The notes under the pieces were generated by a model. The model saw only the letters and a program-made list of their open reading frames with translations, searched no databases and was not told the origin of the DNA. DNA of 64,000 bases, from contig DYJD01000001.1 in NCBI GenBank assembly GCA_020723325.1, forward strand, positions 186,001 through 250,000, in the 5' to 3' direction. This stretch comes from Desulfosudis oleivorans (lineage in GTDB: Bacteria; Desulfobacterota; Desulfobacteria; Desulfobacterales; SURF-7). Each line of letters begins with the position of its first letter. The first letter of the stretch is position 1. The position numbers and the translations under genes are program-made. Shown in pieces: positions 1 to 64,000 of this stretch.

Positions 1-1
1 A

Positions 2-514
2 TACCGAAAGGACACGACTGGAACGGCCGACATTCTTGGAGACAGTGTACCGATTCTTCGCGTTGCCGGGGATGCATTTGAGTTGACGCGGCTTGTGGTC
101 TACGCGGACGGTGTGTGCCAGCTTGGTTCGGACGAAAAGCTCGTGCCGATCGACAGCTTGCCGTCACTCTACGACGGAGGAAAAATCTGCAACACAGCGT
201 CCTGTGGCAGCAGAATTGTGTTGCCGGGGCTTGGCGAATTCAGCACGACAACGGATTTCGGATGTGTTTCGGTTCATGACCGCATCGGAGAACTCCACGA
301 CAAGCTGAACGAGCTTAACGGTAAGGCCAGCATAGTCACTACCTGTGCGAAGCTCTTCGAGCGGTATGAGCAGGAGCATTCGCTGGAGGCAAAGGAGGCC
401 CTGCGCGAAGCCTACGAAGCAGTACCGGAACATCTGCGGTGCTACTGTGGGGATATGGACACCCGGGATACAGTCATACGCGCAGTCCTCTATGGAGAAG
501 ACACCTATGAATGA
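2..514 (+). CDS. Hypothetical protein, 5' end outside window
   Basis: The frame is open from base 2 and ends with TGA at 512-514, so the true start is probably upstream of the window. A TTG at 83 is the first alternative start inside it. About 170 residues are visible, soluble, with four cysteines in two loose pairs (CNTASC and CYC) and an acidic, helical C-terminal third. I recognise no family. The coding frame is consistent with a real protein: no stop, and a mixed hydrophobic/charged pattern. A 29-codon ORF begins at 507 and overlaps the stop; it is not called as a gene. Confidence 0.45.
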   Translation, partial: YRKDTTGTADILGDSVPILRVAGDAFELTRLVVYADGVCQLGSDEKLVPIDSLPSLYDGGKICNTASCGSRIVLPGLGEFSTTTDFGCVSVHDRIGELHDKLNELNGKASIVTTCAKLFERYEQEHSLEAKEALREAYEAVPEHLRCYCGDMDTRDTVIRAVLYGEDTYE

Positions 515-614
515 CAAATGGGGAGCCCAATGCCATGCACACGGACGGGAATTCCGCTGCGCTTCATTCCCGCCGGTGATGGGTTATGCCCAATAAAAAG
601 ACATAGGGGTTTAA

Positions 615-938
615 GTGAAAATCAATCGTCAGTTTCAAGATTTGCATTCACCTGGTCCAAATGAAACGGATTGGTATACTATTCAGATTCTTGAGCGGGA
701 TATCTGCTTATTATACCATCAGCTTGCAGATTACTCATACATCATGGGAGACCTTTATTACGGAAACGTTTTTGCACTCTCGTATTGGGTGGAAAGTATT
801 TGGGATATCAAACAAAAAATCGGGCTGGTTTCCGCTGAATTCCATATTAATGGTTTTGAAGGTCTTGATTGCGTTTTCAGTGTCGGAAATATCCAGCGTG
901 AAAATGACTATACTTCCCGGCAGATCTTTTCTTTTTGA
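615..938 (+). CDS. Small hypothetical protein
   Basis: 107 residues from a GTG start, preceded by an AGGGGT ribosome-site-like stretch. The protein is acidic and aromatic-rich (many Tyr, Trp, Phe), with no signal peptide or membrane segment. No known family is recognised. A second frame (661-945) is open over the same bases, but the 615 frame has the better start context. The gene converges on the next one, with a 32-base gap and no obvious hairpin terminator. Confidence 0.4.
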   Translation: MKINRQFQDLHSPGPNETDWYTIQILERDICLLYHQLADYSYIMGDLYYGNVFALSYWVESIWDIKQKIGLVSAEFHINGFEGLDCVFSVGNIQRENDYTSRQIFSF

Positions 939-970
939 CAGTTAAAAAGAAAGCAATCCGACGAGTGCCC

Positions 971-1618
971 TTAATCCAATCCTTTCCAGGGGGATGGCTT
1001 CCCATAAACGACAAACGCAAACGGATTGATTTTGCCGCCGGCCCAGGAAAAATAAGCCAGGCCGAGATACAGCTCGTCATTAATTTTGCGAAGTTCATCC
1101 TGCATTGATTTGTTGAGACCTTTGGCATGGCGGCGATAGACAACATGCAATGAATCCTTTGCATCGAAGACGGATCGACCGATATTTGTATCCATTTTCA
1201 GAGTTCTATTCAATTGTTCCTTGCCATTCTCCTTTCTTCTGAAAAGATTGTAGCCATGTCCGGATTTTTCAGTAAGCGGCAGGAAGGCATCACCTGTCCA
1301 TTTGCCCGGTCCCATCAGAAAATTCACATACAGATCGTCTGTTTTGCCGTATATCCCGGCATGAAGCATCCGGGTTTTGTATTCTCCTTGCAACTCAGCA
1401 ATATCCGGGGGCTTTGATGCGTAAAAAAGCTGCATGATATCGGCCTTTGAAAGCCTTTCAATATCCTTATCAGAGGCATCATTCGGATCCATTCCGAGTA
1501 TTTCTCGAGGGGTCTTCCCCTGCCATCTTGATGGACCTTTTTGGAGAATGCTTACAATAAAAAGGAAAAAGTTCAATGCAGCGAGCGCCAATAGAACGAT
1601 CAACAATATTTTCATCAT
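971..1618 (-). CDS. Membrane-anchored hypothetical protein
   Basis: 215 residues. The first 25 form one strongly hydrophobic segment (KILLIVLLALAALNFFLFIV), either an N-terminal anchor or an uncleaved signal. The rest is a soluble domain with conserved-looking blocks GPGKWTGDAF, IGRSVFD, DSLHVVYR and a C-terminal glycine/aromatic stretch (LGLAYFSWAGG). The ELQGEYK and GKWTGD blocks recall lipocalin-like or GxWxG domains, but I cannot assign a family. The ATG at 1618 has AGGGAC just upstream, and a sigma-70-like promoter lies 50 bases further out. Confidence 0.6.
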   Translation of the reverse strand: MMKILLIVLLALAALNFFLFIVSILQKGPSRWQGKTPREILGMDPNDASDKDIERLSKADIMQLFYASKPPDIAELQGEYKTRMLHAGIYGKTDDLYVNFLMGPGKWTGDAFLPLTEKSGHGYNLFRRKENGKEQLNRTLKMDTNIGRSVFDAKDSLHVVYRRHAKGLNKSMQDELRKINDELYLGLAYFSWAGGKINPFAFVVYGKPSPWKGLD

Positions 1619-1669
1619 GGAGTCCCTCGCTTCGTTAAAAAGAATCCGTTATGGGATCTTCAAAACGTT

Positions 1670-1698
1670 AGATTATGGTTATTTATACTTGATGTAAA
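1670..1698 (-). promoter_or_regulatory. Candidate sigma-70 promoter for the 971-1618 gene
   Basis: On the minus strand TTTACA (1698-1693) is followed after exactly 17 bases by TAATCT (1675-1670). Transcription would start near 1663 and give a leader of about 45 bases before the ATG at 1618. Confidence 0.5.
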
Positions 1699-1838
1699 AC
1701 TGATGTTATGTAACATCTGTAATTTAATTAACGAGAGATAACATGTCAAGTCTTTCTTATCAATTATTGGCACTATCAGGAGGAACATGCAATTCCTCAC
1801 AATGGCCATTTCGAGCATGAAAATGTGTTTCAAAGCCC

Positions 1839-2402
1839 TCAAAACAGATACAGTTCCCCTCTTTTATTCGCTTCACTTATGAAAAGAGCTATTTCTTCAG
1901 CTCCGGTAGCCACTCTGTGAAGGCACTTTTTATGTTCTTCCGATGACATAAATTCGACTGCCTTTTCAAGATCAGTAAAATCAACGCCGGTCAGATCTTT
2001 ACAAGAATGTGACCCTAATTTCAGGTTAAGCCTTTTCATTAGAGCCTGAGCGGGAAATACAATGGGAAATAATGCATCATGTCCATCTTCTATCTTTTCT
2101 CTGCCCATCAGCAAACCCAGTATCATCATGCCGGCAATATGAATGCCGCAAGTATAAGAACAAAGCAAACCGCCATGCAATGCCCCGGTTGATTTCAATA
2201 ACGCGGTATTATTGATTTTAAATTCTTGCATAAACGCGGACAAAATGGCTTGGGTGCAGCTGCCATATTTTTTAATGGCATAGTAAGCGTTTTCTTTCAG
2301 TCGAGGAATCCAGGCCTCGGTTTGAAACACTTGAATTTGGTTGAGCGGATTTTCGTCTTTCATTTCTAGTTTGTCATGTGGTTTTTTTTCAGTTTGATTC
2401 AT
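1839..2402 (-). CDS. C_GCAxxG_C_C family redox protein
   Basis: 187 residues. The Cys pattern fits the C_GCAxxG_C_C family (PF09719): a first Cys at YGSCTQAIL, a central GGLLCSYTCGIHIAGMMILGL block, a later SCKDLTGVDF and a final KKCLHRV. Members are thought to be small redox or metal-binding proteins of anaerobes; the substrate is unknown. It is downstream of, and 17 bases from, the methyltransferase at 2420-3439, so the two are very likely co-transcribed. The GCA motif is diverged (TCGIH for GCGCA), which lowers certainty about chemistry but not about family. Confidence 0.75.
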   Translation of the reverse strand: MNQTEKKPHDKLEMKDENPLNQIQVFQTEAWIPRLKENAYYAIKKYGSCTQAILSAFMQEFKINNTALLKSTGALHGGLLCSYTCGIHIAGMMILGLLMGREKIEDGHDALFPIVFPAQALMKRLNLKLGSHSCKDLTGVDFTDLEKAVEFMSSEEHKKCLHRVATGAEEIALFISEANKRGELYLF

Positions 2403-2419
2403 TATTCATTATTCCTTAC

Positions 2420-3439
2420 TTAGGGTTTATAAGCCGTGATTAATCCTGAACCATCAGAAAAAGCATCATACTGTATATCAATTTTTATAAAACCGGCTGA
2501 CGAAAGCCATTCATGGTATTCCTGGCCGGTGTGCGCACGCCCCTCATTATAAAGATTGAGGAATATGAGATTATGCGCGACTGAAATTTCAGGGTATAAA
2601 TAAGAGTCATCCAAAAAGCGCCCGATAATATAAACCGCACCGCCGGAAGCGATGACCGACCCAATGTTTTTTAGCGCCTGTTTCGCATTATCCGGTGACA
2701 ACACCTGGATAAAAGATCTTAATACAGCAGCATTATATTGCCCGTCTGGGGGATTTTTGACAACGTCGCCGGAAATAATGTCGATCCTGTCGGTTAGTCC
2801 TTTTTCAGTTATGAACTCCCGGGTGATCGAAACAACTTCCGGTAAATCAATGACAGACACTTTTACGTTGAGAAAGGATTCACACAAAGCTATAGCAACG
2901 CCTCCGGAACCGCCGGCCACATCCAGAATGTGATGCGAATCCGACACCTCAATTTTTTGTGCCAGCTCCCGCCCGGCCTGAAGAGTGCCGGAAAATTGAC
3001 CTCTGAAAAAATTGGCAGTACTTTTTCCTTTACTTCCTGACCAGTCGATCTTGGCCTGTGGTTCACCTTTTCTAATTGTTATGGCTGTTTCAGAAAGAAC
3101 CTTTAACGCCTTTTCTATCAGGAAACGAACGTGATTGGAGAAGTCCGCAGGCTCATGGCCGAGATACTTATAGGACTCATGGGTATTTGTAAACAGGCCA
3201 TCTTCAACGTTAAGTAAGCCGGCCATCACCAGTCCGAAAAGTAACGGGGAAAGCATATTTGTCTTTACGTTCAAGCGTTCGGCAATTGAATTGAGATCCA
3301 TGGCCCTGTTACCGATAGTTGCAAACAGATTCAGTTTTATCCCTTCCAACATGATCAGTGCCGGGAACATCCCATAAATGTTTTTGATTATGGTTTTAGG
3401 CTGTATCGTCCGATCGTTCATAGCGTGTGTCCCGTTCAT
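2420..3439 (-). CDS. SAM-dependent O-methyltransferase-like protein
   Basis: 339 residues. Residues about 15-100 form a winged-helix dimerisation domain (NSIAERLNV, PLLFGLVMAGLLN). Residues about 165-330 form a class I Rossmann methyltransferase domain with motif I ILDVAGGSGGVAIAL, an acidic end of strand 2 (VSVIDLPEV) and GDVVKNPP. This matches the plant/bacterial O-methyltransferase family (PF00891; acetylserotonin, hydroxyneurosporene and carminomycin types). The substrate is not predictable. A second Met at 3421 has a better upstream GGGAC than the ATG at 3439, so the true start may be six codons later. It heads a two-gene operon with the redox protein and is divergent from a LysR regulator, which probably controls it. 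Confidence 0.85.
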   Translation of the reverse strand: MNGTHAMNDRTIQPKTIIKNIYGMFPALIMLEGIKLNLFATIGNRAMDLNSIAERLNVKTNMLSPLLFGLVMAGLLNVEDGLFTNTHESYKYLGHEPADFSNHVRFLIEKALKVLSETAITIRKGEPQAKIDWSGSKGKSTANFFRGQFSGTLQAGRELAQKIEVSDSHHILDVAGGSGGVAIALCESFLNVKVSVIDLPEVVSITREFITEKGLTDRIDIISGDVVKNPPDGQYNAAVLRSFIQVLSPDNAKQALKNIGSVIASGGAVYIIGRFLDDSYLYPEISVAHNLIFLNLYNEGRAHTGQEYHEWLSSAGFIKIDIQYDAFSDGSGLITAYKP

Positions 3440-3465
3440 TTATTTAATTTGAATTTTTAATTTGA

Positions 3466-3494
3466 TATATAGTGTCAAAAAACATATAACTCAA
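3466..3494 (-). promoter_or_regulatory. Candidate promoter of the methyltransferase/redox operon
   Basis: On the minus strand TTGAGT (3494-3489), a 17-base spacer and TATATA (3471-3466). The predicted start near 3459 lies about 20-38 bases from the two possible ATGs. Confidence 0.45.
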
Positions 3495-3516
3495 ATGATT
3501 AGTTTTTATAGAAATG

Positions 3517-3531
3517 ATAACTGTAGGTTAT
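3517..3531. promoter_or_regulatory. LysR-type box (ATAAC-N5-GTTAT)
   Basis: A perfect dyad ATAAC TGTAG GTTAT in the divergent intergenic region, matching the T-N11-A form of LysR-family binding sites. It sits immediately before the ATG at 3538, which fits negative autoregulation and argues that translation starts at 3538 rather than at 3514. Confidence 0.5.
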
Positions 3532-3537
3532 AGTATC

Positions 3538-4431
3538 ATGAATATGAATCAATTGATTATTTTTCATGAAGTCGCAAGACTAGAAAGTTTTACCAGGGCT
3601 TCGGAACAATTGTGCCTGACACAGCCCGGCATCAGCAAGCATATCAAGCAGCTGGAAGACTATTACAATACCCGGTTGTTTGACAGGTTGGGGAAAAAGG
3701 TCGTGGTTACACAAGCGGGGGCGGTTCTTTTTAAAGCTACCGAAGAAATCATAGGTTTATTGAAGGCGACAAAAGAAAGAATTGACGATATAAAAGGACT
3801 AAAAGGCGGTAAATTAAAGGTGGGTGCCAGTTTTACCTTAGGTATCTATATCATTCCCGAGCTGCTGAACCGTTTTCGCCAGGAATATCCTGATGTCGAA
3901 TTGTCCCTGGATATTTCCATGAGTCATGAAATCAGTAAGAAGTTGATCACAAACGATCTGGATATCGGGTTTCTCGGAGCGCCCTCCGACGATGAGCGTG
4001 TCCTCACAAAGGAACTGCTGTCAGACCAGTTGGTGCTGATCGTTGCGCCTCATCATAAATGGAAAAACCGTAAAAAGATACATGTAACTGAATTGCTCAA
4101 TGAACCTTTTCTGATGTCCAGACAGGGCTCCGGCACCCGAACCACAATTGAAACCCAATTAAAACAAAACAATATTCAATTTGGAAAGGTCATTGAGTTT
4201 GGTAATACTGAAGCTATTAAAAAGGCCGTGATCACTGGGATAGGAGTTTCGATTTTATCCATCCATGCTGTAGAGAATGAAGTCCGGTCAGGCCTCCTGA
4301 AAACCTTAATACTTGCCGATCTGCAATTGAAACGTACCTTCTACTTGGCATATCACGCCAATAAATATTTATCCTATGCCACAAGAGCCCTCATAGATCT
4401 AGTCCAACAAGGAGCCAAACAGAATTCGTGA
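3538..4431 (+). CDS. LysR-family transcriptional regulator
   Basis: 297 residues from the ATG at 3538. Residues 1-60 are the LysR winged helix-turn-helix (FHEVARLESFTRASEQLCLTQPGISKHIKQLE). Residues about 85-290 form the periplasmic-binding-like effector domain (GKLKVGASFTLGIYIIPELL, DLDIGFLGAP, FLMSRQGSGTRTTIE), of the CysB/CbbR/YeiE-like type. It is divergent from the methyltransferase/redox operon across a LysR box, the usual arrangement for a regulator and its target. The effector is unknown. An upstream in-frame ATG at 3514 would put the operator inside the gene and is less likely. A terminator hairpin follows. Confidence 0.9.
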   Translation: MNMNQLIIFHEVARLESFTRASEQLCLTQPGISKHIKQLEDYYNTRLFDRLGKKVVVTQAGAVLFKATEEIIGLLKATKERIDDIKGLKGGKLKVGASFTLGIYIIPELLNRFRQEYPDVELSLDISMSHEISKKLITNDLDIGFLGAPSDDERVLTKELLSDQLVLIVAPHHKWKNRKKIHVTELLNEPFLMSRQGSGTRTTIETQLKQNNIQFGKVIEFGNTEAIKKAVITGIGVSILSIHAVENEVRSGLLKTLILADLQLKRTFYLAYHANKYLSYATRALIDLVQQGAKQNS

Positions 4432-4496
4432 GGATGGGAGAACCCTCTAACTGTTTCAAGGCGACTATCTGGGATGTCCGGAAAAAGAAAGCCGGT

Positions 4497-4527
4497 GCTT
4501 CCGGACGAAAAACGGAAGCCATTTTTT
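4497..4527 (+). terminator. Rho-independent terminator after the LysR gene
   Basis: Stem GCTTCCG / CGGAAGC (4497-4503 with 4513-4519), nine-base loop, then CATTTTTT. It lies 65 bases after the LysR stop. Confidence 0.7.
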
Positions 4528-4554
4528 GGTCGGTGTCTTTGTATTATGTGATGC

Positions 4555-4583
4555 TTGACATCTGATGTTTGATGCTATATATC
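4555..4583 (+). promoter_or_regulatory. Candidate promoter of the first toxin-antitoxin pair
   Basis: TTGACA at 4555-4560, then an AT-rich TATATATC -10 region at 4576-4583 (spacing 15-17). Repeated GATGCTTGA / GATGTTTGA words overlap it and could be antitoxin operator half-sites. Confidence 0.5.
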
Positions 4584-4639
4584 CAAGTCATCATAAGGGA
4601 ACACATCAAACCAGATTGATGAATGTTTGGGAGGCGTGG

Positions 4640-4864
4640 ATGCGAACGACAATCGATATCGAAGATGACATCCTGATGGCCGCCAAAGAAATCGCCAGGC
4701 AGCGAAGGATCTCCATTGGCAAGGTGATCTCCGACCTGGCGCGTAAAGCCATGACTCAAAACAGCCGTTTCGCCAATAGAGGAGATGTCCCTCTATTTCC
4801 GGTGAAAAGCGATGGAGGCATCGTCAGTCTTGAAATGGTCAACCGGCTGCGGGACGAGACATGA
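4640..4864 (+). CDS. Ribbon-helix-helix antitoxin (VapB-like)
   Basis: 74 residues from the ATG at 4640, with GGGAGG nine bases upstream. A longer frame from 4565 would overlap the promoter. The N-terminus RTTIDIEDDILMAAKEIA is a classic ribbon-helix-helix strand and first helix for DNA binding and autoregulation. The C-terminal half (FPVKSDGGIVSLEMVNRLRDE) is the flexible toxin-binding tail. Its stop overlaps the toxin start by four bases (ATGA), so the two are translationally coupled. Confidence 0.85.
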   Translation: MRTTIDIEDDILMAAKEIARQRRISIGKVISDLARKAMTQNSRFANRGDVPLFPVKSDGGIVSLEMVNRLRDET

Positions 4865-5304
4865 AAACCGTGTATCTTCTGGATGTGAATCTGCTGATCG
4901 CCTTATGCGATCCCATGCATGTCCATCATCATGGTGCCCATCAATGGTTTGCATCAAAGGGGCATGGTCAATGGGCCACCTGCCCATTGACGGAAAACAG
5001 TTTTGTCCGAATTGCCAGCCACCCCCGCTATCCGAACCGACCAGGGGATGTTTCCGTTGTGCTTTCCATACTGCAACGTTTCTGCCAATCCAAAGGTCAT
5101 TCCTTCTGGTCGGAAGACATCAGCCCCCGCAAGATGATCCCAGCAGGTGCGATCATCAGTCACACGCAAATTACCGACCTCTATCTGTTAGGGCTATCGG
5201 TCTATAAAGGGGGCAAACTGGCCACTCTGGATCGGCGCGTCCCAGCGGATCTCATTCCCGGGGGAAGAGAGGCGCTGGAATTGCTTTCCCCAGAGTCGGA
5301 TTGA
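4861..5304 (+). CDS. PIN-domain toxin (VapC-like ribonuclease)
   Basis: 147 residues. PIN fold: YLLDVNLLIAL supplies the first catalytic Asp, TENSFVRI the Glu, and ITDLYLLGLSVYKGGKLATLDRRVP the later Asp pair. VapC toxins are Mg-dependent ribonucleases that often cut tRNA or rRNA; the target here is unknown. It is coupled to the upstream antitoxin by a 4-base overlap. It resembles the toxin at 33004-33429 in the DVN motif and C-terminal LD-R/H-D block. Confidence 0.88.
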   Translation: MKTVYLLDVNLLIALCDPMHVHHHGAHQWFASKGHGQWATCPLTENSFVRIASHPRYPNRPGDVSVVLSILQRFCQSKGHSFWSEDISPRKMIPAGAIISHTQITDLYLLGLSVYKGGKLATLDRRVPADLIPGGREALELLSPESD

Positions 5305-5378
5305 AGCTCTTCATCTCAAAGGATGGGGTGTGTTTCTACCGTAGGATAGGGATGATTAACACTGCAAAGTCAAACTAA

Positions 5379-5777
5379 CTATGCAATCAGTGTGAAAATA
5401 AGACCATTGATGTTGCTGAAATGCCTGTCCGAAGTAATCAATTCCGCTCCATGCTCCATGGTCTGCGCGGCGATCCAGATGTCGTTAGTGGGGATGGGAG
5501 TACCCTGGCTTTTGAGTTCAAGGGCGATTCTTGAGTATCTGTCGGAGGTTATCGCGCCTATGTTTAACAAACTAACGGCTTCATGTTGCAAAAAGGCATT
5601 CAAGTCGTGCATGTTTTTGTTAAGATTTTTTCCATTACGAAATCCGAACATCAGTTCCCCCAGAACAATGGGGGAAAATAAAATCGAATCGGAATTGGCT
5701 ATGATTTCAACAAACTCTTCACTGTTGCGCTTGAATCCGACATAGGCGCTGGTATCGAGCAGGATTTTCATTTCCAC
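5379..5777 (-). CDS. PIN-domain toxin (VapC-like), second locus
   Basis: 132 residues. Catalytic acids at ILLDTSAYVGF (Asp), VLGELMFGF (Glu) and IPTNDIWIAAQTMEHGAELITSDRHF (two Asp), a complete PIN active site of the common VapC type. It overlaps the antitoxin gene by 10 bases (5768-5777) and converges on the first toxin gene with 74 bases between them. It belongs to a different VapC subgroup from the neighbour. Confidence 0.9.
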   Translation of the reverse strand: MEMKILLDTSAYVGFKRNSEEFVEIIANSDSILFSPIVLGELMFGFRNGKNLNKNMHDLNAFLQHEAVSLLNIGAITSDRYSRIALELKSQGTPIPTNDIWIAAQTMEHGAELITSDRHFSNINGLIFTLIA

Positions 5778-6025
5778 ATTTCCTCATCGATCTGTTCGCA
5801 TGGCTGGATCGCTTCAAAAAAATCAGAAGCTTCTTTTTGCGACCATCCGCCGGCAAGCTTTCTTAGCGAATCTGCTGGGGCGACGCCACGTTTTGAATCG
5901 TTTCCGAAATGTTTGTAAATAATCTCCTGAATGACCTGGTTGAGAGATTTCCCTGTTTTTTTGGAGAGTTTTCTTATCTCTTTTTCGATTTCAGGATTAA
6001 TTCCCCGTAAAGTGATTTGGCTCAT
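5768..6025 (-). CDS. Ribbon-helix-helix antitoxin, second locus
   Basis: 85 residues. SQITLRGINPEIEKEIRKLSKKTGKSLNQVIQEII is an Arc/FitA-type ribbon-helix-helix. The C-terminal tail (WSQKEASDFFEAIQPCEQIDEEMW) is the usual acidic toxin-wrapping segment. It comes first in the operon and overlaps its toxin. A promoter with repeated GACTCA words sits directly upstream. Confidence 0.85.
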   Translation of the reverse strand: MSQITLRGINPEIEKEIRKLSKKTGKSLNQVIQEIIYKHFGNDSKRGVAPADSLRKLAGGWSQKEASDFFEAIQPCEQIDEEMWK

Positions 6026-6081
6026 GAGTCACCTTTGTAGTCAATCTGACTCATTTTAAGACTCACATTTGCAGATGTCAA
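6025..6081 (-). promoter_or_regulatory. Autoregulated promoter of the second toxin-antitoxin locus
   Basis: On the minus strand TTGACA (6081-6076), 17 bases and TAAAAT (6058-6053). The hexamer GACTCA occurs at 6048-6053 and 6060-6065, and its complement TGAGTC at 6025-6030 overlaps the start codon. These words overlap the -10, the spacer and the translation start, as expected for an antitoxin operator. Confidence 0.6.
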
Positions 6082-6320
6082 TGAAAAATCACTTGTGAAA
6101 TAAACTAGAGTGAAATAGTAAATTTTATTGAATTGCGCTGCTGAGAAATATAAATGTGTTTGCCAAACCAGAAAGCTGAATCTATAAAGCGCCACACTGG
6201 CATTTAAAAGACCCTCATCATCATTGGGGCCATCCTCCACAAGGCAGCGGCACATGAGGCCAGAAAGCAGCACACCCAGCAAGAATTCGGCTTGCAAGAA
6301 GATTAAAAGGGATTTCCTCT

Positions 6321-6674
6321 ATGGACAACAATATTTTATACAGCGACAACTTTTTAGAAATAAAAGAAGGTTCTATTCTAGTTCGCGATTACTACTATCC
6401 GTTTGGAAATAAAAGCGTCCAGTTTGAAAATGTCGATAGTGTCGTCGTGAAAAAACCATCCATCTTCAACGGCCGATTCCGCTACTATGGAACCGGTGAT
6501 TTCCGCACCTGGTTTCCGCCGGACAACCGTACCGCCAGGGACGCTATCTTTGTCATCAAAATCAAAAAGAAATGGTGGCGGATCGGTTTGACTGTTGAAG
6601 ATTCGAAAAAAGTTTTCGACCTGTTCAAGTCCAAATGTACCGTTATTGATGAGCGCGTTTCCCCGGTCTCATGA
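6321..6674 (+). CDS. Hypothetical protein, possible PH-like fold
   Basis: 117 residues; AAAAGGGA lies 8-15 bases before the ATG. Alternating beta-like stretches (FLEIKEGSILVRDYYYPFGNKSVQFENVDSV) and a C-terminal helix (VEDSKKVFDLFKSKC) resemble small PH-like or bPH2 domains. This is pattern-level inference only. No membrane segment. It is not clearly part of an operon. Confidence 0.5.
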   Translation: MDNNILYSDNFLEIKEGSILVRDYYYPFGNKSVQFENVDSVVVKKPSIFNGRFRYYGTGDFRTWFPPDNRTARDAIFVIKIKKKWWRIGLTVEDSKKVFDLFKSKCTVIDERVSPVS

Positions 6675-6879
6675 CTTAGGGATGTTGAAATATTTGAAAT
6701 GCTGTTTTCCAGCAAAGGACTTTAGTTTTTTCTACCACCCGCTTTGCTGAAGACACGAACAAAATACATGATGAAGATCCATATGCCCATCTATTCGGGC
6801 ACGGCCTCATGGCCACAGCCTTAAGGGACATCAGCGAGTGCAAGAAAAAAGTGCGGGAAACGCTGGTACACCAATGACA

Positions 6880-7548
6880 TCAGCACTTGGGCGGGGGGCA
6901 GCCCCGCTTGTGATTCAATTCCGGGTAAAGCCGCTTGAGACAATCCGGGCAGATTCCATGGGAGAAACTGGCTTCTGAATGGGAACATATATAGGCTTCG
7001 ATATGATGCCAACTGCCTTTCCCATCCCGGATTTTTTTACAACTGGCGCAAATGGGCAATAGACCGCTCAGTTTTTTAACTTCCAGCAGGGCTTTTTCCA
7101 GCTTGGCGATGAGCTCCTCGCGCTCCCTGGCAGCCTGATGCTTGATCAAGGCGATTTCAATGGTGGTTTTTAACTCCGAATTGTTATACGGCTTGATCAC
7201 ATAGCCGAAGGGATTGGTTTTAATGGCCTGGTCCATAATGTGCTGATCGCTCAGACAGGAAAGGAAGACGATGGGGACATCCATCTGGCGGTTGATCTGT
7301 TCCGCCGCCTCGATTCCATTCATGTCGCCTTCCAGCAGAATGTCCATGAGAACCAGATGGGGACGATGCTCAAGGGCGCCGCTTACGGCACTTGGGCCGG
7401 TTTTAACAATGCCGCACACTTTATGTCCAAAGGATTCTAAACGGGCTTCTAGAACAGCGGCCACATTTGAATCATCTTCAACAACAAGAATTTTGGTCGC
7501 CGCTTCCCGGGTAACAGGATTTGAACTCAAGGGGTGATTGGGTTGCAT
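6880..7548 (-). CDS. Response regulator with C-terminal Cys-rich domain
   Basis: 222 residues. Residues about 17-135 are a receiver domain (VVEDDSN acidic pair, LVLMDILLEGDMNG phosphoacceptor Asp, FLSC, GYVIKPYN Lys). After a coiled coil (REREELIAKLEKALLEVKKLSG) comes a compact block CASCKKIRDGKGSWHHIE with SHGICPDCLKRLYPE. Its CxxC...CxxC spacing looks like a small zinc site. This REC-coil-Cys arrangement recurs in sulfate-reducer regulators; the output is undefined. No DNA-binding or enzymatic domain is present. Confidence 0.85.
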   Translation of the reverse strand: MQPNHPLSSNPVTREAATKILVVEDDSNVAAVLEARLESFGHKVCGIVKTGPSAVSGALEHRPHLVLMDILLEGDMNGIEAAEQINRQMDVPIVFLSCLSDQHIMDQAIKTNPFGYVIKPYNNSELKTTIEIALIKHQAAREREELIAKLEKALLEVKKLSGLLPICASCKKIRDGKGSWHHIEAYICSHSEASFSHGICPDCLKRLYPELNHKRGCPPPKC

Positions 7549-7820
7549 TTTTGTTCTTTCAAGTGCATTTTTTTGTACTATGAACCATGGTCAGCCATGG
7601 TGCCGATACATTTAATAAAAGACATAATTTCAAACAATTTTAAATAATTATCTTAAAGTAACAACCTCCGCTTAATAATCAGCCCACTTCCACAATATTA
7701 ATAAAAGCAATTTTTTTGCCAAAAACTTTTGTAATTACTCAGGTGTTAAGTCTGAAGTCTGAAGGCAAAGACGTTTATTAAACAAAACCATGTCACAAGG
7801 CAATGGCATGTGGTTTTTTC

Positions 7821-8288
7821 GGGGTCGGTATCGGTATCGGAATCGGTATCGAAAAAAACAAGTTTGGCGACCACGAAAAACCAGGGCGTTTCCCCTGCTG
7901 ACCCCAAGACCCAACGCGATGGCTTGCCGTAGGGGCGGTTCGCGAACCGCCCCTACAGACCGATGGTTCGCGAACCGCCCCTACCCATCGGTGGGAGTAC
8001 CTGACCCGTCCCTGTTGGCGAATAGCCTTTCTTCGGGAGGGGTGCGGGCTGGGAAAAAAAATAAATATGGGGGTGCGGAAAAATTCGATTTACCGTTTTT
8101 TTCTTGCTCTTGCTCTTGCTCTTGCTCGTACTCGTAATCGGCTGCTTATGTGCTATTCAAATTCTGTCGTTCGATTACGAGTACCGCTACGCTGAGCACG
8201 AGCACGGCATTGAGCAAAGATGGTAAATTAAAATTTTCAATCTCCCTAAAGACTCGATACCGATTCCGATACCGATACTGATACCGAG
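7821..8288. repeat. Nested inverted-repeat composite (TCGGTA-type ends)
   Basis: The left end (7821-7851) is a run of GGTATC/GGAATC hexamers. The right end (8254-8288) is its reverse complement, CGATACCGATTCCGATACCG and onward. Inside are two palindromic GGCGGTTCGCGAACCGCC-type elements (7929-7991). Another pair is made of CTTGCT repeats at 8102-8125 running into GTACTCGTAATCG, facing CGATTACGAGTACCG and GAGCACGAGCACG at 8173-8205. The elements look inserted into one another. A compact copy of the outer element is at 45851-45931. Confidence 0.75.
7929..7956. repeat. 28-bp perfect palindrome, GTAGGGGCGGTTCG half-site
   Basis: The 14-base half GTAGGGGCGGTTCG is followed by its exact reverse complement. 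A second, partly overlapping dyad (CCGATGG / CCATCGG, 7960-7991) encloses another copy of the core. A near-identical 28-mer occurs at 28075-28102 and a shortened one at 31239-31256. Confidence 0.85.
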
Positions 8289-8543
8289 AGAATGGATGGC
8301 AGAGATAAAACCCAATCACTCACAAATCGCTTTGTTTTGGTGGGCAGTAGTATTGGCTTGATGAAATGCTGGTATTTAATTGTGCACATTCCGCGCCAAG
8401 ATTAAATGCGATTTCCCTGGTTCGTATCAAGGGGCATATTGCCAATGTTAATCCGATCGTTTATGATGCTGCATGCTTTGACTTGCTGCCGATGATTCAA
8501 GTGCCGTATCCACAAGGGAAGATTTTTAAAAGGTGGAGCCAAT

Positions 8544-10703
8544 ATGCAAAATCCGAAAATCCTGATTGTTGATGATGTTCCGAACAACATCACAATTTTA
8601 ACTGAAATTCTGAAATCCGACTACAAATTGGTTTGTGCCACCAACGGCAAGGACGCCCTGAAGCTGTCCACAACCGCTTCACCGGAATTGATTCTCCTGG
8701 ATGTGATGATGCCGGACATTGATGGCTATGAGGTTTGTCGGCGTCTGAAAGCAGATCCGCGGACAAGGGACATCCCGGTGCTGTTTCTGACCGCCAAGAA
8801 CGAGGAGGCGGATGAAACCAAAGGGCTTGAGCTCGGCGCGGTGGATTATATCTCAAAGCCTTTCAGCCCGGTTATTTTAAAACATAAACTCAGAATTCAT
8901 ATGGATCTGAAAAGGCATCGCGACCATTTGGAGGAGATGGTCAAAGAGCGCACCCAGGAGATTCAAAAATCCCATGAGGAATTGAAAAGAGAGATAACCG
9001 AAAAGATCCAGGCCCAAGACGCCTTTACCCAACAGCGGGCCTATTTTGTGCAATTGTTTGAAAATTCCCCCCTGGCCATTTTGCTGCTGGACAATGAAGG
9101 CAAAGTTATTGAAGTGAATTCGAGCTTTCAACGACTGTTTGGCCATGATTCACTCCAGGTGAAGGATCACTACAACAAATATCTGGTTGTTCCGGAAGAT
9201 CTCATGGCGGAATATGAGACCCTGTTTCAAAATATTTTACTGGGAAAAACAATAACCAAAGAAACCTACCGCATGCATAAAAACGGCAATCTCATACCGG
9301 TGGCTTTTCTTGGTTACCCCATTATCATCAAGGAACGCGTTGAAGGGCTTTTTATCGTTTATGAGGATATCACCCAGCGCAAGACTTTTGAAGCCCAGTT
9401 GCTGCACCAGACCTTTCATGATCCCCTCACCGGCGTTCCCAACCGGATTCTGTTGTCGGAACGTCTGAATCGCGCTTTGGAGCGTTCCAAAAGATACCAG
9501 GGATACCAATTCGCGGTTTTAATGGTGGATCTGGATCGCTTCAAAAGCGTCAATGATTCCCTGGGACATCTGGCCGGCGATTCCTTGCTGGTGGAAATAT
9601 CCAAGCGCATCAAGGAATGCATCCGCTCCACCGATACAGTGGCGCGCATGGGCGGTGATGAATTCGCCATTCTGGTGGAGGATTTTAAAAATTTGAGAGA
9701 GGTTTTTAAAATTGCCAATCGCATCCATACGGTTTCCCAAACCCCATTCATCATTGAACGAAATGAGGTCAGCATCAGCGCCAGCATTGGAATCGTGTTG
9801 GAAACAGATTCCTACACCCGGGCTGATTATATCTTGCGTGACGCGGATATTGCCATGTACCGCGCCAAGGAATCCGGCAAGGCCCGCTTCAAAGTGTTCA
9901 ACAAGCGCATGCATGAAGCTGCAATTGAATCCCTGCAAATGGAAAACGATCTCAGAAACGCAATTCAAAAAAATGAATTCATTCTTTATTACCAACCGAT
10001 CCTGTCCTTGATCAATCAACGTTTGATCGGGTTTGAGGCCCTGGTGCGTTGGAATCATCCTGAGCGCGGCATTGTCATGCCCGAGAAATTTATTCCCCTT
10101 GCCGAGGAAACCGGTCTGATCATTCCCCTGGGACAGATCGTTATCCGGGAGGCATGCCGGCAGCTCAAGAAATGGCAACAGATCTGCCCCCAAGCCGAAG
10201 ACTTGGCTGTCAGTGTCAATATCTCCGTCAAACAATTCCTGCAATCGGATCTGGTCAATTTCATCATGAAAGTGCTGAGTGAAAACCGTTTGCCGGCAAG
10301 TTGTTTGAAGCTGGAGATCACGGAAAGCCTGCTGGTGAAAGAGGCGAACATCATTATTGATAAACTCGTCAATATCAAAAATCTCGGCTTGAAAGTGGCC
10401 TTGGATGATTTCGGCACGGGCTATTCTTCCTTGTCCTATATTCAACATTTCCCCATCGACAATATCAAAATCGACCGCACCTTCATTCAAAAACTGGATG
10501 TGGAAAGCGGCAGCATGGAGATTGTCAAAACCATCATCTCCCTGGCCAAGAATCTAGGGCTTGATGTTGTTGCCGAAGGAGTGGAAAGGAAAGCCCAGAT
10601 CGAAATGCTTCGCAGTCTTCAATGCGATAATGTCCAGGGTTTTTACTACTCCCAACCGGTGGATTCGGATCGCGCTTTTGATTTAATAAAGGATTATCTG
10701 TAA
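8544..10703 (+). CDS. REC-PAS-GGDEF-EAL c-di-GMP turnover protein
   Basis: 719 residues. Receiver domain 1-120 ([35 protein letters not shown]), coiled coil, PAS domain about 165-280, GGDEF about 290-460 and EAL about 475-719. The GGDEF signature is intact (RMGGDEF, residues 368-374), with an RSTD inhibitory I-site five residues before it, so cyclase activity is plausible and feedback-inhibited. The EAL domain keeps [10 protein letters not shown] (E498), [35 protein letters not shown] and AEGVE, a full phosphodiesterase set. Net activity would depend on receiver phosphorylation and the PAS ligand. It is convergent with, and overlaps by 10 bases, the hybrid kinase gene, a natural partner. Confidence 0.95.
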
Positions 10704-13700
10704 CTGTTCACGAGGGGTATAGACCCGGCGATAATTTCCCGGGCCTTGTCAAATTGATAGATGCTGATCTGGCTGTCCAGTTTTTGCATTATTTTTTCAA
10801 GCTCCGGAATCGGCGGACCGGTTTTAATCAGAGTTTTCAAGGCATCATAGCGGATTCTGGATTCAGCCGGATCGTATTCTTGCAAACTTTCATCCAATTC
10901 CTCAAACAGGCGAATGACTTCAACAGCATCAAAATTTTTCCGTCCCGGCAGGGTTTCCGCCCCGGCGGATTTCCGGTTGATGAATTGGTGAATGGAAGTC
11001 ATGACTTGGGCAATTGTTTTTTCCAATCGCGGCAGGAAGGCGGCGAACATGATTTTGTCATCCTTGCGCAAAGCGGTTTCCATTGATTCCGCCGTTGCCT
11101 GAAGATCGTGGGCGGAAATATTGCCGGCAGCCCCTTTCAGGGTGTGGATTGCTTTGGCAAGATCCGTAAATTTCTCCTGTTCCAGCAGCAAGCGCGTTTC
11201 CGTTGCGGAATCTTTGAAATGGGACATGAATTCCGCATAGATTTGGTCCAACCTTACCTCACTGCCGCCGATGCGCAGCAAGGCCTGGTTCACATCCAAG
11301 CCCGGTAAGGTTTCAGGCAAGCGGGAGGCCGGTCCGGTCATTTCGGTAAAAGCATTCGGGCATTCTTCTGAAATAGCAGGCTTGATGTAACGTTCGATTG
11401 TTTGGAACAGATTCTCGCGGTCTATGGGTTTGGCAACATAGTCGTCCATGCCGGCGGCCAGGCATTTTTCTTGATCGCCGTACATGGCCCGGGCCGTCAT
11501 GGCGATAATGGGCAAGGTGGTCAGACCAAGCTCCTGCCGGATAATCCTTGTGGCTTCAATGCCGTCCATTTCCGGCATCTGGATATCCATCAAGACCGCG
11601 TCGAATTTTTCGGTTTTTACTTTTTCCACCGCTTCTTTTCCATTCTCCGCCTTGTGTACGCAGATCCCGGCCAGGGCCAGAATTTCCGCAGCCACCACCT
11701 GGTTCACCGGGTTGTCCTCCACCAGCAATACATCGGCATTTTGGAAACGCCGGGAAGCAAAAACCGAGGAAAAGCTGCCGGTGCTGCCGGCGGCCCGGCA
11801 GCCGAAAATTTCCATGACCGTATCCAGAAAAAGGGATGGCTTGAGGGGTTTGGCCAGCAAACGGGCATAGTCGGCCATTCTGGAGGATGGGGCCGGTGCG
11901 GCCGGGTCAAAAGCACCCATCATGATGATGGGGGGGGGCGGTCCATTATTTTCAAGGGCGATTTTTTCAGCCAGTTCATAGCTGTCCATTTCCGGCAGAG
12001 TGGTATCGATTAAGATCAGCGAGAACGGGTCGTCATGGCCGGTTTCCAGGTAGCGTGACCATGCTGATCCGGCATCTTCGGCCATCTGGGGCCGAAAGCG
12101 AAACGACTCCAGCATCTGGCGGATGACCCGCCGGGAGGTGGGATTGTCTTCCACCACTAAAATTCTTAGGTCCTTCAGTCTTTCCGGAAGTTCCAAGATC
12201 TCGCATGGGGCCTGGGGGTCCGGCTTCAGTTTCACACTGAACCAAAAAGTGCTCCCCTTTCCTGAATGACTTTCAACCCAAATCTCGCCATCCATCAGTG
12301 CGCTAATCCTTTTACAAATGGCCAGTCCCAGACCAGTGCCTTCATATCTGCGGGTGGTGGAATTGTCGGCCTGGGAAAAGGCGTCAAATAAGGATTTTTG
12401 GGTCTCGCTATCAATGCCGATGCCGGTATCTGCCACGCTGACGAGAAGCTCAATGCTCTCCGGCTGTTTGTTGCGCGTTTGCACGGTCAGACAAATTTCA
12501 CCCTTTTCAGTGAATTTGACGGCATTGGATATGAGGTTGATGAGAATCTGCTGCAACCTTAAGGGATCGCCGATGACGCGGTCGGGCACATCCGGCTTGA
12601 TATCAATGATCAACTCGATTTCTTTTTTCAGGATTTTTTCCAGAAACATATCCGCCACTTCGTTGGCTATCTCCCGTATTTTAAATGAGATATTCTGGAA
12701 TTCGAGTTTGCCGGCTTCAATTTTGGAAAAATCCAAAATATCGTTGATGATGCCCAGCAAGGAGCGGGCGGAAGCGTGCACGATACCCAAATATTCCTTG
12801 ATTTGCCAGGCTTCAAGGGGGGCATGCATGATCAGATCCGACATGCCGATGATGGCGTTCATGGGTGTTCTGATTTCATGGCTCATGTTGGCGAGAAAGC
12901 TGCTTTTGGCCCGGGTGGAGGCATCGGCAGCCTCTTTGGCTTCCTGCAATTCCGCATTGGTGCTTTTCAGTTCCCGGGTGCGTTCCTCCACACGTTTTTC
13001 CAATTCATTGTGGATTTTCCGCAATTCCTTCTCCACTCTTTTTCTTTCAACAATCTCCAGCTTTAAATCTTCATTGGTGCTGGCCAATAAAGCCGTGCGT
13101 TCTTGCACCCGTGCTTCCAGTTCTTGATTGGCTTGCCTCACCTTGAACTGTTCCGCCTCAAGCTTCAGTGCCAAAAAGAAGTCTTTGCGGGCATAATATT
13201 CAATGGAATAGCAGGCAAACATGCCGATGACATTGGCGCTGATAAAGAAAAAATTATTGTTGAGAAGAATTGCCGTGGGCGTGTCCGTGAGGATCACCGC
13301 CGCGATTTCATAAAAAAAAACCACCAGCCAGCCGGAAAGGGAGGCCCAAAGGAATCTGGCGCGGATGAAAGTATAGGAGAACAAGAAAATAAGCATCAGA
13401 CCGGCGTAATAGGAAAAGTTCACCGGCGGCGGCGCAATCACCACCATGGCGATAATGCCGATGCCGGCCGCAACAATGACTATGGAAAGACAGAACTGCA
13501 TGCAACGTTTGAATGTTTTCCGGTAAGAAAAGAGGAGTACCAGGAGCACAATGGGACAGAAAAAGCCGTAGCGAATGGACCAGAGCATGTTGCGCATGCC
13601 GGGGACCAGTTGGGCGTCCAAAATGCCGAACAGGGAATAGAAAATGATGGCAAGCAGCAAGGAAAAACGCACCTGGCTCAGAAATTTTTGGTAGTAATCA

Positions 13701-13843
13701 TCCAGGAAAGCTTTTTCTGTGCGGCCCTCGTCGGTCTTGAACGCCAAGGTGAACCAGTTGATTTGCATTTCACGGAAGGTCTGTGATGCTTTGGGGAAGT
13801 ATGGCTCTTCCTGGGCTAGCATATGTTTTGCAATGTCAGCCAT
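10694..13843 (-). CDS. Six-TM hybrid histidine kinase (HisKA-HATPase-REC-REC-HPt)
   Basis: 1049 residues. About six membrane helices between residues 40 and 215 form the input module, with almost no periplasmic loops; this suits a hydrophobic ligand. A long coiled coil follows (215-310), then HisKA with the H-box [14 protein letters not shown] (His322), HATPase ([28 protein letters not shown]), receiver 1 ([21 protein letters not shown]), receiver 2 ([23 protein letters not shown]) and an HPt domain (HTLKGAAGN, His900). It is a complete phosphorelay in one chain. Its start overlaps the stop of the methyltransferase by 8 bases, so the two are translationally coupled, and it converges with the GGDEF-EAL gene. 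Architecture and coupling recall methyltransferase/kinase signalling pairs such as PhcB/PhcS. Confidence 0.93.
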
Positions 13844-14777
13844 GGTTGAATGCCACTGTCCGGGGGGCTGTAATAAATTCCGCCCCGCGTTTCAGATGCA
13901 AAAAAAGATTGATTCCCTCGGGTTCCTGGCCGACGCGAATATCCTTGTCATCAAAACCGCATGTGCGGGCAAGGCTGATAAGCTCATCAGGGGTGCGATG
14001 GATCAGATGCCAATTGCCCACGATTTCCATGTAGGCACGGCTTGGGTTGACGGTGGAGAAATTGCCAATGACGATTTCGCCCTGGTCATCCAACTGCCCG
14101 ACAATGCGATTTAATAGGAAAACGAATTTTTTTTCGTTCAGATAATCGAACAAACCTGCTGACCAGATCAGGCGATATTTTTGCTTTGAAGAAAAGGCAA
14201 AGGCATTTGTATGCAGGAAATTGATTCGCTCTGTAAAATCCTTGCAGAGGTTTTTGGCATAGGAAATCGCCAGGGGGTCAAACTCAACATTGTCGAATAT
14301 GATTTTTCCCTGGTTGCTCTCGCTGAGGAATTCAAATAAATCCCTGGAAGGGCCGCTGGCGATATTGAGGACATGGATCTTGCTTTCTTGAGTATCCATG
14401 GCCTCCAGATTATGCAGCAACCGGATAAAATAGTCCTTGCGGTTGCGCACCGCCAGAGGGGCTTTTTGAAGCTGAAAAAAAAGATCCCATTTGCGCAAAT
14501 TCGGGTTTTTGGAAGTATATTTCTGATAGATTTTATCCAGAATTTCATAATCGCCGGGATAACCATGGGGCTTTTCATATGCAAAGCCCTGTAAGGTTAA
14601 AATGGACAGGGCTTCACCAAAACAGTTGCGCAATCGTGAAAGATCTTCAGGGGTCAATGTCCCGGCTTCCAATTCGGCGCGGATGGTTTCCAACCATTGG
14701 GAAAATTCGTCGTATTCAGATGGTTCGGGGCCGCCGTTGGCCGTCATTCTTTCTATGAAATCAAGGTGCTGTTGCAT
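13836..14777 (-). CDS. PhcB-like class I SAM-dependent methyltransferase
   Basis: 313 residues. An N-terminal helical region leads to [19 protein letters not shown] and [13 protein letters not shown], blocks that I recognise from proteins annotated as extracellular factor 3-hydroxypalmitate methyl ester biosynthesis (PhcB) relatives. The Rossmann methyltransferase core follows: [16 protein letters not shown] (motif I), [11 protein letters not shown] (acidic SAM-ribose contact) and [11 protein letters not shown]. In Ralstonia, PhcB makes a methyl-ester autoinducer sensed by the kinase PhcS. Here the next gene, overlapping by 8 bases, is a six-TM hybrid kinase, which favours a signal-synthase role. 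The substrate is inferred, not shown. A consensus-like promoter lies at 14853-14881. Confidence 0.78.
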
Positions 14778-14852
14778 GTCGAAATCGGCTCCGTTTCAGG
14801 TTCGGCATTATTATGTCTTGAATCGCTGATGTGGAAGAATTCTATTTGCACC

Positions 14853-14881
14853 AACCTATCGAAAAGATAAAAGACTGTCAA
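14853..14881 (-). promoter_or_regulatory. Promoter of the methyltransferase/kinase operon
   Basis: On the minus strand a perfect TTGACA (14881-14876), 17-base spacer and TAGGTT (14858-14853). The start site near 14846 gives a leader of about 70 bases. Confidence 0.6.
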
Positions 14882-14906
14882 ATCATTATCCATTTTCAAA
14901 AATCAA

Positions 14907-14935
14907 TTGCGTACGAAATCCATTTGTTTTATAGT
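14907..14935 (+). promoter_or_regulatory. Promoter of the small-protein/parvulin genes
   Basis: TTGCGT at 14907-14912, 17 bases, TATAGT at 14930-14935, about 60 bases before the ATG at 14997. It is divergent from, and only 25 bases from, the methyltransferase promoter. Confidence 0.55.
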
Positions 14936-14996
14936 GCTCGGCATTTCATTCATCAAATGAATCCTTTTGTTAATTCTGATCAGATAAGAGGCAGGT

Positions 14997-15152
14997 ATGG
15001 AAAAAGACGATGAAAAGCGTTCCGGTGGGGAACGGCGCGAAAAAAGCAATAAACGGGTTGAGGCCATCATTGATTGTTTTATACCCAAAAAAGAGGAAAA
15101 ACGTTCCGGCCAGGATCGCCGCAAGCCGAAAAAACCTGTTGCCGAAAAATGA
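14997..15152 (+). CDS. 51-residue basic protein with two RSGxxRR motifs
   Basis: Tiny gene with ATAAGAGGCAGGT before its ATG and a promoter in front. The protein is highly charged (Lys/Arg/Glu) and carries KRSGGERRE near the N-terminus and KRSGQDRRK near the C-terminus around a short hydrophobic core (VEAIIDCFIPK). The same RRSGKDRR motif occurs in the PilZ protein at 42560-43111. RSGxDRR motifs are common in PilZ-associated and other small Deltaproteobacterial proteins, but I know of no function. It is followed 45 bases later by the parvulin gene. Confidence 0.55.
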   Translation: MEKDDEKRSGGERREKSNKRVEAIIDCFIPKKEEKRSGQDRRKPKKPVAEK

Positions 15153-15196
15153 CCCAAACGGGAAATTGTGAAAAAATTTGGAGGATAGAATTGAAA

Positions 15197-16348
15197 ATGA
15201 GAAAAAAGACTTATACCTGGGCTGTAGTTGTTTTATCCGTGCTGGGGTTGGTTGTTTCAGGCTGTTCAAAGTCTTCGGATCAATCGGTTTCCGAGGCTGA
15301 CAAGCTCGTCATCGCCGATGTTAATGGGCAAGAGATCACATCAGATGTTTTGGAAAAATATCTGGCGGCTCGACCAGTGCAGATGAACGCGGACAACAGC
15401 GCTGAGATGTTCAAGAAACGCGTGGATGAAATCATCGTGGATGAATTGCTGTACCAGGAGGCCCTGCGCCTGAAACTGGATCAAGAGCCGGATACTCGCC
15501 AGCGGATCCGGCAGGTGTTGAATCAGAAACTTTCCGAGGAGCAGATCAATAAAAAAGTATTGCAACGCAAAATCGAACAGGCGGAATTGCAGGCCTATTA
15601 TGACAGCCATCTGGATGAATTCAATCGTCCGGAAATGGTCAGACTGGCAGATGTCTTGATTGCCGTGCCCAAAGACGCCACCCCTGATCAACGGGCTGAA
15701 CTCAAGCAAAAGGCGGAAACCGTTTTAGCCGAAATCATGGCCGCTTCCAGCCCGAGTATAAGTTTTCCCCAGCTTGCGCGGAAGTATTCGGATCAGCCGG
15801 AAAAATACCCCAAAGGGGACACCGGCTTTTTCAGTCAGGATGGCAAACCCATCGGCATGGACCCGGCTGTGGCTGAAGCTGGTTTCAAACTGGAAAAAAG
15901 CGGGGATATTGCCAATGCGGTGATTGAGGCCGGGGACGGCTTTCACATCATCATGCAGACCGGCAAGCATCCGGCCTTTAACCGGCCCTTTGAACAGGTG
16001 GCCAAATATTTGGAGCGACGCATCCGCAACGAGGAACTGCAAAAAAAGCGCGACGAATTTGTTCAAGAGTTGAAAACAAAATCCAAGATTTCCACGGACG
16101 AAAAAGTCCTGGCCCAGGTTCAGGAAAAGCTGAAAACCAGTGGGAAAATGAAACCCATGCCGCCTGTGAACCGACCCATGCCGCCCATGCCGGCCGGCAT
16201 CGGGAATCCGGCGTCCATGCCCGGTGCCGACAATCCGCCGCCGCCGGCACCTGCTGGGGCTGCCAATCCGGCCCAGCCACCGCCGGTAGCACCTGCTGGG
16301 GCTGCCAACCCGGCCCAGCCGCCGCCGCCGGCCGGCCCAAGCAATTGA
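15197..16348 (+). CDS. Parvulin-type peptidyl-prolyl isomerase lipoprotein (SurA/PrsA-like)
   Basis: 383 residues from the ATG at 15197. A TTG at 15191 is better spaced from GGAGG and would add two residues. Signal peptide with lipobox LVVSGC, so a membrane-anchored periplasmic lipoprotein. A SurA-N-like helical region (about 35-150: VNGQEITSDVLEKYL) precedes a parvulin domain (about 155-270: VRLADVLIAV, FPQLARKYSDQPEKYPKGDTGFF, GDGFHIIMQTGKHPAF). It should assist folding of exported or outer-membrane proteins. The C-terminal 60 residues are a Pro/Ala/Gly/Asn low-complexity tail with a 14-residue tandem repeat. Confidence 0.9.
   Translation: MRKKTYTWAVVVLSVLGLVVSGCSKSSDQSVSEADKLVIADVNGQEITSDVLEKYLAARPVQMNADNSAEMFKKRVDEIIVDELLYQEALRLKLDQEPDTRQRIRQVLNQKLSEEQINKKVLQRKIEQAELQAYYDSHLDEFNRPEMVRLADVLIAVPKDATPDQRAELKQKAETVLAEIMAASSPSISFPQLARKYSDQPEKYPKGDTGFFSQDGKPIGMDPAVAEAGFKLEKSGDIANAVIEAGDGFHIIMQTGKHPAFNRPFEQVAKYLERRIRNEELQKKRDEFVQELKTKSKISTDEKVLAQVQEKLKTSGKMKPMPPVNRPMPPMPAGIGNPASMPGADNPPPPAPAGAANPAQPPPVAPAGAANPAQPPPPAGPSN
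16247..16330 (+). repeat. 42-bp tandem duplication encoding the Pro-rich tail
   Basis: GCACCTGCTGGGGCTGCCAA begins at 16247 and again at 16289. The unit encodes APAGAANPAQPPPV, so the repeat is in frame and can vary in number without breaking the gene. Confidence 0.8.
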
Positions 16349-16363
16349 AAATCATGATGGGCA

Positions 16364-16975
16364 ATGACGGATAATTATGCGAAAATAGCCCAAGCCAATC
16401 TGCGGCAGCTCTATCAGAACTTGCCGGCGGATCTTGCGGAAAATCTGCAGGCAGAAAGGCAAGGGGACTGCTTCATGTTCAATGCCTTTGGCCGGACATG
16501 CCTGCTCGGGCCCACGGGCATTGAATTGAGCGGCGGGAGCTATCCTTCGGTTTTGGGCATCCTGATTTCCCTGTACGCCTTGAATGCCAATCCGGCCCCA
16601 TGCCTGGACCAGCCCTTCAAGGCCTTTAAAGAGGTGCCCAACAGCATGCCCTATGTGGGCGCCTTCAGCAATCATACGGAAAAGATCCTGATCCCCCAGG
16701 TCCCCCGCATCCGCACTGAAACCGCCCGGATCCAGGCCGTCCTCCAGGGCCGGCCGGCACCGGTCGGGATCGGCGGGGATTTTGCCCTGGTTGTTTATCC
16801 ACTGCCGAAAATCGCCCTTTGTTACATTTTTTACGAGGCTGATGAGGATTTCCCGGCAGCGGTAACCTGCCTGTATTCCAACAATGCCCATTTGTTTTTA
16901 CCGGTGGATGCCTTGGCGGATGTGGGGGAGTACTCTTCCAAGTGGATTTTGGAGATACTTGCCGATCAACCGTGA
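16364..16975 (+). CDS. DUF3786 domain protein
   Basis: 203 residues in the DUF3786 pattern: GDCFMFNAFGRTCLLGPTGI, LGILISLYAL, VPNSMPYVGAFSNH, GIGGDFALVVYPLPKIALCYIFYEADEDFPAAVTCLYS, and FLPVDALADVGEY near the end. The family is frequent in sulfate reducers and acetogens, sometimes near corrinoid/Fe-S proteins. Its function is unknown. It starts 15 bases after the parvulin stop, so is probably co-transcribed. A long imperfect inverted repeat follows. Confidence 0.8.
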   Translation: MTDNYAKIAQANLRQLYQNLPADLAENLQAERQGDCFMFNAFGRTCLLGPTGIELSGGSYPSVLGILISLYALNANPAPCLDQPFKAFKEVPNSMPYVGAFSNHTEKILIPQVPRIRTETARIQAVLQGRPAPVGIGGDFALVVYPLPKIALCYIFYEADEDFPAAVTCLYSNNAHLFLPVDALADVGEYSSKWILEILADQP

Positions 16976-16999
16976 TCGTTGTAGCGGATACAAAAAAGC

Positions 17000-17158
17000 T
17001 AAATTCGAATCTCGAAATCCGAAATCCGAAACAAATTCAAAATTTCAATCACCAAAAAACCAAAACACAAAGCAGCGGCCAATGGCCGGGTTGTTTTATT
17101 TGAATTTGTGTGATTCGAATTTGTTTCGTATTTTCGATATTCGAAATTTCGGATTTTT
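17000..17158. repeat. Dispersed inverted repeat, AATTCGAA-type, copy 1
   Basis: The left arm carries AAATTCGAATCTCGAAATCC then GAAACAAATTCAAAATTTCA. The right arm (from about 17097) carries its imperfect complement (TTGAATTTG, ATTCGAATTTGTTTCGTATT, TTCGATATTCGAAATTTCGG). A short GC-rich loop (GGCCAATGGCC) separates them. It sits between convergent genes and could also act as a bidirectional terminator. Copy 2 is at 37801-37960 and a half copy at 35254-35278. Confidence 0.8.
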
Positions 17159-17224
17159 CCGGCTTGTTTTGTGGGAGCGGCTTCCAGCCGCGATACGGCC
17201 GAAACGAAAATCTATGTCTGCCGA

Positions 17225-18448
17225 TTATTCATGGCGCAGGGCCTCAATGGGGTCCAATCGAGCCGCCTTACGGGCCGGGAAATAGCCGAAAATAATCCCC
17301 ACCGCTGCGGAGAAAAGAAAAGCAATAAGAACAATCCCCCAATTCAAGATAAAAGGCACGCGCAGGGCCTCGGCACTGGCGGATGCCGCTGCCAGCCCCA
17401 GCAGGATGCCGATCAAACCGCCGAAACAAGACAGCACCACCGCCTCCACCAGAAATTGCATCAGCACGTTTTTTTCCAGGGCGCCGATGGCCAGGCGGAT
17501 GCCGATTTCACGGGTGCGCTCGGTAACAGATACCAGCATGATGTTCATGATGCCGATGCCGCCCACCAACAGACTGACGGCGGCCACGGCGCCCAGCAGG
17601 GCGGTCAGCACCCGGGTGGTGCCGGTGAGGGCGGCCATGACTTCCTTCATGTCCCTGACCATGAAGTCATCTTCCTTGCCTTTGGTGATTCCCCGCCTTT
17701 CACGCATGAGCCGTTCAATGTCCTTCTGCACCTTCTCGGTGGAATAACCGTTGCGGGCCGACACCATGATGGCGTTGACCTCGGTGTTGCCGGCCATGCG
17801 GCGGTGCAGCATGCGGATGGGAACCAGGATGATGTCGTCCTGATCCATGCCGAAGGCGGCCTGGCCCTTGGCAGCCAATACTCCGATGATCTCACAGGTG
17901 ATGTTTTTCAAACGGATGGCGGCGCCCATAGGGTCCTGGGCGCCGAACAGCTCTTTTTGCACGGTTGCACCGATGAGACAGACGGCTTTGCCGGATTTGA
18001 TTTCACCGCTGGTGAAAGTGCGCCCGCCGGCCATGGGCCAGTCCCTGGTGAGCAGGTAATTGTTGTCCGTGCCGGTAACGGAAGTCGACCAGTTTTGGCT
18101 GCCGAAAATGGCCTGGGTCCCCTGGGTGGCGGAGGGGGCCACGGCAGCCAGACCCTCAATTTCCTTTGCAATGGCGGCTGCATCATCCATGCTGAAGTTG
18201 GGCGCATTGGAACGGGTGCCGCCCGGGCCGCGAAACCCCTGGCCCGGCCTGACCTGGAGCAGATTGCTGCCCAGCTTGGATATTTCCGAGGTCACCTGGG
18301 CCGTGGCCCCGTTGCCCAGGGTTACCAGGATGATCACGGCCGCCACCCCGATGACGATTCCCAGGATGGTGAGGGTGGAGCGCAGCACATTGCGGCGAAT
18401 GGCCCGCTGGGCCAATATGATGGTTTCCCAAAGCATCAGGCTGAGCAT
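17225..18448 (-). CDS. macB: MacB-type ABC transporter permease
   Basis: 407 residues. One membrane helix near residues 20-45 ([21 protein letters not shown]), a large periplasmic MacB_PCD domain, then three C-terminal helices of the FtsX type ([58 protein letters not shown]-like). MacB-like proteins work mechanically with a periplasmic adaptor and TolC to export substrates from the periplasm. The ATPase is a separate gene here, unlike E. coli MacB. Last gene of a five-gene overlapping operon (13-base overlap with the ATPase). Exported substrate unknown. Confidence 0.93.
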
Positions 18449-19164
18449 CCTTCCGGCCGGGTGGCATCAATGTGACCGTCTTTAAAAATGATCCGCCGGC
18501 CGGCATAGGCCGCCATATCCGGCTCATGGGTGACCATGACAATGGTAATGCCCTGTTCCCGGTTAAAGGCGGTGAGCAGGTCCATGACTTCCCGGCTGCG
18601 TTCGGAATCCAGGTTCCCGGTGGGTTCGTCGGCCAGAATCACCTTGGGATCGGTGACAATGGCCCGGGCGATGGCCACGCGCTGCTGCTGTCCGCCGGAA
18701 AGCTCCCCGGGTGTATGGGTTTCCCAGCCGTTGAGACCCACCGCGGTCAGTGCCCGCATGGCGCGGCGGCGCCGTTCCCGCAAGGGGGTGCCCCGGTAGA
18801 TCAGGGGCAGCTCGACGTTTTCCAAGGCCGAGGTCCGGTTCAACAAATTGAAGCCCTGAAAAACAAAACCGATGTAATGCCTGCGGATCAGGGCGCGTTG
18901 ATCCCGCGAAAGCCCTCCAATGTCCGCGCCGTGCAGGAGAAAAACACCCTCGCTGGGGGTGTCAAGACAGCCCAGGATATTCATGCAGGTGGACTTGCCG
19001 GAGCCGCTGGGACCCATCACAGCCACGAATTCGCCTTGCCGGATGCAGATGTCGATGCCTTTTAGGGCCTGCATGGCCGCAGCACCCCGGCCATAAATTT
19101 TAGAAACCCCCTTCATCTGAATGATGGGAATTTCATGAATGTCGCTTTGAATGACCATGGTCAT
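18436..19164 (-). CDS. MacB/LolD-type ABC transporter ATPase
   Basis: 242 residues with all ABC motifs: Walker [11 protein letters not shown]-loop FVFQGFNLL, signature [14 protein letters not shown], Walker [13 protein letters not shown] and H-loop VMVTHEPD. The group is the MacB/LolD/FtsE-like subfamily, which energises transport of periplasmic or envelope substrates. It overlaps the adaptor by 4 bases and the permease by 13, so is translated as a unit with them. Confidence 0.95.
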
Positions 19165-20459
19165 GGTTTGGCGCTCACCGTATCGACCACCAGGGGTAGG
19201 TCCGCCTGAAGATCGCCCTGGATCACCTCTGTCCGGCTACCGTCCGAGGAACCGATGGAAATCGAAATGGGGTGCAGCCGGCCGTTTTGGAGTGTCCAGA
19301 CCTGATGTTGTTTTTTTCCGGCCGGGCCTTCATCCTTTGGTTTTTCCGGAATGCCCCCCGGCCGGCGGAAAATGGCGCCCAGGAGACCGCCGCCCTGGGA
19401 TCGATCGTTCCTGGATTTTTCCGGTGGTGAAAACCGGAGGGCGGCATTGGGCACCAATAAGGCCTTTTCGATTTTGCGGACAATAATATCGGCGGTGGCG
19501 GTCATGCCCGGGCGCAGGGAAAGGTCGGAGTTGTTCACGTTCAACAGGGTTTCATAGGTGACCACGCCGTTCAGGGTCTTAGGGCCGAAGCGAACCTGGG
19601 TGATCTGGGCCGGGAATTTCCGGTTGGGATAGGCGTCCACGGAAAAAGCGGCCTCCTGGCCGGTTTTTACCTGGGCCACGTCGGCTTCATCCACATCCAC
19701 ATGCAATTCCATTTGGGTCAGATCTTCGGCCAGGGTAAAGAGCACCGGGGCCTGCAAGGAGGCGGCCACGGTCTGGCCCGGCTCCACCGAACGTACCAGA
19801 ACCACGCCGTTGATGGGCGAACGAATGACGGTTTTGGCCAGATCCGTTTCCATGGCGTTCAGAGCAGCCTGGGCCTGGTTGACCGTTGCTTTGGCGCTGG
19901 TTTCATCAGCCATGGCCCGCTCCAGGGCCGCCTTGGCCGTATCCATATCATGGAGAGATACGGCCTTGCTGTTGCTCAGGATGCGCACTTCCTGCAGCCT
20001 GGCCAAAGCGGCGCGGGTTTCCTGGATGGTGGCCTGGGCTTGCACCACCTTGGCCCGGGCCGATTCAAGCGCGGCTTTGGCCTGCAAAACCTGGGCCTCT
20101 AGTTTGGATGTGTCCAACCGGGCCAGGACCTGGCCGGTTTTGACCTGGTCATTATAATCCACTTCCACGGTTTTGATGATGCCGGACAGTTCACTACCCA
20201 TGATAATTTGATTGGTGGGTTGCAGATTGCCCGTGGCCGTTACCGTGACGGTCAGGTCTCCCTGTTGAACCGGCAGGGTTTTGTATTCCACCTGGGCGCT
20301 GGGCTTCTTTCCATCCCATTTGACATAAGCAACAGCCAGAATCGGTATGAGCAATATTGCCAGCAGCCAGGGTTTGCGGCTGCGGATTTTTTTTCCGGCG
20401 ATTTCCAGGGCCGGGGTGGCGGCAAGATTGGAATCCCTGTCAGGGCTTGTGGTTTTCAT
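19161..20459 (-). CDS. macA: MacA-type periplasmic adaptor (HlyD/RND family)
   Basis: 432 residues. One N-terminal membrane helix (WLLAILLIPILAVAYVKW), then a barrel-sandwich hybrid split by a long helical hairpin (QAKAALESARAKVVQAQATI, ATVNQAQAALNAMETDL), then a beta-barrel (LHVDVDEADVAQVKTGQEAAF) and a membrane-proximal domain. It links the inner-membrane ABC permease to the TolC-type channel. An insertion near residues 340-390 (Pro/Gly/Lys-rich) is longer than in E. coli MacA. Overlaps both neighbours by 4 bases. Confidence 0.93.
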   Translation of the reverse strand: MKTTSPDRDSNLAATPALEIAGKKIRSRKPWLLAILLIPILAVAYVKWDGKKPSAQVEYKTLPVQQGDLTVTVTATGNLQPTNQIIMGSELSGIIKTVEVDYNDQVKTGQVLARLDTSKLEAQVLQAKAALESARAKVVQAQATIQETRAALARLQEVRILSNSKAVSLHDMDTAKAALERAMADETSAKATVNQAQAALNAMETDLAKTVIRSPINGVVLVRSVEPGQTVAASLQAPVLFTLAEDLTQMELHVDVDEADVAQVKTGQEAAFSVDAYPNRKFPAQITQVRFGPKTLNGVVTYETLLNVNNSDLSLRPGMTATADIIVRKIEKALLVPNAALRFSPPEKSRNDRSQGGGLLGAIFRRPGGIPEKPKDEGPAGKKQHQVWTLQNGRLHPISISIGSSDGSRTEVIQGDLQADLPLVVDTVSAKP

Positions 20460-21919
20460 GGGATGAAATCCTTTTTAGATTGGGCCGGCGGCTTGGCCGG
20501 GGGGCTGCTGGATGTCCAGCCGCCGCCCATGGTTTTATACAGCCGCACCCAATTGGAAGTCACCGCCGCATTGCTCTGCACCAACTGGTCCTGAAAAGAG
20601 AGCAGGGAGCGTTGGGCATCCAGCACAGCGGAAAAATCCACCAGACCGGCTTTATATTGATCCTGGGATATCCGCACCGCTGCTTGGGCCGCCTCCACGG
20701 CCAGGGCCAGGGCCTCACGGCGCACTTGTTCCTGGGCAAAGGCGGTGAGGGCGCTTTCCACTTCTGTAAGGGCGCTGAGAACAGCGGCTTCATAACGGAT
20801 CAAGGCTTGTTCCTGCAAGGCGGATTGCACCTCAATATTTTGGCGAACGGCACTGGCATCGAATATCCGCCAGGAAACGGCCGGGCCGTAATTCCAGAAG
20901 CGGCCGAAAGGCTCAAACCAATCGGAGAATCGGGTGGCTTCCAGGCCGATGGTGCCGCCCAGCCTGAATTTGGGATACAGTTCAGCCTCGGCCACCCCGA
21001 TGCGGGCGCTTTGGGCCGCCAGCAGGCGCTCGGCCTTGCGGATGTCCGGCCGGTTTCGGAGGGCTTCCGCTGGCAAGCCCATGGCCAGGGTCAGGTCCGG
21101 CACCGGGATTGATCCTGGCGGACCCAGGCGCGCGTGTAGGCTGCCGGGCGCTTGCCCGGTCATCACCGCAAGCCGGTTCAAAGCTGCTTCCAGGCCGATC
21201 TTCAGGGAGGGAATTTGGGCCCTGGTGTTCTCCAGATTATAGCGGGCTTGTTGCACAGCCAGTTCATTGCCCAGGCCGGCCTGATAGCGGGCCTTACTCA
21301 AATCCAGGGTTTCCTGCTGAATTTGCAGATTGGTCCCGGCTGCCGTGAGGCGGGATTGAAAGGCGCGCACATCCAAATAATTCAGCACGGTCTCAGCGGT
21401 GATCGAGACCATGGTGGCATGGCGCTCTTCTTCAAAAGCCTCCATGTCCGCTTGGGCCGCCTGCAAGGAACGTTGTCTGCCCCCGAAAATGTCCAGTTCC
21501 CAACTGGCATCAAAGCCGGCCCGATACAGCTCCCCGGTTTGCTGGTGGCTGCGTGATTGGGTAAAGGAAGCGCTTGCATCCAGTGTGGGAAATTGATCGG
21601 CGGTGGAGATGCCGCGCCGGGCGCGGGCTTCACGCACCCGGGCTTGGGCTTCTTTCAGATCAAGGTTGCTGTCCAGGGTTTGTCGGATCAGATCCGAGAG
21701 CAAGGGGTCCTGCAGGTTCCGCCACCACTGGGACATGGTCGCCGGCTCCATGGGGCCGGTCTGCAAGCCGGCGGGAAGGTCCGCATGCCAAGCCTTTGGA
21801 AGCGGGAAGTCCGGCGGCTGATAATCCGGGCCCACCGCACAGGCACACAGGCTGAAAAGGCCCATGACCATTAAAAACATGGAAACAATATAAGGGGGCT
21901 GATTCAATTTTGTTTCCAA
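20456..21919 (-). CDS. TolC-family outer-membrane efflux lipoprotein (NodT/OprM-like)
   Basis: 487 residues. Signal peptide ending in lipobox SLCAC with the typical AVGPDYQPP start of the NodT/OprM subfamily, so a lipid-anchored outer-membrane channel. Two OEP repeats of long helices plus beta strands are evident (LDLKEAQARVREARARRG; RNRPDIRKAERLLAAQSA). It would complete the MacAB tripartite pump. Overlaps the adaptor by 4 bases and the upstream flavoprotein by 16. Confidence 0.92.
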   Translation of the reverse strand: METKLNQPPYIVSMFLMVMGLFSLCACAVGPDYQPPDFPLPKAWHADLPAGLQTGPMEPATMSQWWRNLQDPLLSDLIRQTLDSNLDLKEAQARVREARARRGISTADQFPTLDASASFTQSRSHQQTGELYRAGFDASWELDIFGGRQRSLQAAQADMEAFEEERHATMVSITAETVLNYLDVRAFQSRLTAAGTNLQIQQETLDLSKARYQAGLGNELAVQQARYNLENTRAQIPSLKIGLEAALNRLAVMTGQAPGSLHARLGPPGSIPVPDLTLAMGLPAEALRNRPDIRKAERLLAAQSARIGVAEAELYPKFRLGGTIGLEATRFSDWFEPFGRFWNYGPAVSWRIFDASAVRQNIEVQSALQEQALIRYEAAVLSALTEVESALTAFAQEQVRREALALAVEAAQAAVRISQDQYKAGLVDFSAVLDAQRSLLSFQDQLVQSNAAVTSNWVRLYKTMGGGWTSSSPPAKPPAQSKKDFIP

Positions 21920-23529
21920 TAGGGATTAATCAAATCTTCAAAAATGGTCATGGCTGCGCCGGCGCCGTGTCCGGAGGCGGTGACGATCTGCTTGAAGCCG
22001 CCGACCACGTCGCCGGCAGCATAAATGCCGGGGATATTGGTACGGTAGCGATCATTCCAGAGATAGCCCTCGTCAGTGAGTTTCAGGCCGATTTCTTGGG
22101 CAAGGGTGGTGGCCGGCATATAACCGATGGCAATGAAAACCCCGCTGACCTTCATGGCGCTTGTTGTATTTGTTTTATTGTTCAGCACCAGGATTTCTTC
22201 CACCTGGTGCTTGCCGCGGATTTCCTGGATCTCCGTGTTGAACAGCACTGGAATGCGGTTTTGAATCACCTGCTGGGTCAGTACTTCCTGGGCTTTGAAA
22301 CGATCCCCGCGATGGATCATGGTGACATCCGCGCCGATGTTTTTCAAGTGCAGGGCCTCGGTGACCGCACTGTTGCCGCCGCCCACCATGACGACTTTTT
22401 CACCGGCGAAAAGCGGGCCGTCGCAGGTGCTGCAATAGCTTACCCCATGGCCGGCGAGCCTGGCCTCACCCGGCACCCCCAGATGGCGATGGGTGGCGCC
22501 GGTGGCAAGCAAAAGGGTTTTGGTGATGAATTTGCGGCGGCTGGTTTTAACGATTATGGGCTTGCCCGGCGTTACCTGAAGGACTTCTTCCCCTGGAAAG
22601 ATTTGGACGTATTCCAGGGCGTGACTGACCATGATATCCACCAGGGTTTTACCGCCCACCTGTTTCAGACCCGGATAATTTTCCACCATCGGTGTGGTGG
22701 CCACCTGTCCGCCCAGAACCCCTTTTTCCACCACCACGGATTTTAAGCCGCTGCGGGCCGCATAAATACCGGCAGTCAGGCCGGCTGGACCGCCCCCCAC
22801 AATCACCAGGTCCGTCGCCACTTCCTCGGCATCGCTTTCCGGAATGAAAATGGTTTGTTGCTCCATTTTCTCAAGGGAAGACATGAAGAGTTCCTCAGTC
22901 TGCGCCCCTTGGGCAATGAGAACATCCTCAGCATAGGTCTGGGGCACGGAATGGGCCGCATATTTTTCCGCCAGTTCCGGATTGGCCTGGATATCGATGA
23001 TCTGAAGGGAAATCAAATCCGGTCTGGCCACGGCCGCCTTCAAGGCGTTCAAGGCCTGTTGCGGACAATAGGGGCAGGTGGGGCTGACAAACACCTTGAT
23101 GCTGCGTGGGGACTTTATCCGGTTTAAAACCGCTTCAGAATCCTTACTGAGGTTGCTGCGCCCGAATCCCATGAGGAGCAAGGCTTCCAGAAAAAGCCGG
23201 CCTTCTTCGCCGATGGGGGCCCCCAGCCACTGAATGTGGTAGCGGTCCGGGTCGAACATGATGGTGGGGGCGTTTTGCACCTTGTTTTTAACAGCCGCTT
23301 CATGGCCCAGGTTGAATTCCCGCAGAACGATTTTGTCCGTCAGGCGGCGGAAAAAGCGAATGGCCTGGCGTGCGGCATCACTGAAAACATCATTTTTGCC
23401 GGGTTGGGCAAAAAGAATGATGGGAATCTCCTGATCCATACCTTGAAACAGTTTTTGCAGTTCTCTTTCAATTGCTTGTTCATTCGGTTGGGGGCTTGTG
23501 GTCATGGCGGTAATCCTTTTGATATGCAA
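21904..23529 (-). CDS. AhpF/thioredoxin-reductase-like flavoprotein with glutaredoxin-like N-domain
   Basis: 541 residues. The N-terminal ~210 residues form two thioredoxin folds, as in AhpF. The second has the redox motif SPTCPYCPQQ; the first lacks a Cys pair. The C-terminal ~310 residues form a thioredoxin reductase with FAD motif VIVGGGPAGLTAGIYAARSG, active site YCSTCDG, NAD(P)H motif VVMVGGGNSAVTEAL and GIYAAGDVVGG. It moves electrons from NAD(P)H to the internal dithiol and on to a peroxiredoxin or other disulfide partner, which is not encoded nearby. It is the promoter-proximal gene of the MacAB-TolC operon, an unusual partner that may tie export to redox stress. Confidence 0.9.
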   Translation of the reverse strand: MHIKRITAMTTSPQPNEQAIERELQKLFQGMDQEIPIILFAQPGKNDVFSDAARQAIRFFRRLTDKIVLREFNLGHEAAVKNKVQNAPTIMFDPDRYHIQWLGAPIGEEGRLFLEALLLMGFGRSNLSKDSEAVLNRIKSPRSIKVFVSPTCPYCPQQALNALKAAVARPDLISLQIIDIQANPELAEKYAAHSVPQTYAEDVLIAQGAQTEELFMSSLEKMEQQTIFIPESDAEEVATDLVIVGGGPAGLTAGIYAARSGLKSVVVEKGVLGGQVATTPMVENYPGLKQVGGKTLVDIMVSHALEYVQIFPGEEVLQVTPGKPIIVKTSRRKFITKTLLLATGATHRHLGVPGEARLAGHGVSYCSTCDGPLFAGEKVVMVGGGNSAVTEALHLKNIGADVTMIHRGDRFKAQEVLTQQVIQNRIPVLFNTEIQEIRGKHQVEEILVLNNKTNTTSAMKVSGVFIAIGYMPATTLAQEIGLKLTDEGYLWNDRYRTNIPGIYAAGDVVGGFKQIVTASGHGAGAAMTIFEDLINPYWKQN

Positions 23530-23559
23530 TCAGTGAGTTTTCGGAATGAATTTATAAAA

Positions 23560-23588
23560 AACATAGGGAAAGAAAAGGGGCCTGTCAA
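23560..23588 (-). promoter_or_regulatory. Promoter of the flavoprotein-MacAB-TolC operon
   Basis: On the minus strand a perfect TTGACA (23588-23583), 17 bases, TATGTT (23565-23560). Start near 23553, about 24 bases ahead of the ATG at 23529. Confidence 0.65.
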
Positions 23589-23672
23589 GACATTACCCTT
23601 GGAATCTTTCGGGTTACAACCCGGAGCCTTTCATGGGGATAAAATATCCTCAACCCAAAAAGCAATTCATGC

Positions 23673-23701
23673 TTGACGAACTCTGAATATTGATTTAATA
23701 A
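23673..23701 (+). promoter_or_regulatory. Possible promoter for the REC/TCS/DegP block
   Basis: TTGACG at 23673-23678, 17 bases, TAATAA at 23696-23701. The first gene starts at 23887, so the leader would be about 180 bases. Nothing else was identified in the 357-base gap 23530-23886 apart from the divergent promoter. Confidence 0.4.
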
Positions 23702-23886
23702 GCCTCTTCAACCGTTGTTCGGATCATTACCCCATTGACGAACATGCGGTTACTCTCGATTTTTCTTCCGGATTGCGCGCTGAACGTCTACTGTTTCTGG
23801 GTTGGACTCGAACTGAATCCTAAAATCGAATATAGCTTGAGTTAGCGGCACACAAGATAAAAATTCTATTACAATGGAAATTCAGC

Positions 23887-24255
23887 ATGAAAAATTTGCA
23901 TTCGACTATCATGGTTGTTGATGATGATGTGCAGTTCCGGTCCATGGCTGAAATTCTGCTGACCCACCAGACAAGCAGCAATGTGCATGCATTTGCCGAC
24001 GGCAAGACCGCATTGTCCTATTTGGAGATGAAAAACAATGTGGATATCATCCTTTCCGATATCAACATGCCGGAAATGAATGGTCTGGAACTGCTGACCG
24101 CCATCAAAAAAAAATATCCGAACAAGACCTGTATCATGATGTCCGGCGATCCGAACAATGAAAAAGTCGCCAGGGCCATGGGGGCTGATGCCTACATCAA
24201 CAAGCCCTTTCATATTCAAGAAATAACCAAGCTGTTGCAGACCTTTGCCCGCTGA
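23887..24255 (+). CDS. Single-domain response regulator
   Basis: 122 residues, just one receiver domain: MVVDDDVQF acidic cluster, IILSDINMPEMNG phosphoacceptor, MMSGD and AYINKPF. No output domain, so probably a phosphotransfer intermediate or a CheY-like switch. It is 55 bases upstream of the OmpR-type regulator and runs the same way. Confidence 0.92.
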   Translation: MKNLHSTIMVVDDDVQFRSMAEILLTHQTSSNVHAFADGKTALSYLEMKNNVDIILSDINMPEMNGLELLTAIKKKYPNKTCIMMSGDPNNEKVARAMGADAYINKPFHIQEITKLLQTFAR

Positions 24256-24310
24256 GAGGGAAGTTGCGGATTGCCTGCCTGTTCCTTGCGCCAAGCAATG
24301 AAAAAATCAG

Positions 24311-24991
24311 ATGAGACTTCTTTTGGTTGAAGACGATCAAAAGATCGCCGCATTCATTATAAAAGGATTCAAGGCCGAAGGCTTTGCCGTGGATCATGCC
24401 GCTGACGGCGAGGAAGGCCTGGATCTGGCCTTGACCGAACCGTATGATGCCGCTGTCATTGACATCATGCTGCCGAAAACAGACGGCCTTACGCTGATCG
24501 CCCACATGCGCAAGGAGAAAGTCGGTACGCCGGTGATCATTCTCAGTGCCAAGGGTTCAGTGGATGACCGTGTCAAAGGCCTGCGCATCGGCGGCGATGA
24601 TTATCTTACCAAGCCTTTTTCCTTTTCCGAATTGCTGGCCCGGATTCAGGCCCTGATCCGTCGCAGCAGCGGCGCTTCGGAACCGACCCAGTTGACCGTG
24701 GCCGACATCACCATGAACCTCATTACCCGGGAAGTGTTGCGGGCCGGTCAAAAAATCGAGCTGCAACCCCTGGAATTTTCGCTTTTGGAATATTTGATGC
24801 GCAATCCGGGCCGGGTGGTATCAAAGACCATGATCATGGAGCATGTCTGGGATTATTATTTTGATCCTGGAACCAACGTGGTGGAGTCGCGCATCTACAA
24901 ACTCAGGGAAAAATTGGACAAAGGCTTTCCGGTCAAGCGGATTCATACGGTTCGTGGGGTGGGTTATGTTCTCCGGGAAAAGACGGATTAA
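24311..24991 (+). CDS. OmpR/PhoB-family response regulator
   Basis: 226 residues. Receiver domain (LLVEDDQKIAAFIIKGF, AVIDIMLPKTDG, ILSAKGS, YLTKPFSFSELLARI) plus a C-terminal winged helix (ELQPLEFSLLEYLMRNPGRVVSKTMIMEHVWDY, VVESRIYKLREKL, VRGVGYVL). The stop overlaps the kinase start by 26 bases. With the kinase and the DegP-type protease next to it, it looks like a CpxR/CusR-style envelope-stress regulator. Confidence 0.95.
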   Translation: MRLLLVEDDQKIAAFIIKGFKAEGFAVDHAADGEEGLDLALTEPYDAAVIDIMLPKTDGLTLIAHMRKEKVGTPVIILSAKGSVDDRVKGLRIGGDDYLTKPFSFSELLARIQALIRRSSGASEPTQLTVADITMNLITREVLRAGQKIELQPLEFSLLEYLMRNPGRVVSKTMIMEHVWDYYFDPGTNVVESRIYKLREKLDKGFPVKRIHTVRGVGYVLREKTD

Positions 24992-26408
24992 TATTCGACA
25001 CTCCCTGGCATTCCGCCTCACCCTTTGGTATGCCGCGGTCTTCATGGTTTCTTCCTGTGTGGCTTTCTTTTTTTTCTATTTTCTGATCACCCTGGTCATC
25101 AAAAACCAGACCGATCAGGAGCTGTTGAGCTCGGTTCAGACCATATCTTCCATTTTTCATATGCAGGGCATGGACGCGGTCATGCGTCAAGTGGTGATTG
25201 AATCCCAGGCCGCAGGGGAGAAGAAGATTTTTTTTCGTTTTCTGTATCCCAACGGCGCTGTATTCTCCTCTTCCAATATCAGCCATTGGCGCAGCATCGA
25301 TGTTGATCGTGAAGCCGTAAATCATCTTTTGCGCGACGGCATGCCCGTGTTCGTGGATATCCGCCTTGCCGACAGTCAATTGAATGTGCGCTCGCTCTAT
25401 GCCATTATCGGGCCGGGGATCATCATTCAATTGGGTCTATCCATGGAGCATCAAGGCCAAATCATCAAAGCCTTCCGCAAAATCTTTGTTTTGACCATGG
25501 CCGGCTTGTTTATCTTTGCCGGGCTGATGGGTTGGTTCCTGGCGCGCAGGGCCTTGGTGGGAGTGGAAAGGGTCAGCCGGACAGCCCAGCGCATCTCGGC
25601 CGGCAGTTTGCAGGAACGGGTGCCGGTGAAAAAGAAAGAAGATGAAATCGACCGCCTGGCCTTGACCTTTAATCAGATGCTGGATCGGATACAAACCCTG
25701 ATTACGGGGATCCGGGAAATGAGCGACAATATCGCCCATGATTTAAAAAGCCCCATCACCCGGATTCGCGGCCTGGCAGAGGTCACCATCACCTCTGATC
25801 CGGCCTTGTCAGACTATGAACATATGGCTGCCAGCACCATTGAGGAATGCGACCGACTCTTGGAAATGATCAACACCATGTTGCTTATTTCCAAAACCGA
25901 AGCCGGAGCCATGCAACTGAATCGGGAGCCCCTGGACCTATACGCCCTGGTAAATAATGCCTGTGATTTATTCCAATCGTCTGCCGAAGACAAGCAGGTT
26001 CAGTTGAAACGGCATCTTGCCGAATCCACAAATTTTATGGGAGATGTGCGTTTGCTGCAACGCATGCTGGCCAATTTAATCGATAATGCCATAAAGTATA
26101 CGCAACCAGGCGGGACGGTGATGATTCAGACGGCTTTGGAACCGGACCGGCAAATCAGAATTTCCATTATGGATACCGGGGCGGGAATTTCTGAAACGGA
26201 TTTGCTCCACATTTTCGAACGGTTTTACCGTGCTGATCCAAGCCGGTCCGAGGCGGGCACCGGACTTGGGCTGAGTTTCGCCCGGGCCGTGGCCCGGGCC
26301 CATGGGGGCGATATAACGGTTGAATCCAAGCTCGGGGCCGGGAGTTGCTTCAGTGTTCTGCTTCCCGGTGCGGATGGCAGCACCTATCCGGCTATTTCCG
26401 GAAAATAA
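24966..26408 (+). CDS. HAMP-containing sensor histidine kinase
   Basis: 480 residues from the ATG at 24966; longer in-frame starts run back through the regulator gene and are unlikely. Two membrane helices (about 15-40 and 170-195) flank a ~130-residue periplasmic sensor. Then HAMP (RRALVGVERVSRTAQRISAG), HisKA with NIAHDLKSPITRIRG (His258), N-box NLIDNAIKYTQPGG, DTGAGIS and GTGLGLSFARAV. It is the cognate kinase of the overlapping OmpR-type regulator. The gene order with DegP suggests it senses envelope or protein-folding stress. Confidence 0.95.
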   Translation: MFSGKRRINIRHSLAFRLTLWYAAVFMVSSCVAFFFFYFLITLVIKNQTDQELLSSVQTISSIFHMQGMDAVMRQVVIESQAAGEKKIFFRFLYPNGAVFSSSNISHWRSIDVDREAVNHLLRDGMPVFVDIRLADSQLNVRSLYAIIGPGIIIQLGLSMEHQGQIIKAFRKIFVLTMAGLFIFAGLMGWFLARRALVGVERVSRTAQRISAGSLQERVPVKKKEDEIDRLALTFNQMLDRIQTLITGIREMSDNIAHDLKSPITRIRGLAEVTITSDPALSDYEHMAASTIEECDRLLEMINTMLLISKTEAGAMQLNREPLDLYALVNNACDLFQSSAEDKQVQLKRHLAESTNFMGDVRLLQRMLANLIDNAIKYTQPGGTVMIQTALEPDRQIRISIMDTGAGISETDLLHIFERFYRADPSRSEAGTGLGLSFARAVARAHGGDITVESKLGAGSCFSVLLPGADGSTYPAISGK

Positions 26409-26509
26409 CTTTTTGATCATTTTCAGATCATCTTACCGTTAGACGGATAGACTATTCTCGTCTCCATCAAAACAAATTTCTATTCACTAATTGCGATAAG
26501 GAGGTTTTT

Positions 26510-27970
26510 ATGATTACCGCGGGAGCGAACAAAAATTGGATGAGAATGGTCTTGGTGGCGGCAGCCGCCTTGATTTGGGTTTGTGTCTGGAATGGAGGTC
26601 ATGCGGATGCAGCCGGAAGCGATTCGGCTGAAATCGGCATGATCCCCATGAATTTTAACCGTCTGGCCACCGAGGCCCAGCCCGGCGTGGTCAATGTCCG
26701 CACCGTAAAAACCATGAAAGGCGGCGGTCCGGTTTTTCGCCATTTTTTTCAAGGTCCTTTCGGCGATAAAAGTCCGTTTGATGATTTTTTCGGGCCGTTT
26801 CAACACGGCATGCCCAAAGATTTCAAGCAACGCAGTTTGGGCTCGGGTTTTATCATCGACAAGGATGGCTATATCGTAACCAACAATCATGTGGTGGCTG
26901 ATGCGGACGAAATCCTGGTGCGGCTTTCCAATGAAAAGGAATACAGCGCCAAGATCGTGGGGCGTGATCCCAATACGGATCTTGCGTTGATTCAAATCAA
27001 AGACGCTGCCGGCATTACTCCGCTAAAAATGGGAGATTCCGATGCGTTGAAAGTCGGCAGCTGGGTGGTGGCCATCGGCAGCCCCTTCGGTCTGGAACAA
27101 ACTGTTACCGCCGGCATCGTCAGTGCCAAGGGCCGGACCATCGGCTCCGGCCCCTATGATGATTTTATCCAGACCGACGCTTCCATCAACCCCGGCAACA
27201 GCGGCGGGCCGCTGTTGAATCTGCAAGGGGAAGTCGTGGGCATCAATACGGCGATTGTGGCCCATGGGCAGGGAATCGGTTTTGCCATACCCATCAATCT
27301 GGCGCGCTCGGTCATCACCCAGCTCAAAGACAGCGGTTCCGTGACCCGCGGTTGGCTTGGTGTCGGGATTCAGGATCTTACCGAGGAAATGTCCGAGTAT
27401 TACGGCATCAAAGACAAAAAAGGGGTGCTGGTCACCCAGGTCTTTGAAGGGGACCCGGCAGATAAGGCCGGCATTCAGGTTCAGGATGTCATCATCGAGC
27501 TTAACAACAAACCGGTTACCACAAGCCGTGAACTTTCCTCGGCCGTGGCCAATATCGGCGTGGGTGAAAAAGCAAACATAACGATTCTTCGGAACGGCCA
27601 GAAAAAACAATTGGAAGTCAATGTGGCCAAGCGCAAGGATGAAGAGCTTTTGGCCCAAAAACCGGAAGGCGGCGGCGGAGGAGGAACCGAGGAATTGGGC
27701 CTGAGCGTTGTGGAGTTGACTTCCGAGAATGCCCGGCGCTTCGGCCAATCACCGGATGACAAGGGCATTGTGGTCATGGCCGTAAAACCGGATAGTGCTG
27801 CGGGCAAGAGCGGTATTCAACAAGGGGACCTGATCAAGGAGATCAATCGGGTACCGGTTCAAACCATTAAAGCATTTCGTGCGGAATTAAAAAAGGCGGA
27901 CTCGAAAAAAGGCACCTGGGTGTTGATCAAGCGGCCAAGGATGGGCATGATGGTCATTAAAATTGAATAA
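26510..27970 (+). CDS. degP: DegP/HtrA-family periplasmic serine protease
   Basis: 486 residues; strong ribosome site AAGGAGG. Signal peptide ends near HADAAGSDS. Trypsin-like domain with triad His127 (TNNHVVADAD), Asp157 (NTDLALIQI) and Ser231 (NPGNSGGPLLN), followed by two PDZ domains (about 285-375 and 395-480) joined by a Gly-rich linker (EGGGGGGTEE). This is the full Do-type architecture, degrading or chaperoning misfolded periplasmic proteins. It lies 101 bases after the kinase, so the set reads as a stress sensor plus effector. Confidence 0.95.
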   Translation: MITAGANKNWMRMVLVAAAALIWVCVWNGGHADAAGSDSAEIGMIPMNFNRLATEAQPGVVNVRTVKTMKGGGPVFRHFFQGPFGDKSPFDDFFGPFQHGMPKDFKQRSLGSGFIIDKDGYIVTNNHVVADADEILVRLSNEKEYSAKIVGRDPNTDLALIQIKDAAGITPLKMGDSDALKVGSWVVAIGSPFGLEQTVTAGIVSAKGRTIGSGPYDDFIQTDASINPGNSGGPLLNLQGEVVGINTAIVAHGQGIGFAIPINLARSVITQLKDSGSVTRGWLGVGIQDLTEEMSEYYGIKDKKGVLVTQVFEGDPADKAGIQVQDVIIELNNKPVTTSRELSSAVANIGVGEKANITILRNGQKKQLEVNVAKRKDEELLAQKPEGGGGGGTEELGLSVVELTSENARRFGQSPDDKGIVVMAVKPDSAAGKSGIQQGDLIKEINRVPVQTIKAFRAELKKADSKKGTWVLIKRPRMGMMVIKIE

Positions 27971-28074
27971 GCCCGCGTCTTCATTCCAACAGGAATTTGG
28001 AAAGCTTTAATCTGTGGATTTATATTCGCGCTTGGTTGATTCCGAGTTGCGTTGTAACGAATATGGGGGCAGAT

Positions 28075-28102
28075 GTAGGGGCGGTTGGCGAACCGCCCCT
28101 AC
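28075..28102. repeat. Second copy of the GTAGGGGCGGTT palindrome
   Basis: The same 28-mer as 7929-7956 with one change at the centre (TTGG for TTCG). It is intergenic after degP, and the bases around it hold no gene. Confidence 0.8.
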
Positions 28103-28189
28103 GGGCCTCGAAGCCGGGATGATTGATTAACCTGTAAAAAAAATAGATATTGAAAAAAACAACGCGTTGTTTCTATATGAAATTCAGGC

Positions 28190-28429
28190 CGCGCCGGAAT
28201 TGATCGCCAAGCTCAGATGGTTCAAAAAAGACCTGCCGGCCGGTTGGGGGAAATCGACTATGTGATCCGGCACGGGACCAAAGTCGTTCCAGTGGAAGTC
28301 AAGTCCGGCGCTGCCGGCAAAATGAAATCCCTGCATCAATTCATGGCCGAAAAAAAGCTGGATTTGACGGGCTATCGCATTTTAGAAAAAACTTGTGTTT
28401 ATAAAACAATTACTGCTGGAACTGGTTGA
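28190..28429 (+). pseudogene. Remnant of a DUF4143-type AAA ATPase C-terminus
   Basis: From 28217 one frame encodes GRLGEIDYVIRHGTKVVPVEVKSG and MKSLHQFMAEKKLDLTGYRI, the characteristic nuclease-like C-terminus of archaeal-type ATPases with DUF4143 (E-I-D-Y...E-V-K-S-G). The preceding bases carry PELIA in another frame, so at least one frameshift is present and the ATPase part is gone. The 3' end overlaps the metallopeptidase gene on the opposite strand. Bases 27971-28189 hold only the palindromic repeat. Confidence 0.6.
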
Positions 28430-30979
28430 GCGACTATCCCCCACAACGGCAAACTCGCCGAATTTGCTGACGATAGCTGTCAGCTTGCCGGTCTGGCTGC
28501 GATCATAAGTGGAGGTGCCGACGGCATTCTCAGCCTCGATATCCTGCCATTGGCCGCTGCTCTGGTTGTAACGGTATATTCGTAAGGTGTCCCCATTAAC
28601 AGAGCTGGGCAAATCCTTTGCATAATCTATGGTCACTGTGACCGGTGCATTCAGCGAATCCACATGGTTCCATTGATCGTCACTGCTGGCTGTCTGGGCA
28701 TTCAAGCTGAAAAAACGTCCGAAAGTTGCAAGACCGGGTGGGCGGGTGGTCGTGCTCGGCTGGGCCAGGGCTTCAAACATGATAAAGGTATCGGCGTCCA
28801 CAGCTTGCTTGGGAATTTTGATGTCAGTGTTCAATTCCTTGTAGTGATTGGACAGCAGGGTGTCATTGCTGTTTCCGTTTTCATTTGGAATAAAATCATA
28901 CGTGATGTTGCCTACTTTTATAGTAATGCTGCCGGTGGCGTTGAGACCGGCGCTGTTGGTGGCCGTCAAAGTGATGGTATGTTCCCCCATTCTGAGACTG
29001 TCGGTAATTATCTGGGGCCCGGTTCCGATGGGTCCGTCCAGATTGGAAGTCCACTGTAAATTGTCTGCAGCAATAACGTCATCCTGCAGATCGGCGCTCT
29101 CCGCGCTCAGGAGGACTTCGTCGCCTTCCTCGTAGCTGTCGCCCCATTCCGGATCATTGATGAAAATTTCAGGCGCCTTAAAGGGTACTGTGAATTCAGC
29201 GCTTTCACCGGTGGCGGAAAGAATACCGTCCGTGGCGGTTACCCGTATTTTGGCATGGTCGCCGCCCGGGAGTTCGCTGAAATTTTCTTCCCATAGCTGC
29301 GTATCTGTGTCACCGGTCAGCACGATCCATGGGGATTCCGCATGGTTGATATTCGGGTTGTATTCAACGCTGTAAGTCAGGATATCGTTGTCTGCATCGC
29401 TTGCCGACCAACTGATGGTATAATTGCCGGTAATGGATGTGGATACCAGCGGCGTTACGCTGTTGATCATGGGGATATGCGCACTGACCGGAATGGAAGC
29501 CAGTAGCTCATTATTTTTCGTAATGACAAAAGCGCTGGTATTATCCGGAAAGCGCATGGCGCCTTCAAACGGCGCCCAATCGATTTTTTTAATGGGTTCC
29601 GGCGGAGTGCTTAAAATATAAAATTGTGGATCAAGTTTCCGGCTGGCCAGGACAGCACTGCTTGCATCAATGGCCGATAAGGTGTAGGTGCCGGTGCTGT
29701 CACTGATTTCAGCCGTGTCGCTAAAGGACTCCCACGGTTCGATTCTTGTCGATCCGGCTTCGTCGATATAGCCGAAAAAATGAATGAAACGCTGGGTACT
29801 TAAGGCGGATTTTAAATGGGTGGCGGAACGGACAGGCGGAACAAGCTGTTCAAATAGATGGTCATAGGTTTCCTGGGAAGTCCAGAATTGATTTAAGAGA
29901 CCGCCCGAGCCCATATAGCAAGCCATATCTCCCAGCTCTCCACGCCCGCCGACCTCATAGGGATGAACTTCCTTGGGAATTTTCGTCGCACTGATTTGAT
30001 CCAGGGCCATACGTCCCTGGCTGCACGAAGTCATGGATTCAGGATTGTCCCAGTTTCTGCCGGTGAATCCATCCGGAGCCGGATTGACGCTGCAGCGCAG
30101 GGAGCCGCCGTTATACGTGTCGCCCACACCAAAAACATGGGCGATTTCGTGGGCCACCGTGGCCGGTGCATCTTCATCCGTGGCCACGACAATGTTCGTG
30201 GGTTTTCCGTAGGTGAATCCCTGCAATCTCCCGTTGGGATATGTGTTGGGTCGATCGGAAATGAAGCCGACGATGAGATCGTAGCAGCCCTCGCCGTTGG
30301 GATCCTTGGCGCAGCTCAAAGGCATCAAATTGGTCAGATCCTGCCAAAGCTGGCTTTGTCCGGCATCGGTTTCCAGATTATATTTTTCGGCGGAAGCGTC
30401 AAATTCACCGCGGGTTTCCCAAATCAATTGATCCTCTGCCACCGGATACACTTTAGCGGTAAAGGCATACATGGATTTCCATTTATCATTCGGCAATTGT
30501 GTGATGACGCCGTTATAGTTGGCCTTTACCGGTATCGCCAGAATGCGCAACTTTTTTCTTTCCTTGAAAATGTAACTACTGGAAGCTCCTTGGGCCGGTT
30601 CGCTTTTTTCAACACCATTAACTTTCACGTTGAATTGATAAGTTCCTGCTGCCCAATTGCCGCAATCCGTGCGATTGCGGCAAAGGAAGTCGACTGTTTT
30701 GGTGGGTTTGTCATAGGATTTGGCTGAAAGAGTCGCCACCAGATTGTTGTCGCGATATACTTGGGCTGAGGAATTGGTTTGATCCACCACTACTTCTTCA
30801 GAGAGAAAGGCGCGGACAACAGTGTCCTTTCCGGCCACGAAATTATAATGATTGTCTTTTTGAATTCCCAGTACCTGATTGATTTCCACTGATTCAATTT
30901 GAAGGGCATAAACCGGAATGCAAAAAATGAAAATGATCCAAACGGCTGTTTGAAAAAATGATCCGATCCAGTTTTTCAT
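28382..30979 (-). CDS. Secreted metzincin-type metallopeptidase with Ig-like domains
   Basis: 865 residues. Signal peptide (AVWIIFIFCIPVYA). An N-terminal beta domain, then a zinc peptidase with HEIAHVFGVGD (His277, Glu278, His281, Asp287), an HExxHxxGxxD variant of the metzincin signature; the Asp may replace the third His. Fibronectin/Ig-like domains follow (SASDADNDILTYSVEYN; LSAESADLQDDVIAADNLQWTSNLDG has PKD-like spacing), then a 150-residue tail. It ends SSSSNCFINTSFF, which looks like the start of a CFI-box C-terminal sorting domain cut short. Probably exported; substrate unknown. Convergent with the DUF4143 remnant. Confidence 0.82.
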   Translation of the reverse strand: MKNWIGSFFQTAVWIIFIFCIPVYALQIESVEINQVLGIQKDNHYNFVAGKDTVVRAFLSEEVVVDQTNSSAQVYRDNNLVATLSAKSYDKPTKTVDFLCRNRTDCGNWAAGTYQFNVKVNGVEKSEPAQGASSSYIFKERKKLRILAIPVKANYNGVITQLPNDKWKSMYAFTAKVYPVAEDQLIWETRGEFDASAEKYNLETDAGQSQLWQDLTNLMPLSCAKDPNGEGCYDLIVGFISDRPNTYPNGRLQGFTYGKPTNIVVATDEDAPATVAHEIAHVFGVGDTYNGGSLRCSVNPAPDGFTGRNWDNPESMTSCSQGRMALDQISATKIPKEVHPYEVGGRGELGDMACYMGSGGLLNQFWTSQETYDHLFEQLVPPVRSATHLKSALSTQRFIHFFGYIDEAGSTRIEPWESFSDTAEISDSTGTYTLSAIDASSAVLASRKLDPQFYILSTPPEPIKKIDWAPFEGAMRFPDNTSAFVITKNNELLASIPVSAHIPMINSVTPLVSTSITGNYTISWSASDADNDILTYSVEYNPNINHAESPWIVLTGDTDTQLWEENFSELPGGDHAKIRVTATDGILSATGESAEFTVPFKAPEIFINDPEWGDSYEEGDEVLLSAESADLQDDVIAADNLQWTSNLDGPIGTGPQIITDSLRMGEHTITLTATNSAGLNATGSITIKVGNITYDFIPNENGNSNDTLLSNHYKELNTDIKIPKQAVDADTFIMFEALAQPSTTTRPPGLATFGRFFSLNAQTASSDDQWNHVDSLNAPVTVTIDYAKDLPSSVNGDTLRIYRYNQSSGQWQDIEAENAVGTSTYDRSQTGKLTAIVSKFGEFAVVGDSRSTSSSSNCFINTSFF

Positions 30980-31120
30980 GGTGTTGCCTTTCTGTTTGTA
31001 TGAATGGATTGTGAAATCGAGAAAGATTAGGTGCGTCTATAGGCGATATTTTCTCTGCTTATATCACACACGGCCGATGATGAGCAAGCTCCATATGCTC
31101 TCCGGGAAAAAACATCGATC

Positions 31121-31149
31121 TTGTCAGGCAAATTATTTAAGGCTATTAA
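31121..31149 (+). promoter_or_regulatory. Promoter of the YitT/reductase genes
   Basis: TTGTCA at 31121-31126, 17 bases, TATTAA at 31144-31149. A start near 31156 supports translation from the ATG at 31194 rather than from longer upstream frames. Confidence 0.55.
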
Positions 31150-31193
31150 AACAGATCAGCAACAGAGATAGAAAAATATGCGATAGGAATGAT

Positions 31194-32099
31194 ATGACAT
31201 CTGATCAACCCCGGTTGTCGGAAGATAAAGCACATACAGGCGGTTCGCGAATCGCCCCGGCATTGGCCATCTGCTGGAATCTGTTTTTGATCATGGCCGG
31301 CAGCCTGCTGTGCGCCCTGGCAGTGAACGGCATCCTGATCCCCCGGCATTTTATCAGCAGCGGGGTCACGGGTCTGGCCATGTTGATCCATTATCTTATA
31401 CCGGCCTGGCCGGTAGGCTTGATCTATTTTGTCCTAAATGTTCCACTATTCGCCCTGGGCTGGGTTTATGTGGGCCGGCGGTTTTTCTATTACAGCCTGA
31501 TGGGCATGTTGATGTTCACGGGTGCAGTTTCCTGGATTCACGTTCCATTCCAGGTCACTGACCCGCTTCTGAGTGCGCTGCTTGCCGGGCTTCTGTTCGG
31601 CGCCGGTTCCGGGGTCACGCTGCTATCCTATGGCTCCTCCGGTGGCACGGATATCCTGGCCATCATTTTAATGAAGCGCTTTTCCCTGCGCATCGGCAGC
31701 ACGGTGTTGGCCTTCAACAGCCTGCTGTTGGCCTGCGCCGGGCTGATCTTCACACTGGATTCAGCCCTATATGCTTTGATTTTTATTTACGTATCTGCGC
31801 GTATGTTGAATTTGGTGGTTACCGGTTTAAGCCAACGCAAAGCCGTTTTGATTATTTCCGCCAAGTGGCAGGAAATCTCAAAGGGTATCATACATGAAAT
31901 CCAGCGAGGCGTGACGGTTATCCCTTGTGAAGGCGGCTATTCGGGCCAAGAAGGCAGGATGCTTTACACAGTGATCGCTTTCCAGGAGCTGGCGCGGCTG
32001 AAACGTTTGATCCGTGGTTTGGATCCCCAGGCCTTCATGGTGGTCAGCGACACCCTTGAGATCATGGGCAAGCGCATCGGTAATCAACCCCACTGGTAG
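31194..32099 (+). CDS. YitT-family membrane protein
   Basis: 301 residues from the ATG at 31194 (AGGA eight bases upstream). Five or six hydrophobic helices form the DUF161/YitT membrane part (ALAVNGILIPRHFISSGVTGLAMLI contains the family NGILIP and G-x-TG blocks; SYGSSGGTDILA is highly typical). A C-terminal cytosolic DUF2179 domain follows (GVTVIPCEGGYSGQEGRMLYTVI). Function is unknown in bacteria. Codons 16-21 are written by a captured GGCGGTTCGCGAAtCGCC palindrome, in an N-terminal extension before the first helix. The reductase gene follows after 10 bases. Confidence 0.9.
   Translation: MTSDQPRLSEDKAHTGGSRIAPALAICWNLFLIMAGSLLCALAVNGILIPRHFISSGVTGLAMLIHYLIPAWPVGLIYFVLNVPLFALGWVYVGRRFFYYSLMGMLMFTGAVSWIHVPFQVTDPLLSALLAGLLFGAGSGVTLLSYGSSGGTDILAIILMKRFSLRIGSTVLAFNSLLLACAGLIFTLDSALYALIFIYVSARMLNLVVTGLSQRKAVLIISAKWQEISKGIIHEIQRGVTVIPCEGGYSGQEGRMLYTVIAFQELARLKRLIRGLDPQAFMVVSDTLEIMGKRIGNQPHW
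31239..31256 (+). repeat. Truncated palindromic repeat inside the YitT gene
   Basis: Eighteen bases matching the core of the 28-mer repeat with one mismatch, in frame, encoding GGSRIA. Confidence 0.5.
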
Positions 32100-32109
32100 G
32101 GGAGGAGAT

Positions 32110-32946
32110 ATGAAAGACCGTTTCAAAGGCAAACAGGTGTATATTGTCGGTGGATCCAGCGGTATCGGCTTGGCTGCCGGCGAACTCATGGCCGCAGCAG
32201 GGGCGCATGTGTTGATTTTCGCCCGGCGAGAAGCGGTTTTAAAGGATGCGTCGGCGCGCATTTCCAGCCATCGAAAACAGGAGGAGCAAAGAGTTGGTTA
32301 TTTTTCATTGGACGTATCCCAGGTGGAACATGTGCAGGCAGTTATACAACAGGCGGTTGCAGATTTCGGCATCCCGGATATTTTGATCAATTCAGCCGGC
32401 AGGGCCCAACCTGGGTATTTTGAGGCAATTGGTTACCAGCAGTTTGACGAGACCATGCGCATCAATCTTTACGGTATTCGGAATACCATCGCCGCACTGC
32501 TGCCGTATATGAAAACAAAGGGTGGGGGACAGATCGTCAATGTTGCCAGTATCGCGGGATTTCTCGGGCTTTTCGGATATACAGACTATTGTGCCTCCAA
32601 ATTCGCGCTCATCGGTTTTTCAGAAGCCTTGCGCAGTGAAGTGAGAACCCATGGAATCAGTGTGTCAGTGCTCTGCCCGCCGGATACGGATACGCCCGGA
32701 TACGCCCAGGAGAATGTCGGTAAACCGCCGGAAACAAGAGCTCTCTCGGAATCGGCCAAACTCATGTCCGCCGAGGATGTGGCTCGGAGCATGCTGAAAG
32801 GCATGTTAAAAAAACAATTCATGATCATTCCGGGTCTGGACGGTCGCCTGATTTTTTTCGCCAAACGCTGGCTTCCCGGCCTGGTTGAAGCCATTATGGA
32901 TGCCAGCATCCGGAAGGTCCAAAAACAAAGAAAAGAAAAAAATTGA
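32110..32946 (+). CDS. Short-chain dehydrogenase, 3-ketodihydrosphingosine reductase-like
   Basis: 278 residues; ribosome site GGAGGAG. Rossmann motif YIVGGSSGIGLAAGE, NSAGRA, catalytic Ser in VNVASIAGF and Tyr/Lys in YCASK. The C-terminal stretch PPDTDTPGYAQEN followed by GKPPETRALSES matches human KDSR (PPDTDTPGFAEEN) closely, from memory of that protein. KDSR reduces 3-ketosphinganine to sphinganine with NADPH. No serine palmitoyltransferase is visible in the window, so a sphingolipid role is a hypothesis; a general ketoacyl or ketone reductase is the alternative. Confidence 0.85.
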   Translation: MKDRFKGKQVYIVGGSSGIGLAAGELMAAAGAHVLIFARREAVLKDASARISSHRKQEEQRVGYFSLDVSQVEHVQAVIQQAVADFGIPDILINSAGRAQPGYFEAIGYQQFDETMRINLYGIRNTIAALLPYMKTKGGGQIVNVASIAGFLGLFGYTDYCASKFALIGFSEALRSEVRTHGISVSVLCPPDTDTPGYAQENVGKPPETRALSESAKLMSAEDVARSMLKGMLKKQFMIIPGLDGRLIFFAKRWLPGLVEAIMDASIRKVQKQRKEKN

Positions 32947-33003
32947 ATCTAAACAGGTTAAGATTGTCTTTCCTTTCCAAATTGGTTTTCAACTATGGTG
33001 AAA

Positions 33004-33429
33004 TCAGGCGGGCAACCGCCACTTCAGGCCCGGGAACCTGGCAAAATCGTGATCCAGCGTTATCCATTCACAGCCGGACTCAATCGCCAATGCGGCAAAC
33101 CAGGCATCTGCGGCCAGGTTGCCGCGGGCATCCGCCTCCTTACAGAGACGTTTGAAGATCTCCCAGTGCCGCTCACCCGGCTGAACAACCACGCAGTGGG
33201 GCTGGTCGAGAAGTATGTCGCAGAACCGAAACACTTCCTCCAGACTACTGGGTGTGCCAAACACTTTCGAGTGGGTGGTGATGCGGATCATGCCACTGAG
33301 AATCTGGGGCGCCATGCCGTATCGGGATTCGCCATTGACGACGCGGTCGAGCCAGTTTCGGCAGAGCCCATGGTCAGGGGAATCCGATCGAAACGCATGC
33401 ACGAGAATATTGACATCGGGCAGTATCAC
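33004..33429 (-). CDS. PIN-domain toxin (VapC-like), third locus
   Basis: 141 residues. Catalytic acids at MILPDVNILVHAF, ILSGMIRI (position usually Glu-bearing; here less clear), NLAADAWFAALAIESGCEWITLDHDFARF (two Asp). This is the DVN-type VapC often annotated as mycobacterial-type. It overlaps the antitoxin by 4 bases. Possible oddity: the usual Glu between the first and third acids is hard to place. Confidence 0.88.
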   Translation of the reverse strand: MILPDVNILVHAFRSDSPDHGLCRNWLDRVVNGESRYGMAPQILSGMIRITTHSKVFGTPSSLEEVFRFCDILLDQPHCVVVQPGERHWEIFKRLCKEADARGNLAADAWFAALAIESGCEWITLDHDFARFPGLKWRLPA

Positions 33430-33665
33430 GGCGCGTTCATAACCTCCTCTATATCACTTGAGCGATTTAGATCAACCCCCGGCAGGACGCCTCCAGTGGC
33501 TTTTGAAATCGGCAAGTCAACTCGTTTGCGGCCTTCTGCTTTCGTTTTGGAAAGGATCAGCACCAAGCCGTCTTCGATCAGTGAGGTCAGGGTGCGCCCC
33601 TCGTCCGCGGCGCGCTTTTTTGCGCGTTTGAGAAGATCATCATTTATTCTGATAGTGGTTCGCAT
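33426..33665 (-). CDS. Ribbon-helix-helix antitoxin, third locus
   Basis: 79 residues from the ATG at 33665; a start four codons earlier (33677) would lie inside the operator dyad. RTTIRINDDLLKRAKKRAADEGRTLTSLIEDGL is the DNA-binding ribbon-helix-helix; the acidic tail (VDLNRSSDIEEVMN) should bind the toxin. The N-terminus resembles the antitoxin at 4640-4864 (RTTIDIEDDIL). Confidence 0.85.
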   Translation of the reverse strand: MRTTIRINDDLLKRAKKRAADEGRTLTSLIEDGLVLILSKTKAEGRKRVDLPISKATGGVLPGVDLNRSSDIEEVMNAP

Positions 33666-33672
33666 GCATATA

Positions 33673-33702
33673 GACATACCATAATATGCATCAGTATGTC
33701 AA
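33673..33702 (-). promoter_or_regulatory. Operator/promoter of the third toxin-antitoxin locus
   Basis: Perfect dyad GACATAC (33673-33679) / GTATGTC (33694-33700). On the minus strand it begins inside a TTGACA -35 box (33702-33697) and ends over a TATGTC -10-like element 18 bases on, so repressor binding would block the polymerase. Confidence 0.6.
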
Positions 33703-33730
33703 ACAGCCCAAATTATAAAATATAAACCCA

Positions 33731-33759
33731 TTGACACCCTGCCAAACTGGTGATAACAA
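33731..33759 (+). promoter_or_regulatory. Promoter of the sigma-54 activator gene
   Basis: TTGACA at 33731-33736, 17 bases, TAACAA at 33754-33759. Start near 33766, about 70 bases before the ATG at 33838. Confidence 0.5.
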
Positions 33760-33837
33760 AATTAATTTAAAGGTTTGAACGGGAAGATAGGTGTTGCACC
33801 GAATTTTTTGGAACACTGACCACTAGAGCATGACGAC

Positions 33838-35268
33838 ATGATGCCCATCGCCGACATTATCGCCCGGGACGGATTCCTGAAACAATTGTTTGAAGCCATT
33901 CCATGTGGCGTGCTGATCATGGATCAGGAGCGCCGGATTCAGGCCGTGAACCGGGTGATTGAGCAGACCTTCGGCACCGGAAATCTGGAGGCGGTGACCC
34001 TGCGCGGCGGCGAGTTGCTGAAATGCATCCATGCGGCCGAAAGCCCCAAAGGCTGTGGATATTCGGATTTCTGCCGGCAGTGCCAAATCAATCAAACCGC
34101 GGCCATGGCCATCCGGGGCGAAAAAATTTTTCGCAACAAGGCCGATATCCAGATTCAGAGCAAAGGTAAGACCAGCCGCCAAGTACTGTTGGTAAGCGCT
34201 GCGCCCATTGAATTTGAAAACAACCGTTATGCGGTGGTCATTTTGGAAGACATCACCGAGTTGAATGACCTGCGCCGGCGTCTGAAAACCGAGCACAGTT
34301 TTTCCGGTATTGTGGGCCGTGATCCGGCCATGCTGGAGATCTTCAATACCATCCGGGAAGTGACGGATTTCAATATACCCATTCTGATCCAGGGTGAGAG
34401 CGGCACAGGCAAGGAACTGGTGGCCTCGGCCATCCACAACGAAGGCCCCCGGGCCCACAAGCCTTTTGTGCCGGTGAATTGCGGCGCCTTGCCCGAAGGC
34501 TTGATCGAGAGCGAGCTTTTCGGCCATGTGAAAGGGGCTTTTACCGGCGCGGTGCGGGACAAGAAGGGCCGATTTGAGCTGGCCGACGGCGGCACCCTGT
34601 TCCTGGATGAAGTCGGTGAGCTGCCCAAACTGATCCAGCCCAAGCTGTTGCGGGTGCTGCAGGAGGGAAAATTCGAGCCGGTGGGCAGCGAACGCACGGT
34701 GAGCGTGGATGTGCGCATCGTGACAGCCACCAACAAGGATTTGAAGCAGGAAATGAAACGCAACAATTTCCGGGAGGATCTGTATTATAGGATCAATGTG
34801 GTGCCCATCCTGATTCCGCCCTTGCGCAAGCGCAAGAGCGATATCCCGCTGCTCATCGAGCATTTCCTGCATAAGGCCGGCCAGGAAGGCCATGCTGCCG
34901 GCGGAGTGACGGAAGAAGCCCTGGCCCTCATGGTTGAATATCCCTGGCCCGGCAACATCCGTGAGCTCCAGAGCGCCATCTGGTTCGGGCTGGTGAAAAG
35001 CAAAGGCCGCAACATTGCCGTGCCGGACCTGCCCCAGGAATTGCAGCACTGGCACCGGGATCTGCCTGCCCGCGGACCCTTGCCGAAATTGAATCCGGCG
35101 ATTGTGCGCCAGGCTTTGAAAATGACCGCCGGCAACAAAGTCAAAGCCGCCAAGGCACTCGGCGTGGGACGGGCCACCCTGTATCGCTTCCTGGCCGAAT
35201 ATCCGCAAACCGGGGAGTTTGCCCAGGAGCTCACCGCGGATGATGACCAAGAGCTAAAATTCGAATAA
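33838..35268 (+). CDS. PAS-AAA+ sigma-54-dependent transcriptional activator
   Basis: 476 residues. Residues about 10-140 form a PAS-like sensor (VLIMDQERRIQAVNRVIEQTF) with a Cys cluster CGYSDFCRQC, which could bind metal, Fe-S or haem and makes redox sensing plausible. The AAA+ domain has Walker A GESGTGKE (186-193), the sigma-54-contact loop GAFTGA (near 233), Walker B GGTLFLDEV and the arginine-finger region FREDLYYRINVVPI. The C-terminus is a Fis-type helix-turn-helix (KVKAAKALGVGRATLYRFLAEY). There is no receiver domain, so activation is by ligand. The stop codon lies inside a partial dispersed repeat. A sigma-54 promoter is seen at 49062, but no direct link between the two is shown. 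Confidence 0.93.
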   Translation: MMPIADIIARDGFLKQLFEAIPCGVLIMDQERRIQAVNRVIEQTFGTGNLEAVTLRGGELLKCIHAAESPKGCGYSDFCRQCQINQTAAMAIRGEKIFRNKADIQIQSKGKTSRQVLLVSAAPIEFENNRYAVVILEDITELNDLRRRLKTEHSFSGIVGRDPAMLEIFNTIREVTDFNIPILIQGESGTGKELVASAIHNEGPRAHKPFVPVNCGALPEGLIESELFGHVKGAFTGAVRDKKGRFELADGGTLFLDEVGELPKLIQPKLLRVLQEGKFEPVGSERTVSVDVRIVTATNKDLKQEMKRNNFREDLYYRINVVPILIPPLRKRKSDIPLLIEHFLHKAGQEGHAAGGVTEEALALMVEYPWPGNIRELQSAIWFGLVKSKGRNIAVPDLPQELQHWHRDLPARGPLPKLNPAIVRQALKMTAGNKVKAAKALGVGRATLYRFLAEYPQTGEFAQELTADDDQELKFE

Positions 35269-35278
35269 CGAAATCCGC
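35254..35278. repeat. Half copy of the AATTCGAA-type repeat over a stop codon
   Basis: CTAAAATTCGAATAACGAAA resembles one arm of the repeats at 17000 and 37801. It supplies the last four codons and TAA of the activator gene. Confidence 0.5.
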
Positions 35279-35311
35279 AATACTGGCCGATCTGTGAAAG
35301 CGAGTAAAAAC

Positions 35312-35671
35312 CTAGTTGTTGTTCAATTGTTCCTGCAGCCAGGCTTTGACTTCACCTTCCACGGCGTACATTCCTTTGTTGTTTCCGATGGATTCCAGAA
35401 AACATTTTTCCAGGGCCGGCGGCATGTGGATGCGGGCCAGTTCCTGGGTATCCTCGGAGTTCCGCCGGATCAGATAGATCACCGGCCTTTCCTCCCAGGT
35501 ATTCACGGCAAAATAATAAGCCACATCGTTCTTGGACCGGATCACATAATTGCTGCGGGCCCAGTTGTTGCCCCATTCCAGATATAGGGTGACCGCTTCT
35601 TCCGGTGTCATTTCCCAGTTGATGTTGTTCAGCAGTTCCAGATTGCCGCGAATTTCCTTGATTCCGAGCAT
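35312..35671 (-). CDS. Hypothetical protein resembling the DVU0772 family
   Basis: 119 residues, soluble. Blocks such as LLNNINWEMTPEEAVTLYLEWGNNW, SKNDVAYYFAVNTWEERPVIYLIRR and FLESIGNNKGMYAVEGEVKAWL fit my recollection of the DVU0772 family conserved in sulfate reducers; function unknown. It starts with ATG after GGGAGGTAAT. It is divergent from the rubredoxin gene across a 430-base gap. Confidence 0.75.
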   Translation of the reverse strand: MLGIKEIRGNLELLNNINWEMTPEEAVTLYLEWGNNWARSNYVIRSKNDVAYYFAVNTWEERPVIYLIRRNSEDTQELARIHMPPALEKCFLESIGNNKGMYAVEGEVKAWLQEQLNNN

Positions 35672-36103
35672 ATTACCTCCCTTTTGGGTTCATATTGATT
35701 TCATCCTTATAGGCAGGTTCAGCAAAAAACGTGCAAGCAATTTATGCGCAAATCAAATTTCCGCCGGTTTTTTGCCAATGCGGCAAAAATATGCCTATAT
35801 TTCAAAAGGCTGCATCTTATCGGCCGGAGCTATGCCTTTGCATTTCAGGCCCGGGCGGTCTTGATTATAAAGGCTGGGGGCTCCTGGCCTGTCCTTGGAA
35901 ACAGATCTGTCTCAAAAGTGTGCATGATACAGACAGAATCACCCCCTTGCAGAAAAATCCTTTGTTTTTCTGAATGATTCAACTTTACTTTGCCCCCATT
36001 TTCTTTTAGATAATAAACCTCGACCAAATACATGCAGGCAATTGAATTATCCCAAACCACCGATTGCGATTCACCAACACAGCAGGAATGAAAGGAGGAA
36101 GGT
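35672..36103. other. 432-base intergenic region with a palindrome and a promoter
   Basis: A perfect dyad TTTTTGCC AATGC GGCAAAAA lies at 35769-35789, either an operator or a bidirectional hairpin. Near the right end TTTACT (35984-35989), 17 bases and TAGATA (36007-36012) form a plausible promoter for the rubredoxin operon, with start about 85 bases before the ATG. No gene was seen in this interval. Confidence 0.5.
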
Positions 36104-36262
36104 ATGGACCGATATGTATGTCAGATCTGCGGCTATGTGTATGATCCAGAAATAGGGGACCCGGACAATGGCGTTGACCCTGGCACGGCGTTTGCAGACT
36201 TGCCCGATGATTGGGAATGCCCGGTTTGCGGCGCATCCAAAGATGATTTTGAAAAGGAATGA
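36104..36262 (+). CDS. rub: Rubredoxin
   Basis: 52 residues; ribosome site AAAGGAGGAAGG. Two CxxC knuckles, [12 protein letters not shown] and [13 protein letters not shown], hold one Fe(Cys)4 centre. Glycine, aromatic and length features are canonical. Rubredoxin donates electrons to the flavodiiron protein encoded 106 bases downstream. Confidence 0.97.
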
Positions 36263-36299
36263 GGACGGGCTGCATCGGAAGATAAGAGGCCTATTTCAG

Positions 36300-36337
36300 C
36301 ATTTTCTTTCCGCCCTTGCCGGGGCGGAAAGAAAATG
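36300..36337 (+). other. 16-bp perfect hairpin between rubredoxin and flavodiiron genes
   Basis: CATTTTCTTTCCGCCC (36300-36315), loop TTGCCG, exact complement GGGCGGAAAGAAAATG (36322-36337). There is no U-run after it, so a simple terminator is unlikely. It may be an mRNA stability or processing element that sets different levels for the two products. Confidence 0.7.
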
Positions 36338-36368
36338 AACCCTGGAAAACGAAGGACAAGGAAACAGC

Positions 36369-37568
36369 ATGAAACCGTTAGAGATTGCCAAAGGGATTTT
36401 TGATGTGGGGGTGACGGATTGGAACATCCGGGATTTTCATGGGTACTCAACCGACATGGGAACGAGCTACAATGCCTTTTTGATCCTGGATGACAAGATC
36501 ACCCTCATCGATACAGTAAAAAAGGAATTTGCCGATCAATTGCTGCACAATATTTCCCAGATTGTGGATCCGGCCAGGATCGATATGGTGATCAGCAACC
36601 ATACGGAAATGGATCATTCCGGGGCCCTGCCGCGGGTGATGCATAAAATCGGTGAAGACAAACCCTTGTACTGCTCCAAGATGGGTCAAAAAAATCTCTC
36701 CCTGCATTTCAGCCAGAAATGGAACTACCAGGCAGTTGAAAACGGCGAAACCTTACCCATCGGCAAGCGCACCTTGCAATTTCTGGAAACCCGCATGCTG
36801 CATTGGCCGGACAGTATGTTCACCTATCTTGCCGAGGACAAGATCCTGTTTTCCAGCGACGCCTTTGGCCAGCACTATGCCGGGCCGGAGAAATTCGATG
36901 ATCAGCTCGACGCCCAGATCATGCACCAGGCCAAAAAATATTATGCCAACATTCTTCTGCTCTATGCTGCCAAAACTCTCAAACTGCTGGAGAAGGTGAC
37001 CGAGCTTAAGCTTGAATTCAAGATGATCTGTCCGGACCACGGCATCCTTTGGCGCAAGGATCCCGCAAGGATCATTAAGGCCTATGCAGAATGGAGCGCC
37101 CAAAAGCCCGGCCGCAAGGCCGTGGTGATCTATGACACCATGTGGCAAAGCACGGAAAAAATGGCCGACGCTGTTGTGCAGGGCATCAAGGAGCAGGGTG
37201 TGGAAGTAAAACCCTTGCACCTGCGCAGGAACCACCGCAGCGACATCATGACCGAGGTCCTGGATGCCAAGGCCGTGGTGGTGGGGTCGCCCACCTTGAA
37301 CAACTGCCTTTTCCCCACCATCAGCGATTTCCTGACCTACATGAAGGGCTTGAAGCCCAGACATAAAATCGCCGCGGCCTTCGGTTCCTATGGCTGGAGC
37401 GGGGAGGCGGTGAAGATGATCAGCACGGAATTGGAAGCCATGGATTTCGCCCTGGTGGATCCGGGGGTCAGAATCCAGTATGTTCCGGATCAGGCCGGGA
37501 TCGATGCCTGCCTGGCCCTGGGCAGAAAGATCGGAGCCGCGGTGAGTGCTGCGGAAACCCCGGCATGA
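36369..37568 (+). CDS. FprA-family flavodiiron protein (rubredoxin:oxygen oxidoreductase)
   Basis: 399 residues. Metallo-beta-lactamase-like diiron domain with ligands NHTEMDHSG (HxExDH), MLHWPDSM, SSDAFGQH and CPDHGILW, then a C-terminal flavodoxin domain binding FMN (YDTMWQSTEKMADAVV, GSPTLNNC, GSYGWSGEAVK). It reduces O2 to water, and in some members NO to N2O, using rubredoxin electrons, protecting anaerobes. Preceded by rubredoxin and overlapping the ferredoxin gene by 4 bases. Confidence 0.96.
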   Translation: MKPLEIAKGIFDVGVTDWNIRDFHGYSTDMGTSYNAFLILDDKITLIDTVKKEFADQLLHNISQIVDPARIDMVISNHTEMDHSGALPRVMHKIGEDKPLYCSKMGQKNLSLHFSQKWNYQAVENGETLPIGKRTLQFLETRMLHWPDSMFTYLAEDKILFSSDAFGQHYAGPEKFDDQLDAQIMHQAKKYYANILLLYAAKTLKLLEKVTELKLEFKMICPDHGILWRKDPARIIKAYAEWSAQKPGRKAVVIYDTMWQSTEKMADAVVQGIKEQGVEVKPLHLRRNHRSDIMTEVLDAKAVVVGSPTLNNCLFPTISDFLTYMKGLKPRHKIAAAFGSYGWSGEAVKMISTELEAMDFALVDPGVRIQYVPDQAGIDACLALGRKIGAAVSAAETPA

Positions 37569-37759
37569 AAAAAAAAGTGCCGGTAGTGGAGCTGGACAAA
37601 TGCATTCTTTGCGGAGTGTGCGTGGAAGTCGCTCCGACGGTTTTCAGGGAAAACGATCTGGGGTATATACAGGTGGCCGATCTCACCGATTATCCGGAAG
37701 CAGAAGTGGACGAAGCTATCAAGAACTGCCCCAAGGACTGTATTTATTGGCAGGAGTGA
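37565..37759 (+). CDS. Small [4Fe-4S] ferredoxin
   Basis: 64 residues. CILCGVC near the N-terminus and NCPKDCI near the end give the four Cys ligands of a single cluster, as in Desulfovibrio ferredoxin I; an extra Cys is present in each motif region. Start overlaps the flavodiiron stop (ATGA). Probably an electron carrier in the same oxygen-scavenging set. Confidence 0.93.
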   Translation: MKKKVPVVELDKCILCGVCVEVAPTVFRENDLGYIQVADLTDYPEAEVDEAIKNCPKDCIYWQE

Positions 37760-37800
37760 TATCTTCATGGCCTTGGTTGTTGTTTCGGCCATAAATAATT

Positions 37801-37960
37801 AAACTCGAATATCGAAATCCGAAATTCGAAACAAATTCAAAATTTCAATGACCAAAACAAAAGCCGGTTGCTCAAGGGGCGAACCGTTTGCCGATGCTGT
37901 TTATTTGAATTTTGGTAATTCGAATTTGTTTCGTATTTCGCTATTCGGATTTCGGATTTA
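37801..37960. repeat. Dispersed inverted repeat, AATTCGAA-type, copy 2
   Basis: Arms AAACTCGAATATCGAAATCC then GAAATTCGAAACAAATTCAA, facing TTGAATTTTGGTAATTCGAA then TTTGTTTCGTATTTCGC. The loop is different from copy 1 (GCCGGTTGCTC...CGAACCG). The arms are conserved, the loop varies. Confidence 0.8.
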
Positions 37961-38051
37961 TTCTGAGTGGTAAAACGATGATCAAGACTTCTGTGTGCGC
38001 AAGCAGGGCCATGGTATTGGGGTGGGATCGATATCAGAGGCGCAATCGGCA

Positions 38052-38735
38052 ATGAGCGGCGCAGCCTTCAAGGGACAAGTGGCGGAAATTCTCAGGTCAA
38101 CGGATCTGGAAACCATGTTGGCGGCGGTTTTGCAGCTTCCCAGCCACAAAACCATCCGAGCTTTGCTTTCTCTTTTTTGCGATCCGGATGAATTCGTGAG
38201 ATGGCGGGCGATTTCCGCCATGGGCGCCGTGACGGCGGCCCTGGCCGAGCAGGACATGGAGGTGGCCAGGATCATCATGCGCCGGCTGCTGTGGTCCTTA
38301 AGCGATGAATCCGGCGGTATCGGCTGGGGGATTCCGGAAGCCATGGGCGAAATCATGGCCCGGCACCAGGGTTTGGCCCTGGAATACCATCACATGTTGA
38401 TTTCCTACATCCGGCCGGACGGCAATTATATTGAATACGACATGCTCCAGCGGGGCGTGCTGTGGGGTTTGGGCCGGCTAGCCCAGGCAAGGCCGAATTT
38501 GCTGAAAGCGGCGCTGCCAATGCTGGTTCCCTATTTTTCAGCCCGGGACCCGGTCTGCCGCGGGTTGGCCGGTTGGGCCGCTGGACTGATCAGTCCGGCG
38601 GGCAGCAGCCGTCTTTTGAAAGAACTAGCCAAGGATCAGACAAAAATGCAAATATATCTAGATGGAAATTTGATCTGCCGCAGCATTGCCCAACTCACAA
38701 CCCTGCCGGCTGGTTTACCGGAGCGGCAAGCATGA
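38052..38735 (+). CDS. HEAT-repeat protein resembling the DVU0298 family
   Basis: 227 residues from the ATG at 38052; a GTG at 37995 would add 19 weakly conserved residues. HEAT-like helices are visible (FCDPDEFVRWRAISAMGAVTAALA, LLWSLSDESGGIGWGIPEAMGEIMA, LQRGVLWGLGRLAQARPNLL), matching a Desulfovibrio family I know as DVU0298-like. It overlaps the oxidase membrane subunit by 4 bases (ATGA), so may be an assembly or scaffold factor for it. Confidence 0.75.
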   Translation: MSGAAFKGQVAEILRSTDLETMLAAVLQLPSHKTIRALLSLFCDPDEFVRWRAISAMGAVTAALAEQDMEVARIIMRRLLWSLSDESGGIGWGIPEAMGEIMARHQGLALEYHHMLISYIRPDGNYIEYDMLQRGVLWGLGRLAQARPNLLKAALPMLVPYFSARDPVCRGLAGWAAGLISPAGSSRLLKELAKDQTKMQIYLDGNLICRSIAQLTTLPAGLPERQA

Positions 38736-39829
38736 ATCCGGCCGACTTGATCCCGGCCGTCCAACCCCTTCCGGTTCATTGGGGCTGGCTTTGGTTTTTA
38801 CAGCTTTTGACTTTTTTCCTGCATTTGGTGTGTATGAACATCATGCTGGGCACCAGCCTGACAGCCTGGTTTGCTGCCGTCTTGAGCCACCGTGCGCCTG
38901 CCTCTTCAGAAGATGACCCCGGCAAAGATGGCTACCGAAAATTACCTTTTGCAATGGCTTTTACCATCAACAGCGGAGTGGCGCCCTTGTTGTTTTTACA
39001 GGTTTTGTACGGCCAATTGATTTATACCAGTTCCATCCTTATGGCGGTGTATTGGCTGGCCGTGATCGGCTTTCTGATCATGGCGTATTATGGCGCCTAT
39101 TTGATGAAGTATCGCTATGAACGCACAGCCGGCCTCAGGCCGGTAGTGGGCGGCTTGATCGCCTTGCCGCTGCTCTGGACGGCCTTTGTCTTCACCAACA
39201 ACATGACCCTGATGCAGAATCCCGGGGCCTGGCGCGCCTATTTTGATAATGACGCGGGCACCATGCTCAACTGGGCTGATCCGGTTCTGTTGCCGCGTTT
39301 TCTGCATTTTGTGATCGCTTCCCTGGCCCTGGCCGGTTTGTACCGGGCCGTGACCTGGACTGTGGGGCCAAGGCAAAGGGCTTCCAGGGCGGCCTGGCAC
39401 CGGCAACAGGGGTTGCGCTGGTATATTTGGGCCAGCAGCATTCAGATGGGGGTAGGGGTCTGGTTTTTAATCCGCCTGCCTGAACCGGTGCGCCGCTTGG
39501 CCCTGGGCAGTGATTTTTATTGCACAGGTTTGCTCCTTTCAGGTCTGGGCTTGGGGCTTGCCGGAATCGTCCTGGCCTTGCGGCAGAAACTTTGGCCCAC
39601 TGTGGCTGCTACCCTTTCAGCCGTGCTGGCCATGGCAGTCTTGCGGGATCTGATCCGGCAGGCCTATCTGGCACCGTATTTCAAGATATCTGAAATTCCG
39701 GTTCAGGCCCACTACGGCCCCATGATTTTTTTTATGCTAGTTCTTCTGGGGGGAATTGCCTTGATTATTTGTATGCTGCGCCGGGCAGGTGGGGCGGTTG
39801 GGGGCGGAAATGCCAGCTTTAATGGTTAG
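38732..39829 (+). CDS. Polytopic membrane subunit of a bd-like oxidase
   Basis: 365 residues from the ATG at 38732, overlapping the HEAT gene by 4 bases. About nine hydrophobic helices. The first carries HWGWLWFLQLLTFFLHLVCMNIMLGT, with two His that could ligate haem b; later helices include LPRFLHFVIASLALAGL with another His. It resembles CydA-type helices more than CydB. It sits 12 bases before the CydA-cytochrome c fusion, so the two probably make one membrane complex. Function is inferred from the partner. Confidence 0.75.
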   Translation: MNPADLIPAVQPLPVHWGWLWFLQLLTFFLHLVCMNIMLGTSLTAWFAAVLSHRAPASSEDDPGKDGYRKLPFAMAFTINSGVAPLLFLQVLYGQLIYTSSILMAVYWLAVIGFLIMAYYGAYLMKYRYERTAGLRPVVGGLIALPLLWTAFVFTNNMTLMQNPGAWRAYFDNDAGTMLNWADPVLLPRFLHFVIASLALAGLYRAVTWTVGPRQRASRAAWHRQQGLRWYIWASSIQMGVGVWFLIRLPEPVRRLALGSDFYCTGLLLSGLGLGLAGIVLALRQKLWPTVAATLSAVLAMAVLRDLIRQAYLAPYFKISEIPVQAHYGPMIFFMLVLLGGIALIICMLRRAGGAVGGGNASFNG

Positions 39830-39841
39830 GGGGATGCCGAC

Positions 39842-42505
39842 TTGCTGATTCAATATCCGGTATGGGACCTCTCGGCCTGGGGCGGCGGCCTGCTCATTGC
39901 CTTGATCGCCACTGTCCATGTTTACGTGGCTCATTTTGCGGTTGGCGGCGGTTTTTTTCTCGTGTGGACCGAACGCAAGGCCTTGTGTGAAAATTCAACG
40001 GCCCTGCTGGTCTATGTCAAGGCCCACACCCGTTTTTTCCTGCTGCTCACCATGGTGTTCGGGGCCTTGACCGGGGTGGCCATCTGGTTCACCATCGGCC
40101 TGCTGAATCCTGGGGCCACTGCCGAACTGATCCGTCTTTTTGTATTTGCCTTTGCCGTTGAATGGGTCTTTTTTTTGTGCGAGATCATCGCCCTGTTCAT
40201 CTATCATTACACCTTTGACACCATGGAATCCGGTCGGCACATGCAGATCGGCTGGATTTACGCGGCTTCCGCTTTTTTATCCCTTTTCATCATCAACGGC
40301 ATTATCGCTTTTATGCTCACTCCCGGCAAATGGCCGGCCTCCGGGAATTGGCTGCATGCCTTTTTCAATCCAACCTTTGTGCCCGCGCTTTTTTTCCGTT
40401 TTTCCATGGCTCTGATCCTGGCCGGCATCTTCGGCCTGATCACCGCCGTGTGCATGCAGGACAAGGCTTTGCAGGCTACCCTGTGGCGCTATTGCGCCAA
40501 ATGGATGCTGTATCCGTTTTTGCTTTTGGTTGCGGCCACCATTGCCTATGCCAAATTTCTTCCTGGGCCCCAGACAGCCATGATCTGGGAGCGTTCGCCG
40601 GAAATCCGGCCTTTTTTGAAGATTTTCGCCGTAACCGGCGGGAGCGTTTTCATCATGGGCTGCCTGATGTTGGGCATGGGCTGCCGGCCGCTTGTAAAAA
40701 AACTCACGGCCCTGGTCCTGATCCTTTTGGGATTTGGTTTTCTGGGGGCTTTTGAATGGATCCGGGAAGCCGGCCGCCGGCCCTATATTCTCTATGGGCT
40801 CATGTACTCGAATTCCGTAAAGGTGCGGGACCTGGAGAAGATCGCCGAGCAGGGCATCCTGGCCTCGGTGCGCTGGATAAAATCCCGGCGGATCGAACCT
40901 GATAATCAGATGGAAGCCGGCCGCGAGCTTTTCAAGTTTATGTGTTCCGGCTGCCATTCCATCGGCGGACCCATGCATGATATCAGGCCCCTGACCCGCA
41001 AATTTTCCGTGGCAGCCATGCAGGTGATGCTGGAAGGCCTGGGCAAGGTCAACAATTACATGCCGCTATTTCCTGGAACCAGGGCGGAAAAAGAAGCCCT
41101 TTCCATCTACATTGTGAAGGAATTGAATCAAACCCACTCCCCGGTGGAAAAGCCGGTTGAACAGCCCGGCCCCCGGGCTTTTGAACAGCCGGGTTTTGAT
41201 CCGCAAAAGGATGAATATGTTCTCTTGGCCTGGTGCGATCAGGGCCTGTATTTTCTCTCTGATAATGATCGCTATTTCAGTTTGTCCCCGCCGGGGGTGG
41301 ATCTGAATGCCCAGTTGATCCGGCGGGGGGAATCACCGGCGATCATAAGCCACGGGGTTGAAATCACCTATGCCCTGGAGCCGGGGTTTGAAGCGCCGGC
41401 CCGGCAATCGGAGTACTGGCGTCATGCCCAGGCCTTGACCGGCAAAACCCTGCCCCTGAATCAGGGCCTGTCCGGCAAAGGGCTCCAAGACCGAATGGAA
41501 CCGGCCGGGGAGGGCCAGGCCTTCATCGCCCAGGGGATTCCGGTGGTTCCCTATACTAGCTCAGGGGAATTTCATCCCTATCCCTTGGCCCTGGTGACGG
41601 CCAGGGAACGCGATTCCGGGCGCCTGCTGGCCGCCACCCGCTGCGTCCTGCCGGTTTCAACGGAAATGGGCTGCCGCCATTGCCATGGCGGACCATGGCG
41701 CGTCGCTGACACCACGGGTATCTCAGACCGGACAGCCGAGGATATCCTTACGGTCCATGACCGTATCCAAGGCACTAGGCTGTTGGATGAGGCGCGCAAG
41801 GGCCGTCCGCGCTCCTGCAGCGAATGTCATGCTTCCAAGGGGGATGCCAGCGGCCGCGCTCCATCCGGCACCCTCAATCTTTCCGCTGCCATGCACGGTT
41901 TGCATGCCAATTATCTCACCGGCCGGAAAGGGGAGGCTTGTCTGCTCTGCCATCCGGATGCACCGGATGGATTCACCAGGGGCGCCCGGGATATTCACCA
42001 TAAAATAGGCCTGGATTGTACCAATTGCCACGGGCAATTGGAAGATCACGCCATCGGCCTGCTGGTGAACGAACTCAATGCCGGAAAAAAAGGCGCTGAA
42101 ATCCTCATGAAACACTTGACGCCGAAAATGACAGACGATATCAATAAGATATCAGCCCGAAAACCGTGGCTGAACCAGCCGGACTGTCTGAGCTGCCATC
42201 GGGAATTTCAACCGCCGGATTCGGATCAGGTGGAGCTCAACCAATGGTCTGCCGGCAGGGCGCACTTGTTTCAACAGCGCACAGATGAAGTCGGCCTGCG
42301 CTGTCCGGCCTGCCACGGGAGCCCCCATGGGTTGTATCCGGCCGACAATATTTTCGGGTTGAACCGGGACAATGTTCAATCCGTCCAGTACCAGGGGCAA
42401 CCATATCCCCTGGGTGCTGACCGGAACTGTAAAGTGTGCCACACCATGGACATGCCGGCGGAAATTCATCATCCGAACATGCTGGGTATGTTTCGTAATC
42501 GCTGA
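39842..42505 (+). CDS. CydA-like membrane domain fused to octahaem cytochrome c
   Basis: 887 residues. Residues 1-320 hold about eight helices of the cytochrome bd subunit I family (VHVYVAHFAVGGGFFLVWTER with two His; FAFAVEWVFFLCEIIALF with two membrane Glu as in CydA). A cytochrome c domain follows with CSGCH at 368-372. Residues ~560-887 carry seven further CxxCH sites: CRHCH, CSECH, CLLCH, CTNCH, CLSCH, CPACH, CKVCH. The protein therefore has eight c-type haems and probably b/d haems, with the haem tail on the periplasmic face. It could take electrons from periplasmic donors or link quinol to a periplasmic redox pool. Bd relatives with fused haem c (OR-C type) are known; the seven-haem tail is the uncommon part. 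Confidence 0.85.
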   Translation: MLIQYPVWDLSAWGGGLLIALIATVHVYVAHFAVGGGFFLVWTERKALCENSTALLVYVKAHTRFFLLLTMVFGALTGVAIWFTIGLLNPGATAELIRLFVFAFAVEWVFFLCEIIALFIYHYTFDTMESGRHMQIGWIYAASAFLSLFIINGIIAFMLTPGKWPASGNWLHAFFNPTFVPALFFRFSMALILAGIFGLITAVCMQDKALQATLWRYCAKWMLYPFLLLVAATIAYAKFLPGPQTAMIWERSPEIRPFLKIFAVTGGSVFIMGCLMLGMGCRPLVKKLTALVLILLGFGFLGAFEWIREAGRRPYILYGLMYSNSVKVRDLEKIAEQGILASVRWIKSRRIEPDNQMEAGRELFKFMCSGCHSIGGPMHDIRPLTRKFSVAAMQVMLEGLGKVNNYMPLFPGTRAEKEALSIYIVKELNQTHSPVEKPVEQPGPRAFEQPGFDPQKDEYVLLAWCDQGLYFLSDNDRYFSLSPPGVDLNAQLIRRGESPAIISHGVEITYALEPGFEAPARQSEYWRHAQALTGKTLPLNQGLSGKGLQDRMEPAGEGQAFIAQGIPVVPYTSSGEFHPYPLALVTARERDSGRLLAATRCVLPVSTEMGCRHCHGGPWRVADTTGISDRTAEDILTVHDRIQGTRLLDEARKGRPRSCSECHASKGDASGRAPSGTLNLSAAMHGLHANYLTGRKGEACLLCHPDAPDGFTRGARDIHHKIGLDCTNCHGQLEDHAIGLLVNELNAGKKGAEILMKHLTPKMTDDINKISARKPWLNQPDCLSCHREFQPPDSDQVELNQWSAGRAHLFQQRTDEVGLRCPACHGSPHGLYPADNIFGLNRDNVQSVQYQGQPYPLGADRNCKVCHTMDMPAEIHHPNMLGMFRNR

Positions 42506-42559
42506 GCCTGATTTGGAAATGAAAAAACTGAATCTTGAAGGACTTGGGATCGCCAACGG

Positions 42560-43111
42560 ATGCAACCGACCAATTTTGATAAAGACCCATATACCATCCA
42601 TGGACAGCGGCGGCGCTACCAGCGCTATCAAATCAAAGGCTGCGCCCGCATCGTTTTTTTTCATTCAAGGGTGGTCAAATGGGCCGCCCCGAAAATCGTT
42701 CGCCTTGGGCCTTTGGTGGACATCGGTTTGGGCGGTCTGGCAGTGGAATACCTTGATACCCAATTGCGCTCCGGAGATTTCAGGGAGCTGGCCATTGAAC
42801 TGCCTTACAACGGCTCCCACCTATACCGCTTTCCGTTTCGCCAGGTGGTGGATTATACCATTGCCCAGATGAATGTAACCCAGCAGATCCGCAGGCGTTG
42901 CATGCAATTTTACGACCTGAACCAGCACCAGGTCTTCCGCTTGCAGAAATTCATTGATCTTCACACCTGCGGCCCGCTCATGGACCGGCGCAGCGGCAAG
43001 GACCGCCGCTATCCCTGTCGCCAAGACGACCCCTTTATTTCCCTGCCCGGCTGGCAAAACGACAAGGGTCGGCGCCGAAAAAAGGATCGCAGGATTATAT
43101 TCGCCGGTTGA
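42560..43111 (+). CDS. PilZ-domain protein with basic tail
   Basis: 183 residues. PilZ signature RRRYQRYQI (RxxxR), then DIGLGGLAVE, where the usual Ser of DxSxxG is Gly; c-di-GMP binding may be weakened. The C-terminus is basic and repetitive (MDRRSGKDRRYPC, GRRRKKDRR), sharing the RSGxDRR motif with the tiny protein at 14997. First of three consecutive PilZ-type genes, 55 bases after the oxidase. Confidence 0.82.
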   Translation: MQPTNFDKDPYTIHGQRRRYQRYQIKGCARIVFFHSRVVKWAAPKIVRLGPLVDIGLGGLAVEYLDTQLRSGDFRELAIELPYNGSHLYRFPFRQVVDYTIAQMNVTQQIRRRCMQFYDLNQHQVFRLQKFIDLHTCGPLMDRRSGKDRRYPCRQDDPFISLPGWQNDKGRRRKKDRRIIFAG

Positions 43112-43135
43112 TGATACGACCTGGAAAAGGTAGTC

Positions 43136-43390
43136 ATGGATAAAAGCCCCATGGTCTTTGCCCGTGCCGATTCCTTCGAATACCACAACGGCTGGGCCTT
43201 GGATTGCAGCCCCCAGGGCATGTGCTTTGAATCCCATATTCCACTATGCCCTGGTGACCGTATTGTCATTAAGATGGTCAATTATTGTATGATCATGGCA
43301 GCACAGGTGGAAACCTGCCGGCAAACAGCCAACACTCCCCGGGCTTGTTTCATGATCCAGGTGCGCTATGATGAACATATTTTCGCCTGA
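43136..43390 (+). CDS. Partial PilZ-like protein
   Basis: 84 residues; GGAAAAGG before the ATG. It has the second PilZ motif (LDCSPQGMCFES, DxSxxG) and a C-terminal beta-strand, but no RxxxR arm, so it may be a truncated duplicate or a partner for the neighbours. A terminator follows 28 bases after the stop. Confidence 0.65.
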   Translation: MDKSPMVFARADSFEYHNGWALDCSPQGMCFESHIPLCPGDRIVIKMVNYCMIMAAQVETCRQTANTPRACFMIQVRYDEHIFA

Positions 43391-43417
43391 AACGACCGCA
43401 TTTTTGTAGTCGATTAT

Positions 43418-43444
43418 CAACACCAGATATGGTGTTGTTTTTTT
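43418..43444 (+). terminator. Strong Rho-independent terminator
   Basis: Stem CAACACCA / TGGTGTTG (43418-43425 with 43430-43437), loop GATA, then seven T. It ends the unit that includes the first two PilZ genes. Confidence 0.9.
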
Positions 43445-43445
43445 C

Positions 43446-43474
43446 TTGACACACTACCATACCTGATTTATGGT
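43446..43474 (+). promoter_or_regulatory. Sigma-70 promoter of the third PilZ gene
   Basis: TTGACA at 43446-43451, 17 bases, TATGGT at 43469-43474, directly after the terminator. A start near 43481 leaves a 24-base leader to the ATG at 43505. Confidence 0.7.
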
Positions 43475-43504
43475 TCCGTACACTCATTGGTATGACTTTG
43501 GAAT

Positions 43505-43939
43505 ATGGTTGCTGTTCCGAAGGGCGATGGTTGTCGGCAAAACAGGATTCATCAGAAGGCATGGGGTGCGGTAGTGATGTATGAAGATGGAATCAGACTC
43601 AAGCCGAAAACCGGATTGAGTCCGCATGCGGAACAGCGGGTCTATGCTCGCAGGGCGCATTCAGCCCCCATTTTATACGAATTTTACAATACCAATAATT
43701 TCTATCAAGCCGTTATGAGAAACCACAGCATGGGGGGGATGTGTTTTGAAGCTGAATTCGCCCTTCCCAAGGGTGTTGAAATTTATATCAAGATCAAAAA
43801 TCATCAACCCGAATCCAATGGGCCGGAAGCACGCAAGGGCTATCGGGCCGAAGTACGCTGGTGCCGCAGAAAAATCGGCAGCAATCCCCCCAGTTATGAA
43901 GTGGGGGTCAATTATTTCGAACCGGTGCTTTTCGAGTAA
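43505..43939 (+). CDS. PilZ-domain c-di-GMP effector
   Basis: 144 residues. Both PilZ motifs are intact: RVYARR (RxxxR) and NHSMGGMCFEA (NxSxxG). The start could instead be the ATG at 43577 (120 residues), as the first 24 residues are poorly structured. A stand-alone PilZ adaptor has its own promoter and terminator boundary. The gene converges with the CoA-transferase fusion. Confidence 0.82.
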   Translation: MVAVPKGDGCRQNRIHQKAWGAVVMYEDGIRLKPKTGLSPHAEQRVYARRAHSAPILYEFYNTNNFYQAVMRNHSMGGMCFEAEFALPKGVEIYIKIKNHQPESNGPEARKGYRAEVRWCRRKIGSNPPSYEVGVNYFEPVLFE

Positions 43940-43956
43940 GGAAAATTCAGCAGCCG

Positions 43957-45831
43957 TCAGATTCCTGATTTGGACTCAAAGGGAATGCTCAGGGAATAGG
44001 CACCGTATTCCAATTTGGCTTGCACCGGATACCCGCCTTTTTCAAACACTTTCATCATGGACGCGTTGGATGAGAGCACATCGGCTGTAAAGCCATGGAT
44101 GCCCTTTTCTTTGGCCAGGCGGATGAGCATCAGGTACATATAGGTGGCGACGCCATAGCCCTGATAGGCTTCATCCACGACAAAGGCCACATCAGCATAG
44201 GGGGGATTGGCCTTGTTTTTGACAAAGCGGGCCTCGGCAATAATCTGCCCCTGGCCGGGCTCACCCACTAGGCCCACAATGGACATGACCTTGCTGTAAT
44301 CCACATTGACATATTTCTGCATTTTGGTGTGGGGCATGGTCTTGATGGATGAAAAATAGCGATAGTACACGGCTTCATCGGAAAACCGGTAGAACAGGCG
44401 GCGCATGCCCTCTTCGTCGGAGGGCTTGATGGCGCGGAAGCGCACTTCCAGTCCATTTTTAAACGTATGGCGGGCGGCCACATCCGTTGGGTACAGATTG
44501 GCCACCTCGGCCAAAAAGATCTGGTCCTCATAGATGATTTTGGCGGCCTTGGCCTGGGCCACCAGTTCGGCGCGATCATCCGGATGGGCGATTTCAATCA
44601 GGGCCTGGGCCCGTTCCCGCACGGTGCGGCCGGAAAGATTGGCCGCACCGTATTCGGTAACCACCATGTCCACGGCTTCCCGCAGACTGAAGAGATTGGG
44701 AAAATTTTCCACCGACAGTGTGATGTTGGGGGACTTTTGCCGGTTGCGGCTGGGCAGGGCGAAAATGATAATGCCGCCTTTGGAAATTTCCGCGCCGTTG
44801 ACAAAATCCATGGCTTCCCCCGGACCGGCGGACACATTACCTTTGCCGAAATGCAGGGCGATCCGGCCGGAAAGATCCACCTTGCGGGCCGGCAACACCA
44901 AGGTGAATTTTTGATTTTTGCCGATCTGGATGGCGTCGAAAACCTTGTCGATGCTTTGAAATTCAACCAGGGGGTTGCGATCCAGCCAGGCCATCATCTC
45001 TCTGCTGCCAAAAGCGTAAGAGGTCACGGACTTGCCGCGCCAGATGGCCTTGTTACGATTGGTGACGGCGCCGCTTTTCACCAGATCCATCAAGGCGTCT
45101 GAAAAAAAGGGTGTGTGAATGCCCAGGTTGCGCTTGGTTTGCAGATGGGGACTTAAGGCTTCGAAAAGCGGCCCAAGGGAAAAGGCCAAGCAACTGCCGT
45201 CTTCAATTTCACCGGCCACATTGGCCGCCACCTGGTCAAAAACCTCGTCCACCGGCCAGCGGTTGAAACACAGCGGATCATCCTGGGATTCAATCAGCAT
45301 ATCAAAAGTGGAAAGCGGAACAAAAGTGTCGCCAAAGGTCTGGGGGATCTTGGTGTTGATTTCGCCCACCACAAAGGCGGCCTGATCAATGGCTTGATGG
45401 GCGGCATCCACGGAAACCCCCAGGCTGCAATATCCGGCTTCATTGGGCGGGGTAACCTGCACAAAGGCCACATCAATGGGAATATGCCGGGAGGCGATCA
45501 GTCGCGGGATCCTGGAAAAGCGGCTGGGCACCAGGTCGACTTTGCCGGTAATAATGGCTTCACTGGCCACCCAGCCGGAAAAAAAGGTTTTCAGACGGTA
45601 TTTGTGGGCATTGAGCTCCTGAATGGAAATGGCATCCCCCAGGCTGACCAGTTGAATAAGGGTAAGATCCTGCAGGTTCGGGGCTTTTGATGCCATCAGG
45701 TGTTTCACGATGGTGCGCGGTTCAGCCAGGCCCGTACTCAGAAAGATGCTCATGCCGGGTTCGATTTTTTCCAGCACCCGGTCAGGGGTAACGAGTTTTT
45801 GTTTCCAAATGTTGGTATCAGCCTTGCTCAT
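43957..45831 (-). CDS. Acetyl-CoA hydrolase/CoA-transferase fused to a GNAT domain
   Basis: 624 residues. Residues 1-430 are a class I CoA-transferase of the Cat1/4-hydroxybutyrate type (GLAEPRTIVKHL, VTPPNEAGYCSLGVSVD, VVTEYGAANLSGRTVRERA, IAHPDDR). Residues about 465-620 are a GNAT acetyltransferase (VRFRAIKPSDEEGMRRLFYRFSDE, acyl-CoA loop YQGYGVATYM), like the PatZ-type C-terminal domain. The fusion joins CoA-ester metabolism and acylation in one chain; this architecture is seen in Deltaproteobacteria. The transferred acid is unknown. Confidence 0.9.
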   Translation of the reverse strand: MSKADTNIWKQKLVTPDRVLEKIEPGMSIFLSTGLAEPRTIVKHLMASKAPNLQDLTLIQLVSLGDAISIQELNAHKYRLKTFFSGWVASEAIITGKVDLVPSRFSRIPRLIASRHIPIDVAFVQVTPPNEAGYCSLGVSVDAAHQAIDQAAFVVGEINTKIPQTFGDTFVPLSTFDMLIESQDDPLCFNRWPVDEVFDQVAANVAGEIEDGSCLAFSLGPLFEALSPHLQTKRNLGIHTPFFSDALMDLVKSGAVTNRNKAIWRGKSVTSYAFGSREMMAWLDRNPLVEFQSIDKVFDAIQIGKNQKFTLVLPARKVDLSGRIALHFGKGNVSAGPGEAMDFVNGAEISKGGIIIFALPSRNRQKSPNITLSVENFPNLFSLREAVDMVVTEYGAANLSGRTVRERAQALIEIAHPDDRAELVAQAKAAKIIYEDQIFLAEVANLYPTDVAARHTFKNGLEVRFRAIKPSDEEGMRRLFYRFSDEAVYYRYFSSIKTMPHTKMQKYVNVDYSKVMSIVGLVGEPGQGQIIAEARFVKNKANPPYADVAFVVDEAYQGYGVATYMYLMLIRLAKEKGIHGFTADVLSSNASMMKVFEKGGYPVQAKLEYGAYSLSIPFESKSGI

Positions 45832-45850
45832 GCCTTCCTCCTTTGTCCAT

Positions 45851-45931
45851 GGTCGGGGTCGGTATCGGGGTCGGAATCGGCATCGAAAATAACAATTCGA
45901 TACCGATTCCGATAGCGACCCCGACCCCGAG
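45851..45931. repeat. Compact copy of the TCGGTA-type inverted repeat
   Basis: Left arm of GGTCGG/GGTATC/GGAATC words to 45885, 12-base loop, right arm CGATACCGATTCCGATAGCG and on to 45931. It is nearly the uninterrupted form of the composite at 7821-8288. Lies in the gap between the crotonase and CoA-transferase genes. Confidence 0.8.
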
Positions 45932-46006
45932 AATAGAGGCCTTCCTCATCCAGGTAATTATCCTGGGCTCTCTGTTTATCACAGAATGATTTGAAAGGGA
46001 ATTTGA

Positions 46007-46789
46007 TTAATGCCCAAGAAAAACCGGCATGCGCTTTTCCAGCAGGGCGCTGATGCCTTCCTTGGCATCGGCGGTTTCAAAAGTGCGGGCCTGCAAAACC
46101 GACTCCCTTTCCGCGGCCTGAAGGGGATTCCAGTTCAGGTTAGCATGGATCGAGCGTTTCATGAGCTGGACGGCCAAGGGGGCGCCGGCTGCGATCTCCT
46201 TGGCCAGGTCAAGGGCTTTATCCAATACCGCTTCCTGCTCCACGGCGTAATTCACCAAACCCATGGCCGCGGCCTTTTCGCCGTCGATGATCCGGCCGGT
46301 GAACAGAAGCTCGTTGGCCCTGGGCAAGCCGATCAAACGCGGCAGCAGATAGGATAAGGCCATGCCCGAATGGATGCCCAGGCGCGCGAAATTGGCGCCG
46401 TAGCGGGAGTTGCGGTCGGCCACGCGGATATCGCACAGCAGGGCCAGGCCGAGACCGCCGCCCACGGCATGACCGTTCATGGCGGCGATGACCGGTATTT
46501 CCAGGGCCGCTACTTCCAAAAAGGGCTTATACATTTCCATGAGCATTTCATGGAGTTCAAGCCCTTTTGGATTGGCGGGATTGTCCCTGAAATCACCGCC
46601 ACCGCAAAAGGTGGAGCCGCTGCCGGTGATTACCAGGCAGCGCAATTCCGGATTTCCTTTCACCTTTTGAAGGGCGGCCAGAAAAGCCGGCAGGGTTTCG
46701 CTGTTCATGCTGTTGCGATTTTCCGGTCGGTTGAAGGTGATCCGGCCGATGCGTTCTTGTTCTGTGTAAAGGATGGGATCACCTGACAT
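46007..46789 (-). CDS. Crotonase-fold protein lacking both catalytic glutamates
   Basis: 260 residues, with the crotonase oxyanion frame GSGSTFCGGGDF and AAMNGHAVGGGLGLALLCDIRVAD. In enoyl-CoA hydratase the two acid/base Glu are in GGGCELA and GQPEI. Here they read GGGLGLA (Gly) and GANFAR (Phe), so both are missing. It is therefore probably not a hydratase but an isomerase, hydrolase or another crotonase. It lies 3 bases after minE and is probably co-transcribed with it. Confidence 0.85.
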   Translation of the reverse strand: MSGDPILYTEQERIGRITFNRPENRNSMNSETLPAFLAALQKVKGNPELRCLVITGSGSTFCGGGDFRDNPANPKGLELHEMLMEMYKPFLEVAALEIPVIAAMNGHAVGGGLGLALLCDIRVADRNSRYGANFARLGIHSGMALSYLLPRLIGLPRANELLFTGRIIDGEKAAAMGLVNYAVEQEAVLDKALDLAKEIAAGAPLAVQLMKRSIHANLNWNPLQAAERESVLQARTFETADAKEGISALLEKRMPVFLGH

Positions 46790-46792
46790 GGG

Positions 46793-47077
46793 TTATGCCG
46801 TTGCCTTCTTACCGACCTCGCGACGCACCGCCTTGATAATAGGGGTGTTGACCACCAGGGCTGAAAAATTCCTTTCCCGCTGGATATCCAGGGTCAGGGA
46901 TTTTTTATCAATGATGAAATAGCGTGAGACCACCTCAATGATGTCCTGCTGCAAATTTCCAAGTATTTCTTCGGAGATATCCAGTTTGTCGTAGATCAGG
47001 GCAAATTGCAGCCGCTTTTTGGCGATATCTTTGCTTTTATTCTTTCCGATGAGTTTATCTATAAATCCATTGAGCAT
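46793..47077 (-). CDS. minE: Cell-division topological specificity factor MinE
   Basis: 94 residues: N-terminal anti-MinCD region (KDIAKKRLQFALIYDKLDIS) followed by the beta/alpha dimerisation domain (IIEVVSRYFIIDKKSLTLDIQRERNFSALVVNTPI). It stimulates MinD ATPase and drives oscillation that keeps the Z-ring at mid-cell. Third gene of minCDE, 9 bases after minD. Confidence 0.96.
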   Translation of the reverse strand: MLNGFIDKLIGKNKSKDIAKKRLQFALIYDKLDISEEILGNLQQDIIEVVSRYFIIDKKSLTLDIQRERNFSALVVNTPIIKAVRREVGKKATA

Positions 47078-47086
47078 AGCATCACC

Positions 47087-47911
47087 TTATTTTTTCCCAC
47101 CGAATCTAAAATTGATCTTGGTTTTCCAAAAGCTTTTTTTCACCGTGGGAACTTCAATGGGCAGATCCGGCTGGCCGTTCAAGCGGTAAGCAATGCGCCG
47201 CAAGGCTTCACCAGCCTTGGAATCCTTTTGGGTAACCAAGGGCACGCCGGTATTGGTGGATATCACCACTTGTTCATCCATGGGAACCAGGCCGATCAGA
47301 TCAATGGAGAGAATATCCACCACGTCTTCGTGGCTGAGCATATCCCCCCGTTCAACCATTTCCGGAACAATGCGGTTGACCACCAGCTTGGGCGTGATGG
47401 AACGGGCATACAGCAGGCCGATGACGCGATCCGCATCCCGGACCGACGACACCTCGGGGGTGCAAATCACCACCGCTTCATCGGCCGCGGCCACGGAATT
47501 CTGGAAGCCTTTTTCAATCCCGGCCGGACAATCCAGCAGAATGAAATCAAATTCCTTTCTGAGTTTTTCGCAAAGATTGGTAATCTCTTCCGTGGTCAGG
47601 ACATCTTTATTGTCGCTCTGGGAAGCGGGGATCAGAAAGAGATTGTCAATCTTTTTGTCTTTAATGGCAGCCTGCTTGATTTTGCAGCGCCCCTTGGCAG
47701 CATCCACGATGGTATAGACGATGCGGTTTTCAAGTCCCAATAATACATCCAGATTACGCAAACCGATATCCATATCAATGACTGCCACACGATTGCCTTC
47801 CATGGCCAAGGCAGCGCCGATGTTGGCTGTGGCCGTGGATTTGCCGACGCCGCCTTTTCCGGATGTGATCACAATGGTTTTCCCGTTCACGTTGCACCTC
47901 GTCATGTTCAA
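47087..47911 (-). CDS. minD: Septum site-determining ATPase MinD
   Basis: 274 residues. Deviant Walker A GKGGVGKSTATANIG, NLDVLLGL, LLDCPAGIEKG and a basic/aromatic C-terminus (KKSFWKTKINFRFGG) as membrane-targeting segment. ParA-superfamily ATPase that recruits MinC to the membrane. Confidence 0.97.
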   Translation of the reverse strand: MNMTRCNVNGKTIVITSGKGGVGKSTATANIGAALAMEGNRVAVIDMDIGLRNLDVLLGLENRIVYTIVDAAKGRCKIKQAAIKDKKIDNLFLIPASQSDNKDVLTTEEITNLCEKLRKEFDFILLDCPAGIEKGFQNSVAAADEAVVICTPEVSSVRDADRVIGLLYARSITPKLVVNRIVPEMVERGDMLSHEDVVDILSIDLIGLVPMDEQVVISTNTGVPLVTQKDSKAGEALRRIAYRLNGQPDLPIEVPTVKKSFWKTKINFRFGGKK

Positions 47912-47961
47912 ATTTTTATCAAAATACGGTTACAGAATGAGTCCGTTGCAGCAAGCCGGGG

Positions 47962-48654
47962 CTATCTTTTTTCAGGCCAAGGCAGTTTGCTGAACGGGCC
48001 GGCTTCCAAATAATCATCCACGACAATGGCGTTGTTTTCCACATGGGCGAATTCCGCCTTTTGTTTTGGTGCGCCGGGAGGTCCGGCTGCCACCAAGGGG
48101 CCGATTTGGATTTGGCTCGGCCGGAAATCCAGGGCAAAAATAATGGCATTGAAATTTTCTGGTTGTCCGCAGGCGGCAATGCCGCGCAGGCTGCCCAGTA
48201 CCACAATATCGCCGCCGGCAATAATTTCCCCGCCGGGATTTACATCCCCCATGAGAACCAGGTGTCTTTTGGCCGTGATTTTCTGGCCGGAGCGAACCCG
48301 TCCGGCCATCATCAGGACCTCGCTTTGATTGGTGTTCCAGCAGGTATCCAATTCTCTTTGCCGCATCCGCGCCTTTCTTGCCGATGGTCTGGGGGGAATC
48401 CCGGAGACTGATCCGACTTTAAAATTTTCTTTTAAATAGGCTCCCAGGGTCTTGACCAGGTTTTCATCCACAAGCCCTTCGCCGGTATCGATGACCACCC
48501 TGGCATTGATGGAAAGATGGTTAAGGGGCTGGAATATTTTTTTCAATTCCTGTTGCAGCAGTTCTGCGGATTGGGACGGATCAATTACCACGCGAAGACC
48601 GTCGCCCACACCTTTCAGTTGCGCGATTGCTTTGTTTTGATTTGCTTCCATCAT
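47962..48654 (-). CDS. minC: Septum inhibitor MinC
   Basis: 230 residues. N-terminal domain of the MinC type, then the right-handed beta-helix (SGQKITAKRHLVLMGDVNPGGEIIAGGDIVVLGSLRGIAACG), the hallmark that binds MinD and FtsZ. First gene of the operon behind a consensus promoter. Confidence 0.95.
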   Translation of the reverse strand: MMEANQNKAIAQLKGVGDGLRVVIDPSQSAELLQQELKKIFQPLNHLSINARVVIDTGEGLVDENLVKTLGAYLKENFKVGSVSGIPPRPSARKARMRQRELDTCWNTNQSEVLMMAGRVRSGQKITAKRHLVLMGDVNPGGEIIAGGDIVVLGSLRGIAACGQPENFNAIIFALDFRPSQIQIGPLVAAGPPGAPKQKAEFAHVENNAIVVDDYLEAGPFSKLPWPEKR

Positions 48655-48743
48655 TTATCGTGTAATGGTTTTTGATTGTGCGCCTGCCGGCGCTATCGTT
48701 CAATATCCAAGTGTTTTTGGAAGAGGTATCAGTGTTGGGGTGA

Positions 48744-48772
48744 ATATATGTAATCATATGTTGTGTGTCAAG
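48744..48772 (-). promoter_or_regulatory. Consensus promoter of minCDE
   Basis: On the minus strand a perfect TTGACA (48772-48767), 17-base spacer, TATATT (48749-48744); start near 48737, leader about 80 bases. Confidence 0.75.
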
Positions 48773-48982
48773 CGCTAATCATCACAATATATGGTGTATG
48801 ACAGTGGATCAGCATCATTGAACTTAGTTAATTTATATAATTCAAATGATTATTGGGATGGTTAGATTTTGGTTAAGGCTTTCCAGGCTATGCAATAAAA
48901 TAAAACCGGCCGATAAAAAGCTTGCTGAATTTTTGCAGCCGCCCCTGACAGGCAGATCCCAGGAAGTCTTTTTCAGGATGAA

Positions 48983-49000
48983 TGTGAAATAGATTTCACA
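48983..49000. promoter_or_regulatory. Dyad upstream of the sigma-54 promoter (enhancer-site candidate)
   Basis: TGTGAAA TAGA TTTCACA, a perfect 7-bp inverted repeat centred about 97 bases before the expected start of the sigma-54 transcript, a usual enhancer-binding distance. It is two bases longer than a CRP site (TGTGA-N6-TCACA), so an activator other than CRP is more likely. Confidence 0.5.
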
Positions 49001-49061
49001 ATCAGGGACAACCAGTTTTTTTAATATACTAAAATTATTACATATTATAAATTTTATGAAA

Positions 49062-49079
49062 TTGGCACGTTGCTTGCTT
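49062..49079 (+). promoter_or_regulatory. Sigma-54 (-24/-12) promoter
   Basis: TTGGCACG TTGC TTGCTT matches the consensus TTGGCACG-N4-TTGC at every position. GG is at 49064-49065, GC at 49076-49077. Transcription should start near 49089, 136 bases before the PHA-synthase-like gene. Confidence 0.85.
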
Positions 49080-49224
49080 ATGGAATATTGCCAGTTGGGC
49101 TAATTTTTTTTGGCTCAATTGTGAACAATGTTTTTATTTAAAAAATTAGTTTACAAAAGAAAAAAACGTTAGTGATAGATCCAGACGTTATTGCACGCAA
49201 ACAAAAAAGGAACAGGGGGTAACC

Positions 49225-50301
49225 ATGCTGAGGATGTATCAGGATATGCTGAAATTCTGGTCAGAAGTTTGGCACAAGGAAGATCCGGATTGGTCCAGCC
49301 CGAATGCAGCGGTCTGGGAAACAGGCCCACTGGTCCTGCGGCGCTTCTCCCGCAGCCGGCAGACGGATGTGGAGGATGACCTGTCGCCGATTCTGATAGT
49401 ACCGCCCCAGGCCGGTCACCATTCTTGTATCGCCGATTATGACGCCCCCCATCAGAGCTTGGTCCGAACCTGCCTGGATAGCACGGAAAATCCGGTTTAT
49501 GCCATTGAATGGAAAAGCGCCACCAGCGCCACCCGCAATGATCGCATCGACCAACTGGTTGAATACGTGAATGGTTGTGTGGATCGGATCGGCAAGGGTG
49601 TGCACCTGATCGGTTTGTGCCAGGGTGGTTGGCTTTCAGCGATTTACAGCGCCCTTTACCCGCAAAAAGTGGAATCCTTGATGCTGGGGGCTGCGCCCAT
49701 TGATTTTACGGCCGGCGGCGGCAAGCTCCAGGAGATGGTGCAATCCATTCCCATGAGTCTTTACGAGGGACTGGTGGCCTCCGGCAATGGGGTGCTGTGG
49801 GGCGGACATATCCTCATGGGCTGGAAAATCATGAATTTTTATGAGCGCTTTTGCGGCGATTACGTCAACATGTGGCTGAACATCAACAATTCCGAATTCC
49901 TGGAACGTTCGCGCAAATTCAGGGCCTGGTATGATTATACCCAGGATATCTCCGGGGCCTGGTATCTCCAGGCCGTGGCCGAGTTATTTAAAGAAAACAA
50001 ACTCATCAAACAGCAATTACAAGTTCACGATCAGCTTGTGGATTTGAATAAAATTGAGTGTCCAGTGGCGTTGCTGGCCGGTGAAAAAGACGATATTACC
50101 CTCATGCCCCAGCTTTTCAACATGGCTGGGCTGGTTTCAACCCCTGGGGATGAAATCTACAAGGCTGTGATTCCGGCTTGCGGGCATATCGGCACGTTTA
50201 TGGGGAAAACCGCCCAGGCCTATTGGGTGGACGCCCTGCGATTCATCGCCGGCGCCCTTGAGGAAAAGGCATCCCATCCGGTTATTGCGCTGGCAGCATG
50301 A
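49225..50301 (+). CDS. PHA synthase-like alpha/beta hydrolase
   Basis: 358 residues with GGGGG ribosome site. Alpha/beta-hydrolase fold with lipase-box-like GLCQGGW (Cys nucleophile, as in PhaC rather than Ser hydrolases), catalytic Asp in GEKDDITLMPQ and His in PACGHIGTF. Its length fits a class III PhaC subunit, which polymerises hydroxyacyl-CoAs into storage polyester, but no PhaE/PhaR partner or phasin is adjacent. A PHA synthase is the best guess; a related acyltransferase or depolymerase-like hydrolase is possible. Expression appears to be sigma-54 dependent. Confidence 0.82.
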   Translation: MLRMYQDMLKFWSEVWHKEDPDWSSPNAAVWETGPLVLRRFSRSRQTDVEDDLSPILIVPPQAGHHSCIADYDAPHQSLVRTCLDSTENPVYAIEWKSATSATRNDRIDQLVEYVNGCVDRIGKGVHLIGLCQGGWLSAIYSALYPQKVESLMLGAAPIDFTAGGGKLQEMVQSIPMSLYEGLVASGNGVLWGGHILMGWKIMNFYERFCGDYVNMWLNINNSEFLERSRKFRAWYDYTQDISGAWYLQAVAELFKENKLIKQQLQVHDQLVDLNKIECPVALLAGEKDDITLMPQLFNMAGLVSTPGDEIYKAVIPACGHIGTFMGKTAQAYWVDALRFIAGALEEKASHPVIALAA

Positions 50302-50373
50302 AATTGTCAGCGGGTGCGGAAGGTCGTATGGGCCGGGCCTTGCTCTTGGTTTAAAAAGGTCTTCATTACAGAA

Positions 50374-50982
50374 TCATGGAGCGGGAATTTCCCACAAAAG
50401 ACCCTTTGGTCCGGCATTGACAATAATGGTTTCTCCAAGCCGGTGACTGGCACCGGCGCTTTCATGGATGTGGCCGCATACATTTAACCAGGGGCTTTTG
50501 TCCATGATGGTTTGATGAACAGCCCGGCTGCCGAAATGACGGCCGCCCGAGGAAATATCCACATATCCGAGTGGCGGGGAATGGGTTACCAGAATCGCCC
50601 CTGGCGGGCAGGGGGCCAGCAATTCCAGGGCATCCTCCTCGGAAAAATCATAACTCCATGAACCAAAAGGCGTGACCGGGATGCCGCCGCCCACCCCAAA
50701 AAAGAGGCGGCCGGAAAGTTCAACGCTGTTACCATGCAAGACATGGACGTTCGGCCAATCCCGGCAGGCTGCTGCCAGTTCTTCCAGACTTTCGCTGTTT
50801 CCGGGAACCAAAACCATGGGTGTTTGAATGGGTCGCAACATGGTCATGGTTTCCTGCAAGCCTTTGCGCATCAGACAAAAATCGCCGGCGCCCACAATGA
50901 CGTCCACGGCGGTGGAGCGTCTCACCAGATCACGGCAGTAGGTTTCATTACAATGGATATCGCTGAAGAGCAGCAGTTTCAT
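50374..50982 (-). CDS. Calcineurin-like metallophosphoesterase
   Basis: 202 residues with the two-metal phosphoesterase motifs: LLFSDIHCN (DxH), VGAGDFC (GD), VPGNSES (GN), VTHSPPLG (H) and VCGHIHES (GHxH). Related to YfcE/MJ0936-type phosphodiesterases. Last gene of the minus-strand operon with the hybrid kinase; target phosphoester unknown. Confidence 0.9.
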   Translation of the reverse strand: MKLLLFSDIHCNETYCRDLVRRSTAVDVIVGAGDFCLMRKGLQETMTMLRPIQTPMVLVPGNSESLEELAAACRDWPNVHVLHGNSVELSGRLFFGVGGGIPVTPFGSWSYDFSEEDALELLAPCPPGAILVTHSPPLGYVDISSGGRHFGSRAVHQTIMDKSPWLNVCGHIHESAGASHRLGETIIVNAGPKGLLWEIPAP

Positions 50983-51018
50983 GGGTTCCTCATTGCGCCC
51001 AAATCGGCCTGAAATAAT

Positions 51019-52473
51019 TCAGACCGGATGTTTCTGTTTCCATAAGGTCTCAATCGTTGTCAGCAAATGGTTCGGCTGAATCGGCTTGGCAATATAATCG
51101 TCCATTCCGGCTGATAGGCAGCGCTCGCGATCACCGGTCATGGCATGGGCGGTCATGGCGATGATCAATACCTGGTGATCCCGTACTTTTGAGGACGGAT
51201 CGCGGATGATCCGGGTGGCTTCCAAACCATCCATTTCCGGCATCTGGATGTCCATCAGCACCAGATCATAACTAATACGTTCCAGGACCGCCACAGCTTC
51301 CTTGCCATTGGCCACGGCTTCGGCGCTAAAACCGAATTTTTCCAGCATGCGCAAGGCCAGTTTTTGATTGATGGTGTTGTCTTCGGCCAACAGCACTTTA
51401 AGCTTGCGGCGGCGGCTGATTTCCGAAGCCAGAATCCTCTGGGTACGGAGATCGGTGGGCAGATTCGTTCTGGTTTCAGTGATTACCGGCTGCTTCTCAA
51501 GTCTGGCCGTAAACCAGAAAACTGAACCTTCGCCCTGTTTGCTATTCACACCGACCTTGCCGCCCATCAGTTCCGCAAGTTGTTTGGAAATAGCCAGCCC
51601 CAGGCCGGTGCCGCCGAATTTTCGGGTTGTGCTGGTATCCACCTGGGAAAAGGATTGGAAAAGTCTGCCCAGACGGTCAGGCGGAATACCGATGCCGCTG
51701 TCGGCAACGGAAAAATACAGGGTTACCTGTTGGGCGCTTTCCTGCTCCACCTTGACGCTGAGCACGATGGCGCCGGTTTCCGTGAATTTAACGGCGTTGC
51801 TTAAAAAATTCAGGATAATTTGGCGCAAGCGGCCGGAGTCGCCGCGGAGCAAAAGGGGGGTTTCCGGTGCAATGGAATAGATGAATTCAAGGTGCTTGTC
51901 GCGGACTTGCACGGCCAGCATATCCACGACTTCTTCGATGGTGGTGCTGAGGTTGAAGTCCAGTATTTCCAGTTCAATTTTACCAGCTTCGATTTTTGAA
52001 AAATCCAGGATGTCGTTGATGATGGACAGCAAGGCCTCGGCGCTGCTGCGAATGGTTTCGGCATATTCCTGCTGTTCATGGTTCAGGGCCGTATCCAGCA
52101 GTAAACCACTCATGCCGATGATGCCATTCATGGGGGTGCGGATTTCGTGGCTCATGTTGGCCAGAAAGATGCTTTTGGTCTGATTGGCGGTTTCCGCGGT
52201 TTTTTTGGCTTCAGCCACTTCCTCAATGACCTCGTTCAGTTTTTTTTGCTGGCGGTCATTCATTTTAATCAGGCGTCGGAATTGATTGTAGAGCTTTTTA
52301 TACTGATTAATGAGCCGGGAAAAGGCCTCGGCAAGCGGTGTGTCTTGATCCGTTTGGGCTGCGAGGAGCGATTCCGCTTCGCTGATGGCTTCCTCTTCCG
52401 TCGCGAAAAGATGGTCCTGATTCATGGCGCCTTGTCTTTCACGAATGGACTCCTGCTTGGGATGGTGTTTCAT
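51019..52473 (-). CDS. Cytosolic hybrid histidine kinase (HisKA-HATPase-REC)
   Basis: 484 residues; a Met 17 codons on (52422) is an alternative start. No membrane segment. An N-terminal coiled coil (about 40-105), HisKA with [16 protein letters not shown], HATPase ([32 protein letters not shown]), then a receiver domain ([40 protein letters not shown]). It must take its input from a partner protein, possibly the preceding periplasmic caspase protein or DUF4388 protein. It lies 47 bases after the caspase gene. Confidence 0.93.
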
Positions 52474-52520
52474 CCGGAGGGTTGGTTTGTGTAATGTAAG
52501 TTGAATTTATCCTGAACAGT

Positions 52521-55217
52521 TTATTTTGTCAATTCTTGAACCCGCTCCCGGGCAAAGGGCGCGCTGGCATGGTTGGGAGCAAGTTCGAGAAAGCGATTAT
52601 AAGCATTGAGGGCCTGAGCGGCGTCGCCCGCAGCTTCCCAGGCACTGGCGATATTCACCCAGGCCACGGCCCGCTGCGGATCAAGGGCCAGGGTGCGCTG
52701 GTACCATTCAAGGGCCTCTTGATTCCGACCCATGCGAAAGTAGACATAACCGAGGTTGTTGGCGATCTGGGCATTGGAGGGTTGCAAAGTAAAAGCTTCC
52801 TGCAAGACTTTCAAGGCTTCGTCATATTTGCGCTCCTTATAAAGGGCCAGGCCTTCGTCTGATTTTTTTCTGACCAATTGGGCATCGGTGGGCGCGACCT
52901 TTTTTTCAGCGGTCTTTTGCAATTCAGCCTGGGCCTGGGCCAATTCTTTGCGGAGCTTTTCATTACGGGCTTTTTTTTGCGATATCTCCCGGCGGATGCT
53001 TTCCAGCCGGCTGTTCAGGCGGATGGCTTCCTCGTCCAATTGGGTGGTCATGGCGCTTAAATACTCGGTGTTGGGACTGAGTTCAAAGACTACATCCCCG
53101 CCGCCGCTGCCCACAAGATTGCCGAAAGCCGGGGTCTGGCGCGAGACGGAGGAGACTGCCGGACCGATATAAGTGAACAGCTCGGAGGCCGTGACCACAT
53201 TATCGGAATTTAGATCGGCCTTGCCTTTAAAACCTTCCAGCAAGGTCCAGGTGAAAACCGAATGGCCGTTGGGTCCGTTGTCGGCCACCTGTTCATCCGG
53301 TCCGCCGGCGGTGAGCATCTGTCTGGCAGTGCGGCGGGTGACCTCCCGGATATATTTGCGGCTTTCCATATTTTCCCCGGCCGGGCCCCCGCGGGTGACG
53401 CCCAGGCCCCCATAGCAGGCATCCATGAGATAGAGGATGTGTTTGGCCGGAATGCTGTCATTGAAATCCTGGAAATTGGTCATGGAGATACACTGGGAAT
53501 GGATGTGTTCCATATCCGCTTCCACCGGTACGATATAGCCCAGGGATTTGCCAGAGGGCAGTTTGCGGGTGGTGCCGTGTCCGGCAAAAAAGATCAGTAC
53601 GCGATCCTCGCTGCCCACTTTGTTCTGATTGCCCAGGGCATCGCCCAGGGCCGCCATGATTCTTTCCCTGGTGGCGTCTTCGTTGAGCAGCAGGGTGATG
53701 TTTTCCGGATTGAAATGAAAGGAAGCCTCCAGCAGGTCCTTGACTGCCAGGGCATCAGCCGTGGCGTAATTGAGACGCGGCCATTTGTGATAGGCATTGA
53801 TGCCGATGATCACGGCAAAGCTTTCCTTGTAAAGCGGCTCGGCCTCGGGCTTGGGGCCTTTTGATTTGCTGGTGGTGCCGGGAAGCAATTCAACGCCGTT
53901 CCAAAGGGCAAAATTAAAACCGTCGCTCTCCAGGGTTTCAAGAATCAAGGGTAAAGCCTCCACGCTGCGGCTGTGAATGTCGTGGAGCAGGATGACGCCC
54001 CGACCTTTTTGACGCGCCTCGGCGATCACCCGGTTGGCAATGGATTTGGGGATGGGGTCGGCCCAATCCTGGGAATCGATATCCCAGAGGAGCAGGTTCA
54101 GATTGCGGGCGGCAAGGGCGGTTTGTAGGGAACCGTCATAGGCGCCGTAGGGCGGTCTGAACAGGCGGCTTTGCCGGTCTTGCACGTGGACGATCATCTT
54201 TTCTGCCAGATCCAGTTCGGTCTCCTGGCGGCGGTCGTCCAGTTTCGGCAGGAATGGATGGGTGAAAGTGTGATTAGCCAGGATGTGCCCTGATTTTTGC
54301 AGTGTGCGCGCTTCCTGGGCCGCCTTGGTTTCTTTGATATCGCCGTCCTTGCCCAGGCGGCCGATGTTTTCACCGACCTCAAAAAAGATCCCTTTGGCCT
54401 GAAACTGTTCGAGTACTTCTTTAATCTTGGGAGTATGCTGCCGATGAGGGCCGTCGTCAAAGGTCAGAACCAGGGTTTTATCCGGCAGACGCGGCACGGT
54501 GGGAGTTTTGCGCTCGGAGCGGGCCGGTTCTTTTTTGGCAGGTGCAATCCGGTGGCCATGTTCGGCGATAATAGCCTTTGCGGAAAACAATGTCCGCAGA
54601 TAGGCAAGGTAGGATTCCCAGCGTTCCCGGCTGATGGTCATACCCCGGGTGGCAAACTGACCGAAGATGGCATCCAGTTCCTTATCATACAAGGCCTGAA
54701 TTTGGGAAAGGGCCGCGCGGTCTTCTTCCAGACGGCGCTTAAGGATTTTGTCAGCCTCCGACACCGGGGCCGCGGTGTTCATTTTTTCAATCAGCGTGTC
54801 AAGCACTTCCTTGAAAGCCAGTTTGTCGGCATCGTGCCATTGAGGATCTTTTTCAAGGCGCAGGAGAAAGGCCGCCATGGGAGGTGTTTCCAGGGCCTGA
54901 ATACTTTTTCCGGAAGAAAGCGCCTCCCAGAGCTGGTCGGCGAGTTTTTCCCTTTTGGGGATGCCTTCCTCAAAAAGTAGTTTGCCGATGATATAGGCGT
55001 TTTTCTGATCGGTCTCGGAAAGGGACGACCGGTCGCTCATGAGTACGATGATCTGGCGAAAGGAGCGGACTATTTCCTCAAGCTGAAGGTCAATGTTAAG
55101 ATCAGAGCCGGTGCTTGCCTTCTCGGTGGTTTCCTGAGCTGAAATATCTTTTCCCACAGTCCCAGGCATGCAGAAGGCAAGAAGACCGATGAATACGATG
55201 CTTTTCAGATGTATCAT
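52521..55217 (-). CDS. NodB polysaccharide deacetylase - caspase-like peptidase - TPR protein
   Basis: 898 residues from the ATG at 55217; an upstream ATG at 55364 would overlap the DUF4388 gene and mask the signal peptide. Signal peptide IHLKSIVFIGLLAFCMPG, so periplasmic or secreted. An all-helical region reaches residue 215. The NodB domain is ~245-435: TFDDGP (Asp254/255), ANHTFTHPF (His316, His320), FRPPYGAYD, LLHDIH. The caspase-like C14 domain is ~465-700: FAVIIGINAYH, catalytic His547 in FFAGHGT, Cys601 in MDACYGG. A coiled coil (725-772) and three TPRs (784-898) end it. Both catalytic sets look intact. It may link peptidoglycan or exopolysaccharide remodelling to regulated proteolysis. 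Confidence 0.9.
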   Translation of the reverse strand: MIHLKSIVFIGLLAFCMPGTVGKDISAQETTEKASTGSDLNIDLQLEEIVRSFRQIIVLMSDRSSLSETDQKNAYIIGKLLFEEGIPKREKLADQLWEALSSGKSIQALETPPMAAFLLRLEKDPQWHDADKLAFKEVLDTLIEKMNTAAPVSEADKILKRRLEEDRAALSQIQALYDKELDAIFGQFATRGMTISRERWESYLAYLRTLFSAKAIIAEHGHRIAPAKKEPARSERKTPTVPRLPDKTLVLTFDDGPHRQHTPKIKEVLEQFQAKGIFFEVGENIGRLGKDGDIKETKAAQEARTLQKSGHILANHTFTHPFLPKLDDRRQETELDLAEKMIVHVQDRQSRLFRPPYGAYDGSLQTALAARNLNLLLWDIDSQDWADPIPKSIANRVIAEARQKGRGVILLHDIHSRSVEALPLILETLESDGFNFALWNGVELLPGTTSKSKGPKPEAEPLYKESFAVIIGINAYHKWPRLNYATADALAVKDLLEASFHFNPENITLLLNEDATRERIMAALGDALGNQNKVGSEDRVLIFFAGHGTTRKLPSGKSLGYIVPVEADMEHIHSQCISMTNFQDFNDSIPAKHILYLMDACYGGLGVTRGGPAGENMESRKYIREVTRRTARQMLTAGGPDEQVADNGPNGHSVFTWTLLEGFKGKADLNSDNVVTASELFTYIGPAVSSVSRQTPAFGNLVGSGGGDVVFELSPNTEYLSAMTTQLDEEAIRLNSRLESIRREISQKKARNEKLRKELAQAQAELQKTAEKKVAPTDAQLVRKKSDEGLALYKERKYDEALKVLQEAFTLQPSNAQIANNLGYVYFRMGRNQEALEWYQRTLALDPQRAVAWVNIASAWEAAGDAAQALNAYNRFLELAPNHASAPFARERVQELTK

Positions 55218-55237
55218 GCTGTTCCCAGCCGGCCGTT

Positions 55238-55717
55238 TTAATGATTGTCGTCGATCCGCCGCAGTGCATCCATCACCAGTTGGAGCGTGTTCATCTTTAA
55301 CGGTACAATCCAGCGCGTATCCAGATTCATTTCCTTGAATTGAAAAGTTCCGGTTTGCAGGCAAAACATGCTGAAAATGATTTCCTGAACCTGATTATAC
55401 AAATATCGTTCCAGGATTTCGACGGTAATACAGCCTTTCTCAATCAGGGTCTTGCCGATGGCCTGTTTTCTTTCCTTTGAAATGGTTAAACAATCGGTCA
55501 ACTGGGCTTCGGTTACCAGGGCGTCATTGATCAAAAGCTGACCCAGCCGGGAGGGCTTCAAGGATTCAATGGCATAGACAATGGCGCCTTCGAGGAAAAA
55601 GGTCTGAAACTGCATTTCACCATGGGATACCGTGAGGGTTCCGGATTTCCCTTCTTGACTCAATAATTGCAGAATTCCAGCCAGGGAGATGGTTTCAATA
55701 TCACCATGGAGGGTCAA
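55238..55717 (-). CDS. DUF4388 (PATAN-like) domain protein
   Basis: 159 residues: LHGDIETISLAGILQLLSQEGKSGTLTVS, FFLEGAIVYAIESL, RLGQLLINDALVTEAQLTDCL and FSMFCLQTGTFQFKE are the DUF4388 blocks. Such proteins occur with two-component and motility systems and are thought to be adaptor modules. It precedes the caspase protein by 20 bases in the same operon. Confidence 0.85.
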   Translation of the reverse strand: MTLHGDIETISLAGILQLLSQEGKSGTLTVSHGEMQFQTFFLEGAIVYAIESLKPSRLGQLLINDALVTEAQLTDCLTISKERKQAIGKTLIEKGCITVEILERYLYNQVQEIIFSMFCLQTGTFQFKEMNLDTRWIVPLKMNTLQLVMDALRRIDDNH

Positions 55718-55878
55718 TGATGTGATCCTTTCAAGTCAGCCGAGCGTCGGAGGTTAATACGGCAGCGCGCCAAATCAGCAGCATCCTGATAACAAGGGAA
55801 GCGTACAGCCGATATCCGGCCCAGGTCAAGGAAAATTTTGGTTTTCATGGCCAAAAGGAATCCTTCCGTTATCGGGAT

Positions 55879-57054
55879 TTATGGCTTTGGAAATTGTTTT
55901 TGGTAGCAGCGCACCGGAATGTCTCCGGCCACAGCCGCCAGGCAGCGGTTGCAACTAGTGCAGGCCGCCGCATCCAACTCGCCTTTTTGGATCTGTTTTA
56001 CCAGATGGGGCTGGCGGATGAACGGCCGGCACATAGAGATGAAATCCGTCCGGCCGCTGCTCACCAGCTCTTCCATGTGCGCCACCCTGCGGAAACCTCC
56101 CACTGGAAAGACCGGAACAGCCCCGCTTTTAAGCCGGATTTTTTCCGCAGCGGCCAGGTTGTAGCCTTCCTGCATGGTGAATTTTCCTTCCAGACCGCTG
56201 AGAATGTTTTCCACCTTGGTTCTGTGCGGCTCTGGAAAGCTCGCGGCGATTTCTTTGGCCGGAACCGCCCCCCGGCACATGTTCCACGGTGAAAGCAGGC
56301 TGGTGCCGCAACTCACTTCAATCCCATGAATATTCAGGCCAGCCGATCGTTCGGCATAGGCAACGGCAAGCTCCGGAGTGATCCCCGGTTTAGGAGTATA
56401 GTCATTGCAATTGAGTTTTATCAACAACGGCATGCCTTTTGGGAGGACTTGTTGGATTTCAAGGGTCACGCTTTTCAGAAAACGGAACATGTTCTCCGGA
56501 TTTCCTCCCCATGTATCGTGACGATGATTAAAATAGGGCGAAAGAAATTGATTGATCAAATAACCGTGGGCACCATGGAGTTGAATGCCGTCGGCCCGGG
56601 CGGCCACGGCACGTTCGGCCGCCTGGCGGAAAGCCAGAACAGCTTCCTGGATCTGGTCCGGGCTCATTTCAGCCATATCGGCGTTCAGGGCCGACGGCCC
56701 CAAGGGCTTGCGGCCGATGACGGCGGCCTTTGTCTGGGAACCGGCGTGACCCAATTGAAAAATGATTTTCGCGCCGTGGGCGTGGACAGCGGCCACCAGT
56801 TTCTCGAATCCCGGCACCATGTCGTCATGGAACAAGCCCAGTTGGCGTTTGCGGGTGCGGCCGAGGGGATGGACCGCAATATGGCTGGTGATGATCAAGC
56901 CCACTCCGCCCTGGGCGATTTTTCGGTTTTTGGCGATTAGCGCATCGCTTACAAAGCCTTGCTCCGAGGCCAGGTTGTCTTCGCAGGCGGAGAAGATAAA
57001 CCGGTTTCTGAGTTGAAGTTCATTCAATTTATGGGGTGTAAAAAGTATGGACAT
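55879..57054 (-). CDS. Old-yellow-enzyme-type NADH:flavin oxidoreductase
   Basis: 391 residues from the Met at 57054 (MSILFTPHKLNELQLRNRFIFSA). FMN TIM barrel: FQLGHAGSQ, QLHGAHGYLINQFLSPYFNHR (catalytic His pair), KLNCNDY and FISMCRPFIRQP. The C-terminus CTSCNRCLAAVAGDIPVRC has four Cys that could hold a [4Fe-4S] cluster as in 2,4-dienoyl-CoA reductase, but the NADPH domain of that enzyme is absent. Substrate unknown, probably an activated alkene. Downstream of the DUF1285-like gene. Confidence 0.88.
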   Translation of the reverse strand: MSILFTPHKLNELQLRNRFIFSACEDNLASEQGFVSDALIAKNRKIAQGGVGLIITSHIAVHPLGRTRKRQLGLFHDDMVPGFEKLVAAVHAHGAKIIFQLGHAGSQTKAAVIGRKPLGPSALNADMAEMSPDQIQEAVLAFRQAAERAVAARADGIQLHGAHGYLINQFLSPYFNHRHDTWGGNPENMFRFLKSVTLEIQQVLPKGMPLLIKLNCNDYTPKPGITPELAVAYAERSAGLNIHGIEVSCGTSLLSPWNMCRGAVPAKEIAASFPEPHRTKVENILSGLEGKFTMQEGYNLAAAEKIRLKSGAVPVFPVGGFRRVAHMEELVSSGRTDFISMCRPFIRQPHLVKQIQKGELDAAACTSCNRCLAAVAGDIPVRCYQKQFPKP

Positions 57055-57068
57055 TTGTTTCACCAAAA

Positions 57069-57539
57069 TCAGCCTTTTTCAGCAATAGGGTAACGGATTC
57101 CATTCATGCGGATGAAACAAGCCGGGCCGTCGGACTCAATGTATTCGGCAAGCCTGAACAAAACCCGGTCCGTGAATTTGATCCTGTCACCCATTTTTTG
57201 CAGGTAAAGAACATCCTGTTCAATGAATAAATCCCTTGCATTCAGGGTAAGTTTTTCTTTGGTATTCAAAATCAAGTCGATGGAGTCGCCCAGGATGATG
57301 TCCACCACGAACAAGGGGGTGTCCTCATACTTAAAATAAACCTTTTCGCGAACGCTTTCTTTTACCTGCTCAACGAAAAAACCGTGCTCATCCTTGCGGA
57401 TGGCGGCATTGAAGTAATCGATGATCTTTTTGTTGCGAAAAGGTCCGCCGTCATTGCACCAGCGCCCGAAGCGGTCCATCCAGAAAACCGCATCCTCTTT
57501 GGGGATGACCATCACCGGCAATTCATTTTCGGTGGGCAT
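57069..57539 (-). CDS. DUF1285-like hypothetical protein
   Basis: 156 residues, soluble. FWMDRFGRWCNDGGPFRNKKIIDYFNAAIRKDEHGFFVEQ and EDTPLFVVDIILGD resemble DUF1285 (DG-x-W start, then PI-R-like block and E/D-D-x-PF). Function unknown. Sits between trkA and the old-yellow-enzyme gene, all on one strand with small gaps. Confidence 0.6.
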   Translation of the reverse strand: MPTENELPVMVIPKEDAVFWMDRFGRWCNDGGPFRNKKIIDYFNAAIRKDEHGFFVEQVKESVREKVYFKYEDTPLFVVDIILGDSIDLILNTKEKLTLNARDLFIEQDVLYLQKMGDRIKFTDRVLFRLAEYIESDGPACFIRMNGIRYPIAEKG

Positions 57540-57576
57540 GCAGCACTCCTTATCACTCCCTATCAGATCCGCCGGC

Positions 57577-58233
57577 TCATGCCAACTCCCGAATGCTGTT
57601 GATGTCCTGGGATTTGCCCAGAAGCGTCAGGATGTCGCCGGTCTTGATGACAAAGGTTGCGGCCGGCGCTAAAATGTAATTCTCCCTGGATAATTCCTTG
57701 ACCGCGATGATGTATACATTGTATTTGGCCCGCAGGTTCAGATCCTTCAGGCTTTTGCCGATGAATTCCCGTGGCGGCTCCACCTGAACAAGATCAAAAT
57801 CGTCCGAGAGGGGGATGAAATCGATCACATTGGGCCGCGACAGGCTTTTAGAAATCCGCAGGGCCATGTCCCGTTCCGGATGGATGATTTCCGTGGCGCC
57901 GACTTTTTTCAGGATTTTGGCATGATCGTCATCCAGGGCCTTGGCCAGGATTTTCTTGACGCCCATCTCCTGCAGGTGCAGGCAGATCAAAATGCTGGTG
58001 CTGATCTTGGTGCCGGTGGAAACAATGACGCCGTCCATATGCTCCAAGCCAAGGGCCTGCAGGGCCTCCTTGTCGGTTGCATCCAGCACCACAGCTTGGG
58101 TGGCGTGGGGGTCGATTTCCTGCACGAGATTTTTATTCACATCAACGGCCAGCACTTCATTGCCGTCCTCAAACAAGGCCTTGGCTGCATGAAAGCCGAA
58201 TTTACCAAGGCCGATGACTGCAAATTTTTTCAT
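57577..58233 (-). CDS. Potassium uptake regulatory subunit (TrkA/KtrA)
   Basis: 218 residues: RCK_N Rossmann domain (FAVIGLGKFGFHAAKALFEDGNEVLAVDVN, VVLDATDKEALQALG, STGTKISTSILICLHLQ) and RCK_C domain (QVEPPREFIGKSLKDLNLRAKYNVYIIAV). It gates the TrkH/KtrB channel by binding nucleotide. Length matches the single-RCK KtrA/C type. 13 bases after trkH. Confidence 0.93.
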   Translation of the reverse strand: MKKFAVIGLGKFGFHAAKALFEDGNEVLAVDVNKNLVQEIDPHATQAVVLDATDKEALQALGLEHMDGVIVSTGTKISTSILICLHLQEMGVKKILAKALDDDHAKILKKVGATEIIHPERDMALRISKSLSRPNVIDFIPLSDDFDLVQVEPPREFIGKSLKDLNLRAKYNVYIIAVKELSRENYILAPAATFVIKTGDILTLLGKSQDINSIRELA

Positions 58234-58246
58234 AATCCTTCTCCGT

Positions 58247-59617
58247 CTAACCGATCATCAGGTTTTCTTCTGAATATTCAATCCCGCGCAGGGCGCCAGC
58301 CCCGGCAATGATGTAGGCAAAGGTGAGCACACCCACCCGGCCGATGATCATCATGAAAATGATCCAGCTTTTACCCCAGGTCCCCAGCCAGGCCGTGGCA
58401 CCCATGGACAGGCCCACCGTACCAAAGGCCGATACGGTTTCAAATAAATAGGGCAGAAAAGCGCCATAGGGCCTTGATATAGCCGCCGGCTGGAAAGTGT
58501 CACCGATAAGCAGCATGAACAGTGTGGTTACGATGATGCCCATGGAAATCATGACCAGGGAAATACTGCGGGTGATGGTTTCGGCGGGGATGCTTTTTTT
58601 AAACATGTTGACGCGGCGTTTGCCGGCCAGGCGGCTTACCGAAAAGCCGAAAAGAATGGCCAGGGTGGTGGTTTTCAAACCGCCGCCGCATGATCCGGGA
58701 GAGGCGCCGACCAACATCAAAAAAATCATCAGGGCCAGGGTCGCTTCCCGCAGGGCGGCGATGTCCACGGTGTTAAAACCGGCCGTACGGCAGGAAATAG
58801 ATTGAAACAGGGCGGTCAACAGGCCGTGGAGCAGCGGAGGCCCAGGTTGAAATGAGTGTTCCAGCCAAGCGAACATGAGGGCGCCGCCGATAATCAATAA
58901 TAAACTGATCAACAGCACTACTTTGGTCTGAATGGAAAGCCTTGCCGTGGCACCCCGGCATCGTCGCAAAAACCAGGACTGGAGATCATAGAGCACCGGG
59001 AATCCGATTCCGCCCACAACAATCAGGGAACAGATCACGGTATTGAGCAGCACATCATCATTGTATCGCATCAGATTATCCGGGAAAAGCCCGAAGCCGG
59101 CATTGCAAAAAGCCGAAACCGAATGAAACAAAGCGAGAAAAATTGCCCGCTGGAAGGGAAACTCTTTGTAAAAACAAAGGGTAAGGAGAATGGTTCCCAG
59201 GGCTTCCGCAGTCAGGGTCAGAATAACGACGCTTTTGGTAAGGCTTAAGATGTCCTTGCGGGGGGTATGGGCAAACAGATCCTGCATGGCCATGCGCTGC
59301 CGCATGGAAATACCGACCCCGATCCATTGGAAAAGCAAGACCGAGATGGTCATGACCCCCAGGCCGCCGATTTCGATCAAGGCCAGGATGACCCCCTGTC
59401 CAAAGGTAGTAAAAAAAGAGCCGGTATCCACCACTACCAGACCGGTGACGCATACGGCGGAAGTCGCGGTGAACAAGGCGTCCATGAACGGCAGGCTGCC
59501 GCCATGGGTTGATAGAGGGAGCTTGAGCATCAGGGCTCCCATGAGGATGGCCGACAGAAAACCCGCCAACACCATGGTGGCGGGATGGGCTTTGAGCAGG
59601 CGATTCCGGATGGTCAT
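58247..59617 (-). CDS. TrkH/KtrB-family potassium uptake protein
   Basis: 456 residues, about ten helices and four selectivity loops: FTATSAVCVTGLVVVDTG, FHSVSAFCNAGFGLFPDN, FQSISCRTAGFNTVD, FETVSAFGTVGLSMGAT. The central Gly of each loop is present. With TrkA it forms a potassium or sodium-coupled potassium transporter. Confidence 0.95.
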   Translation of the reverse strand: MTIRNRLLKAHPATMVLAGFLSAILMGALMLKLPLSTHGGSLPFMDALFTATSAVCVTGLVVVDTGSFFTTFGQGVILALIEIGGLGVMTISVLLFQWIGVGISMRQRMAMQDLFAHTPRKDILSLTKSVVILTLTAEALGTILLTLCFYKEFPFQRAIFLALFHSVSAFCNAGFGLFPDNLMRYNDDVLLNTVICSLIVVGGIGFPVLYDLQSWFLRRCRGATARLSIQTKVVLLISLLLIIGGALMFAWLEHSFQPGPPLLHGLLTALFQSISCRTAGFNTVDIAALREATLALMIFLMLVGASPGSCGGGLKTTTLAILFGFSVSRLAGKRRVNMFKKSIPAETITRSISLVMISMGIIVTTLFMLLIGDTFQPAAISRPYGAFLPYLFETVSAFGTVGLSMGATAWLGTWGKSWIIFMMIIGRVGVLTFAYIIAGAGALRGIEYSEENLMIG

Positions 59618-59695
59618 GAGTCGAATTTCGGGTTCACTAAAAGTTCATTTCATAAAGAAATCGGCCTAAGGCCGAAGCGGTCGCCGGATGCGTGC

Positions 59696-59724
59696 ATCTT
59701 ACCTTACGGTTTGATTGATTTCAA
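59696..59724 (-). promoter_or_regulatory. Promoter of the trkHA operon
   Basis: On the minus strand TTGAAA (59724-59719), 17 bases, TAAGAT (59701-59696). Leader about 70 bases, with hairpin TCGGCC TAA GGCCGA at 59661-59675. Confidence 0.5.
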
Positions 59725-59754
59725 GCTTGGCGCCGGAGCCAGCAGCATAATTTC

Positions 59755-59783
59755 TTGACCTGTCGCCAGCGCTCTCATATATA
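59755..59783 (+). promoter_or_regulatory. Promoter of the polyketide synthase gene
   Basis: TTGACC at 59755-59760, 17 bases, TATATA at 59778-59783. Start near 59790, 74 bases before the ATG. It is divergent from, and 30 bases beyond, the trkH promoter. Confidence 0.6.
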
Positions 59784-59863
59784 GTCACATTCATAAAGGG
59801 GGCGTGCTTTTCTCAATTCGTTGTGCACGTAGTGAAATCTTTTTCATCATCAAGGGAGTCTTC

Positions 59864-62800
59864 ATGAATGCATTCAATTGCATTGCGGAAGCCTTGTCCT
59901 GCCGCGGGAATGACTTGGGCACGAAACCGGCCTTTGTTTTCTTGCGGGACGGAGAAGATGACGCGGTTTCCATTTCTTTTGCGAAGCTCGAAATCCGCGC
60001 AAAAAGCATTGCCGCCTTTTTGCAGGCGAGCATAGGAAAAGGGGAGCGCGCGCTGCTGCTCTATCCGCCGGGAATCGAATACATCGAAACCTTTTTCGCG
60101 TGTCTGTATGCGGGAGTTGTTGCGGTTCCGGCGTTTCCGCCGGGGCCCATGCAACCGAACCGTGGCATGAAGCGCCTTGCGGCCATCTGCGCGGATGTCC
60201 TTCCAGGGGCGGTCCTCACCACCGCGGCACTCAGCCGGCTGGTTGAAGCAGGAATCAAGAACCTGTCAGCCGGCAATATCCCCTGTCTGGCCACGGATCT
60301 CATTGGGGATGACCAGGCCGGACATTTTAAGGAAACGCCCATTGAATCCGATGAATTGGCCTTTATTCAATATTCCTCCGGCGCCACCGGCAATCCCAAA
60401 GGGGTGATGATTTCCAACGACAACATCGTGGCTTTTGAGGCCATGCTGCAGCAAGCCATGGGACTCGGCCCGGACAGTGTCTGCGTAAGTTGGCTGCCGT
60501 TTTTTCATGATGCCTGCATGATCGGGTATATCCTCCAGACGCCCTTTACTGGCAGTACTTCCATTATGATGGCGCCGGAACATTTTCTCCAGAAACCCGT
60601 GCGCTGGCTGAAGGCCTTTGGAAAATACCGGGCCACGGTGGGCGGCGGACCCAATTTCGGTTATGAGCTCTGTGCCCGCAAGATCAAGGAACCGGAAAAG
60701 GCCGGGCTGCGGCTGGAAAGCTGGAAAACCGCCTGGAACGGCGCTGAACCGGTTTATGGTGAAACCATGCGGCGGTTCGCGCGGGCTTTCCAGTCCTGCG
60801 GTTTCAGGGAAGAGGCTTTTCAGACCAACTATGGGCTGGCCGAAGCCACCCTGTTGATCTCCGGCGGGGTGGGAACGGCCCGCTATGGCGAACTCCATCT
60901 GGAAAAAACGGCTTTGCAGCGCAATCTGGCAGTACCGGCAGCGACCGGCGGTCAGGAATATACAGGCAGCGGTCAGGTTTATCCGGATCAGAAAGTAGTG
61001 ATCGTGGACCCGCTGACAGGCGGGCGCTGCCGGCCTGACGAGATCGGCGAAATCTGGTGCGCCGGCCCCAATGTCGCCCTTGGGTATTGGAATCGACCCC
61101 AGGAAACCGCGGAGACCTTTAAGGCCCGGCTTGCGGACACCGGCGCAGGTCCCTTTCTGCGCACCGGCGACCTGGGTTTTTTGCATGAGGAACAGTTGTA
61201 TATCACCGGACGCTTAAAGGATCTCATCATCATTCACGGAAGCAATCATTATCCCCAGGATATTGAAAGGACCGTCGAACGAAGTCATCCGGCCTTGCGG
61301 CCGGGGTGCGGCGCCGTTTTTCCGGTCAGCGCAGGCGGCGGGGAGCGCATCGTGATCGTCCAGGAATGCCGCCCGGAACTCTTGGAGAAAACAGACCACC
61401 AGGAGATTTTCAAGGCCATTCGCAAGGCCGTGGCCGACGAGCATCAACTCCCCGTGTTCGCCGTCATGTTGCTTGGGCCCCAGACCATTCCCAAAACCAC
61501 CAGTGGCAAAATCCGCAGAAAAGCCTGCCGGGAGGCTTTTCTGAACCATACCCTGAAAACGGTGGCGGCATGGCGTAGGCCGGAAAAACCGCCGGAGTCC
61601 GCCAGCGAAACCCGCATATCCTTAGCTGAAATTCAAACCCGGCTGGTTCAGCTCATGGCCCGGGAAACCGGATTGACGACCGCGGACATCGACCCGCAAG
61701 CGACCTTCAACGAATTGGGCCTGGGCTCGGTGGAGGCCGTGACCCTTTCCGGTGAAATCGAGGAATGGCTGGGCCGGTCCCTCGCGCCCACCCTGTTCTA
61801 CGATTACCCAACGGTGGCAGCCCTTTCGGGTTTTCTGGGGCGGGAAAACCCGCCGGCAGCACCGGCCGTGGCAGGCGGCGAAAAAATCATGGGCGCGAAA
61901 CATGTGGCCATTGTGGGCATGGCCTGCCGGTTCCCGGGCGCGGACAGTCTGGAGGAATTCTGGGCTTTGCTGAAAGCAGGTAAGGATGCGGTCACGGAAG
62001 TGCCTTCGGACCGCTGGGACATCCAGGCCTATTTTGATCCGGACCTTCAGGCCAGGGGCAAGATCAACAGCAAATGGGGCGGCTTCCTACGACGGATCGA
62101 TCAATTCGATCCGGCCTTGTTCAATATCTCCCCACGGGAGGCCGCGGCCATGGATCCCCAGCAGCGCCTTTTGCTGGAAGTCGCCTTTGAAGCCATGGTG
62201 GACGCCGGGCAACCCCTTGCGGGAGTAAAGGGTGGCAAGACCGGTGTTTTTGTCGGCAGCAGCCAGATGGAGTACAGTTGGTATCAGTTCAGTGATCCGC
62301 GGCAGGTGAACTCCTATTCGGCGGTGGGCACGGCCCTGGGCATCGCGGCCAACCGCATTTCCTATGTTTTTGACCTCAAGGGGCCCAGCCTGGCGGTGGA
62401 TACCATTTGCTCCTCCTCCCTGCTGGCGGTGCATCTGGCCTGCGAAAGCCTGCGTCGCGGCGAGTGCCGCACGGCCCTGGCGGGCGGGGCCAATCTCATT
62501 TTAACGCCCAATTCCAGTTTGGGCCTTTCCAAGCTTGGGTTGCTGTCCCAAAGCGGCCGCTGCCGGAGTTTTGATGCCGCGGCCGACGGCATTGTCCGGG
62601 GCGAAGGCGTGGGCGTGGTCTTTCTCAAGATGCTTGCGGCGGCCCTGGCGGACAATGATCGCATTTACGCCGTGATTCGCGGGGGCGCCGTGAATCAGGA
62701 CGGCCGGAGCAACGGGATCACGGCGCCCAACGGTCCGGCCCAGGAGGAATTGCTGCGCGAGGCCCTCCGGCGCTCGGGCATCCGACCGGCGGACATTCAC

Positions 62801-64000
62801 TATATCGAGGCCCACGGCACCGGCACGGTGCTGGGTGATCCCATCGAGGCCCGCGCCGTCGGAAACGTTTTACGGGAAGGGCGGCTCGTGGATCGGCCGT
62901 GTTACCTGGGCTCGGTGAAAACCAATATTGGCCATTCCGAATCCGCCGGCGGCATTGCCAGCCTGATCAAGGTGGCGCTGGCCTTGAAGCACCGCCAATT
63001 GCCGGCCAGCCTGCATTTTCACAAACCCAATCCGTATATCCCCTTTGAAGAATTGGGCCTGAAGGTCCCCACCAGTCTGCTGCCCTGGCCGGCAGAGGAA
63101 CCGGCCACGGCCGGCGTCAGCTCCCTGGCCTTTGGCGGAACCAATGTTCACGTTGTTCTGTCCGCAGCGCCGCGGCCACCCGAATGCCGACCAGGCGTCG
63201 ACCGCCCCGGCCCTCCTTTTTTGCTTTTTCTCTCAGCCCATTGCAGCCTGGCCCTGGACGAGGTGGTGGCGGGGTATCTGCGCTTCATCACAGGCCTTGA
63301 GGATGGCGGGCGTCTGTATGATTTGTGCCATGCCGCGGCCCACCGGCGCAGCCATTTCCCACGCCATCGCCTGGCCCTGGTTTTTCAAGACCGGGAAGAA
63401 GTTTGCGCGCAATTGCGTGCCTTTCTGAACCGGTGCGCCAGACCGGGGCTTGTGCTTGACAGGGAGCTGAGGGGCTCCCACGGCTATGCCGACGCCGGCC
63501 AGGATGCGATTACCGGAAGCCCGACAGGAGACCGGGCCATGGCAGAGCGGCAACAGACTGCGGCCGAGGAATATGTGGCCGGGGGAAGCGCGGCCCGGCC
63601 CGATCTTTTTGTTCATCCTGGAGCCTGGATCGACTTGCCGTCCTATCCTCTCCAGCGCGGCTCTTATTGGGTTACAAGGGCCGGCCGGCCGCTGACCTGG
63701 GCCCAGATTCAAGCCGGCTTCAGCAACGGATCGGGCCAGGCCGGCGCCGTATCTGATTCCGGAACGTGCTCCGCCACCCCGGAAGATCTGGAAAGATCCG
63801 GCCGGGATGAATCGGCTCCATTGTCGCCGGCCGCCGGAAACCATCAGCCGGCCGATGCGCAACACCGGCGCATGGCCGTGGAGGCTTTGGTCCGCCAAAA
63901 AATCGAGGTCCTGCTGGGCCACCCGGCCGGGGGGATCGATCTGCATCTTCAATTCCATCAATTGGGCCTTGATTCATTGGCCGCCATGGAACTGCGCAAT
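59864..64000 (+). CDS. FAAL-ACP-KS-ACP polyketide synthase, AT-less, 3' end outside window
   Basis: 1379 codons open from the ATG at 59864 to the edge. Residues 1-585 are a fatty acyl-AMP ligase: IQYSSGATGNPKGV, NYGLAEATLL, YITGRLKDLIII and PKTTSGKIRRKACRE. ACP 1 (~590-665) has its phosphopantetheine Ser622 in GLGSVEA. The ketosynthase (~680-1105) has Cys849 in DTICSSSL, His984 in EAHGTGT and His1024 in GHSESAGG, all intact. Residues ~1105-1257 have a KS-AT linker (LLFLSA, HRRSHFPRHRLALVF), then directly LPSYPLQRGSYW at 1258, normally found after the AT; no AT is present. ACP 2 ends the window (LGLDSLAAMEL, Ser1371). The protein loads a fatty acid as acyl-AMP and extends it, with an AT supplied in trans or a non-elongating module. 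Product unknown. Confidence 0.9.
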   Translation, partial: MNAFNCIAEALSCRGNDLGTKPAFVFLRDGEDDAVSISFAKLEIRAKSIAAFLQASIGKGERALLLYPPGIEYIETFFACLYAGVVAVPAFPPGPMQPNRGMKRLAAICADVLPGAVLTTAALSRLVEAGIKNLSAGNIPCLATDLIGDDQAGHFKETPIESDELAFIQYSSGATGNPKGVMISNDNIVAFEAMLQQAMGLGPDSVCVSWLPFFHDACMIGYILQTPFTGSTSIMMAPEHFLQKPVRWLKAFGKYRATVGGGPNFGYELCARKIKEPEKAGLRLESWKTAWNGAEPVYGETMRRFARAFQSCGFREEAFQTNYGLAEATLLISGGVGTARYGELHLEKTALQRNLAVPAATGGQEYTGSGQVYPDQKVVIVDPLTGGRCRPDEIGEIWCAGPNVALGYWNRPQETAETFKARLADTGAGPFLRTGDLGFLHEEQLYITGRLKDLIIIHGSNHYPQDIERTVERSHPALRPGCGAVFPVSAGGGERIVIVQECRPELLEKTDHQEIFKAIRKAVADEHQLPVFAVMLLGPQTIPKTTSGKIRRKACREAFLNHTLKTVAAWRRPEKPPESASETRISLAEIQTRLVQLMARETGLTTADIDPQATFNELGLGSVEAVTLSGEIEEWLGRSLAPTLFYDYPTVAALSGFLGRENPPAAPAVAGGEKIMGAKHVAIVGMACRFPGADSLEEFWALLKAGKDAVTEVPSDRWDIQAYFDPDLQARGKINSKWGGFLRRIDQFDPALFNISPREAAAMDPQQRLLLEVAFEAMVDAGQPLAGVKGGKTGVFVGSSQMEYSWYQFSDPRQVNSYSAVGTALGIAANRISYVFDLKGPSLAVDTICSSSLLAVHLACESLRRGECRTALAGGANLILTPNSSLGLSKLGLLSQSGRCRSFDAAADGIVRGEGVGVVFLKMLAAALADNDRIYAVIRGGAVNQDGRSNGITAPNGPAQEELLREALRRSGIRPADIHYIEAHGTGTVLGDPIEARAVGNVLREGRLVDRPCYLGSVKTNIGHSESAGGIASLIKVALALKHRQLPASLHFHKPNPYIPFEELGLKVPTSLLPWPAEEPATAGVSSLAFGGTNVHVVLSAAPRPPECRPGVDRPGPPFLLFLSAHCSLALDEVVAGYLRFITGLEDGGRLYDLCHAAAHRRSHFPRHRLALVFQDREEVCAQLRAFLNRCARPGLVLDRELRGSHGYADAGQDAITGSPTGDRAMAERQQTAAEEYVAGGSAARPDLFVHPGAWIDLPSYPLQRGSYWVTRAGRPLTWAQIQAGFSNGSGQAGAVSDSGTCSATPEDLERSGRDESAPLSPAAGNHQPADAQHRRMAVEALVRQKIEVLLGHPAGGIDLHLQFHQLGLDSLAAMELRN

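Follow-up and report, generated by a model that had tools for sequence, protein, structure and literature searches.

A deacetylase-caspase-TPR fusion protein in Desulfosudis oleivorans, very probably a divergent Xanthomonas-type metacaspase

We have analyzed a stretch of 64,000 nucleotides from the genome of Desulfosudis oleivorans (the window), which encodes a single protein carrying a NodB polysaccharide deacetylase, a C14 caspase-like peptidase and tetratricopeptide repeats (TPRs). Judged by its sequence, the protein is almost certainly a divergent member of the family of Xanthomonas-type metacaspases. Both catalytic centers are intact, full-length homologues of the same domain order exist in other genomes, and the genes that flank it differ from those described for the family.

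Results

Reading frame and domain organization

The minus strand between 52521 and 55217 contains a single frame of 898 amino acids with no inner stop codons, running from an ATG at 55217 to a stop codon ending at 52521, and corresponding to a protein of 100.2 kDa. The longest mechanical open reading frame over the gene starts at a TTG at 55364; the ATG is preferred because that start aligns with those of the homologues. The features of the gene are as follows.

52521..55217, minus strand: fusion coding sequence, 898 aa, with export-like segment, helical N-terminal domain, NodB deacetylase, C14 domain and TPRs; has full-length homologues
55131..55217, minus strand: residues 1-29, hydrophobic segment resembling an export signal, from the sequence
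54510..55100, minus strand: residues 40-236, mostly helical N-terminal domain, nameless in Pfam and PDB; 30-35% identity with homologues
53907..54488, minus strand: residues 244-437, CE4/NodB polysaccharide deacetylase with intact motifs (Pfam, alignment, PDB match 2c1g)
53841..53906, minus strand: residues 438-459, linker with K451, K453 and K456; putative self-cleavage region
53103..53840, minus strand: residues 460-705, C14 caspase-like (orthocaspase/metacaspase) domain with H547 and C601 (Pfam, alignment)
53181..53216, minus strand: residues 668-679, EF-hand-like loop (pattern) that may bind calcium
52536..52859, minus strand: residues 787-894, at least three TPR repeats (Pfam)

Pfam assigns Polysacc_deac_1 to residues 244-369 (E 1.3e-26), Peptidase_C14 to residues 467-696 (E 7.2e-19), and TPR_2 together with further TPR models to residues about 787-894. 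The fusion of NodB, C14 and TPRs proposed in the first-pass annotation is thus borne out by the single 898-aa frame, the Pfam domains and the collinear homologues described below, and the hydrophobic segment at residues 1-29 gives the protein the export-like N-terminus which that annotation had expected. For the N-terminal domain (residues 40-236) no trustworthy match was found in Pfam or the PDB, and a profile of it matched one of 77 genomes, the window's own. AlphaFold2 run on the window protein alone, as a single sequence, gave a mean pLDDT of 43. The window genome contains seven C14 matches above the Pfam cut-off.

Catalytic residues, linker and N-terminus

The deacetylase domain contains the CE4 motifs TFDDGP (D254, D255), H316/H320 and FRPPYG (R354), and in addition D381/W385 and H412/D413, which we take to complete the CE4 set. 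Presumably D255, H316 and H320 form the metal triad, D254 is the catalytic base, and R354 and H412 are the residues of motifs 3 and 5. D254, D255, H316, H320, R354 and H412 are all present, and the domain is predicted to be an active deacetylase. The C14 domain has its H547-C601 dyad, with D599 two residues before the cysteine. An aspartate at that position in C14 metacaspases and orthocaspases provides a basic P1 pocket, and we assume that D488 and D599 form the basic S1 pocket here; calcium-dependent Arg/Lys peptidase activity is predicted. FDDGP, HxxxH, RPPYG, H547 and C601 lie where the first-pass annotation had placed its two intact catalytic centers. When six sequences were joined to the 23 aligned homologues described below, 26 of the resulting 29 agreed with the window protein at thirteen catalytic and pocket positions, the remaining three being without one region.

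An EF-hand-like pattern was found in all 21 C14 domains of the fusion family (counting the window protein and a single fragment of the broken gene in G837, described below), compared with 25 of 45 other C14 domains. The loop is widespread in C14 domains, which counts against a mechanism involving a calcium response.

The linker between the deacetylase and C14 domains contains two to four Lys/Arg residues in each of the 24 sequences counted, and a computed cut at these residues in the window protein leaves a C-terminal part of 48.9-49.4 kDa. These residues are weak evidence for cleavage because Lys and Arg are frequent in linkers generally. At the N-terminus, Cys16 aligns with the lipobox cysteine of the homologues and is invariant in 12 of 12 alignment rows. 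It is preceded by Phe, making this a non-canonical lipobox. Full-length homologues in L118 and L119 have no evident lipobox, so lipid anchoring is not general among the homologues.

Homologues in other genomes

Relatives were found in three sets of genomes. In the phylum of genome G767, that of locus L030 (Pseudomonadota, by the C14-domain tree), 11 of 398 genomes matched at 1e-25, comprising five full-length homologues (42-43% identity), one broken gene and five single-domain matches. In the order of G859, 23 of 250 genomes matched at 1e-60, four of which are already among the matches of the G767 phylum. The order of G1148 gave six matches in 180 genomes: three full-length, one truncated by the start of its contig, and two with the N-terminal and NodB parts alone. 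Both catalytic regions occur in one frame in 26 distinct genomes besides that of the window. In 25 of these the best segments extend from residues 12-69 to residues 886-896 with 40-45% identity, and in one more the match reaches residue 793. The genome of the window probably belongs to another phylum than the homologues found in mnmE context, as 397 genomes searched in the phylum of G767, besides G767 itself, lay outside all of the sets searched before.

The broken gene, in a genome of 2.7 Mb (G837, contig C7:69-2487), is a homologue split into two open pieces, the N-terminal and NodB piece having three stops within the matched stretch. At L110 the frame is lost before the TPRs and FDDGL replaces FDDGP; a motif filter left this locus out of the alignment, which comprises the window protein and 23 homologues. 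Between the window protein and those 23, identity is 32-35% in the N-terminal region, 39-45% in NodB, 52-55% in C14, 22-38% in the segment between C14 and the TPRs, and 44-49% in the TPRs, where 28 of 112 positions are invariant in the family.

The N-terminal and NodB domains also occur in proteins lacking C14 (L114 and L115). Genes of this kind, at L116:3510-4880 and L117:4011-5630, combine an N-terminal domain of the window type with NodB, with no caspase match in the frame.

No relative was found on viral contigs, and the four plasmid records obtained at E 1e-20 each match a single domain. A scan of genome contigs returned 16 loci at which every match was to NodB only; as it relied on six short peptide patterns and did not pick up the family found later, its silence means little. 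None of 144 genomes of the Myxococcota (the phylum of G769 by the C14 tree) matched at E 1e-45, a result that is likewise weak.

The window's own order and phylum

The window protein was searched against 59 relatives, 389 genomes of its own order and 395 of its own phylum; these sets share members, and the genome of the window is one of those searched. Of the 69 loci retrieved, only the window's own, which is represented twice among them, had NodB and C14 in one frame. The best other matches in the order and phylum are to C14 only, with at most 47% identity, and the few matches in the 389 own-order genomes that lie outside the 69 loci have their best segments in C14. In these searches 2 to 15 candidates were scored per genome at E limits of 1e-30 to 1e-45, several genomes being incomplete; a full-length homologue of the kind found in the other genomes, with E below 1e-160, would have passed those limits. 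No second such fusion turned up in the genomes of its order and phylum that were searched, which is a modest novelty.

Phylogenetic trees

A tree was built from 66 C14 domains, after removal of duplicates and of matches spanning fewer than 180 model positions, with the G837 pieces counted as fusion. The window protein and its fusion relatives lie together there on one side of a branch with support of 99/97. The NodB tree does not resolve the fusion proteins as a clade, although a topology that unites them is not rejected (p-AU 0.133). In this tree L114 and L115, which lack the caspase, are near the fusion proteins, and the branch to the window protein is long. The NodB tree excluded 11 near-copy fusion loci and NodB matches under 150 positions, and left the G837 pieces unlabelled.

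Comparison with known proteins

A 2012 report defines the Xanthomonas-type metacaspase from 17 sequences in which a polysaccharide deacetylase (PF01522) is combined with a metacaspase and, except in some TPR-less members, with one to three TPRs; they come from Xanthomonas, Xylella, Stenotrophomonas and two Acidobacteria (PMC3501461). According to that report, the dyads are intact in all of the type, the Xanthomonas members are 97-100 kDa, and the gene lies beside trmE, with yidC and rnpA close by, in three gammaproteobacterial genera. The homologue of X. campestris pv. glycines is there tied to programmed cell death, and possible auto-processing is suggested from a 55 kDa caspase compared with a gene product of about 100 kDa. 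The first-pass annotation, which knew of no described system joining these domains, fails on this point, since a family of the same architecture, an outcome for which it had itself allowed, was in print in 2012 (PMC3501461). No further publication recognizable as dealing with a NodB-C14-TPR fusion was found in a search that covered few subscription journals.

The window protein carries PF01522, metacaspase and TPRs in that order in one chain, at about 100 kDa and with an intact Cys-His dyad (H547, C601), like the family as described. The alignment and the C14 tree (99/97) indicate common descent over the full length with the homologues in trmE context, the NodB tree being compatible with this but not resolving it, and it is on this grouping with yidC-mnmE-context homologues that the protein is filed under the Xanthomonas-type metacaspases. 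Its link to the published sequences themselves is by architecture and gene context. Of 27 homologous loci, the 23 in which relatives of yidC and mnmE/trmE flank the gene all belong to the order of G859, and MnmE/TrmE, YidC and DnaA were confirmed by Pfam at L087; four loci of the order of G1148 make up the rest, and yidC and mnmE were not found in the DNA examined there. The gene in the window is not in an operon with trmE (mnmE), its neighbors being DUF4388, kinase and phosphoesterase genes. We treat that operon as non-defining because it is printed for three gammaproteobacterial genera, and the two Acidobacteria were typed by architecture (PMC3501461). Compared with the homologues in mnmE context, the window protein is 40-44% identical, with a non-canonical lipobox and different neighbors.

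Among solved structures, the nearest chain to the NodB domain is the CE4 peptidoglycan GlcNAc deacetylase PgdA (PDB 2c1g, E 4.3e-30), although the NCBIfam PgdA model gives 105 bits on the window protein, far under its cut-off of 800 bits, and the window protein has caspase and TPRs in addition. Nearest to the C14 region, and very distant, are Metacaspase-9 and Metacaspase-4 (PDB 8a53 and 6w8s, E 2e-4 to 6e-4), presumably plant proteins, whose descriptions nowhere mention a deacetylase domain, unlike the window protein.

Gene neighborhood

The fusion gene is accompanied by three genes on the same strand, assigned by Pfam.

55238..55717, minus strand: DUF4388 protein, 159 aa; upstream neighbor, 20 bp gap to the fusion
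51019..52473, minus strand: hybrid histidine kinase (HisKA, HATPase_c, receiver); downstream neighbor, 47 bp gap
50374..50982, minus strand: calcineurin-like metallophosphoesterase; downstream neighbor, 36 bp gap

These are the neighbors named in the first-pass annotation. The operon that it suggested does not hold as a general context. In 38 homologue-bearing loci, which range from 3 to 15.5 kb with most near 5.5 kb, tblastn at 1e-3 found no relatives of the DUF4388 protein or the phosphoesterase, and the kinase matched at L113 alone, in its receiver part only. Residues 57-109 of the DUF4388 protein match an MshE-related c-di-GMP-binding motif (NF053729, 42.6 bits, cut-off 38).

With a gap of 20 bp, the DUF4388 gene is possibly co-transcribed with the fusion. 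Promoter-like sites lie at the junction of fusion and kinase (52532-52504) and within the DUF4388 gene (55422-55394), so that co-transcription of all four genes is a candidate only. Both promoter-like sites (6 against 3.7 expected) and terminator-like sites (11 against 8.4 expected) occur in numbers near the shuffled level.

Signaling and cell-wall genes occur beside two relatives. At L113:1507-3011 a homologous fusion gene, its 5′ part missing, overlaps a response regulator gene by 4 bp; next comes a sensor-like gene whose match to Cache falls short of the cut-off. At L116 a HAMP-GAF-GGDEF gene follows the caspase-less gene, with a D-Ala-D-Ala carboxypeptidase gene two genes from it. Together with the c-di-GMP motif these are hints of signaling and cell-wall links, each a single case.

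Elsewhere in the window, a ParA/MinD-like ATPase gene adjoins a gene with a MinC_C domain (47087-48654, minus strand), an 865-aa ORF (28382-30979, minus strand) has no Pfam match at 1e-5, and an ORF at 39842-42505 (plus strand) matches cytochrome bd subunit I near one end and a multihaem cytochrome near the other.

Discussion

The mechanism that we propose joins an exported deacetylase of the envelope to an Arg/Lys protease that would respond to calcium and cleave its own chain. Most likely the protein would be exported and act in the envelope, where the CE4 domain would strip N-acetyl groups from polymers of GlcNAc or MurNAc, peptidoglycan being the first candidate. The C14 domain would be a calcium-responsive, Arg/Lys-specific orthocaspase that, on activation, might cut the Lys/Arg-containing linker behind the deacetylase, giving two halves, the N-terminal and NodB part of about 50 kDa and the caspase-TPR part of about 49 kDa; partners or substrates may be selected by the TPRs. 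We infer from the sequence that the protein is exported, has both activities, responds to calcium and cleaves itself, and likewise its substrate and a possible connection with cell death or envelope stress. Self-cleavage appears the likeliest mode of action, and the computed C-terminal part of 48.9-49.4 kDa is not far from the 55 kDa caspase given in PMC3501461. The existence of the caspase-less L114 and L115 indicates that the N-terminal and NodB half can stand alone. The non-canonical lipobox, the position of the gene away from mnmE and the NodB tree, in which the fusion proteins form no resolved clade, count against our explanation. The mechanism as a whole is tentative, with somewhat less than an even chance of being correct; family identity and mechanism taken together, in a judgment that blends the two, are our best explanation and rather probable. 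An extension is more speculative and improbable: a two-step envelope switch in which a second-messenger or phosphorelay signal, by way of the DUF4388 protein with its c-di-GMP motif and the hybrid kinase, and a rise in calcium would lead to the linker cut and so release or switch a peptidoglycan deacetylase, the caspase-less proteins being switchless versions.

The caspase might instead trim other envelope proteins held by the TPRs and spare its own chain, with a constitutive deacetylase and a fusion that serves co-location only. The invariance of 28 of 112 positions in the TPR region would suit this, as would the stand-alone N-terminal and NodB proteins, whose deacetylase half needs no cut from a caspase. 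Self-processing is weakly favored over it both by the linker Lys/Arg in 24 of 24 sequences and by the smaller caspase species reported in PMC3501461, and we regard the trimming of other proteins as unlikely, if a serious competitor. An anti-phage or cell-suicide module, in which stress detected by kinase, phosphoesterase and DUF4388 protein would lead to killing of the cell by the caspase, is less probable still. PADLOC matches its 'caspase' model to the fusion (E 7e-15) and the candidate defense model PDC-S10 to the phosphoesterase at 50374-50982 (E 5.4e-25), but these are generic or candidate families; and the connection with programmed cell death that PMC3501461 makes for the Xanthomonas protein has to be set against the export-like N-terminus, the housekeeping yidC-mnmE context of 23 of 23 loci in the order of G859, and the failure of the three neighbors to recur together in 38 homologue loci.

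The absence of a second fusion among the genomes searched from the window's order and phylum might suggest that two genes had been merged by an error of sequencing or assembly. The identical domain order, at full length, in many other genomes makes this exceedingly improbable; these collinear homologues exclude chance or a mis-join, and we have rejected sequence error as the cause of the fusion.

The Xanthomonas-type metacaspase has been in print since 2012. What is new here is modest: a differing neighborhood of DUF4388 protein with c-di-GMP motif, kinase and phosphoesterase, and the caspase-less relatives. The family thereby gains a divergent member from the window, those relatives, and an alignment that covers its catalytic and linker residues. 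With them it becomes possible to test a simple question, whether the deacetylase is freed or controlled by the caspase domain.
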